A stretch of 53,458 nucleotides of DNA from a bacterium (lineage in GTDB: Bacteria; CAIWAD01): NCBI GenBank assembly GCA_030685015.1, contig JAUXWS010000025.1:1-53458 (forward strand), read 5' to 3'. This document shows positions 1-53,458 of this stretch, piece after piece. The position numbers and the translations under genes are program-made. The notes beneath the pieces are model-generated. The model had not been told where the DNA came from. It worked only from the letters and a program-made list of their open reading frames with translations, and made no database searches. The stretch's first letter is position 1, and each line of letters opens with the position of its first letter.

Positions 1-2
1 TC

Positions 3-134
3 TTTGCCTTGTTCCAATACCGGTTCAACCGCCGCATGAATCTGGTCTGCCTCATCACCGGCACTCTGCGCCTGGCAGCAAGATCGGCACAGCGACCCCT
101 GAGGACCCTACGACTGGCTGATTCTCCTGCGTAA
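3..134 (+). mobile_element. C-terminal fragment of an IS1595-type (ISXO2-like) transposase
   Basis: The window opens inside a reading frame that codes for 43 residues and stops at TAA (132-134). It contains the block FQYRFNRR followed by a leucine- and arginine-rich tail ending RLADSPA. That resembles the C-terminus of IS1595/ISXO2-like DDE transposases, which end with an (F/Y)RFNRR motif and a short helical tail. Only the end of the gene is visible, so completeness of the insertion sequence cannot be judged. No obvious terminal inverted repeat is seen between the stop and the next gene. The frame ends 5 bases before the 89-bp repeat that recurs at the other end of the window. The family is recognised from memory of the motif, so confidence is moderate. 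Confidence 0.5.
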
Positions 135-139
135 TCGGG

Positions 140-228
140 AAATGATTTAGCTTCTCCCTCGATTTGGAGAAAGGAAAACGCCATGAGAGTGGAGGACCTG
201 GATCACAAGGAGCTGTTGGAACTGGATC
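140..228 (+). repeat. Copy 1 of an 89-bp exact direct repeat
   Basis: Positions 140-228 are identical to 53370-53458, where the window stops, so the true repeat may be longer. The unit covers the leader, ribosome-binding site and first 15 codons of the sigma-54 activator. The sequences to the left of the two copies are unrelated: a transposase tail here, an ordinary intergenic region at the far end. Confidence 0.95.
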
Positions 229-1850
229 CGGAAGGCGGCATCGTCCGCTTCGCCGGCCAGCGCGCCCTCCTGCTCGACGCCATTGCCATGGGATTGCTGC
301 GCAAGTACTTGGTCGAGAACTTCGGCCTGACCGCGGCGCGCGCCGTGCTCACCCAGTTTGGCTTCGCCCACGGCTGGCGCATGGCGGAGGCGATGAAGAC
401 CGTTTTCACGTGGACCAGCGACGAGGATTGGCGGCGGGCCGGTCCGCGCATCCACACGCTGGAAGGTCTCTTCCTGATCGAGGCGGGGAGTGAGGATCCA
501 CTCAGCCAGAAGGGCGCCACCCTGCTGGCCTCCTACGAAGCCGAACAGCACCTCCTGCACTTCGGCCGCGCCGACACCGCCGTCTGCTGGACGATCTGCG
601 GCCTGATGAGCGGGTATCTGAGCCGCATCGCCGGGGAGGACGTCTGCGTGCTCGAGGACCGCTGCCTGGGCGCGGGAAAGGCCGCCTGCCACCTGGTGGG
701 CCGGACAAGAAAGGAATGGGGCGAGGAGCACTCCGCCGAGTTGGCCTTCTTTGATTCGGGACGCCTGCGCGAAAGCCTGGACATCTCCCTCCACCGGGTC
801 ACCGAGTCCTTGAAGGAAGCCGAGCAGAAGCTGAGTGCCCACCGCCGCGCCTTGAAGCGGGTGGCGCGTGAAGTGTTGGATCCGCCCGGCTTGATCGCCC
901 GCAGCCGGCGCATGCAGGCGGTGGTGGACCTGGCGCGCCGCGTGGCCAAGGTGGACGCCACCGTGCTCATCACCGGCGAAAGCGGAACGGGCAAGGAGCG
1001 GATCGCCCGGCTCGTCCACGAGGAATCGGCGCGCGCCTCGGGACCCTTCATCGCCGTCAACTGCGGCGCCATCACAGAAACCCTGCTTGAAAGTGAGCTG
1101 TTCGGGCATGCGCGCGGCGCCTTCACGGGAGCCAACACGGAACGTCCCGGCCTCTTCGAGGCGGCCAACAACGGCACCCTGCTTCTGGACGAGGTGGGCG
1201 AAGTCTCGCCTGGCATGCAGGTCAAGCTGCTCCGCGTCCTCCAGGAACGGGAGATCCGCCGCGTGGGGGAGAACATCAGCCGCCGCATCGACGTGCGCAT
1301 CCTGGCCGCCACCAACCGCGACCTCCTGCGCGGCGTGGCCGGCGGCGACTTCCGGCCGGATCTCTATTACCGGCTCAATGTCGTCGAGCTGCAGGTGCCG
1401 CCCCTGCGCGACCGCCGGGAGGACATCCTGCCGCTGGCCCGCGTCCTGCTGCTCAGCGCCGCCCGGCGCATGGGACGACACATCACCACCATGGCCCCCC
1501 GCGCCGCCGACCAGCTCCTGCGCCATGACTGGCCGGGCAACGTGCGGGAGCTGGAGAACGCCATGGAGCGGGCCGTCGCGCTGGCGCGCGGCCAGCGCAT
1601 CGAGATGGACGACCTGCCCGAGGAGATCCGCCAGGGCCTGATCCTGCCGGCCGGGGCGGGTGGCGCCGTGCGCACCCTGGACGAGGTGGAGAAGGAGTAC
1701 ATCCTGGCGGCGCTGGAATTGAACGATGGCAACCAGACACGCACCGCCACCCAGCTGCGCATCGGTCCGGCCACGCTCCACCGCAAGCTCAAAAGCTACG
1801 GCGCCGTCAAGGGGCGTGGCGGGAAGCGGGAAGGGGCCGGCCCGGCCTGA
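183..1850 (+). CDS. Sigma-54-dependent activator, XylR_N/V4R sensor type
   Basis: This 555-residue protein has the architecture of XylR/DmpR-type enhancer-binding proteins. An XylR_N domain covers roughly residues 15-115. A V4R small-molecule-binding domain (about 120-190) contains the cysteines of CLGAGKAAC. A linker leads to a complete AAA+ domain with Walker A GESGTGKE (about 265-272), the sigma-54 contact loop GAFTGA (about 312-317) and Walker B LLLDEVGE (about 335-342). A Fis-type helix-turn-helix closes the protein (about 505-545). The start has a strong AAGGAAA ribosome-binding site. Such proteins bind an aromatic or other small effector and open sigma-54 promoters. No obvious target operon with a -24/-12 promoter is adjacent, so the effector is unknown. 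Its leader and first codons recur at the window's right end. Confidence 0.93.
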   Translation: MRVEDLDHKELLELDPEGGIVRFAGQRALLLDAIAMGLLRKYLVENFGLTAARAVLTQFGFAHGWRMAEAMKTVFTWTSDEDWRRAGPRIHTLEGLFLIEAGSEDPLSQKGATLLASYEAEQHLLHFGRADTAVCWTICGLMSGYLSRIAGEDVCVLEDRCLGAGKAACHLVGRTRKEWGEEHSAELAFFDSGRLRESLDISLHRVTESLKEAEQKLSAHRRALKRVAREVLDPPGLIARSRRMQAVVDLARRVAKVDATVLITGESGTGKERIARLVHEESARASGPFIAVNCGAITETLLESELFGHARGAFTGANTERPGLFEAANNGTLLLDEVGEVSPGMQVKLLRVLQEREIRRVGENISRRIDVRILAATNRDLLRGVAGGDFRPDLYYRLNVVELQVPPLRDRREDILPLARVLLLSAARRMGRHITTMAPRAADQLLRHDWPGNVRELENAMERAVALARGQRIEMDDLPEEIRQGLILPAGAGGAVRTLDEVEKEYILAALELNDGNQTRTATQLRIGPATLHRKLKSYGAVKGRGGKREGAGPA

Positions 1851-1994
1851 GGGTGGATCCCGGGCGGCAGTCGCCTTCCCCATGGAGCCCGGCGACCGAT
1901 CCCGCCAAAGACCGCCCGCCGGCCTGACCCGGCCGTCCATTCACGGCGGACCGGGCACATTCCATACCTTGGGTATCGTCAAGCGGGCGGGCCT

Positions 1995-2243
1995 GTGACC
2001 ACCATCTCCCGACTTCCCAGGGATCTGTGGCCGTTGTTCTGGGATTGTGATCCGGAGCAACTGGAGCTGGTGCGGCATGCCACCTTCATCATCGAGCGTC
2101 TCATGGTCTACACCACCCCCGCGGCCTACCAGTGGCTGCTTGACACCTACCCGCGCCAGCGGCTGCAAGAGGTGGTCGCGGGCAGCCGGCGCCTGGGCGG
2201 ACGGGACCGGAATTTCTGGAGGCTGATCCTTGCTGCATCCTGA
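1995..2243 (+). CDS. DUF6922-like small protein, putative antitoxin partner
   Basis: This 82-residue protein begins at GTG. It resembles the short DUF6922-type proteins commonly encoded just upstream of AbiEii-family nucleotidyltransferases. It contains the pattern FWDCDPEQLEL...I.ERLM near the N-terminus and ends RNFWRLILAAS. It overlaps the following gene by 14 bp, which implies translational coupling. By context it is likely the cognate antitoxin or specificity partner of the next gene. That role is inferred from gene pairing and not from any visible DNA-binding motif. Confidence 0.65.
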   Translation: MTTISRLPRDLWPLFWDCDPEQLELVRHATFIIERLMVYTTPAAYQWLLDTYPRQRLQEVVAGSRRLGGRDRNFWRLILAAS

Positions 2244-2886
2244 GGCGCTGACGGTGGAGACGGCCCAGGTGGCCGCTCCCCTGTGTCAGGTCCTGGCCGG
2301 GTCCCTTTTCGTCCTGGCGGGGGGCACCGCCCTGGCGCTGCAGCTGGGTCATCGCCTGTCCGTGGACCTGGATTGGTTCTGTCCGCCGTCAGCCTGGCCG
2401 CCGGATCTGATGAAGCGCCTTTCCGCCCTGGACCTTCCCCTGGTTCCCATTGCGGAGACAGAGGGCACGGTCCATCTCCTGGTGCAGGGGGTGCGTTGCA
2501 GTTTTCTGGCCGTGCCCGTGGAATTCGGTGCGCCCCTGGCACGGCTGCACGGCATGCCATTGGCGACACCGTCCGACATCGGCGCCATGAAGCTTGTGGC
2601 GGTCAGCCAACGGGGCGCTCGCAAAGACTTCGTGGACCTGCATGCCTTGCTGGAAAGGGAGGATTTCCCCGCCCTGGCCACCCGACTTTATACTCTTTAC
2701 ACAAGCCCCCCGCCCAATCCCGTGCATGTGGCCAAGTCCCTCGTCTGGTTCGAGGACGCGGAGCGCGATCCCATGCCCAGGTTGCTGGGGGAGCGGCCCT
2801 GGCCCGTGATCAAGGCCTGGTTCGAAAAGCGGGCCAAGCTTCACACCGCCTGGTTGCAGCAGGCGGCGTCACAGGCGGAAAGCTGA
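2230..2886 (+). CDS. AbiEii/AbiGii-family nucleotidyltransferase (toxin-like)
   Basis: This 218-residue protein has the hallmarks of the AbiEii family. GGTALALQLGHR is followed by SVDLDWF (about residues 31-50), which supplies the metal-binding aspartates of the nucleotidyltransferase fold. The second signature, RGARKDFVDLHAL, lies near residue 130. The chosen TTG start has a GGAGG site 8 bases upstream. AbiE-type enzymes act as the toxic half of type IV toxin-antitoxin or phage-abortive modules by transferring nucleotides to RNA targets. The pair sits alone between a regulator and a housekeeping gene with no other defence genes nearby. Confidence 0.8.
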   Translation: MLHPEALTVETAQVAAPLCQVLAGSLFVLAGGTALALQLGHRLSVDLDWFCPPSAWPPDLMKRLSALDLPLVPIAETEGTVHLLVQGVRCSFLAVPVEFGAPLARLHGMPLATPSDIGAMKLVAVSQRGARKDFVDLHALLEREDFPALATRLYTLYTSPPPNPVHVAKSLVWFEDAERDPMPRLLGERPWPVIKAWFEKRAKLHTAWLQQAASQAES

Positions 2887-2977
2887 GGAGCACACCAGAC
2901 ACGACGACGACTGAAGGAAAGGCAGGACGCGCCCGTGCGCCGACGGCAAGGATGGTCCAAGGAGGAAAGACGAAGCA

Positions 2978-5203
2978 ATGGCCCAGGACAAGATCATCTA
3001 TACCTACACCGACGAAGCCCCCATGCTGGCCACCCACTCGCTGCTGCCCGTCATCCGGGCCTTCACCCGGGCGGCCGGCGTCGAGGTGGAGCTACGCGAC
3101 ATCTCGCTGGCGGGGCGCATTCTCGCCGCCTTCCCCGATCGCTTGACGGAGGCGCAACGCCAAGCCGACCACCTGGCCGAGCTGGGGGAGCTGGCCCAGC
3201 GGCCAGAGGCCAACATCATCAAGCTGCCCAACGTGAGCGCCAGCGTGCCGCAGCTCAAGGAGGCCATCCGCGAGCTGTGTTCCCAGGGATACGATCTGCC
3301 CGACTACCCCGAGGAGCCGCGCACGGAGGAGGAGCGGGAGCTGAAGGCCCGCTACGCCAAGGTGCTGGGCAGCGCCGTCAACCCCGTCCTGCGCGAGGGC
3401 AACAGCGACCGCCGCGTGGCCCGGGTGGTCAAGGATTTCGCTCGCAAGCATCCCCACAAGCTGGGCGCCTGGAGTGCGGACTCCAGGACCCATGTGGCCC
3501 ACATGACGGGCGGCGATTTCTACGGCAACGAGCAGAGCGTGGTGCTGGAGAAGGCCTGCGTCGTGCGCATCGAGCACGTGGCGGCAGACGGCGCCGTGAC
3601 GGCGCTGAAGGAAAGGCTGCCCCTGCAGGCCGGGGAGGTGCTGGACGCCACCGTCATGAGCCGCCGCGCCCTGGCCGCCTTCTTCGCCGAGCAGATCGAG
3701 GACGCCAGGCGCCAGGGCGTGCTGCTCTCGCTGCACCTCAAAGCCACCATGATGAAGGTGAGCGACCCCATCATGTTCGGCATCTGCGTCGAGGAGTTCT
3801 ACAAGCCGGTCTTCGCCCGGCACGGCGAAGTGCTCGCCCGTCTGGGCGTGGACCCCGGCAACGGGCTGGGCGACCTCCTTGCCAAACTCAGGCAGTTGCC
3901 CGACGAGCAGCGCGCCGCCGTGGAGGCGGACATCCAGGCCGTCTACCCCCAGCGCCCGCCCCTGGCCATGGTCGACAGCGATCGGGGCATCACCAACCTG
4001 CATGTGCCCAGCGACATCATCATCGACGCCTCGATGCCGCCCATGATCCGCGACTCGGGCCGGATGTGGGGGCCGGACGGCCAGCTGCACGACACCAAGG
4101 CGATGATCCCCGACCGCTGCTACGCCGGCATCTACCAGGCCATGATCGAGGATTGCAAGGCGCACGGGGCCTTCGATGTGGCGACCATGGGCAACGTCGC
4201 CAACGTGGGTCTCATGGCGCAGAAGGCGGAGGAGTACGGCTCCCATGACAAGACCTTCCGCCTGGGGGCGGCCGGCGTGGTGCGCGTGGTGGACGAGACC
4301 AGCCGGGTGCTGCTGGAGCATGCCGTCGAGGAGGGGGACATCTGGCGGGCCTGCCAGACCAAGGACGCGGCCATCCGCGACTGGGTGCGCCTCGCCGTGG
4401 CCCGCGCCCGCGCCACCGGCGCGCCGGCCGTCTTCTGGCTGGACGAGGGGCGCGCCCACGACGCCAACCTGATCCGCCTGGTGCGCGCCTATCTGCCCGG
4501 GCACGACACGGCGGGTCTCGAGCTGCCCATCCTCCCCCCCGTCGAGGCGATCAGGTTCTCCATGGCGCGGGCGCGGGCCGGCCAGGACACCATCAGCGTG
4601 ACGGGCAACGTGCTGCGCGACTACCTGACGGACCTCTTTCCCATCATCGAACTGGGCACCAGCGCCAAGATGCTCTCCATCGTGCCCCTGCTGGCGGGCG
4701 GCGGGCTCTATGAGACGGGTGCGGGCGGAAGCGCGCCCAAGCACGTGCAGCAGTTCGTCAAGGAGGGCCATCTGCGCTGGGACAGCCTGGGCGAGTACTT
4801 GGCCCTGGCGGTCTCCCTTGAGGATCTGGCCGGCAAGAGCGGCAAGGGGCGGGCCAGGGTGCTGGCGGATGGATTGAACCAGGCGATCGGCCACGTGCTG
4901 GAGAACCGCAAGTCGCCCTCCCGCCGTGTCCACGAGCTGGACAACCGCGGCGGCCACTTCTACCTCTCCCATTACTGGGCCCAGGCCCTGGCGGCCCAGG
5001 AGCTGGACAAGGACTTGAAGGAACGCTTTGCGCCGGTGGCCGCCACGCTGGCGGAGCGGGAGCCCAGAATCCTGGCCGAGCTGGCCGCGGCGCAGGGCAA
5101 GCCCGTGGAGTTGGGCGGCTACTACCACCCGGATCCCGAGCGGACGGCGGCGGCCATGCGTCCCAGCCATCTTTGGAACGAGGTGATCGACGCCCTCGCC
5201 TGA
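2978..5203 (+). CDS. icd: NADP-dependent isocitrate dehydrogenase, monomeric type
   Basis: At 741 residues this matches the usual length of monomeric IDH, which converts isocitrate plus NADP+ to 2-oxoglutarate, CO2 and NADPH in the TCA cycle. The family opening is clear ([17 protein letters not shown] near the N-terminus). Conserved blocks such as [16 protein letters not shown], the substrate region around [12 protein letters not shown], and [16 protein letters not shown] appear in order to the C-terminus. It is a single-gene unit followed by a hairpin terminator. Monomeric IDH is scattered across bacterial phyla, so it gives little taxonomic information. Confidence 0.96.
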
Positions 5204-5222
5204 TCCCTACCCTGACTCATGT

Positions 5223-5254
5223 GAAGCCGGGTGCCCCTGTGGGTTCCCGGCTTC
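5223..5254 (+). terminator. Hairpin terminator after IDH
   Basis: The arms GAAGCCGGG (5223-5231) and CCCGGCTTC (5246-5254) are perfect complements with a 14-base loop. They lie 20 bases after the IDH stop and are followed by a short T-containing stretch. Confidence 0.7.
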
Positions 5255-5320
5255 TTCATGGGTCAAGGAGCGGGTGGACCTGCGCGCCCCTGGCACGTGA
5301 AGCGCGGCCGGGCAAGAAGA

Positions 5321-5349
5321 AGGGGTGTCGGGCAGGACCCGACACCCCT
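5321..5349 (-). terminator. Hairpin terminator of the Cys-rich protein gene
   Basis: A 12-bp perfect stem (5321-5332 with 5338-5349) and a 5-base loop lie 25 bases beyond the stop of the minus-strand gene. On that strand the stem is followed by TCTTCTTGC. Confidence 0.75.
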
Positions 5350-5374
5350 GGCTGCGATCGATGGGAGACAGGGA

Positions 5375-5827
5375 CTAGAGGCCGGCCTGCTTGATCTGCT
5401 CGCGGCTGTCGGCCTTGACCGTGTCCTTGGCCTTCTGGGTGGCGGTCGGCGCGGCACAGGCGCCCGGCTTCGTGGCGCAGCCGGAAGCGGCGGCGCCCTG
5501 GATGGTGCAGGAACCGTCGGCCTTCACATGGCAGGTGACGGTCTTGCCGTCCACCACGCAGGTCTTGGTTCCGGCGGCCGCGTTCACGGTGCCAGCGGGC
5601 ATGCTGCAGGAGCCGTCGGCATTGACCGTGCAGGTGACGGTCTTGCCGTCCACGACGCAGGTCTTGGTGCCGGCCACGGCGTTCTCAGCCTGGACGCCGC
5701 TCAGGGAGGCCTTTTCGGCCTTGGCTCCCTTGGACGGGCAACAGCCGGCCCCGGCCATGGCAGGCGTGCTTTGCAGGACGGCGAAGACGACCAGACAGCC
5801 ACCGAGGAGGGCGAAGAGCTTCTTCAT
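5375..5827 (-). CDS. Exported Cys-rich protein with two tandem repeats, function unknown
   Basis: The 150-residue product starts at the ATG ending at 5827, which is preceded by GAAAGGAATCC. A typical signal peptide (MKKLFALLGGCLVVFAVLQ...AMA) is followed by a GCCPSKG motif. Two near-identical repeats of about 25 residues share the pattern AGTKTCVVDGKTVTC-x-V-x-ADGSC, each holding three cysteines. A lower-complexity tail holds two further cysteines. In the periplasm the cysteines could form disulfides or bind metal. I do not recognise a family. The gene is divergent from the ferritin-like gene, with about 225 bp of shared upstream DNA. Confidence 0.75.
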   Translation of the reverse strand: MKKLFALLGGCLVVFAVLQSTPAMAGAGCCPSKGAKAEKASLSGVQAENAVAGTKTCVVDGKTVTCTVNADGSCSMPAGTVNAAAGTKTCVVDGKTVTCHVKADGSCTIQGAAASGCATKPGACAAPTATQKAKDTVKADSREQIKQAGL

Positions 5828-6053
5828 GGCGGATTCCTTTCTATGCATGTGGGTTGATGACCGGGTTGAAATTAGGTAAACCGAAGAAACTTTCTCAAGC
5901 ATTTCTTCGCCGACAACGGGCCGTATACTCGCAAATCCCAGGCATAGTTCCGCATTTGACCATGAAATGCTCGATCCAGCCTCGGCCGGCCGGCATTTAT
6001 TGTTCTGGCCCGATTGCCTATCATAAGTGGCCATCTAGAAGGAGGAACGGATC

Positions 6054-6578
6054 ATGAGCGGACGGGAGCTGGAATTCAAGACGGTGGAGGATGTCTTCAA
6101 ATACGCCATCATGGTGGAGAGTCGCGGCCACGAGTTCTACCGGGCCACGGCAGAGAAGACAGCCAACGAGACGGCGCGCCGCTTCTTCGAGGAGTTTGCC
6201 AAGGAGGAGTTGGACCACAAGCGCATCTTGGCGGACCTGTACAAGACATGGCGGGACAAGGCCACCTGGGATGAGGAGATCCTGCACAGCGGACGTCCCC
6301 ACGGCTTCGACATCCATGATCCCATCCTGAGCGAGGCTTTCAAGAAGAGCCTGAGCACCACCCATTTCGACACCACCGCCCTGGACATCGCCATCGTGCT
6401 GGAGCGGGAGGCGCGCGATTTCTACACCAAGGCGGCGCAGAAGGTGGAAGACCCCGAGCTGCGCAAGATCCTCACCTGGTTGGCCCAGTTCGAGGACGAG
6501 CACTACGACACCATGGTCAAGCTGCACGAGTCGCTGCGGGCCGAATACTGGCACGACAACAACTTTTGGCCGTTCTAG
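6054..6578 (+). CDS. Ferritin-like / rubrerythrin-type di-iron protein
   Basis: The 174-residue protein is a ferritin-like four-helix bundle. Carboxylate and histidine ligands appear in two repeated halves: E22 in VESRGHEFY with E52 and H55 in EELDHKR, then LEREARDFY and EDEHYDTM near residues 114 and 147. There is no C-terminal rubredoxin CxxC domain, so it is rubrerythrin-related and not a full rubrerythrin. Such proteins handle peroxide or iron in the cytoplasm. AAGGAGGAACGG lies just upstream of the ATG. A clear terminator follows. Confidence 0.85.
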   Translation: MSGRELEFKTVEDVFKYAIMVESRGHEFYRATAEKTANETARRFFEEFAKEELDHKRILADLYKTWRDKATWDEEILHSGRPHGFDIHDPILSEAFKKSLSTTHFDTTALDIAIVLEREARDFYTKAAQKVEDPELRKILTWLAQFEDEHYDTMVKLHESLRAEYWHDNNFWPF

Positions 6579-6614
6579 ATCCGTCAGAAGCAGGATCATC
6601 AGCAGGATCGTCCA

Positions 6615-6633
6615 GGCCGCCCGTCAGGCGGCC
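6615..6633 (+). terminator. Terminator of the ferritin-like gene
   Basis: The stem GGCCGCC/GGCGGCC with a 5-base loop is followed by TTCT, 36 bases after the stop codon. Confidence 0.75.
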
Positions 6634-6887
6634 TTCTACATGGAAGCCCGACACACCGGAACGCGGACCATTACCGTCTATTTGTAGAATTTTAACAGCT
6701 GAGTCATGGTTCAGATAGATAGTCAGGCCTAGTTCATTGACAATCAGAAGGATAGCCTTGTTAATAAACGAAAATCAAAAGCGATTGGTGTGATAAATTG
6801 TTGACATGACAGTTGACTTCCTTGTGACAATGGCGCGACATTTTAGCGTTCGCAGAAAGGCTACCCGATTCCATCAGGAGGTGTGTG
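6634..6887 (+). promoter_or_regulatory. AT-rich leader of the nine-haem gene with repeated TGACA elements
   Basis: This 254-bp gap holds no gene and is markedly more AT-rich than the rest of the window. TGACA occurs at 6802-6806, 6807-6811 and 6825-6829, and a related TGACT lies at 6814. One copy is a perfect TTGACA (6801-6806) that could act as a -35 box, but no convincing -10 stands at the right distance. The AGGAGG at 6877-6882 is the ribosome-binding site of the next gene. Confidence 0.4.
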
Positions 6888-8306
6888 ATGAAGAAATGGT
6901 TGAAGCCGCTACCCGGCATCGTGCTGACCGCCGCATTGATGGTGGGCTGTGCCGGCGATGACGGCGCCGCAGGACCGCAAGGACCGCAGGGGCCCCAGGG
7001 TCCGCAAGGACCCCAGGGAGACGCGGGTCAGGATGGCCAGAACTACCAGGCCTGGGCCTGGGTGGGCTCCAACGGCAGCTCGTGTTATGGCTGCCATTCG
7101 GGCAAGGTGCAGGATTGGATGGGCACGGGTCATCCCAATGCATTCACCACCCTGGTGACGGCGGGCCAGAGCAACAATCCCTATTGCTTGCAGTGCCACA
7201 CGGTGGGCTGGGACGCGCCGGTGGCCTTCGGCGACACCACGGTGACGGACCACGGCCTGGACCACAGCGGCTATGACGACTTCTGGCCCGCCCAGAACAC
7301 TGACGACACCGCCCGTCTGCACGCCCTGGAGGGTGTCCAGTGCGAAAACTGCCACGGCTCCATGGGCCCGGGCATCTATCAGCACAACCCGCAGGTTTCG
7401 CTGGCCACTCGGTTTGAGAATGGCCAGTCGTTGTCCCCCTGCGCCTCCTGCCACGGCGAGCAAATGGCGCAGTGGCATGAAGGCGCCCACGGTTCGTATT
7501 ACGAGCGGACAGGCCACACAGTGGAGGAGTACGCGGCCGAGTGGAACAGGACCGCGTGCTGGGAATGCCACGGCGCCGAGGGCTTCATCTCCAAGTTCGA
7601 CCCTGACTATGCCGGCATGCTGCCGGGTGCGACCCTGGACTTGGTGGGCTGCGTGGCTTGCCATGACCCGCACAACGCCACCAACACGGCCCAGTTGCGC
7701 ACTATGGCGGACTTCTCCGTGGTCTATGACGTGGTGCCCGCCACCTTCACCGGCCGCGGCGCCAGCCAGCTCTGCGCCCAGTGCCACCACGCCCGCCGCA
7801 CGGTGGCCAACGTCAACTCGCAGATCTTCAACAACGGCACCCTCCGCGGTCCGCACGAGAGTCCGCAGATGGACATGATGCTGGGCGCCGGCAGCTATGA
7901 GATCCCGGGCTACACCTACACGCGGACGGCCACCCACAACGTGATCCAGAACCCCTGCGTGACCTGCCACATGGAAGTGACCAGCCCGCATGGCTACCCG
8001 CTGCATGACCACACCTTCCATGCCACCACCACGGCCTGCACGGGCTGCCATCCTGGCCTGACCAACTTCGATTTCAATGGCGGGCAGACGGCCATCAGCA
8101 ACCTCATGGGGCAGATCGAGGCCCACTTCGGCGCCACCGGCGACCAGCTCTCCGACACGGTCTGGAATGCCCAGTTGACGGCCCGGGAGCGCGAAGCGGT
8201 CTATGCCTACCTCTACGTCAAGAACGACGGCAGCCGGGGCGTCCACAACCCCAACTACGCGCGCACCTTGCTTCAGAACGCCCTGCACTACCTGCAGAAT
8301 CCCTGA
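6888..8306 (+). CDS. Nine-haem c-type cytochrome lipoprotein with collagen-like spacer
   Basis: The 472-residue product starts at the ATG 5 bases after AGGAGG. An N-terminal signal ends at MVGC, a likely lipidated cysteine. Residues about 28-50 are an eight-triplet Gly-x-x tract made mainly of GPQ. Nine CxxCH haem-attachment motifs follow, at about residues 65, 101, 151, 185, 224, 255, 296, 357 and 384, and additional histidines could serve as distal ligands. It should be a periplasmic or surface multihaem electron carrier or oxidoreductase. The motif spacing recalls cytochrome c-554/NapC-related proteins, but no specific enzyme is recognised. The collagen-like spacer is unusual for this family and could act as a stalk. 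The gene stands alone with its own terminator. Confidence 0.9.
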   Translation: MKKWLKPLPGIVLTAALMVGCAGDDGAAGPQGPQGPQGPQGPQGDAGQDGQNYQAWAWVGSNGSSCYGCHSGKVQDWMGTGHPNAFTTLVTAGQSNNPYCLQCHTVGWDAPVAFGDTTVTDHGLDHSGYDDFWPAQNTDDTARLHALEGVQCENCHGSMGPGIYQHNPQVSLATRFENGQSLSPCASCHGEQMAQWHEGAHGSYYERTGHTVEEYAAEWNRTACWECHGAEGFISKFDPDYAGMLPGATLDLVGCVACHDPHNATNTAQLRTMADFSVVYDVVPATFTGRGASQLCAQCHHARRTVANVNSQIFNNGTLRGPHESPQMDMMLGAGSYEIPGYTYTRTATHNVIQNPCVTCHMEVTSPHGYPLHDHTFHATTTACTGCHPGLTNFDFNGGQTAISNLMGQIEAHFGATGDQLSDTVWNAQLTAREREAVYAYLYVKNDGSRGVHNPNYARTLLQNALHYLQNP

Positions 8307-8331
8307 GTCGGGAACTATGACTCCGAACGTC

Positions 8332-8358
8332 AATGGGGCCGGCTTTGCCGGCCCCATT
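8332..8358 (+). terminator. Terminator of the nine-haem gene
   Basis: A perfect 11-bp stem (8332-8342 with 8348-8358) and a 5-base loop lie 26 bases after the stop. CTTTG follows. Confidence 0.85.
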
Positions 8359-8369
8359 CTTTGAATGTG

Positions 8370-8512
8370 TTGCCCTGGTGTTGCCCTGGTGTTGCCCTGG
8401 TGTTGCCCTGGTGTTGCCCTGGTGTTGCCCTGGTGACGCCCTGGTGTTGCCCTGGTGTTGCCCTGGTGTTGCCCTGGTGTTGCCCTGGTGTTGCCCTGGT
8501 GTTGCCCCGGTC
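8370..8512. repeat. Tandem repeat, 13 copies of an 11-bp unit
   Basis: The unit TTGCCCTGGTG repeats 13 times without a break. Copy 7 (8436-8446) begins ACG instead of TTG, and copy 13 (8502-8512) is TTGCCCCGGTC. It fills the space between two convergent genes, starting 11 bases after the cytochrome terminator, and its last two bases overlap the rhlE stop codon. The open frames across it (repeated LPWCCPGVALV) reflect the period of 11 and are not genes. There are no spacers, so it is not a CRISPR. Confidence 0.97.
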
Positions 8513-9959
8513 AGCCTTGCGCCGGCCGCCTTCTCCGCCGCTTGGGCCGGGCGCGGGGCGCGTCGCTGGCGCTGGAACCCTGGCGCACGGCGGATTGGCC
8601 GGTGACAGGCCGGGACTGGGTGAGGACCGTGACCTTCATCCCCGGCTTGCGCGGGGCGGAGGCGTTGCGGGCGGCCTGGGCGGCCGCCTTCTGGCGCGCC
8701 CGTTCCTCCAGGGCGGCCTGGGCTTCCAGGCGCCGCGCCTCTTTCTCCCGTGAGCGCTCCCGCGCCGCCGCCTTCTCGGCCCGGATCTGGGCGATGCGTT
8801 CCGCCAGCGGCACTTCCAGCTTCTCGCCGGTCTTGGCCTGGTAGTCGAAGTCCGGCAGGAGGACGCGGGGCAGGCGCTTGCCCACCGCCCCCTCGATGCG
8901 GCGCAGGTCGCCCTCCTCCTCGGGGGCGACAAAGGTGAAGGCGTCCCCCGTCGCCTCGGCCCGCGCCGTGCGGCCCACCCGGTGGATGTAGTCCTCCGGC
9001 ACGACGGGCACGTCGAAATTGACCACGTGGCCCAGTTCGCTGATGTCGATGCCCCGCGCCACGATGTCCGTTGCCACCAGCACCCGCGTCTCCCCTTTCT
9101 TGAAGGAGGCCAGGGTGGCCGTGCGCTGGGCCTGGGAGCGGTTGCCGTGGATGCGGTCGGCCACGATGCCGTTGCGGTCGAGGAACTTGGCCAGGCGGTC
9201 GGCCCGATGCTTGGTCCGCGTGAAGACAAGGGCTTCCCGCATCACGCCCCGCTTCAGCAGTTCCAGGAAGAGGGCGCCTTTCAACTCCTGGGGTACGGGA
9301 TAGACGGCCTGGGTGATCCCCACGGCGGGAGCGGCCTGCCGCTGCAGGTTGATCATGGCGGGTCGCTGCAGCATCTCCTGCGCCAGCTTGGCGATGGGAG
9401 GCGGCATGGTGGCGGAGAAGAAAAGGGTCTGCCGCCGCGGCGGCAGGTGTTTGAGCACGCGCCGGATGTCGGGCAGGAAACCCATGTCGAGCATGCGGTC
9501 GGCCTCGTCCAGGACGAGGAACTCGATGCCGGGCAGGCGGGCGTAGGGTGACTTGAAGTGGTCGAGCAGACGACCCGGCGTGGCCACGATCAGATCGGTG
9601 CCACAGCGGAAGGCGTGCTCCTGCGGCCCCATCCCCACCCCGCCGAAGACGGCCGCGCCAGTCACTGGCGTGTGCACTGCCAGGGCGTTGAAATCCTCCA
9701 GGATCTGCGCCGCCAGCTCACGGGTCGGCGTGAGGATCAGCGCGCGGGTCGTGCGCCGCGGGCGGTCGATGAGCTGGTGGATGATGGGCAGCAGGAAGGC
9801 CGCCGTCTTGCCGCTGCCCGTCATGGCGCAAGCCAGCAGATCGCGTCCGGCCAGGCCGGGGGGAATCGCCTCCGCCTGGATGGGCGTGGGTCGCGTGAAG
9901 CCCAGCTCGCGCACGCTTTTGAGCAGGGACGGGTGCAGGGAAAGGGATGTGAAGGTCAT
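8511..9959 (-). CDS. rhlE: DEAD-box ATP-dependent RNA helicase, RhlE type
   Basis: The start is the ATG at 9959, because the Q-motif region FTRPTPIQ then sits at about residues 21-28. The 482-residue protein carries motif I AMTGSGKT (45-52), PTRELA, VATPGR, the DEAD box in VLDEADRMLDMG, the SAT motif and HRVGRTARAE. A charged coiled-coil and an Arg/Pro-rich basic tail (ending RPKRRRRRP) follow, as in RhlE proteins. It unwinds short RNA duplexes in ribosome assembly or RNA decay. Transcription runs toward the nine-haem gene with the 11-bp repeat between the two stops. Confidence 0.93.
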   Translation of the reverse strand: MTFTSLSLHPSLLKSVRELGFTRPTPIQAEAIPPGLAGRDLLACAMTGSGKTAAFLLPIIHQLIDRPRRTTRALILTPTRELAAQILEDFNALAVHTPVTGAAVFGGVGMGPQEHAFRCGTDLIVATPGRLLDHFKSPYARLPGIEFLVLDEADRMLDMGFLPDIRRVLKHLPPRRQTLFFSATMPPPIAKLAQEMLQRPAMINLQRQAAPAVGITQAVYPVPQELKGALFLELLKRGVMREALVFTRTKHRADRLAKFLDRNGIVADRIHGNRSQAQRTATLASFKKGETRVLVATDIVARGIDISELGHVVNFDVPVVPEDYIHRVGRTARAEATGDAFTFVAPEEEGDLRRIEGAVGKRLPRVLLPDFDYQAKTGEKLEVPLAERIAQIRAEKAAARERSREKEARRLEAQAALEERARQKAAAQAARNASAPRKPGMKVTVLTQSRPVTGQSAVRQGSSASDAPRARPKRRRRRPAQG

Positions 9960-10077
9960 GGTCATCCTGATTGATAAAGGCGGAGCCGTCCCTGGTGGCA
10001 CGGCGCGGTCATCCGTCGAACCGACGGAAAGGTGATGAATGCCAGCCTCCCGCGCCCACGCAGGCGGGCACACGGCC

Positions 10078-10467
10078 TCAGGCCTCGTCGGCCTCCGCCA
10101 GCAGGCGTTGTTGGAAGGTGCCTTCCGGCACCGGACGGCGGGATTCCAGCAGGTGGATGAGGGCCAACATGGGATGTCGCCAGATCATGCGCGGCCCGGC
10201 GAAGCGCATCACCCGGCGGATCCGCTCCCGCATGGCCGGCTTGTAACAATGCACGGGACACTTGTTGCAGGCGGGCTTGGCCGCGCCGTAGCGGCAGACC
10301 GCCAGCCGCTGGTGGGCGTAGGCCCGCAGCGGATCGCACTCGGCGCAAGGCCCGCTCCGCCCGTCGTGGTGGGCACGGCAGTAGAGCTCGATCATGAGGG
10401 CCACCGTCCTCATCTCGCGCCGGATGCGGGGCGGCGGAAGCGGGCTGTCGTGCGTCGGATCATCCAT
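10078..10467 (-). CDS. YgbA_NO-type protein (nitrous-oxide-stimulated promoter family)
   Basis: The protein has about 129 residues from the ATG at 10467; a GTG at 10482 would add 5 residues. It matches the YgbA_NO family by RRE(M/I)...MIELYCRAHH, CAECDPLRAYAHQRL and the C-terminal signature CNKCPVHCYKPAMRERIRRVMRFAGPRM (split here across about residues 70-97). Four or more conserved cysteines suggest metal or NO chemistry. Homologues are induced by nitric oxide in enterobacteria, but the biochemical role is unresolved. It is divergent from a Crp/Fnr regulator, which is a plausible NO-sensing pair. Confidence 0.85.
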   Translation of the reverse strand: MDDPTHDSPLPPPRIRREMRTVALMIELYCRAHHDGRSGPCAECDPLRAYAHQRLAVCRYGAAKPACNKCPVHCYKPAMRERIRRVMRFAGPRMIWRHPMLALIHLLESRRPVPEGTFQQRLLAEADEA

Positions 10468-10498
10468 ACCACTAAGTGCCACTGTTGCCTGGCCGGGT

Positions 10499-10508
10499 TG
10501 TCATGACA
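10499..10508. promoter_or_regulatory. TGTCATGACA palindrome upstream of the YgbA_NO gene
   Basis: A perfect 10-bp palindrome lies 32 bases upstream of the YgbA_NO start, in the divergent region with the Crp/Fnr gene. It shares TGTCA/TGACA half-sites with the palindrome at 11412. Operator function is a guess. Confidence 0.3.
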
Positions 10509-10625
10509 TCTTCAAGCATCCCTTGTCGCGTCCTTCCTTCCACATGTACCTTGAGGCCCGTTCTGTCCACAGGTCGCCTTTGCCGCGGAGAGATCGATGG
10601 GGAATCGTCCTTGGATCCTGCATAC

Positions 10626-11348
10626 ATGAGCGCCGGAACAAGGGAGGGGCAGGTGCTCGACCGGAACGCCGCCGACGGGTGCGCGGCCTGCGCCGGCCCC
10701 GGCTCCTTCTTCTCGCCGCTGTCCGACGAGGAACACACCCTAGTCCTGGCCCGCTCGTCCCAGCGGCGCTGCAGGCGGGGCCAGGTCCTCTATTTCCAGG
10801 GCGAGGAGCTGACCCATCTCTTCTGCGTGAAGAGCGGCCAGATCAAGCTGCTCAAGACCGATGCCCGGGGCCACGAGACGGTCATCCGCTTCCTCGGTCC
10901 CGGCGACGTGACGGGCTTCCGCCCGCTGCTGGCGGGGGAGGCCACGGCGGCGGCGGCGGAGTGCGTCACCGCCGTGGACCTCTGCCTGGTGCCGCGCGCC
11001 GTCTTTTTGAAGCTGGCCCTGGAAAGCCGTCCCTTCAGCCGCCATCTGTTGGCTTTGCTCGCCCGTGAGCTGCGGGACTCCGAGGAGCGCTGGGCGGCCC
11101 GAGCCGGGGAGACGGCCAGCCGCCGGGTGGCCCGCTTGCTGGGCCAGCTGATGGGTCACGACCGAGCGGCCGGGCCGGGCGGCGTGGTCATCGAGGTGCC
11201 CAAGCAGGAGATCGCCCGCGCCGTCGATGTCACGCCTTCCACCCTGTCGCGCATCCTGGGTCGCTTCGCCGAGCGGGGCATTCTGCAGATCGGGACCCGC
11301 CGTCTGATCATCCTCGCCCCCGACCGCCTGCCGGACCCCCCGGACTAA
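10626..11348 (+). CDS. Crp/Fnr-family transcriptional regulator
   Basis: The ATG at 10626 gives 240 residues. A cyclic-nucleotide-binding-like beta-roll spans about 35-150 (RRGQVLYFQGEELTHLF, GETAS... boundary at 160). The C-terminal winged helix has the recognition segment EIARAVDVTPSTLSRILGRF at about 199-218. Two cysteines, CAAC near residue 20, recall the N-terminal cluster of FNR, but the third FNR cysteine is not in place, so an Fe-S cluster is doubtful. By its position next to YgbA_NO and a multihaem cytochrome gene it may be a DNR/NnrR-like NO or redox regulator. No ribosome-binding site is strong at this start. Confidence 0.85.
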   Translation: MSAGTREGQVLDRNAADGCAACAGPGSFFSPLSDEEHTLVLARSSQRRCRRGQVLYFQGEELTHLFCVKSGQIKLLKTDARGHETVIRFLGPGDVTGFRPLLAGEATAAAAECVTAVDLCLVPRAVFLKLALESRPFSRHLLALLARELRDSEERWAARAGETASRRVARLLGQLMGHDRAAGPGGVVIEVPKQEIARAVDVTPSTLSRILGRFAERGILQIGTRRLIILAPDRLPDPPD

Positions 11349-11411
11349 TTGCTCCAGGGCAAGTCGGAGCTTGCCCGCGGGCATTCCCCCAAAGGCATCG
11401 TCTTTCCAAAC

Positions 11412-11427
11412 TGTCAACGTCTTGACA
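11412..11427. promoter_or_regulatory. Crp/Fnr-like palindrome TGTCAA-N4-TTGACA before the five-haem gene
   Basis: The two 6-bp arms are perfect complements around CGTC, ending 38 bases before the cytochrome start. The 6-4-6 geometry matches Crp/Fnr-type operators, although half-site orientation is inverted relative to the classic TTGAC-N4-GTCAA of DNR/NnrR. The neighbouring Crp/Fnr protein is the natural candidate binder. Confidence 0.45.
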
Positions 11428-11465
11428 TGAAGACGGTTTCCGCAGCGCTGCCCGGAGGAATCCAC

Positions 11466-13652
11466 ATGAAGACCTTGCTGTTGCTCCTGCTCGCGGGCGC
11501 GCTCGCGGCCCCCGTCCGCGCCCTGCCCGTGCCCACCACCCTGGCTGATTTCGCGCTGCCCGGCTCCCAGCCCGGCCAGTCAGGCACCCTGGAGAATCCC
11601 TCCCATTGCGACAACTGCCACGCCAACTATGGGGAGCAGGCGGTGGAGCCTTTCCACAACTGGCGCGGCGGCATGATGGCCCAGGCCATGCGGGACCCGC
11701 TTTTCCTGGCCTGCCTCGCCGTCGCCAACCAGGACGCCCCCCAGAGCGGCGACCTCTGCCTGCGCTGCCACACCCCCAAAGGCTGGCTGGAGGGGCGCAG
11801 CATCCCCACCGACGGCAGCGCGCTCACCGCCAACGACCGCCAGGGCGTGCAGTGCGCCTTCTGCCACCAGCTGGTCACGCCCACCGCCCTGGGCGTCAAT
11901 CCCTGGCCGGGGGAGGGCCACTACCTGAGCGGCACCTACCCGCGGGACCAGACCTACCTGGGAACCCTCGCCCAGATCCCGCCGGCCTCCGCCAACGGCA
12001 TGTACATCGTGGACTCTGATCGGGGCAAGCGCGGCCCCTACTTCGATTCCGTGGCCCGCCACGCCGACTACTACTCGCCCCTGCACAAGGATTCGCGCCT
12101 CTGCGGCACCTGCCACGACGTGAGCAACCCCGTCTTTTCCCTCGATCCCGCCACGGGACGCTATCTGCCCAATGCCTTTGGCCAGGCGCCGCCCAGCGCC
12201 GACCCCCGTGCGCAGTTCCCCATCGAGCGCACCTTCAGCGAATGGCAGGTGAGCCAGTACAACACGGCGGAAGGCGTCTACGCGCCGCAGTTTGGCGGCA
12301 ACCTGAGCGTGGTGCGCAGCTGTCAGGATTGCCACATGCGGGATGTCACCGGTCACGGCTGCAGCATGAACAACGCGCCGCTGCGCACGGACCTGCCCCA
12401 TCACGACATGACGGGCGGCAACACGGTGGTGCCGCTCTGGGTGGCCCAGCACTTCCCCGGAGAAGTGAGCGTGGCGGCCCTGAACGATGGCATCCAGCGC
12501 GCGCGCTACATGCTGCAGAACGCCGCCGGGCTCAGCCTGGAGATGGATCTGGACGGTCCCCGGCCCGTGGCCCGCGTGCGCGTCACCAACGAGACCGGTC
12601 ACAAACTGCCCTCGGGCTATCCTGAAGGCCGCCGCATCTGGCTGAACATCAAAGGCTTCGACAGCGGCAACCAGCTTGTTTACGAGTCGGCCGCCTACGA
12701 CCCGGCCACCGCCATCCTCTCCCATGACGCGGAGGCCAAGGTCTATGAGATCAAGCCAGGCCTCTCGCCCTTCGTCGCCGGCCTTGTGCAGCAGCCGCCC
12801 GGCCCCAGTTTCCACTTCGTGCAGAACGACACCATCTACTTCGACAACCGCATCCCGCCCCGCGGCTTCACCAACAGCGCCTTCCAGGAGATCCAGTCGC
12901 CGCCGGTGGGCCACACCTACGCCGACGGCCAGTACTGGGACGACTCGTTCTACGAGCTGCCGCTTGGCGCCGTGCGGGTGGAGGCCGCCCTCTACTACCA
13001 GACGGTGAGCCGCGAGTACATCGACTTCCTGCGCGACGAGAACGTCACCAACACGGCCGGACAGCTCGCCTGGAACCTGTGGGACACCCATGGCCGCTCC
13101 GCGCCGGAGCTGATGAACAGCGCCGCCACCGCCTTCGTCCTGCCGTCGCCGGAGGCCGCCTCGGCGCCCACGCCGCCCGACGGGGCCACCGATCAGCCGC
13201 TGGACGCCCTGCTGGCCTGGGCCTCCGGGGCGCGCGCCACCCGCCACCTGATCCACCTGGGTTGGGAGGAGCCGCTTCCCCTGGTCGGCAGCAGCGAGGA
13301 GGCATGGTGGGATCCGGGACCGTTGGCGGCGGACAGGCTCTACCACTGGCGCATCGACGAGGAGGGACCGGGCGGACTCACGCCGGGACCCACGTGGAGC
13401 TTCCGCACGGTCGCTCCCCTGGCCGCGCCCGCACCCCTCCTGATCGAGCGCCTGGAGGATGGCCGACTGCGCCTGAGCTGGCCGGCCGTGCCCCAGGCCC
13501 AGAGCTATCGCATCTACCGCGCCGATGCGCTGGGACCCAGCCTGCCCCCGCCCCTGCTGGTGGCGGAGGTGACGGACACCCACTGGATCGACCAAGACGC
13601 CGTGGCTTTGATTCAACGGGGATTCTATCTGGTCAGGGCAGCCCGACCTTGA
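11466..13652 (+). CDS. Five-haem c-type cytochrome with C-terminal fibronectin-III-like domains
   Basis: The ATG at 11466, behind GGAGGAATCC, begins a 728-residue precursor with a clear signal peptide. CxxCH motifs occur at about residues 48, 98, 129, 216 and 289 (CDNCH, CLRCH, CAFCH, CGTCH, CQDCH). The spacing and the block HYLSGTYPRDQ resemble large cytochrome c-554-like 'multihaem cytochrome c' proteins of unknown substrate. A beta-rich middle (about 350-550) and two FN3-like domains (about 566-645 and 650-728) follow. It is probably periplasmic or surface-attached. Regulation by the upstream Crp/Fnr gene is suggested by the palindrome at 11412. A terminator at 13736 ends the unit. Confidence 0.88.
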   Translation: MKTLLLLLLAGALAAPVRALPVPTTLADFALPGSQPGQSGTLENPSHCDNCHANYGEQAVEPFHNWRGGMMAQAMRDPLFLACLAVANQDAPQSGDLCLRCHTPKGWLEGRSIPTDGSALTANDRQGVQCAFCHQLVTPTALGVNPWPGEGHYLSGTYPRDQTYLGTLAQIPPASANGMYIVDSDRGKRGPYFDSVARHADYYSPLHKDSRLCGTCHDVSNPVFSLDPATGRYLPNAFGQAPPSADPRAQFPIERTFSEWQVSQYNTAEGVYAPQFGGNLSVVRSCQDCHMRDVTGHGCSMNNAPLRTDLPHHDMTGGNTVVPLWVAQHFPGEVSVAALNDGIQRARYMLQNAAGLSLEMDLDGPRPVARVRVTNETGHKLPSGYPEGRRIWLNIKGFDSGNQLVYESAAYDPATAILSHDAEAKVYEIKPGLSPFVAGLVQQPPGPSFHFVQNDTIYFDNRIPPRGFTNSAFQEIQSPPVGHTYADGQYWDDSFYELPLGAVRVEAALYYQTVSREYIDFLRDENVTNTAGQLAWNLWDTHGRSAPELMNSAATAFVLPSPEAASAPTPPDGATDQPLDALLAWASGARATRHLIHLGWEEPLPLVGSSEEAWWDPGPLAADRLYHWRIDEEGPGGLTPGPTWSFRTVAPLAAPAPLLIERLEDGRLRLSWPAVPQAQSYRIYRADALGPSLPPPLLVAEVTDTHWIDQDAVALIQRGFYLVRAARP

Positions 13653-13716
13653 CGGTCAGGCGGTCCAGGGTGTGGACGGGAGTGCGACGGGATAGGGCGG
13701 ACGGCCTCACCGCCAC

Positions 13717-14904
13717 ATGGACAGTCTTACGAAAGGCGGGTCCGCCCGGGGGACCCGCTTTTTGCGGACGAACTGGGACGCGATCCGGGAGCGCTTGCTG
13801 TCGGGCACCTGCCAGCCGTCACCGGTGAAGGAGGCGCTCATCCCGAAAGGCAAGGGCGAGATGCGCCGCTTGGGCATCCCGACCGTGCTGGACCGTTTCA
13901 TCCAGCAGGCCCTGCTTCAGGTCCTGCAGCCGCTGTTCGACCCGACCTTCTCGCGGCACAGTTACGGCTTTCGTCCAGGGAGAAGCTCGCGCGAGGCGAT
14001 CCGCGCCGCGCAGCGGCACATCCAGGACGGCAAGCGCTGGGTGGTGGACACGGACCTGGAGACCTTCTTCGACCGGGTCAACCACGACGTGCTGATGGGA
14101 CGGCTCGCGGCTCGGAATTCGGATCGCCGGGTGTTGGGACTGATTCGCCGCTACTTGAAGGCCGGGCTGCTGTCCGGCGGGGTGGTGGTGGAACGGCACG
14201 AAGGCACGCCGCAGGGCGGGCCCTTGTCACCGCTTCTGGCCAATGTGCTGCTGGACGAGGTGGACCGGGAGCTGGAAGGCCGGGGCCACGCCTTCATCCG
14301 CTACGCGGACGACTGCAACGTCCATGTGCGAAGCCGTCGGGCCGGGGATCGGGTGATGGGCTGGTTGCGGCGGCTGTTCACGGGACTCCATCTGAAGGTG
14401 AACGAGGCCAAGAGCGCGGTGGATCTGGCGACACGCCGCAAGGTGCTGGGTTACAGCTTCTGGCTGGGACCCGGCGGAGTGGTGAAGCGCCGGGTGGCCA
14501 AGAAAGCCCAGGACACAGCCCAGGACAAACTGAAGGAGCGGGTGCGTCACACGACGCGGCGCAGGGGAGGGCGGAGTCTGGTCCACGTGGTGCGGGAACT
14601 GAGGAGCTACCTGCCGGGATGGAAGGCGTACTACCGTCTGGCAGACACGCCCAAGGTCTTTGCTGCGCTGGATGAGTGGATCCGCCACCGGCTGCGGGCA
14701 CTGCAACTCAAACACTGGAAGCGGGGCAGGACCACCTTTCGGCAGCTGCGTCAACTGGGACTGTCCCAGGATGAAGCAGCGAGAGTGGCGGCCTGCACAC
14801 GCAGCTTGTGGAGGAATCCGGCCCTGCTTGCAGGCATGCTCCTGAACAAGGTCCTGCCGATCCGTTTCTTCGACGAGCTGGGGCTACCCCGGCTCGCCAC
14901 GTGA
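13717..14904 (+). pseudogene. ltrA: Group II intron reverse transcriptase/maturase, N-terminally truncated
   Basis: The frame is open for 395 residues. From residue 17 onward it aligns by eye with bacterial group II maturases: LRTNWDAIRERLLSG, RRLGIPTVLDRFIQQ, SYGFRPGRSSREA, VDTDLETFFDRVNHD, EGTPQGGPLSPLLANVLLD and the catalytic RYADD. Maturase and DNA-binding-like C-terminal segments end FFDELGLPRL, as in intact relatives. The normal first 50-70 residues (RT0, with GVDG) are missing. The initial 16 residues translate the cytochrome terminator. An in-frame GVDG lies upstream at 13669-13680 but is cut off by TAG at 13693. RT catalytic residues are intact, so activity in trans cannot be excluded. 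Confidence 0.8.
13736..13763 (+). terminator. Strong terminator after the five-haem gene, at the intron junction
   Basis: The perfect stem GCGGGTCC/GGACCCGC with a 7-base loop is followed by five Ts (13759-13763). Recognisable reverse-transcriptase coding sequence starts at once after the T tract. Group IIC introns are known to insert just downstream of such terminators. Confidence 0.85.
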
Positions 14905-14993
14905 CATCAACCATTTGAACCGCCCGGTGCGGACCCGCATGCCGGGTGGTGTGGCAGGGGATGCCGGGGATTTCCCGGCGCCCCTATGCCGAT
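13764..14993 (+). mobile_element. 5'-truncated group II intron remnant
   Basis: The element contains a reverse-transcriptase/maturase frame followed by a domain V and domain VI-like RNA segment ending near GAT at 14993. There is no room for ribozyme domains I-III: only about 64 bases, including a terminator, separate the cytochrome stop from the RT frame. It therefore cannot self-splice. The 5' truncation at a terminator fits incomplete target-primed reverse transcription by a group IIC-like intron. Confidence 0.7.
14919..14950 (+). ncRNA. Group II intron domain V hairpin
   Basis: A 9-bp lower stem (14919-14927 with 14942-14950, one G-U pair) is followed by a two-base bulge (TG, 14940-14941) and an upper stem TGCG/CGCA around a four-base loop. 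This is the canonical 32-34 nt domain V shape. A domain VI-like hairpin follows at about 14953-14990. Confidence 0.75.
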
Positions 14994-15014
14994 TGACAGA
15001 AGAGGGGAAGGCCG

Positions 15015-15569
15015 ATCGGTAGGCCACTCAACAGCTTCGCCGAACTGAGCGCCGCCTGGCGGGAGGGGACGGACTACCGTCGCTGCTGGCGGAGGCGGAA
15101 CAGCTCCCTGCTGGTCGTCGCCCCCCACGGTGGGCGCCTGGAGGCGGGCACGGACCGCATCGCCGTCGCCATGGCCGGCGGCCGCCACAGCCTCTACCTC
15201 TTCCAGGCCTGTCGTCCCCACGGCAATCCCGACCTGCACCTGGCCAGCGATCGCTTCGACGACCCCCTTTGCCTGGAGCTGGCGGCCACCCACGATTGGG
15301 TGCTCACCGTGCATGGCTGCGGCGGCGGGGGCGAGGTGGTCTATCTGGGCGGTCGGGACCTGGTTCTGAAGGAGCGTCTGGCCGCGGCCTGCCGAGGGGT
15401 CGGTCTCGAGACGGTCACGGAGGGGCATCCCTGGCCGGGGCGTCGCCGGCTCAACATCTGCAACCGGGGAAGACGTGGCATGGGCGTGCAGGTGGAACTG
15501 ACCCGGGCCCTGCGCCTGGGAGAGCGGCGGCGCATCCTGGTGCAGGCCTTGCAGGAGGCTTTGCCATGA
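15015..15569 (+). pseudogene. Poly-gamma-glutamate hydrolase-family protein lacking a normal start codon
   Basis: The 184-codon frame matches the Gamma_PGA_hydro family, zinc peptidases that cleave poly-gamma-glutamate. Features are FAELSAAWREGTDYRRC, VVAPHGGRLEAGTDRIA (zinc-ligand His and Glu), HLASDRFDDPLCLEL and VLTVHGC, ending NICNRGRRGMGVQVELTRAL as in intact members. In-frame TGA at 14994 bounds the frame on the left, and there is no ATG, GTG or TTG before residue 49. An ATC codon at 15015 stands 7 bases after GAGGGG, exactly where a start would be. Either AUC is used inefficiently or the gene lost its ATG. It lies directly after the intron remnant and overlaps the next frame by ATGA. 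Confidence 0.7.
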
Positions 15570-16060
15570 AGCAAGGGGCGGGGGCATGGCGCGCCCCGGC
15601 CGGCCTGCCCAAGGGCGCGACAGCGGTGCGCGGCTTTCAGTTGGACCCCTACCTGGGGGCGGCATGAGATCGCCCGCCGGGACCATTCCTTCGAGCGGGG
15701 CCTGAGCCGCGTCAAGGCGGACTATTCCCACGAGGGAGGCCGCATCCGCGTGGTCAACCGCGGCCATGAGGCCGCCTCGGGCCGCTGGAAGGAGGCGGTG
15801 GGCAGAGCCAGGCCGGCGGGCGAAGCCGGCGAGGGGCGGCTCCAGATTTCGTTTTTCGGGCCCTTCTGGGGCGCCTGCAACACATCGCCCTTGAAGACGA
15901 TCATTCAGCGGCACTGGCGTGCGGGCCATCCCGCAAGTGGCTGTGGATCCTGGCCCGTGGCGCCACCCTGGACGAAGGGGTGCGGGGGCGCAATCTGGAG
16001 CTGGCCCGCGGCCTGGGCTATCCCGTGGATGAGCTGATCTGGGTGGACCCCAGCCGCTGA
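15566..16060 (+). pseudogene. blc: Bacterial lipocalin (Blc-like), broken by two frameshifts
   Basis: Three frames together encode a full lipocalin. Frame 1 gives ATAVRGFQLDPYLG. After a loss of about 2 bases near 15657 the second frame gives HEIARRDHSFERGL, VNRGHEA and LQISFFGPFWGACN. After a 1-base loss near 15882 the first frame resumes with LEDDHSAALACG, WLWILARGATLDE and ELIWVDPSR, then stop. This order matches Blc outer-membrane lipocalins, which start with LDRYLGTWYEIAR and contain SFFGPFYGGYNV. The tryptophan of GTWYE is lost. The ATG overlaps the stop of the PGA hydrolase frame, so the two were once coupled. Sequencing error is possible but would need two independent events. Confidence 0.8.
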
Positions 16061-16070
16061 GCACCTGGGA

Positions 16071-16400
16071 TCATGAAAAGGCCCCCGCCGTCCGGAGACG
16101 ACGGGGGCCAGGACATGTCGGGCGTGTCCCGCGAGGGGGCGCCTTGTCCGGGCAGCCGTCCTCGTCCATGTAGCCGTTGAAGGTCTCCGGCTGATCGAGA
16201 CACTTGTCCAGGTGGTCGGGGATGCCGTCGCCATCGCTGTCGGGACAGCCATCCCACTGGAGGCGGCCCGGCACGGTGGGGCAGGCCTGCACGCAAAGAC
16301 CCGTTGCAACCTTGTTCTTGGCTGCCGCCTGTTTGTTGACGGACAGATGGCACAGCGTTGCCCGCGGCAGGGTGTCCTGTTCGTGTGACGGCCAATGTGT
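16071..16400 (-). pseudogene. Fragment with thrombospondin type-3 / OmpA-linker repeats
   Basis: The minus-strand frame contains CVQACPTVPGRLQWDGCPD, then DSDGDGIPDHLDKCLDQ and GYMDEDGCPD: calcium-binding thrombospondin-3 repeats typical of the linker in OmpA-like outer-membrane proteins. There is no signal peptide, convincing start or OmpA domain. The frame runs through the terminator hairpin at 16080-16109 before its stop, so its last dozen residues are not native. I read it as the middle piece of a deleted gene. The left end is the in-frame stop; the right end is approximate. Confidence 0.55.
16080..16109 (-). terminator. Minus-strand terminator
   Basis: The 13-bp arms (16080-16092 and 16097-16109) have one mismatch and a 4-base loop. 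On the minus strand the stem is followed by TTTTC. It probably ends transcripts coming from the large exported-protein gene and the thrombospondin-repeat fragment. Confidence 0.75.
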
Positions 16401-16500
16401 GGAAACGGCCGACGGGGTCTGCGCGTGTCGGGGGTCACCCTCCCGGGGAGACCGGCCGGGTCCGAATCCGCTCCTGGACCCTCCGGCGGAAGGCGGCGGC

Positions 16501-19500
16501 TCAGCCGATGATGACGAAGGTCCCGGTCTGGATGGCGCCTTCCCCCTCCGGGGTTTTGTCCTCGACGCTGAAATAGTAGAGGCCGGGTGCCACCTGTTGA
16601 TAGTTGCGGCTGTTGAGATCCCAGCTTTCCGAGTGGGGGCTGGCCCAGCGCCGGTTGGCGTCGCCCGCCACGTTGTGGGGCAGGATCTGCACCAGGTCGC
16701 CCGCCACCGTGTAGATGCGGATGAGGCACTGGCGGGGCAGGTTGATGAAATCCAGGCGCCGGTCCTGCTGCGGCCAGTAATCGGGTGTGTCGTCCCACTG
16801 GTTCTCCCAGGACAGTCCGCCGCCGCCGGCGAAACCCTCCATGTAGCGCTGCGTGTAGTCCAGGTCCATGCGGTAGGGGTTGGGCACGACACCGACCTTG
16901 CGCGTGGGCAGTCCGCTGGGCGCCAGGCGGACGGCGTTGGCCGTGCGCGCGCTCTCCAGCGGCTCGGTGCCGGTCATGAAGTCGCCGAAATCGTAGGCCG
17001 TCACCGCGTACCAGCGGGGGAAGTGGGAGCGCACGGGGGAGAGACGCAGCTCGTAGACCGTGTAATTCTCGGCCGTGGTGAACTCGCCGTCGGCGTTGAG
17101 GTCCTCGTAGGGTTCGCCCGCGTCCCAGCGGTGGTTGGCGTTCAGGTCCTGGAAAGGCTCGCCCGGATCCCACCTCTCATTGCCGTTCTGGTCGGCGTAG
17201 GGCTCGGGGGCGTTCCAGACCAGGTCCCCGTTCAGGTCGGTGAAGGGCTCGGTCCAGCCATGGGGCCGGCGGATGACCTGCAGGCCGTTGTTGGGACCCA
17301 CCGCCCAGCGGTTCCACATCTCGTCCGTGCTGTCGGGCGGGGCCTCGTCGAAACCGCGCCGGTCCGGCATGGAGCGCAGGCGGCCGGCCGCGTCATAGTA
17401 GGCGTAATTGACCTCGTCCCACTCTCCCAGCAGACCGTAGCGGTTCTCCAGGTTGTCGTTGGCCACCCAGACGCGATAGCCTTCGAAGTCGCGCAGGTGG
17501 CTGAAGGGGTCCACATAGCGCTCGGCGTTGTCCTTCCAGCGCAGGATGATCTCGTCGTCCCCCGTCTCCGCCACGATGACGGGCGGCGGCGGCGGGGGCG
17601 GTCCCTGGAAGTCGGGGATGCCGTCGCCCCGGTCGAGCACGCCGTTGAGGTTGAGGTGGCCGATGAACCAGTCGCACTCGTCCCGCTCGCCCAGGCTGAT
17701 GCGGCGACGGCCCCCGGCCCCGTCCTTCACCCAGGCATGGCCGCCGCGGCTGAGTTTGGGGCCGGCCCACACGAAGCCGGAATCCGCCACGAAGTTCTGC
17801 AGGCTCCAGAGCAGCTCGTCCTCGCCGGGATCGAGGCGGCCGTTGTTCTCGCTGCCGTCGGCGTCGGGTCCCGTGTACCAGCCCATGAAGTGGCCGAAGT
17901 ACCAGACCGCCACGCTGTCCTGGTCGGCGGGCAGGATGGCGTATAGCCCGTCGCTGCCGGCGTCCTCCCCGAACCAGCCGTCCCCCGTGTCGAGCACTCC
18001 GTCGCCCTCGCCCAGGTCGTTGGTGTCGGGGATGCCGTCCTCGCCGAAATCGAAGACGGGCGTGTCCACCATCTCGTTGTCGTAGATGCGCTGGGCCCAC
18101 AGGGCGCTGTTCTCCAGGCCGCGGAAGTTGTAGCGGGAGGGGTCGAGCGGGCCTTCGGGCTGCTGGGGTTGGTTGACGTCGTGAAGGTTGAGCCCCGCCA
18201 CCAGGGCGACGGTGAAGCTGAACTTCTCCCCGGGATTGAGCCGGTAGATCCAGCGGCCGGTGTTGTCCACATGGTCGAAGACGCCCATCGGTCCCCAGCT
18301 GATCAGGTAGCGCGTGTCGTAGCCGTTGGCCACGTCGGCGGCGTTGACGCCGCTCTCGCTTGGATCCTGCCACTCCTCGCGGCGCAGCAGGTTGCCGGTG
18401 GCGCCGAGGAAGTCCTGGGGGTGGGCGGCGATCCAGGCGGGATCGTCCACGTGCCACTGGTTGTAGTCGAACTCCCCATTGGAGAGGATGAAGTACTTCT
18501 CGCGGTCGCCCAGGGGCGTGCCGCGCAGCAGGCTCCAGGCTCCGTCGGGATTGCCTGTCCAGCTGCGCCAGGCGGGACCGTAGTCCTGCTCGGGACTGAG
18601 CGAGGAGGTCCACCAGTTGAAGGAGGTGCGCAGCTTGGGATTGGGGCTGCGCAGGACGCGGAAGCCCGTGACATGGGGGGCCGTGAACTGGTTGCCCACG
18701 TCCACGTCCGCGTCGCGGCCGTCGTTGTCGGCGATCCAGGCCGTGTTGACGGCGATCCACTCGCCCCGGGCGCTGTCGTAGGCCTGCTCGATGAAGCCGG
18801 CGATGTCGTCCAGGTTCTTCTCGCTGTAACCGCGCCGCCCCACGTCGCCATCGACGTAGAGTCCGATGTAGAGGTTCTTCAGGTAGCGCTCGGCGATGTT
18901 CTCCACCTCGTAATCGATGATGATGGTGCGGCTGGCGTACTCGTAGCTCCACGAGTAGCTCTTCTGCGTGATGCGGATGCCCAGCGGCTTGTGCACCACG
19001 CCCCCCACCGGCGGCGTGAGCTGGCTGTCCACCAGCGTGTCGGAGTAAACGGCGATGAAGTCCTGCTCGCTGACCGCCAGCTCGCTGGTGACGTAGTCCC
19101 CCAGGCCGTTGTAGGCGCTGGAGCGGGTGGAGCGCTCCGCGATGGGCGTGCGGTCGTCCGGGTAGAACTCGTGGGCCTCCCCCGCCACGTAGCCGTCCGC
19201 CCCGGTGGAGACGCGGGGGTCCACCAGGCCGCTCTCCTCGACGATGAGGGCGCCCACCCAGAGGCCGGCGGCGAAGAGGTACTGCACGCGGCTGCCGCCC
19301 GGCACCTCGCACTGGGGGGCCCAGTCCAGCACCTCGGCGTCGGTGTAGGCGTCCGTGTCGTAGTCGTTGAAGTTGCCCAGCCAGCCCCAGTTGTTCACGG
19401 TCAGCCAGATGGTGCCGAAGCGGTGGGTGCGGTTGTCGAGCCAGGGGAGGGCGTCCACCTGGGCGCCCTTGTGGACCGTCCCATCCTTGATCAGGTAGTC

Positions 19501-19587
19501 CGCCCCGGCGTGGCGGGGCAGGGCCAGCAAGGCGGCCAGGAAGAGGACCAGGCCGGCGGCGGCGGCAAACGGGCGGGAACGGGACAT
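16501..19587 (-). CDS. Large exported protein with calcium-type repeats and FlgD-like C-terminal tail
   Basis: The 1028-residue protein starts at the ATG at 19587, behind GGGAGGTTCC, with a classical signal peptide ending ALPRHAGA. The N-terminal 600 residues form a beta-rich region of a type seen in FCB-group and candidate-phylum secreted proteins, with no enzyme motif I recognise. A run of seven prolines (about residue 662) precedes an FN3-like domain. At about 785-830 four short repeats of the form (D/Q)-x-N-x-D/E-x-x-W-D-x-G-E-P-(Y/F) look like calcium-binding loops. The C-terminus has VVPNPYR followed by a FlgD-Ig-like domain (RIYTVAGDLVQIL), a common C-terminal sorting or attachment module. 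Divergence from neighbours suggests a single-gene unit. Confidence 0.8.
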   Translation of the reverse strand: MSRSRPFAAAAGLVLFLAALLALPRHAGADYLIKDGTVHKGAQVDALPWLDNRTHRFGTIWLTVNNWGWLGNFNDYDTDAYTDAEVLDWAPQCEVPGGSRVQYLFAAGLWVGALIVEESGLVDPRVSTGADGYVAGEAHEFYPDDRTPIAERSTRSSAYNGLGDYVTSELAVSEQDFIAVYSDTLVDSQLTPPVGGVVHKPLGIRITQKSYSWSYEYASRTIIIDYEVENIAERYLKNLYIGLYVDGDVGRRGYSEKNLDDIAGFIEQAYDSARGEWIAVNTAWIADNDGRDADVDVGNQFTAPHVTGFRVLRSPNPKLRTSFNWWTSSLSPEQDYGPAWRSWTGNPDGAWSLLRGTPLGDREKYFILSNGEFDYNQWHVDDPAWIAAHPQDFLGATGNLLRREEWQDPSESGVNAADVANGYDTRYLISWGPMGVFDHVDNTGRWIYRLNPGEKFSFTVALVAGLNLHDVNQPQQPEGPLDPSRYNFRGLENSALWAQRIYDNEMVDTPVFDFGEDGIPDTNDLGEGDGVLDTGDGWFGEDAGSDGLYAILPADQDSVAVWYFGHFMGWYTGPDADGSENNGRLDPGEDELLWSLQNFVADSGFVWAGPKLSRGGHAWVKDGAGGRRRISLGERDECDWFIGHLNLNGVLDRGDGIPDFQGPPPPPPPVIVAETGDDEIILRWKDNAERYVDPFSHLRDFEGYRVWVANDNLENRYGLLGEWDEVNYAYYDAAGRLRSMPDRRGFDEAPPDSTDEMWNRWAVGPNNGLQVIRRPHGWTEPFTDLNGDLVWNAPEPYADQNGNERWDPGEPFQDLNANHRWDAGEPYEDLNADGEFTTAENYTVYELRLSPVRSHFPRWYAVTAYDFGDFMTGTEPLESARTANAVRLAPSGLPTRKVGVVPNPYRMDLDYTQRYMEGFAGGGGLSWENQWDDTPDYWPQQDRRLDFINLPRQCLIRIYTVAGDLVQILPHNVAGDANRRWASPHSESWDLNSRNYQQVAPGLYYFSVEDKTPEGEGAIQTGTFVIIG

Positions 19588-19748
19588 GGAACCTCCCGGG
19601 TGTGACAGGCTGCTCCAAGGTAGGAAGGCCGGGGACGAGGGTGCGGCCACCCGGACGGACCCCGGCCAGGCATGAAGGGATGGATCGTCTTGCCGGAGCC
19701 GGCCAAGGTGGGCCGGCCGCCCTGCCGCCTCCCGTTCCGCGGCGGGAC

Positions 19749-21713
19749 TCAGGCCCCCCGGCCGCGATGGGCCTCGATGATGCGCTCCACCACTCCCGGA
19801 TCGGCCAGGGTGCTCAGGTTGCCCAGGTCCACGTACTCGCCCTCGCCGATCTTGCGCAGGATGCGCCGCATGATCTTGCCCGATCGTGTCTTGGGCAGGC
19901 CTTCCACATAAAGGAACCCGTCCGGCGCGGCGAAGGGGCCGATGTCGCGCCGCACCTCCTCGCGCAGGGCGCCGGCCAGCTCCTCCTCCGTCATTCCCTC
20001 CGCCTCGCGCTTGAGCACGACGTAGGCGAAGATGCCCGTCCCCTTGATCTCGTGGGGGACGCCCACCACCGCCGCCTCGGCCACCAGCGGGTTGGCGGCC
20101 AGGGCGCTCTCCACCTCGGCCGTGCCGATGCGGTGGCCGCTCACGTTGATCACGTCGTCCACCCGCCCGGTGATCCAGTAGTAGCCGTCCTCGTCGCGCC
20201 GGCAGCCGTCCCCCGTGAAGTAGTAGCCGGCGAAGGTCGTGTAGTAGGTGTCCTGGTAGCGCCGATGGTCGCCGAAGACGGTGCGGGCCATGCCCGGCCA
20301 AGGCTGGCGCAGGCAGAGGCGCCCGCTCACGCCGTTGCCCTTCTGTTCGACGCCCTGCTCGTCCACAATGACGGGATCCACCCCGGGCAGGGGCAGGGTG
20401 GCGGAGCCGGGCTTCATGTCCGTGATGCCGGCCAGCGGGCTGATCATGATGCCGCCCGTCTCCGTCTGCCACCAGGTGTCCACCACCGGGCAGCGGCCCT
20501 CGCCCACCACCTCGTGGTACCATTTCCAGGAGTCGGGATTGATCGGCTCGCCCACCGTGCCCAGCACGCGCAGGCTGCTGCGGTCGTGGCGGCGCACCCA
20601 GTCGGCTCCTTCCCGGGCGATGGCGCGGATGGCGGTGGGAGCCGTGTAGAAGACGTTGATCTTGAGGCGCTCCACCATCTCCCAATAGCGTCCGGGATCG
20701 GGGTAGAGCGGCGTCGATTCGAAGAGGACGGTGGTGGCCCCGTTGCAGAGCGGGCCGTAGACGACGTAGCTGTGACCGGTGATCCAGCCGATGTCCGCCA
20801 CGCAGGCATAGACCTCCCCGGGCTGGTAGTCGAAGACAAGGCGGTGGGTGAGGCTGGCGTGGAGCAGGTAGCCGGCCTGGGTGTGGAGCAGGCCCTTGGG
20901 CTTGCCCGTGGAGCCCGAGGTGTAGAGGATGAAGAGAGGGTCCTCGGCCGCCATCCACTCGGTGGGACAAACGCGGCGTTCCCGTTCCATCGCCTCGTGC
21001 AGCCACTGGTCGCGGCCGGGGACCATGGGCGTCTCCGCCTCCGTCCGCCGCGCCACGAGGACGGTGTGGATCTGATTGAGGCCCTGGACGGCCTTGTCGG
21101 CGATGGCCTTGAGCGGGATGGCGCGCCCGCCCCGCATCCCCTCGTTGGCCGTGACCAGCACCCTGGCGCCGCTGTCCACGATGCGGTCGCGCAGCGCCTC
21201 CGCCGAGAAGCCGGCGAAGACCACGCTGTGCACGGCGCCGATGCGGGCACAGGCCAGCATGGTGTAGGCCAGCGCCGGGATCATGGGCAGGTAGAGCACG
21301 ACGCGGTCGCCCTTCACCACGCCCGCGCTCTTCAGCACGTTGGCGATGCGGCAGACCTCGTGCTTCAGCTCGCGGTAGCTGATCACTTGGTGCCGGCCCG
21401 GCTCGTCCGGCTCCCAGATGATGGCCGGCTGATCGGCCCGCTCGGCCAGGTGGCGATCCACGCAGTTGAAGCTGACGTTGAGCCGTCCGCCCGAGAACCA
21501 GCCCACGTCGCCCTCAGGGAAGGAGCTGTCCAGCACGTTGACCCATTTGTGGAACCAGCTGAGGCTCTCGGCCTGCTCGGCCCAGAAGCTCTCCGGGTCG
21601 CGGATGCTGCGGGCGTAGAGCTCGCGGTAGTGCTCGAAGTCCTTCAGGTGGGAGTGGCGGCCGTGCGGCATCACGGCCGGCACGATCTCCCCCGTGCGGG
21701 GCGGGTGTTGCAT
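19749..21713 (-). CDS. acs: Acetyl-CoA synthetase (acetate--CoA ligase)
   Basis: The 654-residue length is typical of AMP-forming Acs, which activates acetate with ATP and CoA to acetyl-CoA. Visible motifs are the P-loop-like [13 protein letters not shown], the substrate-pocket block [40 protein letters not shown], and [11 protein letters not shown] near residue 607. The last holds the lysine that Pat-type acetyltransferases modify to switch the enzyme off. AAGGAAG precedes the ATG. It lies upstream on the same strand as the exported protein, with a 160-bp gap that shows no gene. It is divergent from the DinB-family gene. Confidence 0.96.
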
Positions 21714-21852
21714 GGTGGCTTCCTTGTGGCTGGACCCTTTGTGCGTGGCACCGCCGGGGCGGGCCGGACAGGCGCAAAATAGGAATCAGCACTGCCGGCG
21801 ACAGGCGGCGGGCAGCCCCTTGTTATCTTGTCCTCAAACATGGGAGGACCAT

Positions 21853-22320
21853 ATGATCACCGAGAGCTTCGTCCCCGGACTGGAGAGCCAGCGCGCCTTC
21901 TTCCTCAAGTCCCTGTCCTGCCTGAGCGAGGGTGACTCCGCCTTCGCCCCCGTCCCCGGCATGCTGTCGGTGGCGCGCCAGGTGGCCCACGCCGCCCACA
22001 CGGTGGACTGGTTCGTGAAGGGGGCCTTTTCCCCCACCGGCCTGAGCGAGGATTGGGAGGCCCAAGCTGCCCGCGAGGCAGCCGTGCCCGGGCTGGAGGA
22101 GGCGCTGGCCTGGTTCAACGCCGCCTACGACCGCGCCGTGGCGGCGGTGCGCGGGCACGACTGGGACGAGTGGCAGCAACCCATCGCCCCCGGCATCATG
22201 GGCGGGGCGCCGCGCACGGCCATCTTCAGCGGCATGGCCGACCACACGGCCCACCACCGCGGCAGCCTGGCGGTCTACGCCCGCCTGCTGGGCAAGACGC
22301 CCGAGATGCCCTACATGTAG
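21853..22320 (+). CDS. DinB/YfiT-family metal-dependent protein
   Basis: The ATG at 21853, after GGGAGGACC, gives 155 residues. It has the DinB-like four-helix fold pattern: a histidine in the second helix (QVAHAAHTVDWF, about residue 50) and the paired histidines of DHTAHHRGSLAVYARLLGK near the C-terminus. This is the usual three-His metal triad. Members include thiol S-transferases using bacillithiol or mycothiol and damage-induced proteins, but the substrate cannot be told from sequence. It appears monocistronic. Confidence 0.85.
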   Translation: MITESFVPGLESQRAFFLKSLSCLSEGDSAFAPVPGMLSVARQVAHAAHTVDWFVKGAFSPTGLSEDWEAQAAREAAVPGLEEALAWFNAAYDRAVAAVRGHDWDEWQQPIAPGIMGGAPRTAIFSGMADHTAHHRGSLAVYARLLGKTPEMPYM

Positions 22321-22403
22321 AGCCAGACGGGCGGTAGCAATCGCCCAGCCGCGGTTGGCCGTTCCGGCTTGCCCCCGCTCCGGCGCTTTCCGTACTTGGT
22401 CCA

Positions 22404-22566
22404 GCAGCCTGTCGGACTTGGCCACTTGGCGGTCTTCATCGCCCCAATCGGTCCGGATTTTCCGCAAGTTTCTTGAACAGACCACCAGTATGCTCTGCGA
22501 AACGTCCGAAAAACCGGCCTCGATTTGAGCGCGAATCCCATCCAAGGCCCAAGCCCGACAGGCTGC
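22404..22566. repeat. 163-bp element bounded by 18-bp inverted repeats (MITE-like)
   Basis: The arm GCAGCCTGTCGGACTTGG (22404-22421) and the complement of 22549-22566 match at 17 of 18 positions. The interior has no gene. The right-hand 49 bases recur with about 43 matches at 29930-29979, so it belongs to a dispersed family. The whole gap 22321-22709 is otherwise empty of genes. Confidence 0.7.
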
Positions 22567-22709
22567 CAGCGTCGACCGCATCGTCCCTGCCGGACTGAGG
22601 CGGCGGTCAATCCAAGGCGCCGCCCCTGGCCTGGCCGGGCCAGGGGCGGCAGCCGCCCGCCCTGGATCGACGGAGGCTTGATCTTGCACCCGGAACCAAG
22701 GAGCACGCC

Positions 22710-24152
22710 ATGTCCCCTGCCCTGCCCTCCCCTGGCCGCATCCTCATGCTGACCCTGCTGCTGGCGCTGCCCGGCCTCGCCCGGTCCGGGGGGGAGCCCG
22801 CCGCGCGGCCCCATCCCGATCCCCTCGTCCAGCGGAAGCTGGATTGGTTCCAGGACCAGAAACTGGGCCTGCTGATGCACTGGGGCACCTACAGCCAGTG
22901 GGGCGTGGTGGAGAGCTGGAGCATCTGCCCGGAGGACGAGGACTGGACCCGGCGGCGCGGCCCCCATGCCCACAGCTACACGGAGTACGTGGCGGCCTAC
23001 GAGGCCCTCAAGGCCACCTTCAATCCGCTCAAGTTCGACCCGGCGGCCTGGGCGGCGGCGGCGCGGGGGGCGGGCATGCGTTACGTGGTCTTCACCACCA
23101 AGCACCACGACGGCTTCTGCCTCTTCGACACCCGGGAGACGGACTACAAGGTGACGGACCCCGGCTGCCCCTTCAGCCGGGTCCCGCGGGCCAACGTGGC
23201 CCGGGAGGTCTTCACCGCCTTCCGCCGGGAGGGGCTGGGCACCGGCGCCTACTTCTCCAAGGCCGACTGGCATTGCCCCGACTACTGGTGGCCCTATTTC
23301 CCGCCCTTCGACCGCAACGTGAACTACGACATCACGCGCTACCCGGAGAAGTGGGAGGCCTTCAAGACCTTCACGCGGAACCAGATCCGGGAGCTGATGA
23401 GCGACTACGGCCCCATGGACATCCTCTGGCTGGACGGCGGCTGGGTGCAGCCCATGACCGCCACCTCGCCGCGCTGGGGCAAGGCGCCCAGCCACCAGGA
23501 CATCGACATGGCGGGCATCGCGGCCATGGCCCGCGCCTTGCAGCCGGGCCTCATCATTGTGGACCGGGCGGTGGAAGGCGACCATCAGGATTACCACACC
23601 CCCGAGCAGGAGGTGCCGGAACAGCCGCTGGACGCCGTGTGGGAGAGCTGCATCACCCTGGGCACCTCCTGGAGCTGGGTGCCCGACGACGACTACAAGT
23701 CCGCCGAGCGTCTGGTCCACCTGCTGGTGGACATCGTGGCCAAGGGCGGCAACCTGCTGCTCAACGTGGGACCCAGCCCGCAGGGCGAATGGCCGGACGA
23801 GGCCCTCGCCCGCCTGGCCGAGCTGGGCGCCTGGCTGGAGGTGAACGGCGCGGCCATCCACGGCACGCGCGCCGTGGCGCCCTACAAGGAGGGCCGTGTC
23901 TGTTACACGCGCTCGCCGGATGGCGTGGTCAACGCCATCCTGCTGGCCTCGGCCGCGGAGCCGGAGCTGCCGGCCACCCTGCACCTCCCCGCTTTCGTGC
24001 CTGGGAGTGGCCAGGCTGTGCGCCTGCTGGGCGTGGAGGAGGAACTGCGCTGGGAGCCGGAGGGGGCGGGCTGCCGCATCCACGTGCCGGAGGCCGTGCG
24101 CCGGCACCCGCCCTGTCGGCACGCCTGGTCCTTCCAACTGGCCGTCGAATAG
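22710..24152 (+). CDS. Exported alpha-L-fucosidase, GH29
   Basis: The 480-residue precursor has a signal peptide (LMLTLLLALPGLARS) and the GH29 blocks WFQDQKLGLLMHWGTYS, KHHDGFCLFDT (active-site histidines), the nucleophile region ILWLDGGW (Asp at about 242) and NLLLNVGPSPQGEWPDE. The enzyme removes alpha-linked L-fucose from glycans with retention. AAGGAGCACGCC provides the ribosome-binding site. It is first in a three-gene run with spacers of 12 and -20 bp to the DUF4838 protein and GH3 glucosidase, implying an operon for trimming fucose-containing host or algal glycans outside the cytoplasm. Confidence 0.93.
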   Translation: MSPALPSPGRILMLTLLLALPGLARSGGEPAARPHPDPLVQRKLDWFQDQKLGLLMHWGTYSQWGVVESWSICPEDEDWTRRRGPHAHSYTEYVAAYEALKATFNPLKFDPAAWAAAARGAGMRYVVFTTKHHDGFCLFDTRETDYKVTDPGCPFSRVPRANVAREVFTAFRREGLGTGAYFSKADWHCPDYWWPYFPPFDRNVNYDITRYPEKWEAFKTFTRNQIRELMSDYGPMDILWLDGGWVQPMTATSPRWGKAPSHQDIDMAGIAAMARALQPGLIIVDRAVEGDHQDYHTPEQEVPEQPLDAVWESCITLGTSWSWVPDDDYKSAERLVHLLVDIVAKGGNLLLNVGPSPQGEWPDEALARLAELGAWLEVNGAAIHGTRAVAPYKEGRVCYTRSPDGVVNAILLASAAEPELPATLHLPAFVPGSGQAVRLLGVEEELRWEPEGAGCRIHVPEAVRRHPPCRHAWSFQLAVE

Positions 24153-24164
24153 GGCGGGGGAAGG

Positions 24165-26387
24165 ATGAAGCATGGACCTGCCGTGCTGGCGGGGCTGACA
24201 GCGGCCTTGAGCCTGGCGGCCCCAGCCCCCTGCGCCGTGGAGCTGGTCCGGGATGGGCAGGCCGTGGCCGTCATCCACCTGCCGGCGGCGGCCACGCCCG
24301 CGGCGGCGGCGGTGGCCGACACGCTGCGCGGCTTCCTGCGGCGCATCTCCGGCGCCGACCTGCCCGTCGTCCCCCACGACGCCCCGCCCGCGGGCGGCCT
24401 TGTGCTCGAAGAGGGGGGCGCCGCGGCGTCCGCCCTGGGGGAGGAGGGCTTCCGCCTCCACAGCGGCCCGGGCCGCGTCACCCTGACGGCCGGGACGGAG
24501 CGGGGCCTGGCGCACGCCGCCTACACCCTGCTGGAGACCTGGCTGGGCTGCCGCATGTACAGCCCGGAGGTGGTGGTCCTGCCTCGCCGTTCCACGGTCA
24601 CGCTGCCGGAGATGGACGACACCCAGGTGCCGCCCCTCTCCTTCCGCCTGCAGGATTTCCAGGAACCGGCCTACGCCGCCTGGCACAAACTGAGTTCGCG
24701 CCGGGAGTGGGGCCTTTTCGTCCACACCTTCCAGGAGCTGGTGCCGCCAGCGCGCTGGTTCCCGGACCACCCCGAGTACTTCTCCGAGCACCAGGGTGGG
24801 CGCGTGGCCGACGGGCAGCTCTGCCTCAGCCAGCCCGCCGTGCTGGAGATCGTGGTGGCGGAGCTGGAGCGGCGCATGCGCGAACAGCCCGATGCCCGCT
24901 ATTGGTCCGTCTCGCAGAACGACACTTGGATGCCCTGCACCTGCGCCGGCTGCCGGGCGGTGGACGAGGCGGAGGGCTCGCCCGCCGGCAGCCTGCTGCG
25001 TTTCGTCAACCAGGTGGCGGCGCGCTTCCCGGACCAGGTGATCTCCACCCTGGCCTACCAGTACTCGCGCCCCGCGCCCCGGCTGACGAGGCCCCGGCCC
25101 AACGTCAACATCATGCTGTGCAGCATCGAGTGCGACCGCAGCCGGCCCATCGCCCAGGATCCGCGCGACACCAGCTTCGTGCGGGACCTCCAGGACTGGA
25201 GCCGGCTCACGGACAACATCCTCGTCTGGGACTACGTCATCCAGTTCCGCAACCTGGTCAGCCCCTTTCCCAACCTGCGCGTCCTGCAGCCCAACCTGCG
25301 CTTCTTCGCCGGCCAGGGCGTCACCGCCGTGTTCGAGCAGGGCCTGCCCGTGCTCAAGGGCGAGTTCGCCGAGCTGCGCGCCTACCTGCTCGCCAAGCTG
25401 CTCTGGAACCCCGAGCTGGACTTCGACGCCGTGCTGGACGATTTCCTGGCCGGCTTCTACGGCGAGGCGGCGCCCCACCTGCGCCGCTACATCGACGCCA
25501 TGCACGAGGCGCTGGCCGCCTCGGGCGAGGACCTCTCCTGCTTCGGCCATCCCCTGCCGACGGAGGACGGCTACCTGTCGGGAGCCCAGCTGGACCACTA
25601 TGACAAGCTCTTCGACCTGGCCGAGGCGGCGGTGGCCCACCGGCCCGAGGTGGCGGCCCGCGTTCGCACGGCGCGCCTGCCGCTGATCTACGCGCAGATC
25701 GAGCAAGGCCTGATCCTGGCCGACGCCGGGCGCGGCTGCTTCCTGCGGGGGGCCGGCGGCCGCCGCTCGGTCCGGCCCGGCTTCCGCGAACAGCTGGCCG
25801 CTTTCCATGACGGTTGCGCGGCGGCGGGGATCCCGCGCCTCTGGGAGCACGGCCTGCCGCCGGACGAGTACCGGGAGCGGGCCCTGCGCTTCCTGGCGGA
25901 GGGCGAACGGCCCCATCTGGCCCTGGGATGCCCCGTGGCGCTGGAGCGGCCCGCCAGCGCGACCTACCGCGGGGGCGATCCCGGCGCCCTGACGGACGGC
26001 CTGCTGGGCTGGAGCGACTACCACTTCCATTGGCTGGGCTGCGAGGGCGAGGATCTGGCCGCGGTCATCGACCTGGGAGCGGAGCGGTCCGTCACGCGGG
26101 TGGAGGCGGCCTTCCTGCAGGACATCGCCTCCTGGGTCTTCCTGCCCCGCCAGGTTGAGATCCAGCTCTCGCGGGACGGGATCACCTACGAGACGGTCGG
26201 GCGGCAGGCGGCCCGGCTGGCGCCCATGCGGGAGGGCGCCGTCCAGGAGGCCTTCGCGGCCGCTTTCGCGGCGCGACCGGCGCGCTACGTCAGGCTGCGG
26301 GCGGAGAACATGAAATCCTGCCCGGCCTGGCACAAGGGATCGGGCGGCAAGGCATGGGTGTTCTGCGATGAAATCCGCGTGTTCTAG
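24165..26387 (+). CDS. Exported DUF4838-domain glycoside-hydrolase-like protein
   Basis: The 740-residue precursor has a signal peptide. An N-terminal alpha/beta domain resembles the GH20b-like domain of hexosaminidases (ADTLRGFLRRISGADLPV, about 55-75). A DUF4838 region (about 170-480) includes PARWFPDHPEYFS, SVSQNDTWMPCTC and NVNIMLCSIECDRSRPI. The C-terminal 130 residues look like an F5/8 type C sugar-binding domain. DUF4838 proteins are common in polysaccharide-utilisation loci and are presumed glycosidases acting on amino sugars, but activity is unproven. It is between a GH29 and a GH3 gene and overlaps the latter by 20 bp. Confidence 0.85.
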   Translation: MKHGPAVLAGLTAALSLAAPAPCAVELVRDGQAVAVIHLPAAATPAAAAVADTLRGFLRRISGADLPVVPHDAPPAGGLVLEEGGAAASALGEEGFRLHSGPGRVTLTAGTERGLAHAAYTLLETWLGCRMYSPEVVVLPRRSTVTLPEMDDTQVPPLSFRLQDFQEPAYAAWHKLSSRREWGLFVHTFQELVPPARWFPDHPEYFSEHQGGRVADGQLCLSQPAVLEIVVAELERRMREQPDARYWSVSQNDTWMPCTCAGCRAVDEAEGSPAGSLLRFVNQVAARFPDQVISTLAYQYSRPAPRLTRPRPNVNIMLCSIECDRSRPIAQDPRDTSFVRDLQDWSRLTDNILVWDYVIQFRNLVSPFPNLRVLQPNLRFFAGQGVTAVFEQGLPVLKGEFAELRAYLLAKLLWNPELDFDAVLDDFLAGFYGEAAPHLRRYIDAMHEALAASGEDLSCFGHPLPTEDGYLSGAQLDHYDKLFDLAEAAVAHRPEVAARVRTARLPLIYAQIEQGLILADAGRGCFLRGAGGRRSVRPGFREQLAAFHDGCAAAGIPRLWEHGLPPDEYRERALRFLAEGERPHLALGCPVALERPASATYRGGDPGALTDGLLGWSDYHFHWLGCEGEDLAAVIDLGAERSVTRVEAAFLQDIASWVFLPRQVEIQLSRDGITYETVGRQAARLAPMREGAVQEAFAAAFAARPARYVRLRAENMKSCPAWHKGSGGKAWVFCDEIRVF

Positions 26388-29013
26388 ACCTTCGTCGGAC
26401 GGGCGGCCGGCCTCCCTGGCGGCCCTTTTGCTCTGCCTCGCCCTGGCCGGCGCGGGGTGGGGCCAGGTCTACCGGGACGCCGCGCAGCCGGTGGAGGCGA
26501 GGGTCCAGGACCTGCTGGGCCGCATGACGCCCCGGGAGAAGTTCTGGCAGCTCTTCATGCTGGCGGGCGAGGACGGGGGCGACCCGGCCCGCTTCCAGGA
26601 CGGCGTCTTCGGCCTGCAACTCTCCGAGCTGGACCCCGCCGCGGCGCGGCGGCGCGGCGCGGCCATCCAGCGGCACCTGAGGGAAGGCACGCGGCTGGGC
26701 ATCCCCGCCATCCTTTTCGCCGAGGGCCTGCACGGGCTGGTGCAGCGCGAGGCCACCGTCTTTCCCCAGGCCATCGGGCTGGCCGCCAGCTTCGACACCA
26801 GCCTGATGCGCCAGGTGGCGGGCGTGATCGCCCGGGAGAGCCGCGCCGTGGGCGTGCGCCAGCTGCTCTCGCCGGTGGTGAACCTCGCCACGGACGGCCG
26901 CTGGGGCCGCAGCGAGGAGACCTACGGCGAGGATCCCTTCCTCAGCGCCGAGCTGGGCGCGGCCTTTGTCCGCGCCTGCGAGGACCAGGGCGTCATCGCC
27001 ACGCCCAAGCACTTCGTCGCCAACGTGGGCGAGGGCGGCCGCGACAGTTATCCGGTCCACGACAGCGAGCGGCGCCTGCGCGAGTTGCAGCTGCCACCCT
27101 TCCAGGCCTGCCTGGAGCGCGGCGGCGCCCGCTCGCTGATGACCTCCTACAACTCGCTGGACGGCTCGCCCTGCTCGGCCAACGTGTGGCTGAACCAGCG
27201 CCTGCTCAAGGAGGAATGGGGCTTCCGGGGATTTGTCATCTCCGACGCCGGCGCCGTGGGCGGGGCCAACGTCCTGCACTTCACCGCCGCCGACTATGGG
27301 GAGGCCGCGGCCCGGGCGCTGAATGCCGGCCTGGACGTGATCTTCCAGACCTCCATCGACCACCAGGCCTTGTTCATGCCCCCCTTCCTCGACGGGCGCA
27401 TCCCGCCCGCCGTGATCGACTCCGCCGTGGCCCGCGTGCTGCGCGCCAAGTTCGGGCTGGGGCTCTTCGAGGAGCCCATGCCGCCGGCGGAGGGCGGCGT
27501 CGGCCTGGGCGGGGAGGAGAGCCGCCAGTTGGCCCGCCGCGCCGCCGAGGCCTCCCTGGTCCTGCTCAAGAATGACGGACCGACCCTGCCCCTGCCGGCC
27601 AGCCTGCGCTCGCTGGCCGTGCTGGGTCCCGACGCGGCGGAGGCCCGCCTGGGCGGCTACAGCGCCGGCTCGGAGCGCGCCGTCTCGATCCTGGCCGGCC
27701 TGCGCGAAAGGGCGGGGGCGGACCTGGACCTACGCTACGCCCAGGGCTGCGGGCGGGTCGGCCCGGCGCTGCCCGCGGTGCCCGCCCCGGCCTTGAGCAG
27801 CGGCGCCCGGCCGGGGGAGAGGCCCGGCCTCCACGGCGAGTACTTCGCCAACCTGGAGCTGGCGGGCGCGCCGGCCTTCTCGCGCCAGGACCCCACGGTG
27901 GACGCCCAGTGGACGCTTTTCTCCCCCGACCCGGAGCGTCTGGGCACGGGCTTCTACTCGGTGCGCTGGACGGGCTGGCTGAGTGCGCCGGAGTCGGGCC
28001 GCCACCGCCTGGGGGTGGGGGGCAACGACGGCTGGCGCCTCTTCCTGGACGACTCGCTTGTGTTGGACAACTGGCGGCCGGTCTCCCACCGCACCTTGAC
28101 GTCCGGGGTGGACCTGCGGGCGGGGGAGGCGCGCCGCCTGCGACTGGAATGCCAGGTCCCGGCCGGACCCGCCCGCCTGCGCCTGGTCTGGAGCGTGGGC
28201 GCCGCCGAGGACGAGGAGCCCGGGCTGCGCGCCGCGGTGGAGCTGGCCCGCCAGTGCGACGCGACTGTGGTGGTGGCCGGGATCGAGGAGGGCGAGTTCC
28301 GCGACCGCGCCTCCCTGGCCCTGCCCGGCCGGCAGGTGGACTTGATCCGCCGGGTGGCGGCGCTGGGCCGGCCCCTCGTCGTCGTGCTGGTGGGCGGCGG
28401 CCCCGTGACCATGGAGGGTTGGCTGGAGGAGGCGGGGGCCGTCCTCTGCGCCTGGTATCCCGGCGAGGAGGGCGGGCGGGCCGTGGCCGCCGCGCTCTTC
28501 GGCGACCTCAACCCGGCCGGCCGCCTGCCGCTCACCTTTCCCGTGGCCGCGGGCCAGCTGCCCCTCGTCTACCACCACAAGCCCACGGGCCGGGGCGACG
28601 ATTACCTGGACCTGACGGGCCAGCCCCTCTTCCCCTTTGGCCACGGCCTCAGCTACAGCGGGTTCCGCTACTCCGACCTGGACCTGGACTCGGCGGTGCG
28701 GGCCGGCCAGCCGGTCCGAGCCGCTTGCACGGTGACCAACACCAGCGGGCGGGCAGGGGCCGAGGTCGTGCAGCTCTATCTGCAGGACGAGCTGGCCAGC
28801 GTGGCCCGTCCCGTCCTTGAACTGAAGGGCTTTCAGCGCATCGAGCTGGCGCCGGGGGAATCCCGCCGAGTGGACTTCCTCCTGCCCCCCCAGGCCCTGG
28901 CCCTGCTGGACCAGGACCTGCGCCCCGTGATCGAGCCGGGCCGCATCCGCCTGCTGCTGGGCTCCTCCAGCCAGGACCTGCGCCTGCGGGGCGTGGTGGA
29001 GATCCTGCCCTGA
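26368..29013 (+). CDS. Exported beta-glucosidase-like GH3 enzyme with PA14 domain
   Basis: The 881-residue protein has a signal peptide, the GH3 N-terminal barrel (FAEGLHG, KHFVANVGEGGRDS), the nucleophile motif VISDAGAV (Asp near 292) and the second GH3 domain. A PA14 insertion (about 487-620, GEYFANLELAG to LVLDNW) and a C-terminal fibronectin-III-like domain are also present. It should release terminal beta-linked glucose or xylose; the PA14 insert usually restricts substrates to short oligosaccharides. The start overlaps the upstream gene by 20 bp. Its last 128 coding bases plus stop recur at 33708-33838. Confidence 0.93.
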   Translation: MKSACSRPSSDGRPASLAALLLCLALAGAGWGQVYRDAAQPVEARVQDLLGRMTPREKFWQLFMLAGEDGGDPARFQDGVFGLQLSELDPAAARRRGAAIQRHLREGTRLGIPAILFAEGLHGLVQREATVFPQAIGLAASFDTSLMRQVAGVIARESRAVGVRQLLSPVVNLATDGRWGRSEETYGEDPFLSAELGAAFVRACEDQGVIATPKHFVANVGEGGRDSYPVHDSERRLRELQLPPFQACLERGGARSLMTSYNSLDGSPCSANVWLNQRLLKEEWGFRGFVISDAGAVGGANVLHFTAADYGEAAARALNAGLDVIFQTSIDHQALFMPPFLDGRIPPAVIDSAVARVLRAKFGLGLFEEPMPPAEGGVGLGGEESRQLARRAAEASLVLLKNDGPTLPLPASLRSLAVLGPDAAEARLGGYSAGSERAVSILAGLRERAGADLDLRYAQGCGRVGPALPAVPAPALSSGARPGERPGLHGEYFANLELAGAPAFSRQDPTVDAQWTLFSPDPERLGTGFYSVRWTGWLSAPESGRHRLGVGGNDGWRLFLDDSLVLDNWRPVSHRTLTSGVDLRAGEARRLRLECQVPAGPARLRLVWSVGAAEDEEPGLRAAVELARQCDATVVVAGIEEGEFRDRASLALPGRQVDLIRRVAALGRPLVVVLVGGGPVTMEGWLEEAGAVLCAWYPGEEGGRAVAAALFGDLNPAGRLPLTFPVAAGQLPLVYHHKPTGRGDDYLDLTGQPLFPFGHGLSYSGFRYSDLDLDSAVRAGQPVRAACTVTNTSGRAGAEVVQLYLQDELASVARPVLELKGFQRIELAPGESRRVDFLLPPQALALLDQDLRPVIEPGRIRLLLGSSSQDLRLRGVVEILP

Positions 29014-29016
29014 GCG
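28886..29016 (+). repeat. 131-bp direct repeat, copy 1 (3' end of the GH3 gene)
   Basis: It matches 33708-33838 at 130 of 131 positions; the one difference is C at 28917 versus G at 33739. The repeats have the same orientation and enclose 4.7 kb. They extend 3 bases past the GH3 stop codon. Confidence 0.95.
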
Positions 29017-29164
29017 GGCGACCCGGTGACTTGGACCGTATCCGGCCACGCTGCCCTGTTGAGGCGGAATGTGGACGACACCCCGCGGGCGGCATTGCGG
29101 GAAAGTCCTTAATCCCGATACTACAGGCCGAATCGCCTCGCCTTGCGCTGATCAGGAAGGATCC

Positions 29165-29851
29165 ATGGCTCAGGACACCATCTGGCATCTGCAGAACTTC
29201 AACCTCTTCAAGGCCATGCCCGCCGCGGAGATGATGAAGCTGCAGGACATGGTCAATACGGACTGGATCAAGCACAAGGATCCGGTTTTCCTCTCCGGCG
29301 AGCCCAATCGCTGGGTCTATTTCCTCAAGCAGGGTCTGGTCAAGTTGTCCATGGGAACGGCTGACGGCAAGACGCTGACGGTGGCTCTGCTGAAACCTGG
29401 AGAGATCTTCGGGGAGCTGGCGCCGGCGGAGGATGCGGACGAATCCCTGGAAGCCATCGCCCTGGAGGACAGTTATCTGTGCCGCATGCGCAGCGAAGCT
29501 TTCCTCGCCTACGCCGAACAGAGCGCCGGCTTGATGCTCTCCATCAACAAGCTGCTGGGTCTGCGCATCAGGCGCATCCAGACGGCCGTCCGCGACATGG
29601 CCTTCCTGGACGTGCCAGGTCGGCTGGCCAAAGTGCTCCATCAGCTTGGCGAAACGGATTCCGTGCCGGTTGAGCGCGGGCGGCTCATCAAGTTCCGCCT
29701 GACCCATCAGGAGATCGCCAACCTGATCGGCGCCAGCCGGGAGCTGGTCAGCACCGTGCTTGGACGCTTTGTGGCGGAAGGCTTGGTGATCCAGGACAAG
29801 CGCCGTCTCATCCTGCCGGATTCCCGCCGCCTGACCAAGTACTTCCAGTAG
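29165..29851 (+). CDS. Crp/Fnr-family transcriptional regulator
   Basis: The ATG at 29165 is preceded by AGGAAGG and gives 228 residues. The effector domain (about 15-130) has the beta-roll pattern VFLSGEPNRWVYFLKQG and LKPGEIFGELA. A long dimer helix and a winged helix with EIANLIGASRELVSTVLGRF (about 182-201) follow. There are no FNR-type cysteines. It is the first gene of the redox module enclosed by the 131-bp repeats and may control the genes downstream. Ligand unknown. Confidence 0.87.
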   Translation: MAQDTIWHLQNFNLFKAMPAAEMMKLQDMVNTDWIKHKDPVFLSGEPNRWVYFLKQGLVKLSMGTADGKTLTVALLKPGEIFGELAPAEDADESLEAIALEDSYLCRMRSEAFLAYAEQSAGLMLSINKLLGLRIRRIQTAVRDMAFLDVPGRLAKVLHQLGETDSVPVERGRLIKFRLTHQEIANLIGASRELVSTVLGRFVAEGLVIQDKRRLILPDSRRLTKYFQ

Positions 29852-29898
29852 TCCCGCCCCTGCCGGTCCCATTCGACGCTGATTTCTTGCGAGTGGAC

Positions 29899-29929
29899 GC
29901 CATTCGGCGGGAATTCCCCGCCGAATGGC
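29899..29929. terminator. Perfect 13-bp hairpin downstream of the Crp/Fnr gene
   Basis: The arms 29899-29911 and 29917-29929 are exact complements around AATTC. No T tract follows. It directly abuts the dispersed-repeat segment at 29930, so it may be part of that element and not a terminator. Confidence 0.45.
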
Positions 29930-29979
29930 CCTCGACATGGGCGCGGATCCCATCGAAGGTCCAAGCCCGACAGGCTGCT
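29930..29979. repeat. Partial second copy of the dispersed inverted-repeat element
   Basis: About 43 of 49 bases match 22518-22566, including the arm CCAAGCCCGACAGGCTGC. The left arm of the element is not recognisable here; instead the 13-bp hairpin lies at that side. A degenerate further copy (CCCGACAGG) follows at once. Confidence 0.7.
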
Positions 29980-30087
29980 GGCCCGACAGGTGCCACGCCG
30001 GACTGTAATGGACTTCACAGATCAGGGCAGCCATCCGTGCCTATGTTTGACCCATCGAGACAACGAGTCAAACAAAGGAGCGGAACA

Positions 30088-30534
30088 ATGAGGCTGCGAC
30101 ACGTGAATCCCGGCCGGACCCTGGCGGCTGGCATCGGCGCCACCATCGCCATGACCCTGATGATGGAGGCCGCCCCCCTGATGGGCATGCCCAGGATGGA
30201 CATCGCCGGCATGCTGGCCGGCTTCATGCATACACCCCTCTTCATGGGCTGGCTGGCCCATTTCATGATCGGCACCATCCTGGCTTTCGGCTACGTCCTC
30301 TTCTTCGCCCCCCGTGGCCACCAGCCGGCTTGGATAAAGGGGGCGCTTTACGGCCTTCTCCCCTGGCTCATGGCGCAGTTGATCGTCATGCCCATGATGG
30401 GCGCCCCCCTCTTCAGCGGATCGATGGTCCTGGCCTTGGGCAGCCTGGTCGGACACGTGGTGTACGGTGGCGTGTTGGGCATGCTCTACCGCCCTACCCG
30501 GCAAGGAGCGGCCTGTGCTGCCCCGGCCCGATGA
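30088..30534 (+). CDS. DUF6789-like integral membrane protein
   Basis: The 148-residue protein has four predicted membrane helices: about 12-32, 50-70, 82-105 and 115-135. It shows the Met-rich, Gly-rich pattern of DUF6789-type proteins (MAPLMGMPRMDIAGML-like start, GALYGLLPWLMAQL, GSLVGHVVYGGVLGMLY). AAAGGAG precedes the ATG. Function unknown. The next gene, an exported YceI protein, starts 88 bp downstream, suggesting co-transcription in the redox module. Confidence 0.7.
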   Translation: MRLRHVNPGRTLAAGIGATIAMTLMMEAAPLMGMPRMDIAGMLAGFMHTPLFMGWLAHFMIGTILAFGYVLFFAPRGHQPAWIKGALYGLLPWLMAQLIVMPMMGAPLFSGSMVLALGSLVGHVVYGGVLGMLYRPTRQGAACAAPAR

Positions 30535-30622
30535 TCCTGGCCGCGGGGCAATCCGTCTGGATTGCCCCTCCTCCGGCCCGAAGCAGCCAGGCAGGCACAC
30601 CTTGAGATGTCCGGGAGGACGC

Positions 30623-31240
30623 ATGAGCACGCGGCTGTGGATCCTGCTGATGTGGGCCTTTCTGCTGCGATCGGTCCAGGCTGCGCCCCAGGGCTTCCAG
30701 ATCACGATTGGCCACAGCGCCAACCTGGTCCGCTTTCATTCGGAGGCCACGATCGAGTCCTTCGACGGCACCACCCGCCAGGTCGGGGGGCGGATCATGG
30801 TGGATCCCCAGGCGCCCCAGGTGGCTCCCACCGCTTACTTCCAGGTGGATCTGGCCAGTCTCGACACGGGCATGTCCCTGCGCAACAAACATATGCGTGA
30901 GAATCACCTCCACACCGAGCTCCACCCCCAGGCCACCTTCGTCATGAGCAAACTGGCCGGGCCTGTCCCAGCCATGAAGGCGGGGGTGGCCACCCGCCTG
31001 ATGGCGGTTGGAGACTTCACGGTGCACGGCGTCACCCTGCCTCGCACCCTGCCCGTGGATGTCACCTGGCACCCGGATGGCAGCCAGACCGCCGCCCGGA
31101 AAGCCGGACCCGTCTTGCATGTGGTCTGCCGCTTCGAGGTGGTCCTGGCTGACCACGGCATCCCGCGACCCCAGTTCCTCTTCATGAAGGTCGCGGAGTC
31201 CATGGAGGTGACGGTGGACCTGTGGGCGACGGCCGGCTGA
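30623..31240 (+). CDS. YceI-family periplasmic protein
   Basis: The 205-residue precursor has a short signal peptide (ending VQAA) and a lipocalin-like YceI barrel: FQITIGHSANLVRFHSEATIESFDGTT, MSLRNKHMRENHLHTELHP and VGDFTVHGVTLPRTLPV. YceI proteins bind isoprenoids or similar lipids in the periplasm and often accompany cytochromes and quinone chemistry. GGGAGGAC is the ribosome-binding site. It sits between the DUF6789-like gene and the P460 gene. Confidence 0.88.
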   Translation: MSTRLWILLMWAFLLRSVQAAPQGFQITIGHSANLVRFHSEATIESFDGTTRQVGGRIMVDPQAPQVAPTAYFQVDLASLDTGMSLRNKHMRENHLHTELHPQATFVMSKLAGPVPAMKAGVATRLMAVGDFTVHGVTLPRTLPVDVTWHPDGSQTAARKAGPVLHVVCRFEVVLADHGIPRPQFLFMKVAESMEVTVDLWATAG

Positions 31241-31334
31241 AGCGCTGAGCAGCGCCCATCTCCAGACCCGCGGCAGGGCGACGACCCGGGCGCGTCGGAA
31301 GAATGATCTACAACACATGGTGAAAGGAATGACT

Positions 31335-32300
31335 GTGAAACTCCCCATCCTCAAACTTCTGCTGGTCCTGCCCCTGGCAAGCCTGCCCCTGCTGCAGGGT
31401 TGCAGCGACTCCAGCAACGACACGGACGAGGGCTTCGTGGCGGAGCTGGGCGACATGTCCGGCTACGCCTCCTGGCCGCGCGTGGACCTCACCATCTCCG
31501 ACATTCCGGGACTGGCGGGCGCCCACATGGGCAACGACGAGGCCTTCACCCGGGCGGTCTACCTCAGTCCGGGCTCGACTCCGGTGGGCGGGGTCTACCC
31601 GGAGGGCAGCATCCTGGTCAAGGAGACCTATCGGTGGAATCCGACCACCGGGCTGCGCGAGTTCGCCCCCGAAGGCGGCCTGTTGGCCATGGTCAAACGA
31701 GGTGGCGACTTCAATCCGGATCATGCCGGTTGGGAGTGGTTCATGATCACGCCGGACGTGGGAAGCCTCATGGCCCGCGGCGACAATCTGATGGACGGCA
31801 TGTGCAACGGCTGCCACAGCGTGAGCGATCTATCGGGCGGAACGGATTACGTCTTCGCCCACCCGGTCGAGCACGTCGCCTCCTCCGCAAGCTTCTCCAA
31901 CTACTCCAGCTGGCATCTGCTGGAGGAGAGCAGCGCCGACCATCCATTCATCAATCCGGCGCACCAGAGCGATGACGGCAACGCCCTGCGTCGCGTGTAC
32001 CGCAGGCAGTTGCTGGCCAATCCCGCGGGGGGAGCCTATCCCACGGGAACCTTGATCGTGAAGGAGGTGGAAGTGGGCGGTGCCATCGTGGAAATCACGG
32101 GCATGGCGAAGCGGGGAGCCGGTTTCAATCCCGCCGCCGGGGACTGGGAATGGTTCATGCTGGATCCGGCCATGGGAGGGATCATGGACCGCGGAGCCAA
32201 CCTGATGGGCGGCATGTGCAACGGCTGCCATGCCAACGCCACGGGCAACCATGGAAAGGACCATGTCTTTGCCCACGCTGGCGACCCATTCAACAACTGA
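31335..32300 (+). CDS. Two-domain cytochrome P460-family lipoprotein
   Basis: I chose the GTG at 31335, 7 bases after AAGGA; ATGs at 31329 and 31317 are alternatives. The signal ends LLQGC, a lipobox. The protein has two homologous halves, each ending in a CNGCH haem site at about residues 157 and 295. Both halves share (G/A)-x-YP-x-G(S/T)-x-(I/L)VKE, GWEWFM or DWEWFM, and RG-(A/D)-NLM-(D/G)-GMCNGCH. P460 cytochromes oxidise hydroxylamine or transform NO using a haem cross-linked to lysine; candidate lysines are in ILVKE and LIVKE. A tandem duplication in one chain is unusual. Its place beside YceI and peroxiredoxin suggests nitrosative or oxidative detoxification. Confidence 0.85.
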   Translation: MKLPILKLLLVLPLASLPLLQGCSDSSNDTDEGFVAELGDMSGYASWPRVDLTISDIPGLAGAHMGNDEAFTRAVYLSPGSTPVGGVYPEGSILVKETYRWNPTTGLREFAPEGGLLAMVKRGGDFNPDHAGWEWFMITPDVGSLMARGDNLMDGMCNGCHSVSDLSGGTDYVFAHPVEHVASSASFSNYSSWHLLEESSADHPFINPAHQSDDGNALRRVYRRQLLANPAGGAYPTGTLIVKEVEVGGAIVEITGMAKRGAGFNPAAGDWEWFMLDPAMGGIMDRGANLMGGMCNGCHANATGNHGKDHVFAHAGDPFNN

Positions 32301-32396
32301 CGCCGGTGGACCGGTCCGGAGCCGCGGTCTCGCGCTCCGGACGGCCGCGGGCCAGAGGCAGGATCGATCTCGGGAGATCGATCGGAAAGGACCCGG

Positions 32397-32768
32397 ATGA
32401 AAGCAATCATGGTCGCCGCGGGGGCCGGCTTGTCGCTGGCGCTGTTGATGGGATGCGAGAAGGATGCCGGCACGCGTCGCATCGTGCTGCAGACGGACGG
32501 GACGGTCCAGACCGCCGCCATCGCCTGGCGGGACGGGCGCGGGGCCGTGCACACGGACCTGCGGGCCGAGCTTCCCTGGATCCTGGAATACGACGCGGAG
32601 GAAGGCATGCCGGTGTTTCTGTCGGTCAGCTCCGGCAACATCGAGGCCCGCATGTGGATCCGCGTGCTGGAGGACGGCGAGGAGGTGCTGGTGGTGCCGG
32701 GCTGTTTGTGTGATGGCAGCAGCGTCAGCGCCCAGGCCAGCGGCGTGGTGGGAGGCTGGCCCCGCTGA
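32397..32768 (+). CDS. Small lipoprotein, function unknown
   Basis: The 123-residue product starts at ATG after GGAAAGGACCCGG and has a lipoprotein signal ending LLMGC. The mature part is acidic and beta-rich (TRRIVLQTDGTVQTAAI; ILEYDAEEGMPVFLSV). It ends with a CLC pair in VVPGCLCDGSSV. It resembles no family I know. It follows the P460 gene by 96 bp, so it may be a periplasmic partner. Confidence 0.7.
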   Translation: MKAIMVAAGAGLSLALLMGCEKDAGTRRIVLQTDGTVQTAAIAWRDGRGAVHTDLRAELPWILEYDAEEGMPVFLSVSSGNIEARMWIRVLEDGEEVLVVPGCLCDGSSVSAQASGVVGGWPR

Positions 32769-32839
32769 GGTCCGGCCTCGCTGGTCCCGCAGGATGACTT
32801 CAGGGGTCGTGCAACAAGGCTGATAAAAAGGGAGACACA

Positions 32840-33571
32840 ATGATGTCATCTGGTCTGGTCGGTATCCTGCGGCTGGCTCTGGTCTTGATCCTGGGCCTGA
32901 TCGCCGGTCGTCTACCCGCCGCTTCGGCTTCTTCCGCACAAGAGTCGTCCGACCCGGGAGGAGTCCGCATGAAGCAGCATGGGATCACACCCGAAGCGCA
33001 GTTGGGCGTCCTGCCCGAGGGCATCGGGCTCCCCCCGGGCCACCTGGCGCCGGCTGCCGTGCTGCAGGACGTCATGGGGAAGGAGGTGGAGATCGGCCGC
33101 TTCTGGCAGGAGGGACCCGTGTTGCTCGTCTTCTACCGTGGAGGGTGGTGCCCCTATTGCAACTTCCAGATCCATGAAATGTCCGAGGCTCTCCCGGAAT
33201 TCCAGCGACGGGGAGTCGGACTGGTTGCCGTCAGCGTGGATCGCTTCGAGGAGGCGGCCCGGACACAGACTCTCCATGAGATTCCATTCCCCGTCCTGTC
33301 CGACCCGGATCTGATTCTGCACCAGGCCTTCCACGTGATTCACCAAGCGGACGAAGCCGAGGTCGCCATGTTGGCCCAGTTCGGTATCGACCTGGAAGCC
33401 TCATCCGGCCGGGGTCACAACGCCATCGCCGTCCCGTCAATCTTCCTGATTGCCAAGGGCGGGCGGATCCTCTGGGCGCACGCGGACGCGGACTATCAAA
33501 CGCGGCCCACCATCGCGCAGCTGCTGGCGGTGACGGAAGCCCGGTTTGATTTTTCCATGCCGCGCGAGTAG
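32840..33571 (+). CDS. Peroxiredoxin-like thiol protein (AhpC/TSA type), exported
   Basis: The 243-residue protein starts with a hydrophobic segment (about 6-30) that should export or anchor it. The thioredoxin fold has FYRGGWCPYCNFQ (about residues 93-106), with a CPYC active site as in peroxiredoxin-like 'redoxin' proteins. VSVDR, FPVLSDPD and the cis-Pro motif VPSIFLI follow. It likely reduces peroxides or thiols in the periplasm. Last gene of the repeat-enclosed module. Confidence 0.87.
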   Translation: MMSSGLVGILRLALVLILGLIAGRLPAASASSAQESSDPGGVRMKQHGITPEAQLGVLPEGIGLPPGHLAPAAVLQDVMGKEVEIGRFWQEGPVLLVFYRGGWCPYCNFQIHEMSEALPEFQRRGVGLVAVSVDRFEEAARTQTLHEIPFPVLSDPDLILHQAFHVIHQADEAEVAMLAQFGIDLEASSGRGHNAIAVPSIFLIAKGGRILWAHADADYQTRPTIAQLLAVTEARFDFSMPRE

Positions 33572-33658
33572 GCCTGGGTACCTGGGGGGGCCTCCGCCTG
33601 CGGCGACGGCCCCCCACCTTCTGTCTTGGCCCACGAGTCACCGGGGGGATCCATCGCC

Positions 33659-33835
33659 ATGCCCCTCGGCCCCGCCCTGGCTGCCAGTCTCGACCCCAGC
33701 CTGCTTGCCCCCCAGGCCCTGGCCCTGCTGGACCAGGAGCTGCGCCCCGTGATCGAGCCGGGCCGCATCCGCCTGCTGCTGGGCTCCTCCAGCCAGGACC
33801 TGCGCCTGCGGGGCGTGGTGGAGATCCTGCCCTGA
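33659..33835 (+). pseudogene. Short frame ending in a duplicated GH3 C-terminus
   Basis: A 58-codon frame starts at an ATG with a distant GGGGGG. Its last 42 residues are the C-terminus of the GH3 enzyme (LALLDQELRPVIEPG to VVEILP). The first 16 residues are not from GH3. It cannot fold as an enzyme and is best seen as the by-product of the 131-bp duplication. Confidence 0.8.
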
Positions 33836-33838
33836 GCG
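33708..33838 (+). repeat. 131-bp direct repeat, copy 2
   Basis: Second copy of 28886-29016, one mismatch, same orientation. It lies 137 bases after the peroxiredoxin stop and marks the right edge of the 4.7-kb redox module. A hairpin (CCCGGCTGGAAGCCGGG) follows immediately. Confidence 0.95.
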
Positions 33839-33970
33839 CCCGGCTGGAAGCCGGGCAAGCTGCTACCGAATCAAGCATCCCAGCGCCCGTCCAGGGAACA
33901 GGGATTCCCCTTCCTCCCCGGATGGGCGAAGCTCCCTCGTTTTGATCGACCCATTCCGCCATCTGTCGCG

Positions 33971-33993
33971 AAAAGGGGCCACCGGCCCCTTTT
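33971..33993. terminator. Bidirectional-looking terminator
   Basis: A perfect 10-bp stem AAAAGGGGCC/GGCCCCTTTT with a 3-base loop gives T runs on either strand. It separates the module above from the PRC-barrel gene. Confidence 0.85.
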
Positions 33994-34109
33994 CCGCAGA
34001 GTCATGTTGTTGAACTCCAACAGCCACCACGTGTGGCGTGATTCATGCAGGGCAGAGCGACGATGGCGCCGCGAGCGGTAGGGGCGATGACCAACGAAAG
34101 GACAGGACC

Positions 34110-34874
34110 ATGTTGCACAGGATCAAGACGATTGCCGGCCACGCTCTGCGTGGCCTTGATGGAGAATTGGGCAGCATCGAGGAATTCTACTTCGACGATC
34201 GCCATTGGACCATCCGCTATCTGGTCGCCGACACCGGGGGCTGGCTGGGGGGCAGGAAAGTGCTGATCTCGCCTTATGCCTTGTCGTCCATCGACAACAA
34301 GGGCAAGACCGTTTCCATCAGTCTGACGAAGAAGCAGATCGAGGACTCCCCGGCCATCGAGAGCGACAAGCCGGTGTCGCGACAGGATGAGAAGATCCAG
34401 CACGACTACTATGGCTGGCCCGTTTACTGGGTGGGCGACTACATGTGGGGCGCCTATTCGACCTATCCCTACCTGGTGCGCGACCGGGACAAATGGGCGA
34501 AGCCGGATCCGAACAAGGCCGGGTGGGACAGCAACCTGCGCAGCACCAAGCATGTGACGGGCTATCACATCCAGGCGACGGACGGTGAGATCGGCCATGT
34601 GGAGGATTTCATTCTCGACGACGAGACCTGGGCCATCCGCTACCTCATCATCGACACGAAGAACTGGTGGCCGGGCAAGAAGGTGCTGGTCTCGCCCCAA
34701 TGGATCGAGCGGGTCAGTTGGAGCGAGGAAAGGGTCCACGTCCGGCTCAGCCGCGAGTCCATCAAGCGCTCGCCGGCCTACACGGAGGAGATGCTTGTGA
34801 CCCGCGACTTCGAGTCCCAGCTGCACATCCATTACCAAAGCAAGGCCTACTGGACCGACGATCTGGGCATCTAA
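34110..34874 (+). CDS. PRC-barrel domain protein with two repeats
   Basis: The 254-residue soluble protein holds two PRC-barrel domains of about 80 residues: residues 5-80 (DGELGSIEEFYFDD, WTIRYLVADTG, RKVLISP) and 150-230 (DGEIGHVEDFILDD, WAIRYLIIDTK, KKVLVSP). The linker is Tyr- and Trp-rich (HDYYGWPVYWVGDYMW). PRC-barrels of this kind occur in stress-induced bacterial proteins and may bind RNA or membranes. GAAAGGACAGGACC lies before the ATG. It is followed by PPK2 after 104 bp, hinting at a stress unit. Confidence 0.88.
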   Translation: MLHRIKTIAGHALRGLDGELGSIEEFYFDDRHWTIRYLVADTGGWLGGRKVLISPYALSSIDNKGKTVSISLTKKQIEDSPAIESDKPVSRQDEKIQHDYYGWPVYWVGDYMWGAYSTYPYLVRDRDKWAKPDPNKAGWDSNLRSTKHVTGYHIQATDGEIGHVEDFILDDETWAIRYLIIDTKNWWPGKKVLVSPQWIERVSWSEERVHVRLSRESIKRSPAYTEEMLVTRDFESQLHIHYQSKAYWTDDLGI

Positions 34875-34978
34875 GTCCCGTCCCGCGAGTCCGGCCCGAC
34901 CCTTCCGCCGACCCGCGGGGCCGGGAACAGGATCCGGATGCATCCACCGGCCGGGCTGCAGCCAGACAGGAGGCGCCC

Positions 34979-35842
34979 ATGGACATCAGGGCCAAGGACT
35001 ACCGCCTGCCTCCCGGCGGCAAGGTGGACAGCGCGAAATGGCCGACCCAGGTGAAGGCCTTCTACCGTTCCAGGAAGCAGTACCAGAAGCTCCTGGCCGG
35101 GCAGGTCGAAGGGCTGGGCGCGCAGCAGCGGCTGCTTCACGCCACCGGCCGCCACGCCGTGCTGTTGGTGTTGCAGGGCATGGACACGGCGGGCAAGGAC
35201 GGCATCATCCGCCACGTCCTGTCGGGAGTCAATCCGCAGGGCCTGGTTGTCCATGGCTTCAAGCAGCCCAGCGCCGAGGAGCTGGCGCACGACTTCCTCT
35301 GGCGCACGGCCTGCCGCCTGCCGGAACGAGGGCGGATCGGAGTCTTCAACCGCTCCCACTACGAGGAGGTGCTCATCGTCCGCGTGCATCCCGAGTTGCT
35401 GAATGGCCAGGGCCTGCCCGCGGACCGGCTCGATCCGAAGACCATCTGGACGCAGCGCTTTCGCTCCATCGTGGAGTGGGAGGACCACCTGCATCGCAGC
35501 GGCACCCGCCTCGTCAAGATCTTCCTCCACGTCTCAAAAGAGGTGCAGCGCCAGCGCCTGCTTGAGCGCCTGGACGACCCGCACAAGCAGTGGAAGTTCA
35601 GTGTCGCGGACGTGGTCGAGCGAGGCTACTGGGACGCCTACCAGCTCGCCTACGAGCAGTGCCTGGGCACCACCAGCACCGAGCACGCCCCCTGGCATAT
35701 CGTGCCCGCCGACGACAAGGCCAACGCCCGCCTGATCACGGCCCAGATTCTGCTGGACGCGCTGGTCGCCCTGAATCTGGCCCTGCCCGCGACCAGCGCC
35801 CGGCGCCGGCGAGAACTGAAGAGAATCCGCAAGCAGTTGTGA
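34979..35842 (+). CDS. ppk2: Polyphosphate kinase 2 family phosphotransferase
   Basis: The 287-residue protein has Walker A LQGMDTAGKDG (about 65-75), the lid motif FNRSHYEEVLIVRVHP (about 123-138) and FLHVSKEVQRQRLLERLDDP, as in the PPK2_rel_1 subfamily that phosphorylates AMP or ADP with polyphosphate. AGGAGG precedes the ATG. By subfamily it is a nucleotide-regenerating class and not the polyP-synthesising PPK1. Its neighbour is a PRC-barrel gene. A convergent cupin gene follows after 100 bp without a gene. Confidence 0.92.
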   Translation: MDIRAKDYRLPPGGKVDSAKWPTQVKAFYRSRKQYQKLLAGQVEGLGAQQRLLHATGRHAVLLVLQGMDTAGKDGIIRHVLSGVNPQGLVVHGFKQPSAEELAHDFLWRTACRLPERGRIGVFNRSHYEEVLIVRVHPELLNGQGLPADRLDPKTIWTQRFRSIVEWEDHLHRSGTRLVKIFLHVSKEVQRQRLLERLDDPHKQWKFSVADVVERGYWDAYQLAYEQCLGTTSTEHAPWHIVPADDKANARLITAQILLDALVALNLALPATSARRRRELKRIRKQL

Positions 35843-35942
35843 TGGCCTGGAGGCTTGTCGGCCCGCCTTTGCTTCGGCCGCCGGCGGGGTCGACGGCGAC
35901 CGCGCGGACGGCGCGGCACGGTGGGGGGTGGCGAGGCCCGGC

Positions 35943-36335
35943 CTACTCGGTCGTTCGGCTGTCGAAGGTCGCGCTCTCCGCCACCGCCGCGGCGCGGGTG
36001 GCATGGACCACCCCGTCCCGATGGCTGGGGGGCGCGTATAAAATGGTCAGTCTGAGGGGCAAAGCGCCTGTATTGACAATGTTATGCCTCGTCCCGGCGG
36101 GGACGAGCACGGCGTACCCCGCCCGGACCGCCGTCGGCACGCCGTCCAGCGACGCCACGCCCGACCCCTCCTCGACGCGGAAGAGCTGGTCCAGTTGATG
36201 GATTTCCTCGCCGGTCTCCCCGCCGGGCGGCAGCGCCATGAGGACAAGCTGACAGTGCGCCGCCGTGTAGAGCACCCGGCGGTAGTCCGTGTTGCGGACG
36301 GCCAGGTCCCCGATGTCCTGCACAAACCCCTTCAT
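35943..36335 (-). CDS. Cupin-domain protein
   Basis: The 130-residue single-domain cupin has motif 1 in PPGGETGEEIHQLDQLFRVEEGSG and motif 2 in VPAGTRHNIVNTG (segments of about residues 37-58 and 79-91). The usual HxH pair is reduced to one His followed by Gln (IHQ), while Glu/Gln and the motif 2 His remain, so metal binding is plausible but not certain. The product is 2 bases from the stop of the upstream alpha/beta hydrolase gene, so they are co-transcribed. Substrate unknown. Confidence 0.82.
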   Translation of the reverse strand: MKGFVQDIGDLAVRNTDYRRVLYTAAHCQLVLMALPPGGETGEEIHQLDQLFRVEEGSGVASLDGVPTAVRAGYAVLVPAGTRHNIVNTGALPLRLTILYAPPSHRDGVVHATRAAAVAESATFDSRTTE

Positions 36336-36337
36336 CT

Positions 36338-37216
36338 CTATGTCTCCGATATCGTGTGTTCCCGCGGATGCTTGGCGATTCCGCCGTCGGCGTGCGATGA
36401 GATGAAGTGGAGCAGGTCGGCATCCAGTCGCGCCCGGTGCGTGCCAGGCAGGCCGTGGGGCGCGCCCGGGTAGACAATCAAGGTCGCCTGCCGGACGATC
36501 GTGGCGGTACGCCGGGACGAGATGTCGATGGGCACGATCTGGTCGTCGTCACCGTGGATGACCAAGGTCGGCACGTCAATCCGCTGCAGATCCTCTCGGA
36601 AATCCGTCTCGGAGAAGGCCTTGATGCAGTCATGGGTGTTCTTGAGACCAGCCTGCATGCCCTGCTGCCAGAAGGAGTCGATCAGGCCCTGGGAGACCTG
36701 GGATCCGGGCCGGTTGGCGCCGAAGAAGGGCCCGTGGGCGATGTCCCGGTAGAGCTGCGCGCGGTCGGCCAGGGAGGCGCGGCGGTTCCCGTCGTACTTC
36801 TCCATCGGGACGCCGTCGGGATTGGCCGCCGATTGCACGAGCAGGGGCGTGACGGCGGAGATGAACACGACCTTGGCCACCCGCTTCGTGCCATGGCGGC
36901 CGATGTAGCGAGCCACCTCGCCGCCGCCCGCCGAGAAGCCGACCAGGACGATGTCGCGCAGATTCAGGGCCTCGATCAGTTCGGCAAGATCGTCGGTGTA
37001 GGTGTCCATGTCGTTTCCGCCCCAAGGCTGGCTTGAGCGGCCATGACCGCGGCGGTCGTGGGCCAGGCAGCGGAACCCGGCACCGGCCAGGCTCATCATG
37101 TGGGCCTCCCAGCTGTCCGAGTTCAGGGGCCAGCCATGGCAGAAAAGCACGGGGGCTCCACTGCCCCAATCCTTATAGAAGAGGTCCGTGCCGTCTTTCG
37201 TCCTGAGCCGACTCAT
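36338..37216 (-). CDS. Alpha/beta hydrolase, non-haem chloroperoxidase-like
   Basis: The start at 37216 (behind GAAGGAAGGAGAACACCC) gives 292 residues. Features are the oxyanion motif [13 protein letters not shown], the nucleophile elbow [13 protein letters not shown] (Ser about 101), the acid [11 protein letters not shown] and the base His in [10 protein letters not shown]. This pattern matches cofactor-free haloperoxidase/esterases. The upstream aspartase pseudogene ends 17 bp before it on the same strand, and the cupin follows, so the three formed one transcription unit. Confidence 0.9.
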
Positions 37217-37232
37217 GGGTGTTCTCCTTCCT

Positions 37233-38644
37233 TCATGGCGTGTCCGGAACAGCTTCATCCATCCAGGGAGCGCGGATCGTGGCCAGCGCCGCATCCACTT
37301 CATCACGGGTCACAGGACGCGAACTGTCGCCGCGCAGCAGCGTGCCGGCCGCCATCCGCGCCAGCGCCGCCTGGCGGATCGATCCTCCCGACGCGGCGGC
37401 CTCCCTCACCAGCGCCGCGCCTTGGTCGTATCCGATGAGCGGGTTGAGCGCGGCCGCCACGGACAGGTTGGGGGATGGGGCGAGCGCCGGAGGAGGCGCG
37501 GCGGCCAGCCCCCGCACGCACCGCTCCGTGAAGGCGTCGACGGAGTTGATCGTGATGTGCATCATCTCGAAGAGGCCGTAGGCGATGACCGGCATCATCA
37601 CGTTCAGCTCGAGCTGGCCAGCCTGAGAGGCGAGAGCGATGGTCGTGTCAAGGCCGACGACGTGGAACATGGTCATGTCCAGCATCTCGGCCATCACCGG
37701 ATTGACCTTCCCCGGCATGATGCTGGAGCCGGGCTGGACCGCGGGCAGGCGCAGCTCGGCCAGGCCCGCCGTGGGACCGGAGCCCAGCAGACGGAGGTCG
37801 TTGGCCACACGGATGAGGGTGAGGGCCAGGGTGCGCAGCGAGGCTGAGAAGGCGGTGGCGTCGGCCATGGACTGCATCGACTCGAAGAGGTTGTCCGACT
37901 CGTGGAGGACAAGTCCGCTGCGGGCGGACAACTCCTGGACCATCAGGTGGTGGAAGTCCCGGTGGGCGTTGAGGCCGGAGCCGACGGCCGTGCCGCCGAT
38001 GCCCAGCCGCCTGAGTTCCTCGGCCGCCTGCCGGATCCGCCCGGCATCCCGCTCGACGGCCCGCTGGTAGGCGCCGAACTCCTGGCCCAGGCGGAGGGGG
38101 ATGGCATCCTGCAGGTGTGTCCGCCCCGGCTTGACAATGCCCTCGAACTCGCCGGACTTCCCACCCAGCGTAAGCGTCAGGCGCGCCAAGGCGCCCAGCA
38201 GCTCGTCCAATCGCCAGAGGCATCCCAGCGTCCGCCCATCACCTCCGTCGCGGCCTGGATGATGGCATCGGCCCGCCTGGAGTCCAGCAGGCCCAGGCGA
38301 TGGTTGACCTGAGCGGCGGCCGCCTTGATCAATCCCATCGACCAGATGTAGGCGCGGCGCGGCCGCAGGCCCGAGATGGGGAAATTCTCGACGGCACGCT
38401 GCGTCTGCGCGCCGTAGAGGGCGTCGGCCGGCACCAACACCTCGCCCAGGGCGTCCACCTCACGCCGGACGGTGCCGCCGCGCGTCGCGCCGTGACCCTG
38501 TTCAGGCCCGGCAAGCGGCGCGGGAAGACGCCCAGGCGTCTCCCGGAACTGGCCGCCGTCGTCCTCCCACCGCATGATGTGAGGAGGATCCACGACAGCC
38601 TGCCTGGTCGGACTGGATAATGGCTTCACGTCGACTCCTTCCAT
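37233..38644 (-). pseudogene. Aspartase/class II fumarase, disrupted by internal deletion and frameshift
   Basis: The 5' part (ATG at 38644, with GGGAGG upstream) encodes [33 protein letters not shown] and [18 protein letters not shown]. Near 38211-38220 the frame changes and continues with [31 protein letters not shown] and the signature GSSIMPGKVNPVMAEM to a normal C-terminus. About 70 residues expected between GRWD and the LDELL helix are absent, including the TGSGTS-x-MN-x-NEV block and the catalytic-His HPNDHVN region. The product cannot be active. An N-terminal extension of about 55 residues precedes the conserved start. Confidence 0.85.
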
Positions 38645-39131
38645 GACGGCCTCCCGTCGCGCGCCGGCCACAGAAAACGCCGGTTCCCGCCCCAGAAGCA
38701 TCTCCTGTGGCCGGAGCCGGTTGAACACCACAGGGCCTTGGCCGCCTGCGGAAAGGGCTGTCCTGTCCGCCGACGCCATTGCAGGATGCGTGCCACTTCC
38801 AGGAAGCGTGGCCGCGAAGGCGGCCGCGGGCTGGGCGGACCCCGGCGCGCGGACGACTCCATCAAAATGGAGGGGGTCGCTCCATCACAATGGGTGTCGG
38901 CGACCACCGCCAGGGGCTGGCGCCGGGCTTTGCCCTTTGACCGGGCCGGGCGTGGCGCCGGCCCGGAATTTGCGCCGGATCCAGTGTGCAGGCCGAGCCG
39001 GCCATGGGATGCCTCGTCGCGCAACCGCCGCCTTGTCGCGCGGCTGGGAGACATGGGTGGGATCATCGGGAAGGACAGGCGGTGGCGGACTTCCACGGCT
39101 CTGGCGCCGCTGGGGGAGGGATGCGTCGGGT

Positions 39132-42100
39132 GTGGAGGCGGCCGGCGGGAGAGTGCCGGCGGTCTTCGGCGGCGAAGAACCGCCCCTGCGGGCGGAGCTG
39201 TTCAGCGTCGAGCAGATGGAGCGGCACGGAGCGCGGCTTGCCGCCACCCACCAGCTGAGGCGGGGACGCGTGCCGGATCAGCTGCTGTCCAGGCTGGCCG
39301 GGAATGAGCGGGTGCTCGGCGACACCTGTGACCTGCTGGCCGCGGCGGTTGCCGGGAAACACCGCATCACGCCCGCCGGCGAATGGCTGCTCGACAACGT
39401 CCATCTCATCCAGGAGCAGATCCTCACGGCGCGGCGCCACCTGCCCAAGGGTTACAGCCGCGAACTGCCCAGCCTGGCCGAAGGCGTCTCGGCCGGGCTT
39501 CCCCGCGTCTACGACATCGCGCTCGAGACGATCGCGCATGGCGATGGGCGGGTGGACCCTGAGACCCTGCGCCGCTTCATCGCGGCCTATCAAACAGTCG
39601 CCACGCTCCGGCTGGGCGAGTTGTGGGCCATTCCCATCATGCTGCGCCTGGCCCTGATTGAAAATCTGCGCCGCGTCGCCGTGCGGGTCGCCGCCGGCCG
39701 GGCGGACCGCGACCTGGCCGTCAGTTGGGCCCGCCGCCTGACGGAGATCCTCCGACAGGATCCGAAGAACCTGATCCTGGTGATGGCCGACATGGCCCGC
39801 TCCCTGCCACCCATGACCACGCCCTTCGTTTCGGAGCTGGCCCGCCGCCTGCAGGGTCGAGGCGCCGCCCTGGCCCTGCCCCTCACCTGGATCGAGCAGC
39901 ATCTGGCCGAGTCGGGCCTGAGCATCGAACAGCTGGTGCGTTCCGGCAATCAGCGGCAGGCGGCCGATCAGGTCTCGATCAGCAACAGCATCGGCAGCCT
40001 GCGCCTCCTGTCGACCATGGACTGGCGCGAGTTCGTCGAGGGGATGAGTCTGGTCGAGGAGGTCCTGCGCGAGGATCCGGGCGGGGCCTACCCCCGCATG
40101 GAGTTCGCCAGTCGCGACAACTACCGGCATGTGGTCGAGCGGGTGGCCAAGACGGGCGGACTGCCGGAGGAGATGGTGGCCCGCCACGCCCTCGACCTGG
40201 CCCGGGATGGCGCCGAGCGACACGGAGCGGGGCACCGCACCGCCCACGTGGGCTATCACCTGATCGACCAAGGGCTGACCGGGCTGGAACAGGCCACCGG
40301 TGCGCGCCTGCGTCTCGCCGCCCGCCTCCGGCGCCAGGCGGCCCGCGCGCCCTTGGCGCTCTATCTTGCCGCCATCTCGCTCATCACCTTGTCGGCGACC
40401 ACGGGTTTGGCCGCATTGGCGCGGGCGGACGGCCCCGCCGGTTGGATCCTGCCACCTGTCATCCTGCTGGCGCTCCTGGCGGCCAGCCAGCTGGCGGTGG
40501 CGGTGGTGAACTGGCTGGCCACCCTGCTTGCCTCGCCGCACATGCTGCCACGCATGGACTTTTCCGCCGGCATTCCACCCGCATCGCGCACTCTGGTGGT
40601 CGTCCCCACCCTGCTCACCCACCCGCAAGGCATCGACCACCTGGCCGAAGCCCTCGAGGTGCGCTTCCTGGGCAACCGCGACCCCAACGTGCTGTTCGGC
40701 CTGCTCACGGATTTCCCCGACGCGGAGGCCGAGGAACTGGCCGGCGACGGAGAGCTGCTCCAGCAGGCCCGGGAACGCATCGAGAGCTTGAATGCCCGTT
40801 ACAAGAACGGGGATGAGGGCTCTTTCTTCCTCTTCCACCGTCCGCGCCGCTGGAATCCCCACGACCGGACATGGATGGGCCACGAGCGCAAGCGCGGCAA
40901 ACTGGCGGATCTCAACCGCCTGCTGCGTGAAGGCGACGAGCGCGGCTTCTCCCTGGTGGCCGGGCCCCGGGCGATGCTGGCCGGCGTGGTCTACGTGATC
41001 ACCCTGGATACCGACACGCTCCTGCCCCGCGACGCCGCCCGCCGCCTCGTTGGCTCGATGGCCCATCCGCTCAACCGGCCTGTCTACAGCGAGACCCTGG
41101 GACGGGTCATCCAAGGCTACGGCATCCTCCAGCAGAGGGTGAGCGCCAGCCTGCCCGGCGCCGGCATGTCGCTCTACGCGCGCCTGCACGGCGGCGAGCC
41201 GGGGATCGACCCCTACACGCGCACCGTCTCCGACGTGTATCAGGACGTGTTCGGGGAGGGATCCTTCATCGGGAAGGGGATCTATGAGGTCGAGACTTTC
41301 GAGCGGTCGTTGCGCGGCCGCCTGCCGGAGAACCGCATCCTCAGCCATGACCTGCTCGAGGGCTGCCATGCCCGCTCGGGCTTGCTCAGCGACGTCCAGG
41401 TTTTCGAGGAGTACCCGTCCCGCTATGGCGCCGACGTGGACCGCCGCACCCGTTGGATCCGCGGTGATTGGCAGATCGCCTCCTGGCTGCTGCCGCGCGT
41501 GCCCGGTCCTGACGGTCGATCCCGGCCCAACCCGCTCTCGGCTCTCTCGCACTGGAAGGTATTCGACAACCTGCGCCGCAGCCTGGTGCCCGCCGCCCTG
41601 ACTCTGCTGCTGCTGTTGGGGTGGACAGTGTTCGCCGCCGCCGGCTTCTGGACGCTGGCCGTGCTGGGCGTGCTGGCGGCTCCGCCCGTGCTCGCCATCC
41701 TGCTTGATGCGATCCGCAAACCGGCCGAAGCCCAGGCCGGCCAACATCTGGCCCTTGTCGCGCACGCCGCCCGCCGGCGCATCTTCCAGACGGGACTCAA
41801 CCTGTCCACGCTGCCCCACGAGGCGTGGTACAGCCTGGGGGCGATCCTGCGCACCGTGGGGCGACTGTGCTTCACGCACCGTCGACTGCTGGAGTGGAAC
41901 TCGTCAGGCGAGCAGGAGAAGCAGAGTCGCGGCGATCTCGCCACCTCGCTGCGCAGCATGGCCGCCGGTCCCCTGCTCGCGGCCGGCACGGCCGCCTGGC
42001 TGGCCATCTCCGCTCCGGCCACGCTGGCGGTGGCTGGCCCCGTCCTCCTCCTGTGGCTGGGCTCCCCTTTCATCACCTGGATGATCAGCCGGCCCGTCCC

Positions 42101-45100
42101 TCAGCATGAAGCCCGGCTGAGCGAGGCGCAGCGCCGCTTCCTCGCTCGCACGGCCCGCAAGACCTGGGCCTTCTTCGAGACCTTCGTCGGCGCGGGGGAC
42201 AACTGGCTGCCTCCGGACAACCACCAGGAATACCGTGAAGCCACCCTGGCGCACCGCACCTCGCCCACCAACATGGGGCTGTCCTTGTTGGCCACCCTGG
42301 CCGCCCACGACTTCGGCTACCTGACGGCCGGACAACTGCTCGAGCGCACCGCCCGGACCCTGGAGACGATGGCGGGCCTGGAGCGCCACCGGGGACACTT
42401 CTACAACTGGTACGACACCATCCTGCTGAAGCCCCTGCCGCCAGCCTACATCTCCACCGTGGACAGCGGCAATCTGGGCGGCCATCTGCTCACGCTGCGG
42501 GCGGGCCTCCTCTCGCTGCTCGACCGCCCGATCCTTGGGGATCGATGGCTGGACGGCGTGCTCGACACCCTGGAGATCCTGGAGGAGTCGGCGGGTGACG
42601 ACGCGTCCGCCCTTGCGGGCGCGTTCCGGCAGGAGGTCGCCTCCGCGCTGCGCCAACGGCCGACCTCCGTGGCGGAGACGCGAGATCTGCTGGAGGAGCT
42701 CAGGCAACAGGCGGGGGCGATCGCCCAGGATCGGCGGGTCGAAGCGGCGGGCCGGGCGGGCTGGTGGTCCCGGACCCTGGCCGACCAGTGCGAGGCGGCG
42801 CATGACGAGCTGGCCCTCCTCTCCCCCTGGCCGGAGCCATCCGCCGGCGGGAGCGGGAATGGGAGGATCCCCACCCTGGAGGCGCTGTCCGGGCTGGTCG
42901 CGACCGCCGGGCCGCTTGCCCAGTGGCAGCAGCTGGACCTGGCCATCGGGCGCGCCCGGATCCGCATCGCCGAGATCCGGCGCCTGGCGCGTCTGGCCGG
43001 CGAACTGGCGGAGATGGACTACAGCTTCCTCTACGACAGGTCATCCCACCTGCTCAGCATCGGCTACCGCGTCGACGAGCGACGACTGGACGGGAGCTGC
43101 TACGACCTGCTCGCCTCCGAGGCGCGCCTCGCCGTCTTCGTGGCCATCGCCCAGGGACAGGTGCCCCAGGAGGGCTGGTTCGCGCTGGGACGCCTGCTCA
43201 CGACCGCGGGCGGCGAGCCGACCCTCATGTCGTGGAGCGGCTCCATGTTCGAGTACCTGATGCCGCTGCTGGTGATGCCGACCTTCGAGCACACGCTGCT
43301 GCATCAGACGGCCCGGGCGGCGGTGGCGCGGCAGATCGAGCATGGTCGGCAACTGGACCTGCCCTGGGGCATGTCGGAATCGGGCTACAACACGGTGGAC
43401 GCCCAGCTCAACTATCAGTACCGAGCCTTTGGCGTGCCGGGGCTGGGATTGAAGCGCGGCCTGGCCGAGGATGTCGTCGTGGCGCCCTATGCGACGGCGC
43501 TGGCGCTGATGGTGGCGCCGGAGGAGGCGTGTCGCAACCTGCAGCGCTTGTCCGCCGCGGGCGCGGAAGGATCCTTCGGATTCCACGAGGCGATCGACTA
43601 CACGCCCGCTCGCCAGCGGCGAGGAGAATCCCAATCCCTGGTCCGCTCCTACATGGCCCACCACCAGGGCATGAGCCTCCTGGCCCTGGCCCATCTGCTG
43701 CTGGATCGGCCCCTGCAGCGGTACTTCACATCCGAGCCGATCTTCCAGGCCACTCTCCTTCTGCTGCAGGAGCGCATTCCCCGCAGTGCGACGATCCACG
43801 CCCTGCCGGCGGGACCCGAGGGCCAGCCACACGGGGCCGGCCCGCCGGAAATGTCCTATCGCGTGCTGAGCCAGGTGGATGCGCCTGTTCCGGAGGTGCA
43901 ACTGTTGTCCAACGGCCGCTACCATGTGATGGTGACCCACGCCGGTGGCGGCAGCAGCCGCTGGATGGACCTGGCCGTCAGCCGCTGGCGCGAGGACGCC
44001 ACGCGGGACGCCTGGGGCATCTTCTGCTATTTGCGCGACGTGGAGAGCGGCACCGTCTGGTCCACCACGCATCACCCGACCCGTCGACGCGCCGAGCACT
44101 ACGAGGCGATCTTCTCCGAGGGACGCGCCGAGTTCCATCGCCGCGACCGCAAGGATGGTTTCGATTTCGAGGCCCACACGGACATCGTGGTGTCGCCGGA
44201 GGATGACATCGAGCTGCGCCGCGTCCGCATCACCAATCGCGCCGCCGGATCCCGCACGATCGAGATCACCACGTACGCGGAAGTGGTGCTGGCGCCCCAG
44301 GTCGCCGACGAACTCCATCCGGCCTTCAGCAATCTCTTCGTGCAAACGGAGATCATCCCCGGGAACCGCTTGATCCTCGCCACCAGGCGGCCGCGTTCCC
44401 GCGACGAGCGGGTGCCGTGGATGCTCCACCTCCTGGCCGTGCATGACGCGGTGGCCACCGACTATTCATGCGGAACAGACCGCGCCCACTTCCTGGGCCG
44501 GGGCCGGGACACCTCCGCGCCGCGGGCGCTGGACGCCGGCGGGGAGCTTGACGGCCGGCAGGGATCCGTGCTGGACCCAGTGGCGGCCATCCGCTGCCGC
44601 ATCACCCTGGAGCCGGAGCAGACGGTCACGGTGGACCTGGTCTACGGTCTCGCCGTCGGTCGCGAGGAGGCCCTCGCCCTGGCCGGCAAGTATCAGGACC
44701 GCCGGCTGGCCGACCGCGTCTTCGAGCTGGCCTGGACCCATGCCCAGGTGGTGTTGCGCCAGATCAACGCCCGCGAGGCGGACGCCCAGCTGTACTGCCG
44801 CCTGGCCAACACGATCATGTACTCGCACGCCTCCCTGCGTGCCGACCATGGCGTGCTGGCCGCCAACCGCCGCGGGCAGTCCGGCCTGTGGAGCTACGCC
44901 ATCTCCGGTGATTTGCCCATCGTCCTGGTGCGCATCGCCGACCTGGACAACATCGACCTGGTGCGCCAGCTGATCCAGGCCCATGCCTACTGGCGCCTCA
45001 AAGGCCTGGCGGTGGATCTTGTCATCTGGAACGAGGACCGCGCCGGCTACCGGCAGGTGCTGCAGGACCAGATCCTGGGGCTGGTGGCCGGGGGGCGGGA

Positions 45101-47753
45101 ATCGACGGCCTGGGAGCGCCCGGGGGGAGTTTTCGTGCGCTCGGTGGAGCAGATCGCCGAGGAGGACCGCCTGCTCTTCCAGAGCGTCGCCCGGGTCATC
45201 CTCAGCGACAGCCGGGGAAGCCTGGTGGAACAGGTCGACCGCGGCCCGGCGGCCCTGCCGGACCCGCCGCGGTTGGCGCCAGCGCGCACCCATCGGCCCG
45301 GGCGGCCGACCTCAAGCAAGACGCACCGGCCGGATCTCATCCTTGGCAACGGGATCGGCGGTTTCACGCCGGATGGGCGCGAGTACGTCATCACCACCAT
45401 GCCCGGGCAGTTGACGCCGGCGCCCTGGGTCAACGTCCTGGCCAATCCATTCTTCGGCACCGTCGTCTCGGAGAGCGGCCAGGCCTACACCTGGGGGACG
45501 AACGCCCATGAGTACCGGCTGACGCCCTGGCACAACGATCCGGTCTCCGACGCAGGCGGGGAGGCCACCTACCTGCGCGACGAGGAGAGTAGCCATGTCT
45601 GGTCGCCCACGCCGCTCCCCCGACGCGGATCGACGGCCTATGCCTGCCGCCACGGATTCGGCTACAGCGTGTTCGAGCACGTGGAGGAGAGCATCCGCTC
45701 CGAGCTGTGGGTGTTCGTCGACATGGCGGCGGCGGTCAAGTTCACCGTGCTCAAGGTGCGCAACGAGTCAGACCGTCCGCGCCGGCTGTCGGCGACGGGC
45801 TATGTGGAGTGGGTGCTGGGCGACCTGCGGACGAGGGCGGCCCGGCACGTGTGTTGCGAGCTTGATGCGGCCAGCGGCGCCATCCTGGCGCGCAGCCACT
45901 ACAACACGGAGTTTCCGGGCCATGTCGCCTTCTTCGACGTGGACGAGGCCGAACGCACTTTCACCTGCGACCGCGCCGAGTTCATCGGGCGCAACGGCAG
46001 CCTGGCGAACCCGGCCGCCCTGGGCCGCACGCATCTGTCGGGCAGGAGGGGCTGTGGACTGGATCCCTGCGCCGCCATCCAGGTGGCCTTCGAGCTGGCC
46101 CCTGGTCAAGAGCGGGAGATCAGGTTCCGCCTTGGCCTGGCGGGCGGGCCGGGGGAGGGCGATGTCAGCCGCCTGCTGCTCCGCCACCGCGGCGCCGATG
46201 CCGCGCGACGGGCGCTCGAGGGTGTCTGGCAGTATTGGAACCACACCCTGGGGGCTGTCCAGGTCGAGACCCCCGACTCCCGGCTCAATGTCCTGGCCAA
46301 CGGCTGGCTGCTCTATCAGACGCTGGCCTGCCGCATGTGGGGCCGCAGCGGAGCCTACCAGTCAGGCGGCGCCTTCGGCTTCCGCGACCAGCTGCAGGAC
46401 GCCATGGCCCTGCTCCATGCCGAGCCGCGGCTGCTGCGCGCCCACATCATCCTGTGCGCAAGCCGGCAGTTTCTCGATGGGGATGTCCAGCACTGGTGGC
46501 ACCCGCCCTCCGGGCGCGGTGTGCGCAGCCATTGCTCGGACGACTACCTCTGGCTGGTGCAGGCCACCTGCCACTATGTGGAGGGCACGGGCGACACGGG
46601 CGTGCTGGATGAAGCCTCATCCTACCTGGAAGGACGTCCGCTCAATCCGCACGATGAATCCTACTACGACCTGCCCGGGCACTCCGCCGTCGTGGAGAGC
46701 CTCTACCAGCATTGCGTGCGGGCCATCCAACGAGGACTGGCGGTGGGCGCGCATGGACTGCCCCTGATCGGCTCCGGCGATTGGAACGACGGCATGAACC
46801 GGGTGGGCATCGAAGGCAGGGGCGAGAGCGTCTGGCTGGGATTCTTCCTCTGCGACGTGCTGCGCAGATTCTCCCCGCTGGCGCGTCGGCGGGGTGACGC
46901 GGCCTTCGCCGACCGGTGCGACGAGTCGGCCGCGCAGCTGCGCGCCAACCTCGAGCGGCACGCCTGGGATGGCGCCTGGTACCGCCGCGCCTGGTTCGAC
47001 GATGGCACCCCCCTGGGCTCGGGGCAGAACAGTGAATGCCGGATCGACTCGATCCCGCAGAGCTGGTCCGTCCTCTCCGGGGCCGGTTCCGCCGACCATG
47101 TCCGCCAGGCGATGGAGGCCGTGGACGAGCGGCTCGTGCGACGCGACCAGGGCATCGTGCAACTGCTGGATCCACCCTTCGACAAGACGGAACTCGATCC
47201 CGGCTACATCAAGGGATATGTGCCCGGAGTGCGCGAGAACGGCGGCCAGTACACCCATGCCGCCATTTGGGCGGCCATGGCCTTCGCCGCCCTGGGAGAC
47301 CGGCGGCGCGCCTGGGAACTGGCGGCGATGATCAACCCGGTCAACCATGCGGCCTCGCCGGAGGCGATGGAGAGCTATCTGGTGGAGCCATATGTCATGG
47401 CGGCGGACATCTACGCCGTGGCGCCGCACACGGGCCGGGGCGGCTGGACCTGGTACACGGGTTCGGCCGGGCTGATGTATCGCCTCCTGGTGGAATCCCT
47501 GCTGGGCCTTCGCCTGGAAGGGGATCATCTGCATCTGGCGCCGCTCCTGCCGGCGCACTGGCCGGGAGTGACCATCCACTACCGCCACCGGGAAACGGTC
47601 TACCACATCGAGGTCGAGCAGGTCGCCGCCGACGACGCGCGGCACGGCGGGCCGCGGATATGGGTGGACGGCGTGGAGCAGGGGCAGGGCGGATTCCGCC
47701 TGGTCGATGATCAGCGGGAGCATGCGGTGACAGTGCGCGTCCCGGTGGTCTGA
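39132..47753 (+). CDS. Cyclic beta-1,2-glucan synthase (GT84 with glycoamylase-like and GH94 domains)
   Basis: A giant membrane enzyme of about 2870 residues, the size of NdvB/ChvB. The start is uncertain (GTG at 39132 or 39153; ATG at 39009), but conserved sequence begins at PPLRAELFSVEQ. Membrane helices lie near 406-430, 436-470, 816-860 and 941-988. The GT84 domain between them has the metal-binding TLDTDT (about 620) and RRTRWIRGDWQ (about 770). A glycoamylase-like domain follows (about 1300-1530; MSESGYNTVDAQLNYQYRAF). Two GH94-type phosphorylase-like modules follow, with the catalytic Asp in GSGDWNDGMNRVG (about 2553). It makes and sizes periplasmic osmoregulated cyclic glucan. Upstream 38645-39131 shows no separate gene. 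Confidence 0.93.
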   Translation: MEAAGGRVPAVFGGEEPPLRAELFSVEQMERHGARLAATHQLRRGRVPDQLLSRLAGNERVLGDTCDLLAAAVAGKHRITPAGEWLLDNVHLIQEQILTARRHLPKGYSRELPSLAEGVSAGLPRVYDIALETIAHGDGRVDPETLRRFIAAYQTVATLRLGELWAIPIMLRLALIENLRRVAVRVAAGRADRDLAVSWARRLTEILRQDPKNLILVMADMARSLPPMTTPFVSELARRLQGRGAALALPLTWIEQHLAESGLSIEQLVRSGNQRQAADQVSISNSIGSLRLLSTMDWREFVEGMSLVEEVLREDPGGAYPRMEFASRDNYRHVVERVAKTGGLPEEMVARHALDLARDGAERHGAGHRTAHVGYHLIDQGLTGLEQATGARLRLAARLRRQAARAPLALYLAAISLITLSATTGLAALARADGPAGWILPPVILLALLAASQLAVAVVNWLATLLASPHMLPRMDFSAGIPPASRTLVVVPTLLTHPQGIDHLAEALEVRFLGNRDPNVLFGLLTDFPDAEAEELAGDGELLQQARERIESLNARYKNGDEGSFFLFHRPRRWNPHDRTWMGHERKRGKLADLNRLLREGDERGFSLVAGPRAMLAGVVYVITLDTDTLLPRDAARRLVGSMAHPLNRPVYSETLGRVIQGYGILQQRVSASLPGAGMSLYARLHGGEPGIDPYTRTVSDVYQDVFGEGSFIGKGIYEVETFERSLRGRLPENRILSHDLLEGCHARSGLLSDVQVFEEYPSRYGADVDRRTRWIRGDWQIASWLLPRVPGPDGRSRPNPLSALSHWKVFDNLRRSLVPAALTLLLLLGWTVFAAAGFWTLAVLGVLAAPPVLAILLDAIRKPAEAQAGQHLALVAHAARRRIFQTGLNLSTLPHEAWYSLGAILRTVGRLCFTHRRLLEWNSSGEQEKQSRGDLATSLRSMAAGPLLAAGTAAWLAISAPATLAVAGPVLLLWLGSPFITWMISRPVPQHEARLSEAQRRFLARTARKTWAFFETFVGAGDNWLPPDNHQEYREATLAHRTSPTNMGLSLLATLAAHDFGYLTAGQLLERTARTLETMAGLERHRGHFYNWYDTILLKPLPPAYISTVDSGNLGGHLLTLRAGLLSLLDRPILGDRWLDGVLDTLEILEESAGDDASALAGAFRQEVASALRQRPTSVAETRDLLEELRQQAGAIAQDRRVEAAGRAGWWSRTLADQCEAAHDELALLSPWPEPSAGGSGNGRIPTLEALSGLVATAGPLAQWQQLDLAIGRARIRIAEIRRLARLAGELAEMDYSFLYDRSSHLLSIGYRVDERRLDGSCYDLLASEARLAVFVAIAQGQVPQEGWFALGRLLTTAGGEPTLMSWSGSMFEYLMPLLVMPTFEHTLLHQTARAAVARQIEHGRQLDLPWGMSESGYNTVDAQLNYQYRAFGVPGLGLKRGLAEDVVVAPYATALALMVAPEEACRNLQRLSAAGAEGSFGFHEAIDYTPARQRRGESQSLVRSYMAHHQGMSLLALAHLLLDRPLQRYFTSEPIFQATLLLLQERIPRSATIHALPAGPEGQPHGAGPPEMSYRVLSQVDAPVPEVQLLSNGRYHVMVTHAGGGSSRWMDLAVSRWREDATRDAWGIFCYLRDVESGTVWSTTHHPTRRRAEHYEAIFSEGRAEFHRRDRKDGFDFEAHTDIVVSPEDDIELRRVRITNRAAGSRTIEITTYAEVVLAPQVADELHPAFSNLFVQTEIIPGNRLILATRRPRSRDERVPWMLHLLAVHDAVATDYSCGTDRAHFLGRGRDTSAPRALDAGGELDGRQGSVLDPVAAIRCRITLEPEQTVTVDLVYGLAVGREEALALAGKYQDRRLADRVFELAWTHAQVVLRQINAREADAQLYCRLANTIMYSHASLRADHGVLAANRRGQSGLWSYAISGDLPIVLVRIADLDNIDLVRQLIQAHAYWRLKGLAVDLVIWNEDRAGYRQVLQDQILGLVAGGRESTAWERPGGVFVRSVEQIAEEDRLLFQSVARVILSDSRGSLVEQVDRGPAALPDPPRLAPARTHRPGRPTSSKTHRPDLILGNGIGGFTPDGREYVITTMPGQLTPAPWVNVLANPFFGTVVSESGQAYTWGTNAHEYRLTPWHNDPVSDAGGEATYLRDEESSHVWSPTPLPRRGSTAYACRHGFGYSVFEHVEESIRSELWVFVDMAAAVKFTVLKVRNESDRPRRLSATGYVEWVLGDLRTRAARHVCCELDAASGAILARSHYNTEFPGHVAFFDVDEAERTFTCDRAEFIGRNGSLANPAALGRTHLSGRRGCGLDPCAAIQVAFELAPGQEREIRFRLGLAGGPGEGDVSRLLLRHRGADAARRALEGVWQYWNHTLGAVQVETPDSRLNVLANGWLLYQTLACRMWGRSGAYQSGGAFGFRDQLQDAMALLHAEPRLLRAHIILCASRQFLDGDVQHWWHPPSGRGVRSHCSDDYLWLVQATCHYVEGTGDTGVLDEASSYLEGRPLNPHDESYYDLPGHSAVVESLYQHCVRAIQRGLAVGAHGLPLIGSGDWNDGMNRVGIEGRGESVWLGFFLCDVLRRFSPLARRRGDAAFADRCDESAAQLRANLERHAWDGAWYRRAWFDDGTPLGSGQNSECRIDSIPQSWSVLSGAGSADHVRQAMEAVDERLVRRDQGIVQLLDPPFDKTELDPGYIKGYVPGVRENGGQYTHAAIWAAMAFAALGDRRRAWELAAMINPVNHAASPEAMESYLVEPYVMAADIYAVAPHTGRGGWTWYTGSAGLMYRLLVESLLGLRLEGDHLHLAPLLPAHWPGVTIHYRHRETVYHIEVEQVAADDARHGGPRIWVDGVEQGQGGFRLVDDQREHAVTVRVPVV

Positions 47754-47865
47754 GGTCGCGGCGCCTCTCGGATGGGCGATTGGGGCCGGCCTGGAAAACG
47801 GTGGACGGCAGCGACCCCCGCACCATCCTACCTTGGCACGGTCATCACCGGGAGGACCCTGCGCC

Positions 47866-48303
47866 ATGCCCCTCAGCCTGACTCTCAGCCCCGCCCAGGC
47901 CGCCATCCACGACGGGGACGACGAGGCGGCGCGCCACGACCAGCTGGAGGCGCTCCTCGCCCACGCCCGGCGCCTGAGCGCCCGCCACGGCCAGGCGGGC
48001 GTCTTCCTCGAGTACGAGGGGGTGGAGCTGCTTCACCCGGACGGGCGCGTCCTGGCCGTGGTCGAGGCCGATCCCTGGGCCCCCGAGCAGAAGGAACTGG
48101 CCCGGCGCATCTTCGCGGCGGCCGACGGCGAGGACTTGGTTGCCCGCCCGACGGTGGAGGCCATCCTAGACGTGGAGCGGGAGTCCGCCCCGGCCGATTG
48201 GCGCCGCGCCCAGCCCGGTCTGCTGCTTGCCGAGCGCCTGGGTTGCTGGCAGGCCTACGCCAGCCTGTGCGACCAGCATCGGCCGGCCGCGGACGACGAG
48301 TAG
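47866..48303 (+). CDS. Conserved-looking cytoplasmic protein, function unknown
   Basis: The 145-residue acidic protein starts at ATG behind GGGAGGACCC. It has no signal or membrane segment. Residues 10-60 are helical and Asp/Glu/His-rich. A small beta region (GVFLEYEGVELLHPDGRVLAVVEAD) and a helical tail with two cysteines follow. I do not recognise a family. It lies between the glucan synthase and the AgcS transporter on the same strand, 112 and 165 bp away. Confidence 0.6.
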   Translation: MPLSLTLSPAQAAIHDGDDEAARHDQLEALLAHARRLSARHGQAGVFLEYEGVELLHPDGRVLAVVEADPWAPEQKELARRIFAAADGEDLVARPTVEAILDVERESAPADWRRAQPGLLLAERLGCWQAYASLCDQHRPAADDE

Positions 48304-48468
48304 CGCCTGCGCCGATCCGCGAGCGACGGATCTGATCGACCCGCTTCACCCGCGTGGCCTCCGGTCTTGGCCCGGCGGTCCGGCTTCCTTTCCTTGGGGC
48401 GGGATCGCGCCACCCGGCACGGCCCCGGTCACACCATCCCATGCCCACGGTTCAATAAGGAGGCGCCC

Positions 48469-49827
48469 ATGGAGCGGCTGGAAGCCCTGTTGTCCACCCT
48501 GAGCGGCCTCGTATGGGGTCCGCCCCTGCTCGTTCTCCTCCTGGGGACGCACCTCCTCCTCACCATCCGCCTGCGCTTCATCCAGCGCCACATCATGACC
48601 GGGATCCGCATCTCCCTGGAGCGCTCGGGGCAGGGCGCCGGGGAGATCAGCCAGTTCGGCGCGCTGACCACGGCCCTGGCCGCCACGGTGGGGACGGGCA
48701 ACATCGTGGGCGTGGCCACGGCCGTGGCGGCGGGCGGTCCGGGGGCCGTGCTCTGGATGTGGCTGACCGGCGTCTTCGGCATCGCCACCAAGTACGCCGA
48801 GGCCCTCCTCGCCGTGAAGTACCGGACAAAGGCGGCGGACGGCAGCATCGTGGGCGGTCCCATGGTGGTGCTCGAGCGCGCCCTGGGCCTCAAATGGCTG
48901 GGCGTCGTCTTCGCCGCCCTCACCGCGGTGGCGGCTTTCGGCATCGGCAACATGGTGCAGGCCAATTCCATCGCCGGCTTGGCGCGGGACAGCCTGGGCG
49001 TCCCCGTCTGGCTGACCGGCGGCGTGCTCGCCCTGCTCACCGGCGCCGTCATCCTGGGCGGCATCCGCGGCATCGCCCGCGTCTGCCAGGTGGTGGTGCC
49101 CATCATGACCGTCCTGTACGTGCTGGGCTGCCTCGCGCTCCTGCTGCTCCACGCCGGCGGCCTGCCGGACACGGTGCGTCTCATCCTGCGTTCCGCCTTC
49201 AGCGGCCACGCCATGGCGGGCGGCTTCCTGGGCGCCGGAGTGCGCGAGGCGCTGCGCTTCGGCGTCGCCCGCGGCCTCTTCTCAAACGAGTCGGGCCTGG
49301 GCAGCGCGCCCATCGTCGCCGCCGCGGCGCAGACGCGCAATCCGGTGCGCCAGGCCCTCGTCTCCGCCTCGGGCACCTTCTGGGACACGGTGGTGGTCTG
49401 CGCCCTGACCGGCCTGGTCGTGGTCAACTCCGGCGCCTGGACCACCGGGGCGACCGGCGCCGGCCTGACGCGGGCCGCCTTCGCGGACCTTCCCGTCGTC
49501 GGTCCCTTCATCCTCAGCTTCGGCCTCCTCACCTTTGTCTTCACCACCATCCTGGGGTGGAGCTACTACGGGGAGCGGGCCGCCGAGTATCTCTGGGGGC
49601 CGCGCGCCGTGGCGCCCTACCGCTGGCTGTGGACCTTGGCCGTGCTGGGGGGCGCCAGCCTGTCCCTGCCCGCCGTCTGGAACCTGGCGGACATCGCCAA
49701 CGGCCTGATGGCCATCCCCAATCTGGTCGCCCTCCTGCTGCTGCAGGGCGTGCTGGTGGCCGAGACGCGGCGCTGGCTGTGGAGCGGTTGTTTGGACGAG
49801 CACGCCGAGGATGAACAAGCCTCATGA
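48469..49827 (+). CDS. Alanine or glycine:sodium symporter (AgcS family)
   Basis: The 452-residue protein has about 11 membrane helices and the AgcS signatures GALTTALAATVGTGNIVGVATA near the N-terminus, GTKYAEA-like IATKYAEALLAVKYR and the conserved GLFSNESGLGSAPI (about 267-280). These form the Na+ and amino-acid sites for uptake of alanine or glycine. AAGGAGGCGCC gives the ribosome-binding site. It is monocistronic, and its stop is followed by a convergent pirin-like gene 119 bp on. Confidence 0.93.
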   Translation: MERLEALLSTLSGLVWGPPLLVLLLGTHLLLTIRLRFIQRHIMTGIRISLERSGQGAGEISQFGALTTALAATVGTGNIVGVATAVAAGGPGAVLWMWLTGVFGIATKYAEALLAVKYRTKAADGSIVGGPMVVLERALGLKWLGVVFAALTAVAAFGIGNMVQANSIAGLARDSLGVPVWLTGGVLALLTGAVILGGIRGIARVCQVVVPIMTVLYVLGCLALLLLHAGGLPDTVRLILRSAFSGHAMAGGFLGAGVREALRFGVARGLFSNESGLGSAPIVAAAAQTRNPVRQALVSASGTFWDTVVVCALTGLVVVNSGAWTTGATGAGLTRAAFADLPVVGPFILSFGLLTFVFTTILGWSYYGERAAEYLWGPRAVAPYRWLWTLAVLGGASLSLPAVWNLADIANGLMAIPNLVALLLLQGVLVAETRRWLWSGCLDEHAEDEQAS

Positions 49828-49946
49828 AGCATGCGCGGGTCGGTGGCTGTGATCGCGGGGACAAGCGGGTGGAACAGGGACGCGGGGGACGCCGGTGGAT
49901 GGGGGCAGAACGCGGTCGGGCAGCCTGTCCCCGGCCTGAACCACCA

Positions 49947-50678
49947 TCAGTGCCGGCGGTTCCGGGCGGGAGGAGGTGGTGGACCCATGTCCAGCAGCAG
50001 GACCTCGCTGTCCCCACGCGCCGTGAAGGACAGGGTGGGTTCCTTCGACGCCCCGGCCCCGTCGCCCGTGGTCAGTAGGTGATCCCCCAGCGCCACCTCG
50101 CCCTGCACCACATGCAGCCAGGCCATCCGGCCCGCGGCCAGCTCATGCACCACATGCTGGCCGACCTCGAGCAGGGTCGAGTAGATGAGGGTGTCCTGGT
50201 GGATGCGCAACGATCCGCCGCGCCCATCGGGTGAGACAACGAGGCAAAGCCGGCCCCGGCGGTCGGCGATGGGGAAGCGCTTCTGATCGACCGATACCTG
50301 CAGCCCCACCTCGGTCGGCACCAGGTCCAGGCGCAGAACGTGTGCCCAATCGGTCTGCGAGGCGTTGCGGTCCTTGTGGCGGACCAGTGGGCCAAGGCTG
50401 GCCAGTTGGAATTCGCCGGCCAGCACGATGCCCGATTTCCCGGCCGAGTCCTCCTGCGCCAGGGATCCTTCGCGCACGTAGGTCATCACTTCGGCTTCCT
50501 GGCGCGGATAGGGCGCGATGGTGGCGCCGGGCGGCAAGCGGTTCTCATCCAGGGTGCGCAGGGTGCCGAAACCCAAGGCCAGCGGTTCGGCGCCGCTGGC
50601 GGGGTAGAAGGTCAGCCAGACCTCATGGTGGCGTCGCCGGTCCTGGCGGCGTTCACCCGCGCGACGCAGCGAAATCAT
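49947..50678 (-). CDS. Pirin-like bicupin with degenerate metal site
   Basis: The ATG at 50678 (GGGAAGGAGCGCAC upstream) gives 243 residues with the pirin/YhhW layout: a first cupin (about 40-110) and a second (about 140-235). Pirin's metal motif HPHR(G/D)-x-E is replaced by APYPRQEAEVMTYV; the downstream His of (S)-x-G-x-x-(V)RH is kept (GPLVRHKD). Only one of the usual metal-ligand histidines remains visible, so quercetinase-type activity is unlikely without other ligands. It is downstream of the lipoprotein gene on the same strand, 85 bp away, across a GC-rich hairpin. Confidence 0.82.
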   Translation of the reverse strand: MISLRRAGERRQDRRRHHEVWLTFYPASGAEPLALGFGTLRTLDENRLPPGATIAPYPRQEAEVMTYVREGSLAQEDSAGKSGIVLAGEFQLASLGPLVRHKDRNASQTDWAHVLRLDLVPTEVGLQVSVDQKRFPIADRRGRLCLVVSPDGRGGSLRIHQDTLIYSTLLEVGQHVVHELAAGRMAWLHVVQGEVALGDHLLTTGDGAGASKEPTLSFTARGDSEVLLLDMGPPPPPARNRRH

Positions 50679-50720
50679 GGTGCGCTCCTTCCCGGTCTGG
50701 TTGAAGCCTGATGCTGCATC

Positions 50721-50751
50721 GGCGTGGCGGGCGGCGGCGCCCGCCCACGCC
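50721..50751 (-). terminator. GC-rich hairpin between lipoprotein and pirin-like genes
   Basis: The arms 50721-50733 and about 50738-50751 pair with one bulged base. No T tract follows on the minus strand, so termination may be weak. Confidence 0.35.
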
Positions 50752-50763
50752 GACCCGGGGGGA

Positions 50764-51243
50764 TCAGGGCTCGATCTTGTCACTCAGCCACTGACGCGTG
50801 TTGTCGTAGGATTTCTTCAAATCGAGGTAGGCCGATTTGAAGCCGGCCCTCACCTTGTCCCAGCTGGACTCGTCCGCGCTCTCGGCCAGGTCCAACTGAC
50901 GCTTGGCCTCCGTCCACTGCGCCCGCACGGCGGCCAGTTGTTTCCTTGCCTCGGCCCTGGTCGCTCCGGTGGTGCGATCGACCTTGCCGTTCAGGCGGTC
51001 CATCTCGGCCTGCATCTCCGCCAGCTCGGCCTTCATCCGCGTGACGAATTCGGCCTTTTGGGTGTAGGTGTATTCCAATTCGGCCTGGCGGGCAGCCTGC
51101 AAATCGGCCTCAGCCTGCTCGACCTTTGCTGCGGCGATCGCGGTCTCCCGCTCCAGGGCCGCTTGCTTCTCATCCTGCTTGGCGCAGCCCATCGCGACGA
51201 TGAGGACGAGGCAACAGGCCAGCACATACTTGTAGGTCTTCAT
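50764..51243 (-). CDS. Coiled-coil lipoprotein, function unknown
   Basis: The 159-residue precursor has a lipoprotein signal ending in VAMGC. Nearly the whole mature part is a charged, Ala/Glu/Gln-rich coiled coil (about residues 25-130: ALERETAIAAAKVEQAEADL and similar). The tail SWDKVRAGFKSAYLDLKKSYDNTRQWLSDK resembles a helix of envelope-stress lipoproteins. It probably sits at the inner face of the outer membrane. First in the line of minus-strand envelope genes reading from 53.1 kb. Confidence 0.78.
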   Translation of the reverse strand: MKTYKYVLACCLVLIVAMGCAKQDEKQAALERETAIAAAKVEQAEADLQAARQAELEYTYTQKAEFVTRMKAELAEMQAEMDRLNGKVDRTTGATRAEARKQLAAVRAQWTEAKRQLDLAESADESSWDKVRAGFKSAYLDLKKSYDNTRQWLSDKIEP

Positions 51244-51293
51244 ACCAGTATCTCCCCTTGAGTCGCCCTTGCGACCCCTGATTACGCACCGAC

Positions 51294-51443
51294 TCACACG
51301 ATGCGGCGGCCCTGGATCAGCCGAATGACCACCGCCACCACGGCGAGCACGAGGAGGAGGTGCACGAATCCACCCATCGTGGTGGACGACACCATTCCCA
51401 GCACCCACAACACGAGCAGCACCACTGCAACAGTCCACAACAT
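51294..51443 (-). CDS. Lmo0937/DUF5670-type small membrane protein
   Basis: A 49-residue protein starting at the ATG at 51443, with GAAGGAGATCAT just upstream. It has two hydrophobic helices (MLWTVAVVLLVLWVLGMV; FVHLLLVLAVVAVVIRLIQGR), the classic pattern of Lmo0937-family peptides. These occur in stress gene clusters next to CsbD and OmpA-like genes. It may help membrane integrity; the exact role is unknown. Here it lies between the coiled-coil lipoprotein and CsbD genes. Confidence 0.82.
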   Translation of the reverse strand: MLWTVAVVLLVLWVLGMVSSTTMGGFVHLLLVLAVVAVVIRLIQGRRIV

Positions 51444-51528
51444 GATGATCTCCTTCCCGGTTAGGATCGGGCGCGCAGCACGGCCATGGCTTGGCTACGC
51501 TGCCACGCCCTCTCCCCACACAGCATCC

Positions 51529-51723
51529 CTATTCCCGATTGGCCGCGTCCAGCTTGTTCTGGATTGCCTCGCGCGTGTCGCCGTATTTCTGCTGGATCAA
51601 GCCATAGAGCTTGTCCGCGGATCCCTCGGCCTTCATGAAGTCGTCATCCGTGAGGCCGCCCCAGGCGATTTTCGCCCTGCCCTTGAGCTGCTCCCACTTG
51701 CCCGCCACTTGATCCTGGTTCAC
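51529..51723 (-). CDS. CsbD-family stress protein
   Basis: The 64-residue protein begins at GTG (51723) after GGGGGATCCC. It has the CsbD signature MNQDQVAGKWEQLKGRAK and WGGLTDDDFMKAEG, ending in DKLYGLIQQKYGDTREAI. CsbD-like proteins are small, helical, abundant general-stress proteins of unknown mechanism, widely induced by osmotic or envelope stress. It is 59 bp from the OmpA-like gene on the same strand. Confidence 0.93.
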   Translation of the reverse strand: MNQDQVAGKWEQLKGRAKIAWGGLTDDDFMKAEGSADKLYGLIQQKYGDTREAIQNKLDAANRE

Positions 51724-51781
51724 GGGATCCCCCTTTGTCCATTGCTGGTCACATGGTGCACCATTGCGCCTCTGGTCGATG

Positions 51782-52663
51782 CTATTCCTGGGACGTGCGC
51801 TGCACCGGCTCGACAATGATCTCGACGCGGCGGTTGTTGGCCCGCCCCTCGGCATTGGTGTTGTCGGAGATGGGGCGACCTTCTCCCAGGCCCCGGGTCT
51901 GGATGCGACTCGCCGCGTAGCCCTTCTGCACCAGCACGTCGCGGATGCGGTCGGCACGAGCTTGGGAAAGGGCGAGGTTGTGGCTGTCGGAACCCTGCGA
52001 GTCGGTGTGTCCCTCAATGATGAGGTTGCGCTCACCCGTGGTCAACAGCACGTCCGCCACCTGGTTGATGCGCGTCCGGGCCGCGGGCAGCAGGGTGGAC
52101 TGGTTGGACGCGAAGAGCACGCTCCCGGAGATGGTGATCACCCGGCCGCGGGCCTCTTCCGTCACGGCGGCCAGATCGGCCAGGGCCTGGGCTGTCTTGG
52201 CCTCGGCGGCAAGACGCGCCTCCTGCTCATTGGACAGGCGTTCGCGGGCCAGCTCGCTCTGACGTTGCGACTCGGCCAAGGCCTTCTGCGCCTTGTTCAG
52301 GTCCTCCTGGGTTTGCTTCGTGATGTCCGTCTGGGTCGTCTGCAGGTCGGTCTTGGCCTGGGCCGTGCGCTTCTGCTCGAGAGCGATGGAGACGGACGCC
52401 ACGGCGATCTCCGCCCGGCGCTGGGCCACGTAGGCCAGGTCGCGTGTCACGAAGGACTTGGGGCTTTTTTCGAAGGACTTCTCGGCCAGCAGGAGCGCCT
52501 GCTGTGCGTTGTGCAGCTCCACCGGCGCCACCTCGGCCGCCTGTCCGGTGTTGGCGCGCCGGTAGGCTTCACGGGCGCCGGTCAGTTCGTGCGGCACGGT
52601 TGCCGCGCAGCCGGCCAGGATGGCGGCACCGGCGGCGAGCATGACCAGTTGACTCGTTCTCAT
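51782..52663 (-). CDS. OmpA-family lipoprotein with DUF4398 domain
   Basis: The 293-residue precursor has a lipoprotein signal (ILAGC). An N-terminal DUF4398 helical domain (about 25-115: AREAYRRANTGQAAEVAPV), a coiled coil (about 95-165) and an OmpA-C peptidoglycan-binding domain (about 175-290) follow. The OmpA domain has IIEGHTDSQGSDSHNLALSQARADRI and NRRVEIIV. It anchors the outer membrane to the wall. The preceding DUF4398 gene lies 52 bp upstream on the same strand, and CsbD follows, so an envelope operon is likely. Confidence 0.93.
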   Translation of the reverse strand: MRTSQLVMLAAGAAILAGCAATVPHELTGAREAYRRANTGQAAEVAPVELHNAQQALLLAEKSFEKSPKSFVTRDLAYVAQRRAEIAVASVSIALEQKRTAQAKTDLQTTQTDITKQTQEDLNKAQKALAESQRQSELARERLSNEQEARLAAEAKTAQALADLAAVTEEARGRVITISGSVLFASNQSTLLPAARTRINQVADVLLTTGERNLIIEGHTDSQGSDSHNLALSQARADRIRDVLVQKGYAASRIQTRGLGEGRPISDNTNAEGRANNRRVEIIVEPVQRTSQE

Positions 52664-52715
52664 GGATCCATTCCTTTCAGTTCAATTGGTGGCAGGTCCC
52701 TGGCCGGACCAACTG

Positions 52716-53081
52716 CTAGCGCCTGCTCTGCCGAAGCTTGCGCACCCGCTCGATGGCGGCGAGCGCTTCCGCCTTCTCGGCGTCCTCATGCGACAGCATC
52801 ACGGCCAGCTCGGCGTCGGCCTCGGCCCGCAGCAGCATGGACGCGGCCTCTTCATGGTCATTCTTGGCCGCCAGCGACCTGGCGCGCTCCAGTCCCTCCT
52901 TGGCCAGCTGCAGGTAGAGCGCGGCCTGCGGCACATCCGCCGCGCCCACCGCCTCGGCGGCGCTGATGCCCGAGGTCGAGGCCTCGGTGCGCAGCGGCGT
53001 GGTGGAGCATCCCGTGGCGATGACCGCAACCACGACGGCCGCGGCAAGCGCCTTGATGCCGAATTTTGAGTTCCTGTTCAT
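52716..53081 (-). CDS. DUF4398 lipoprotein
   Basis: The 121-residue precursor starts at ATG 53081. Its signal ends ATGC, a lipobox, and is followed by a DUF4398 helical repeat region (AAEAVGAADVPQAALYLQLAKEGLERARSLAAKNDHEEAASMLLRAEADAELA, segments about 40-95). It is a smaller paralogue of the N-terminal domain of the next gene. It is the first gene of the minus-strand cluster. Confidence 0.88.
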   Translation of the reverse strand: MNRNSKFGIKALAAAVVVAVIATGCSTTPLRTEASTSGISAAEAVGAADVPQAALYLQLAKEGLERARSLAAKNDHEEAASMLLRAEADAELAVMLSHEDAEKAEALAAIERVRKLRQSRR

Positions 53082-53412
53082 GGAGTCCCCCTTGTTGTGT
53101 TTCAGTTCTCCGGGCCTCGGCTGGGCCGGGGCATCGCACATGCCCGTGTTGCCGGCTGGCTGTCCGGTGCGGCGCGTCCACCGCCGGCTCCAGTCGCACC
53201 GGTCGCTACGGTGGACTGGAGCCGGGGTGATTCACACCAACTGGACCCACAGAGGCAGGGTTGCTGCCTTGCAAGCAAGCTTGTTGCAGTATTCGGGCCA
53301 GAATTTGGACGTGATGATGAGCATGTACATTCGACTTCTGTTTCATGTGATGCGATGAATATTCGATCAAAATGATTTAGCTTCTCCCTCGATTTGGAGA
53401 AAGGAAAACGCC
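53082..53412. other. Intergenic region between the envelope cluster and the right-hand activator copy
   Basis: No gene is seen. The part nearest 53370 is AT-rich. It presumably holds promoters for the minus-strand envelope genes and the plus-strand activator, but no clear -35/-10 or -24/-12 pair stands out. From 53370 onward the sequence equals the window's start. Confidence 0.5.
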
Positions 53413-53458
53413 ATGAGAGTGGAGGACCTGGATCACAAGGAGCTGTTGGAACTGGATC
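53370..53458 (+). repeat. Copy 2 of the 89-bp direct repeat, cut by the window end
   Basis: It is identical to 140-228. The base left of the match differs between copies (A at 53369, G at 139). Confidence 0.95.
53413..53458 (+). CDS. Start of a second copy of the sigma-54 activator gene, partial
   Basis: The first 15 codons (MRVEDLDHKELLELD) and ribosome-binding site are identical to those of the gene at 183. The rest is outside the window. Whether it is a true paralogue or the same locus cannot be judged. Confidence 0.7.
   Translation, partial: MRVEDLDHKELLELD

Follow-up and report, generated by a model that had tools for sequence, protein, structure and literature searches.

A nonahaem lipoprotein cytochrome with a conserved collagen-patterned tract, a probable tether for electron transfer at the cell surface

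One protein encoded in the window, by which we mean the whole stretch of 53,458 nucleotides analysed, raises the question of what a collagen-like run of Gly-x-x triplets does between a predicted lipid anchor and nine haems. No report of such a tract joined to a multihaem cytochrome was found in the literature searched, and the window protein is a new combination of known parts. Its reading frame of 472 amino acids has a Shine-Dalgarno-like AGGAGG just 5' of the ATG, and the protein starts with MKKWLKPLPGIVLTAALMVG followed by Cys21 (Table 1). The layout given in the original prediction, a lipidated cysteine, a Gly-x-x tract and nine CxxCH motifs, was borne out by the LMVGC lipobox, ten uninterrupted triplets and nine motifs, and 44 residues lie between the lipid Cys and the first haem Cys. 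The description of the tract as Gly-Pro-Gln was right in part; Gly-x-x runs throughout, and the five GPQ triplets are confined to the centre.

Table 1. Features of the window around the nonahaem gene and further along the stretch
Feature	Positions	Strand	Remarks
Small Cys-rich, secreted-looking protein	5375-5953	-	99-bp repeat x2 (TKTCVVDGKTVTC); no Pfam family above cut-off
Rubrerythrin/ferritin-like protein	6054-6578	+	Upstream of the nonahaem gene; likewise upstream in the closest relative (L002/G003)
Nonahaem gene	6888-8306	+	ATG at 6888, stop at 8304-8306
Signal peptide and lipobox LMVGC	6888-6950	+	Motif read directly; Cys21 predicted to be lipidated
Ten in-register Gly-x-x triplets	6954-7043	+	Residues 23-52: GDD GAA (GPQ)5 GDA GQD GQN
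DNA repeat of GPQ units	6967-7029	+	Period 9/18/27; units differ at third codon positions
Nonahaem domain	7044-8303	+	Nine CxxCH; OcwA/NrfA/c554 superfamily; three C-terminal helices
11-bp minisatellite	8367-8511		GTGTTGCCCTG x 13, 96% match; directly 3' of the nonahaem gene; not found in the other loci compared
Crp/FNR-type regulator	10476-11348		Adjoins the multihaem gene in the next row
Second secreted-looking multihaem protein	11463-13652		Five CxxCH by pattern; long C-terminal part
Group II intron reverse transcriptase-like protein	13717-14904		Judged from sequence only

The profile of an 18-row family alignment, run against the PDB, found OcwA first (6I5B, E 2e-26), with OmhA at 1e-16 (6QVM) and NrfA, octahaem nitrite reductases, MccA and c554 below these two. 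Here c554 aligned at positions 9-135 and NrfA at 298-425, which are the matching halves. Foldseek with the predicted model gave OcwA (rank 1, E 2.2e-5) and OmhA as the sole matches below E 0.001. The TM-score of the model to OcwA was low (0.37), hence we read the likeness as superfamily membership and not as detailed structure. The monomer model has a modest pLDDT of 64; the C-terminal helices (396-413, 432-447 and 455-470) are well predicted.

OcwA (TherJR_2595) is a cell-surface terminal reductase of the monoderm Thermincola potens, built from c554- and NrfA-like parts (PMC6703420). The window protein resembles it in its nine haems, the c554-like N-terminal and NrfA-like C-terminal parts and the three C-terminal helices. 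It is shorter, however, and OcwA differs in its mature start EKPAD, the lack of both lipid anchor and Gly-x-x tract, and its monoderm host (PMC6703420). A further mark of OcwA-like nonahaems is a pair of five-coordinate haems, on which the conserved histidines listed below bear. OmhA of Carboxydothermus ferrireducens belongs to the same superfamily and is a secreted or surface cytochrome tied to extracellular electron transfer (PMC7829351); it has eleven haems, and no lipobox or tract is reported for it. In a published tree OcwA stands among nonahaems of Gram-negative bacteria (PMC7829351), and the window family may fall within that group. Membership of the MtrC/OmcA/UndA family was rejected, as there was only a partial PF22113 match and no MtrC-type structure among the PDB matches.

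The same comparisons bear on the possibility that the protein is a reductase of nitrogen or sulfur oxyanions, of the NrfA/ONR/MccA kind and on the periplasmic side, and not an extracellular electron-transfer protein. Its C-terminal part matches the profiles of NrfA and the octahaem nitrite reductases, and slow nitrite reduction has been found for OcwA (PMC6703420). Further, the distal candidates for the nine haems are seven invariant non-motif histidines (82, 201, 262, 323, 350, 375 and 453) and His166, which occurs in 17 of the 18 alignment rows. One haem or more is thus left with no invariant His on its distal side and may have the open site such an enzyme requires, or a distal site other than His. 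Against this, there is no CxxCK motif, OcwA and OmhA and not NrfA are the top matches, and the homologues cluster with large cytochromes of the electron-conduit type, and we find a reductase of this kind unlikely.

Those clusters were seen in four homologous loci, in which the nonahaem gene is accompanied by a haem-less protein of about 415 amino acids and by cytochromes with 11-12 and 7-8 haems; three of the four also encode a NapC-like protein with 17-18 haems. The genes of G390 and G159 follow one another as a 17-haem cytochrome with a NapC/NirT-like start, the nonahaem lipoprotein, the haem-less protein (about 413 amino acids), an 11-haem cytochrome and an 8-haem protein. G391 and G388 are variants with 11- or 12-haem and 7-haem partners, G388 having the 18-haem NapC-like protein as well, and in G389 and G161 the arrangements are related, with different haem-less proteins. 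Pairs of 16-19-haem cytochromes also occur near the conduit-like clusters (L157 14624-19001, L158 55-5019 and L159 1-4820). The four proteins of about 415 amino acids are mutually homologous (21-42%), with signal-peptide-like starts and beta-alternation z-scores of 1.8-4.4, as compared to a median of -0.4 in 64 controls, five of which reached 1.8 or more. They had no Pfam match, only irrelevant weak matches by PDB profile, and a fold model too poor for use (pLDDT 30); hence we propose them as candidate outer-membrane barrels from the alternation score and the start of the protein.

The four loci thus resemble a porin-cytochrome conduit. As in Mtr and Pcc complexes, a lipoprotein cytochrome has as partners a candidate barrel and a multihaem cytochrome of periplasmic type; unlike in those complexes, the candidate barrel is unrelated to MtrB by Pfam, and the lipoprotein cytochrome is OcwA-like and not MtrC/OmcA-like. 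Around the window gene this arrangement of adjacent barrel and periplasmic multihaem genes is absent. The gene is solitary in its genome, as it is in several others. No MtrB/PioB barrel was found in the window's genome, and a search of that genome and its phylum, run without a positive control, gave no homologue of the candidate barrel. Other multihaem proteins of the window's genome, with 8 to 22 CxxCH, are encoded on contigs C44, C66 and C70 (L141-L144), and none bears a tract. The proposal of a surface electron-transfer device is hence supported indirectly, by the similarity to OcwA and OmhA and by the neighbourhoods of the homologues, while the solitary gene speaks against it; by analogy, surface electron transfer by the window protein seems likely.

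We now turn to the tract itself. In 2000 shuffles of the linker, ten in-register triplets were never obtained (p<=0.0005). At the DNA level no two of the five GPQ units are alike; all ten pairs differ, solely at third codon positions, which indicates that the pattern was kept as protein while the DNA drifted and disfavours both recent slippage and random drift. Neither chance nor recent slippage accounts for the tract. It should be noted that the Pfam Collagen match of the window protein (E 9e-6, 25.8 bits) is below the gathering score of 27.2, which the homologue in G003 exceeds with 32.4 bits.

Within the window's small phylum, represented by five genomes including its own, the gene is found in three others at 51-65% identity; one genome of the window's genus is without it. 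Scanning genome contigs with the single sequence gave no match. With a four-row alignment as query the scan succeeded, giving 21 loci in other genomes along with more distant relatives among the 386 genomes sampled. The 21 loci include records labelled Delongbacteria, Electryonea, Latescibacterota, Gemmatimonadota, Krumholzibacteria, Zixibacteria and Eisenbacteria, and in the tree the window protein groups with a Delongbacteria-labelled genome. Four to twelve in-register triplets are kept in the window protein and in 14 other homologues that have no folded spacer (L156 is counted with two copies; L030 is truncated by the start of its contig, and L019 by an end of its own). Loss of the tract from the homologues of all other genomes would have refuted the original prediction; instead, homologues with the tract were found in several candidate phyla. 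In a pool of 14 tracts, which takes in an unrelated dihaem lipoprotein of the window's genome, Pro occupies 60 of 115 X positions, the Y residues are chiefly Asp, Gln, Ala and Glu, and acidic residues outnumber basic ones by 66 to 2 over X and Y.

In seven homologues the slot of the tract is instead filled by an Ig/PKD- or FN3-like domain, with 0-5 triplets left. In four of these (L012, L017a, L021 and L031) 3-5 triplets lead into an Ig/PKD-like stretch, a label that was given from the look of the sequence and not by profile search, and three carry domains of this kind without a tract (L008, with FN3-like repeats, L017b and L018). The type of spacer changes at least three times on the tree, and in genome G386 one copy with the tract and one with FN3-like domains are sisters. 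This exchange is our main argument for the tract being a spacer. The suggestion of a stalk that holds the haem domain off the membrane therefore gains support, both from the conservation of the tract in the family and from the folded domains in its slot, and on these comparisons a spacer role is well supported.

Taken together, we regard it as probable that the window protein is a lipid-anchored nonahaem cytochrome of the OcwA/NrfA/c554 superfamily that transfers electrons, probably at the surface, from the end of an extended acidic Gly-x-x tether. After the predicted lipidated Cys the tract would form an extended, strongly acidic tether, for which we infer a polyproline-II-like conformation. 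Its 30 residues, which at full stretch could reach about 9 nm, would space the haem domain from the presumed outer membrane. Analogy with OcwA, and with the conduit-like clusters of the homologues, makes it probable that the haem domain delivers electrons at the cell surface, the acceptor being either extracellular or soluble. Glycine at every third position is more than a plain flexible linker would need, and this counts against an extended tether.

The strict glycine register, held in all tracts despite variable X and Y residues, is what a triple helix demands, and the tract could accordingly be a genuine short collagen helix that trimerises the cytochrome into a three-headed haem stalk. Some superfamily relatives (HAO, MccA and the octahaem nitrite reductases) are trimeric or built from trimers, which is a point in favour. 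The length argues otherwise, with 4-12 triplets in the family against 50-79 in Scl proteins (PMC8968730). The shortness (ten triplets here, 4-5 in some relatives) and the excess of acidic over basic residues together speak against a stable helix. No hydroxyproline is expected, Thr, which in bacterial collagens occupies Y most often (PMC8968730), seldom occurs in the tracts, OcwA is a monomer or dimer (PMC6703420), and the tract is unordered in the monomer model (pLDDT <40). The trimerisation raised in the original prediction thus found no support, and we consider a trimerising helix improbable. Like the bacterial collagen-like proteins Scl1/Scl2 and BclA, the window tract is an uninterrupted Gly-X-Y run with Pro favoured in X; unlike them it is far shorter, acidic, part of a haem lipoprotein and under the Pfam Collagen cut-off.

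We hold it just as improbable that the residues beside the Cys act as a sorting or export signal with the rest of the tract as filler, in which case the haem protein might point inwards or outwards from the outer membrane. In all examined members, those without a tract (CEDDEN, CDDDDDD, CTEEED) included, one or more of the residues from +2 to +5 are acidic, and the lipoprotein export signals of Bacteroidetes are acidic and near the Cys (PMC5080379). However, there is no match to K-(D/E)2 as the minimal motif, and acidic residues follow the Cys in four of nine nearby non-haem lipoproteins also, so that such a signal could not be told apart from general lipoprotein composition; ten in-register triplets and the exchange with Ig-like domains would be left unexplained. 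Functionless drift of a low-complexity repeat, which would account for the variable length and X/Y residues and for the detectable 9-bp DNA repeat, is very improbable given the position and register conserved across several candidate phyla and the third-position-only divergence of the GPQ units.

The tether is not restricted to one haem fold. A near-identical tract (CSGEDGATGPQGPQGPMGPQGPAGEDGTD) is carried by a dihaem lipoprotein with class I cytochrome c domains (PF00034) on contig C24 of the window's genome. This was the one further real protein found by Pfam Collagen in the window's phylum. The only two clear Collagen-family matches of the window's genome are both cytochromes, of unrelated folds. 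A version with four triplets is present in a hexahaem lipoprotein of G161. Among other lipoproteins of the window's phylum the pattern matches were due to chance, save for family members, and L075 of G003 (Collagen E 0.008) was dismissed for having no run of six triplets.

More tentatively, and with some doubt, we speculate that Delongbacteria, Electryonea, Krumholzibacteria, Latescibacterota, Zixibacteria and Gemmatimonadota-like genomes encode a new porin-cytochrome conduit, whose surface part would be the OcwA-type nonahaem lipoprotein on its collagen-patterned and possibly trimeric tether, this tether being an interchangeable spacer module common to the unrelated dihaem cytochrome. Systems of the Mtr, Omc and OcwA types have been described, and the nonahaem family adds a named, testable candidate for electron export in uncultured candidate phyla. 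Further, the exchange of Gly-x-x tract and Ig-like domain in one slot makes it possible to ask directly by experiment what the length of the spacer does for electron transfer at the surface.

We also considered whether the tract is exclusive to cytochromes, which was rejected as genus g114 (G115, G252 and G379) has many haem-less CEG-collagen lipoproteins. These (L118-L120, L129-L131 and L133-L139) have up to 47 triplets and diverse non-haem domains.
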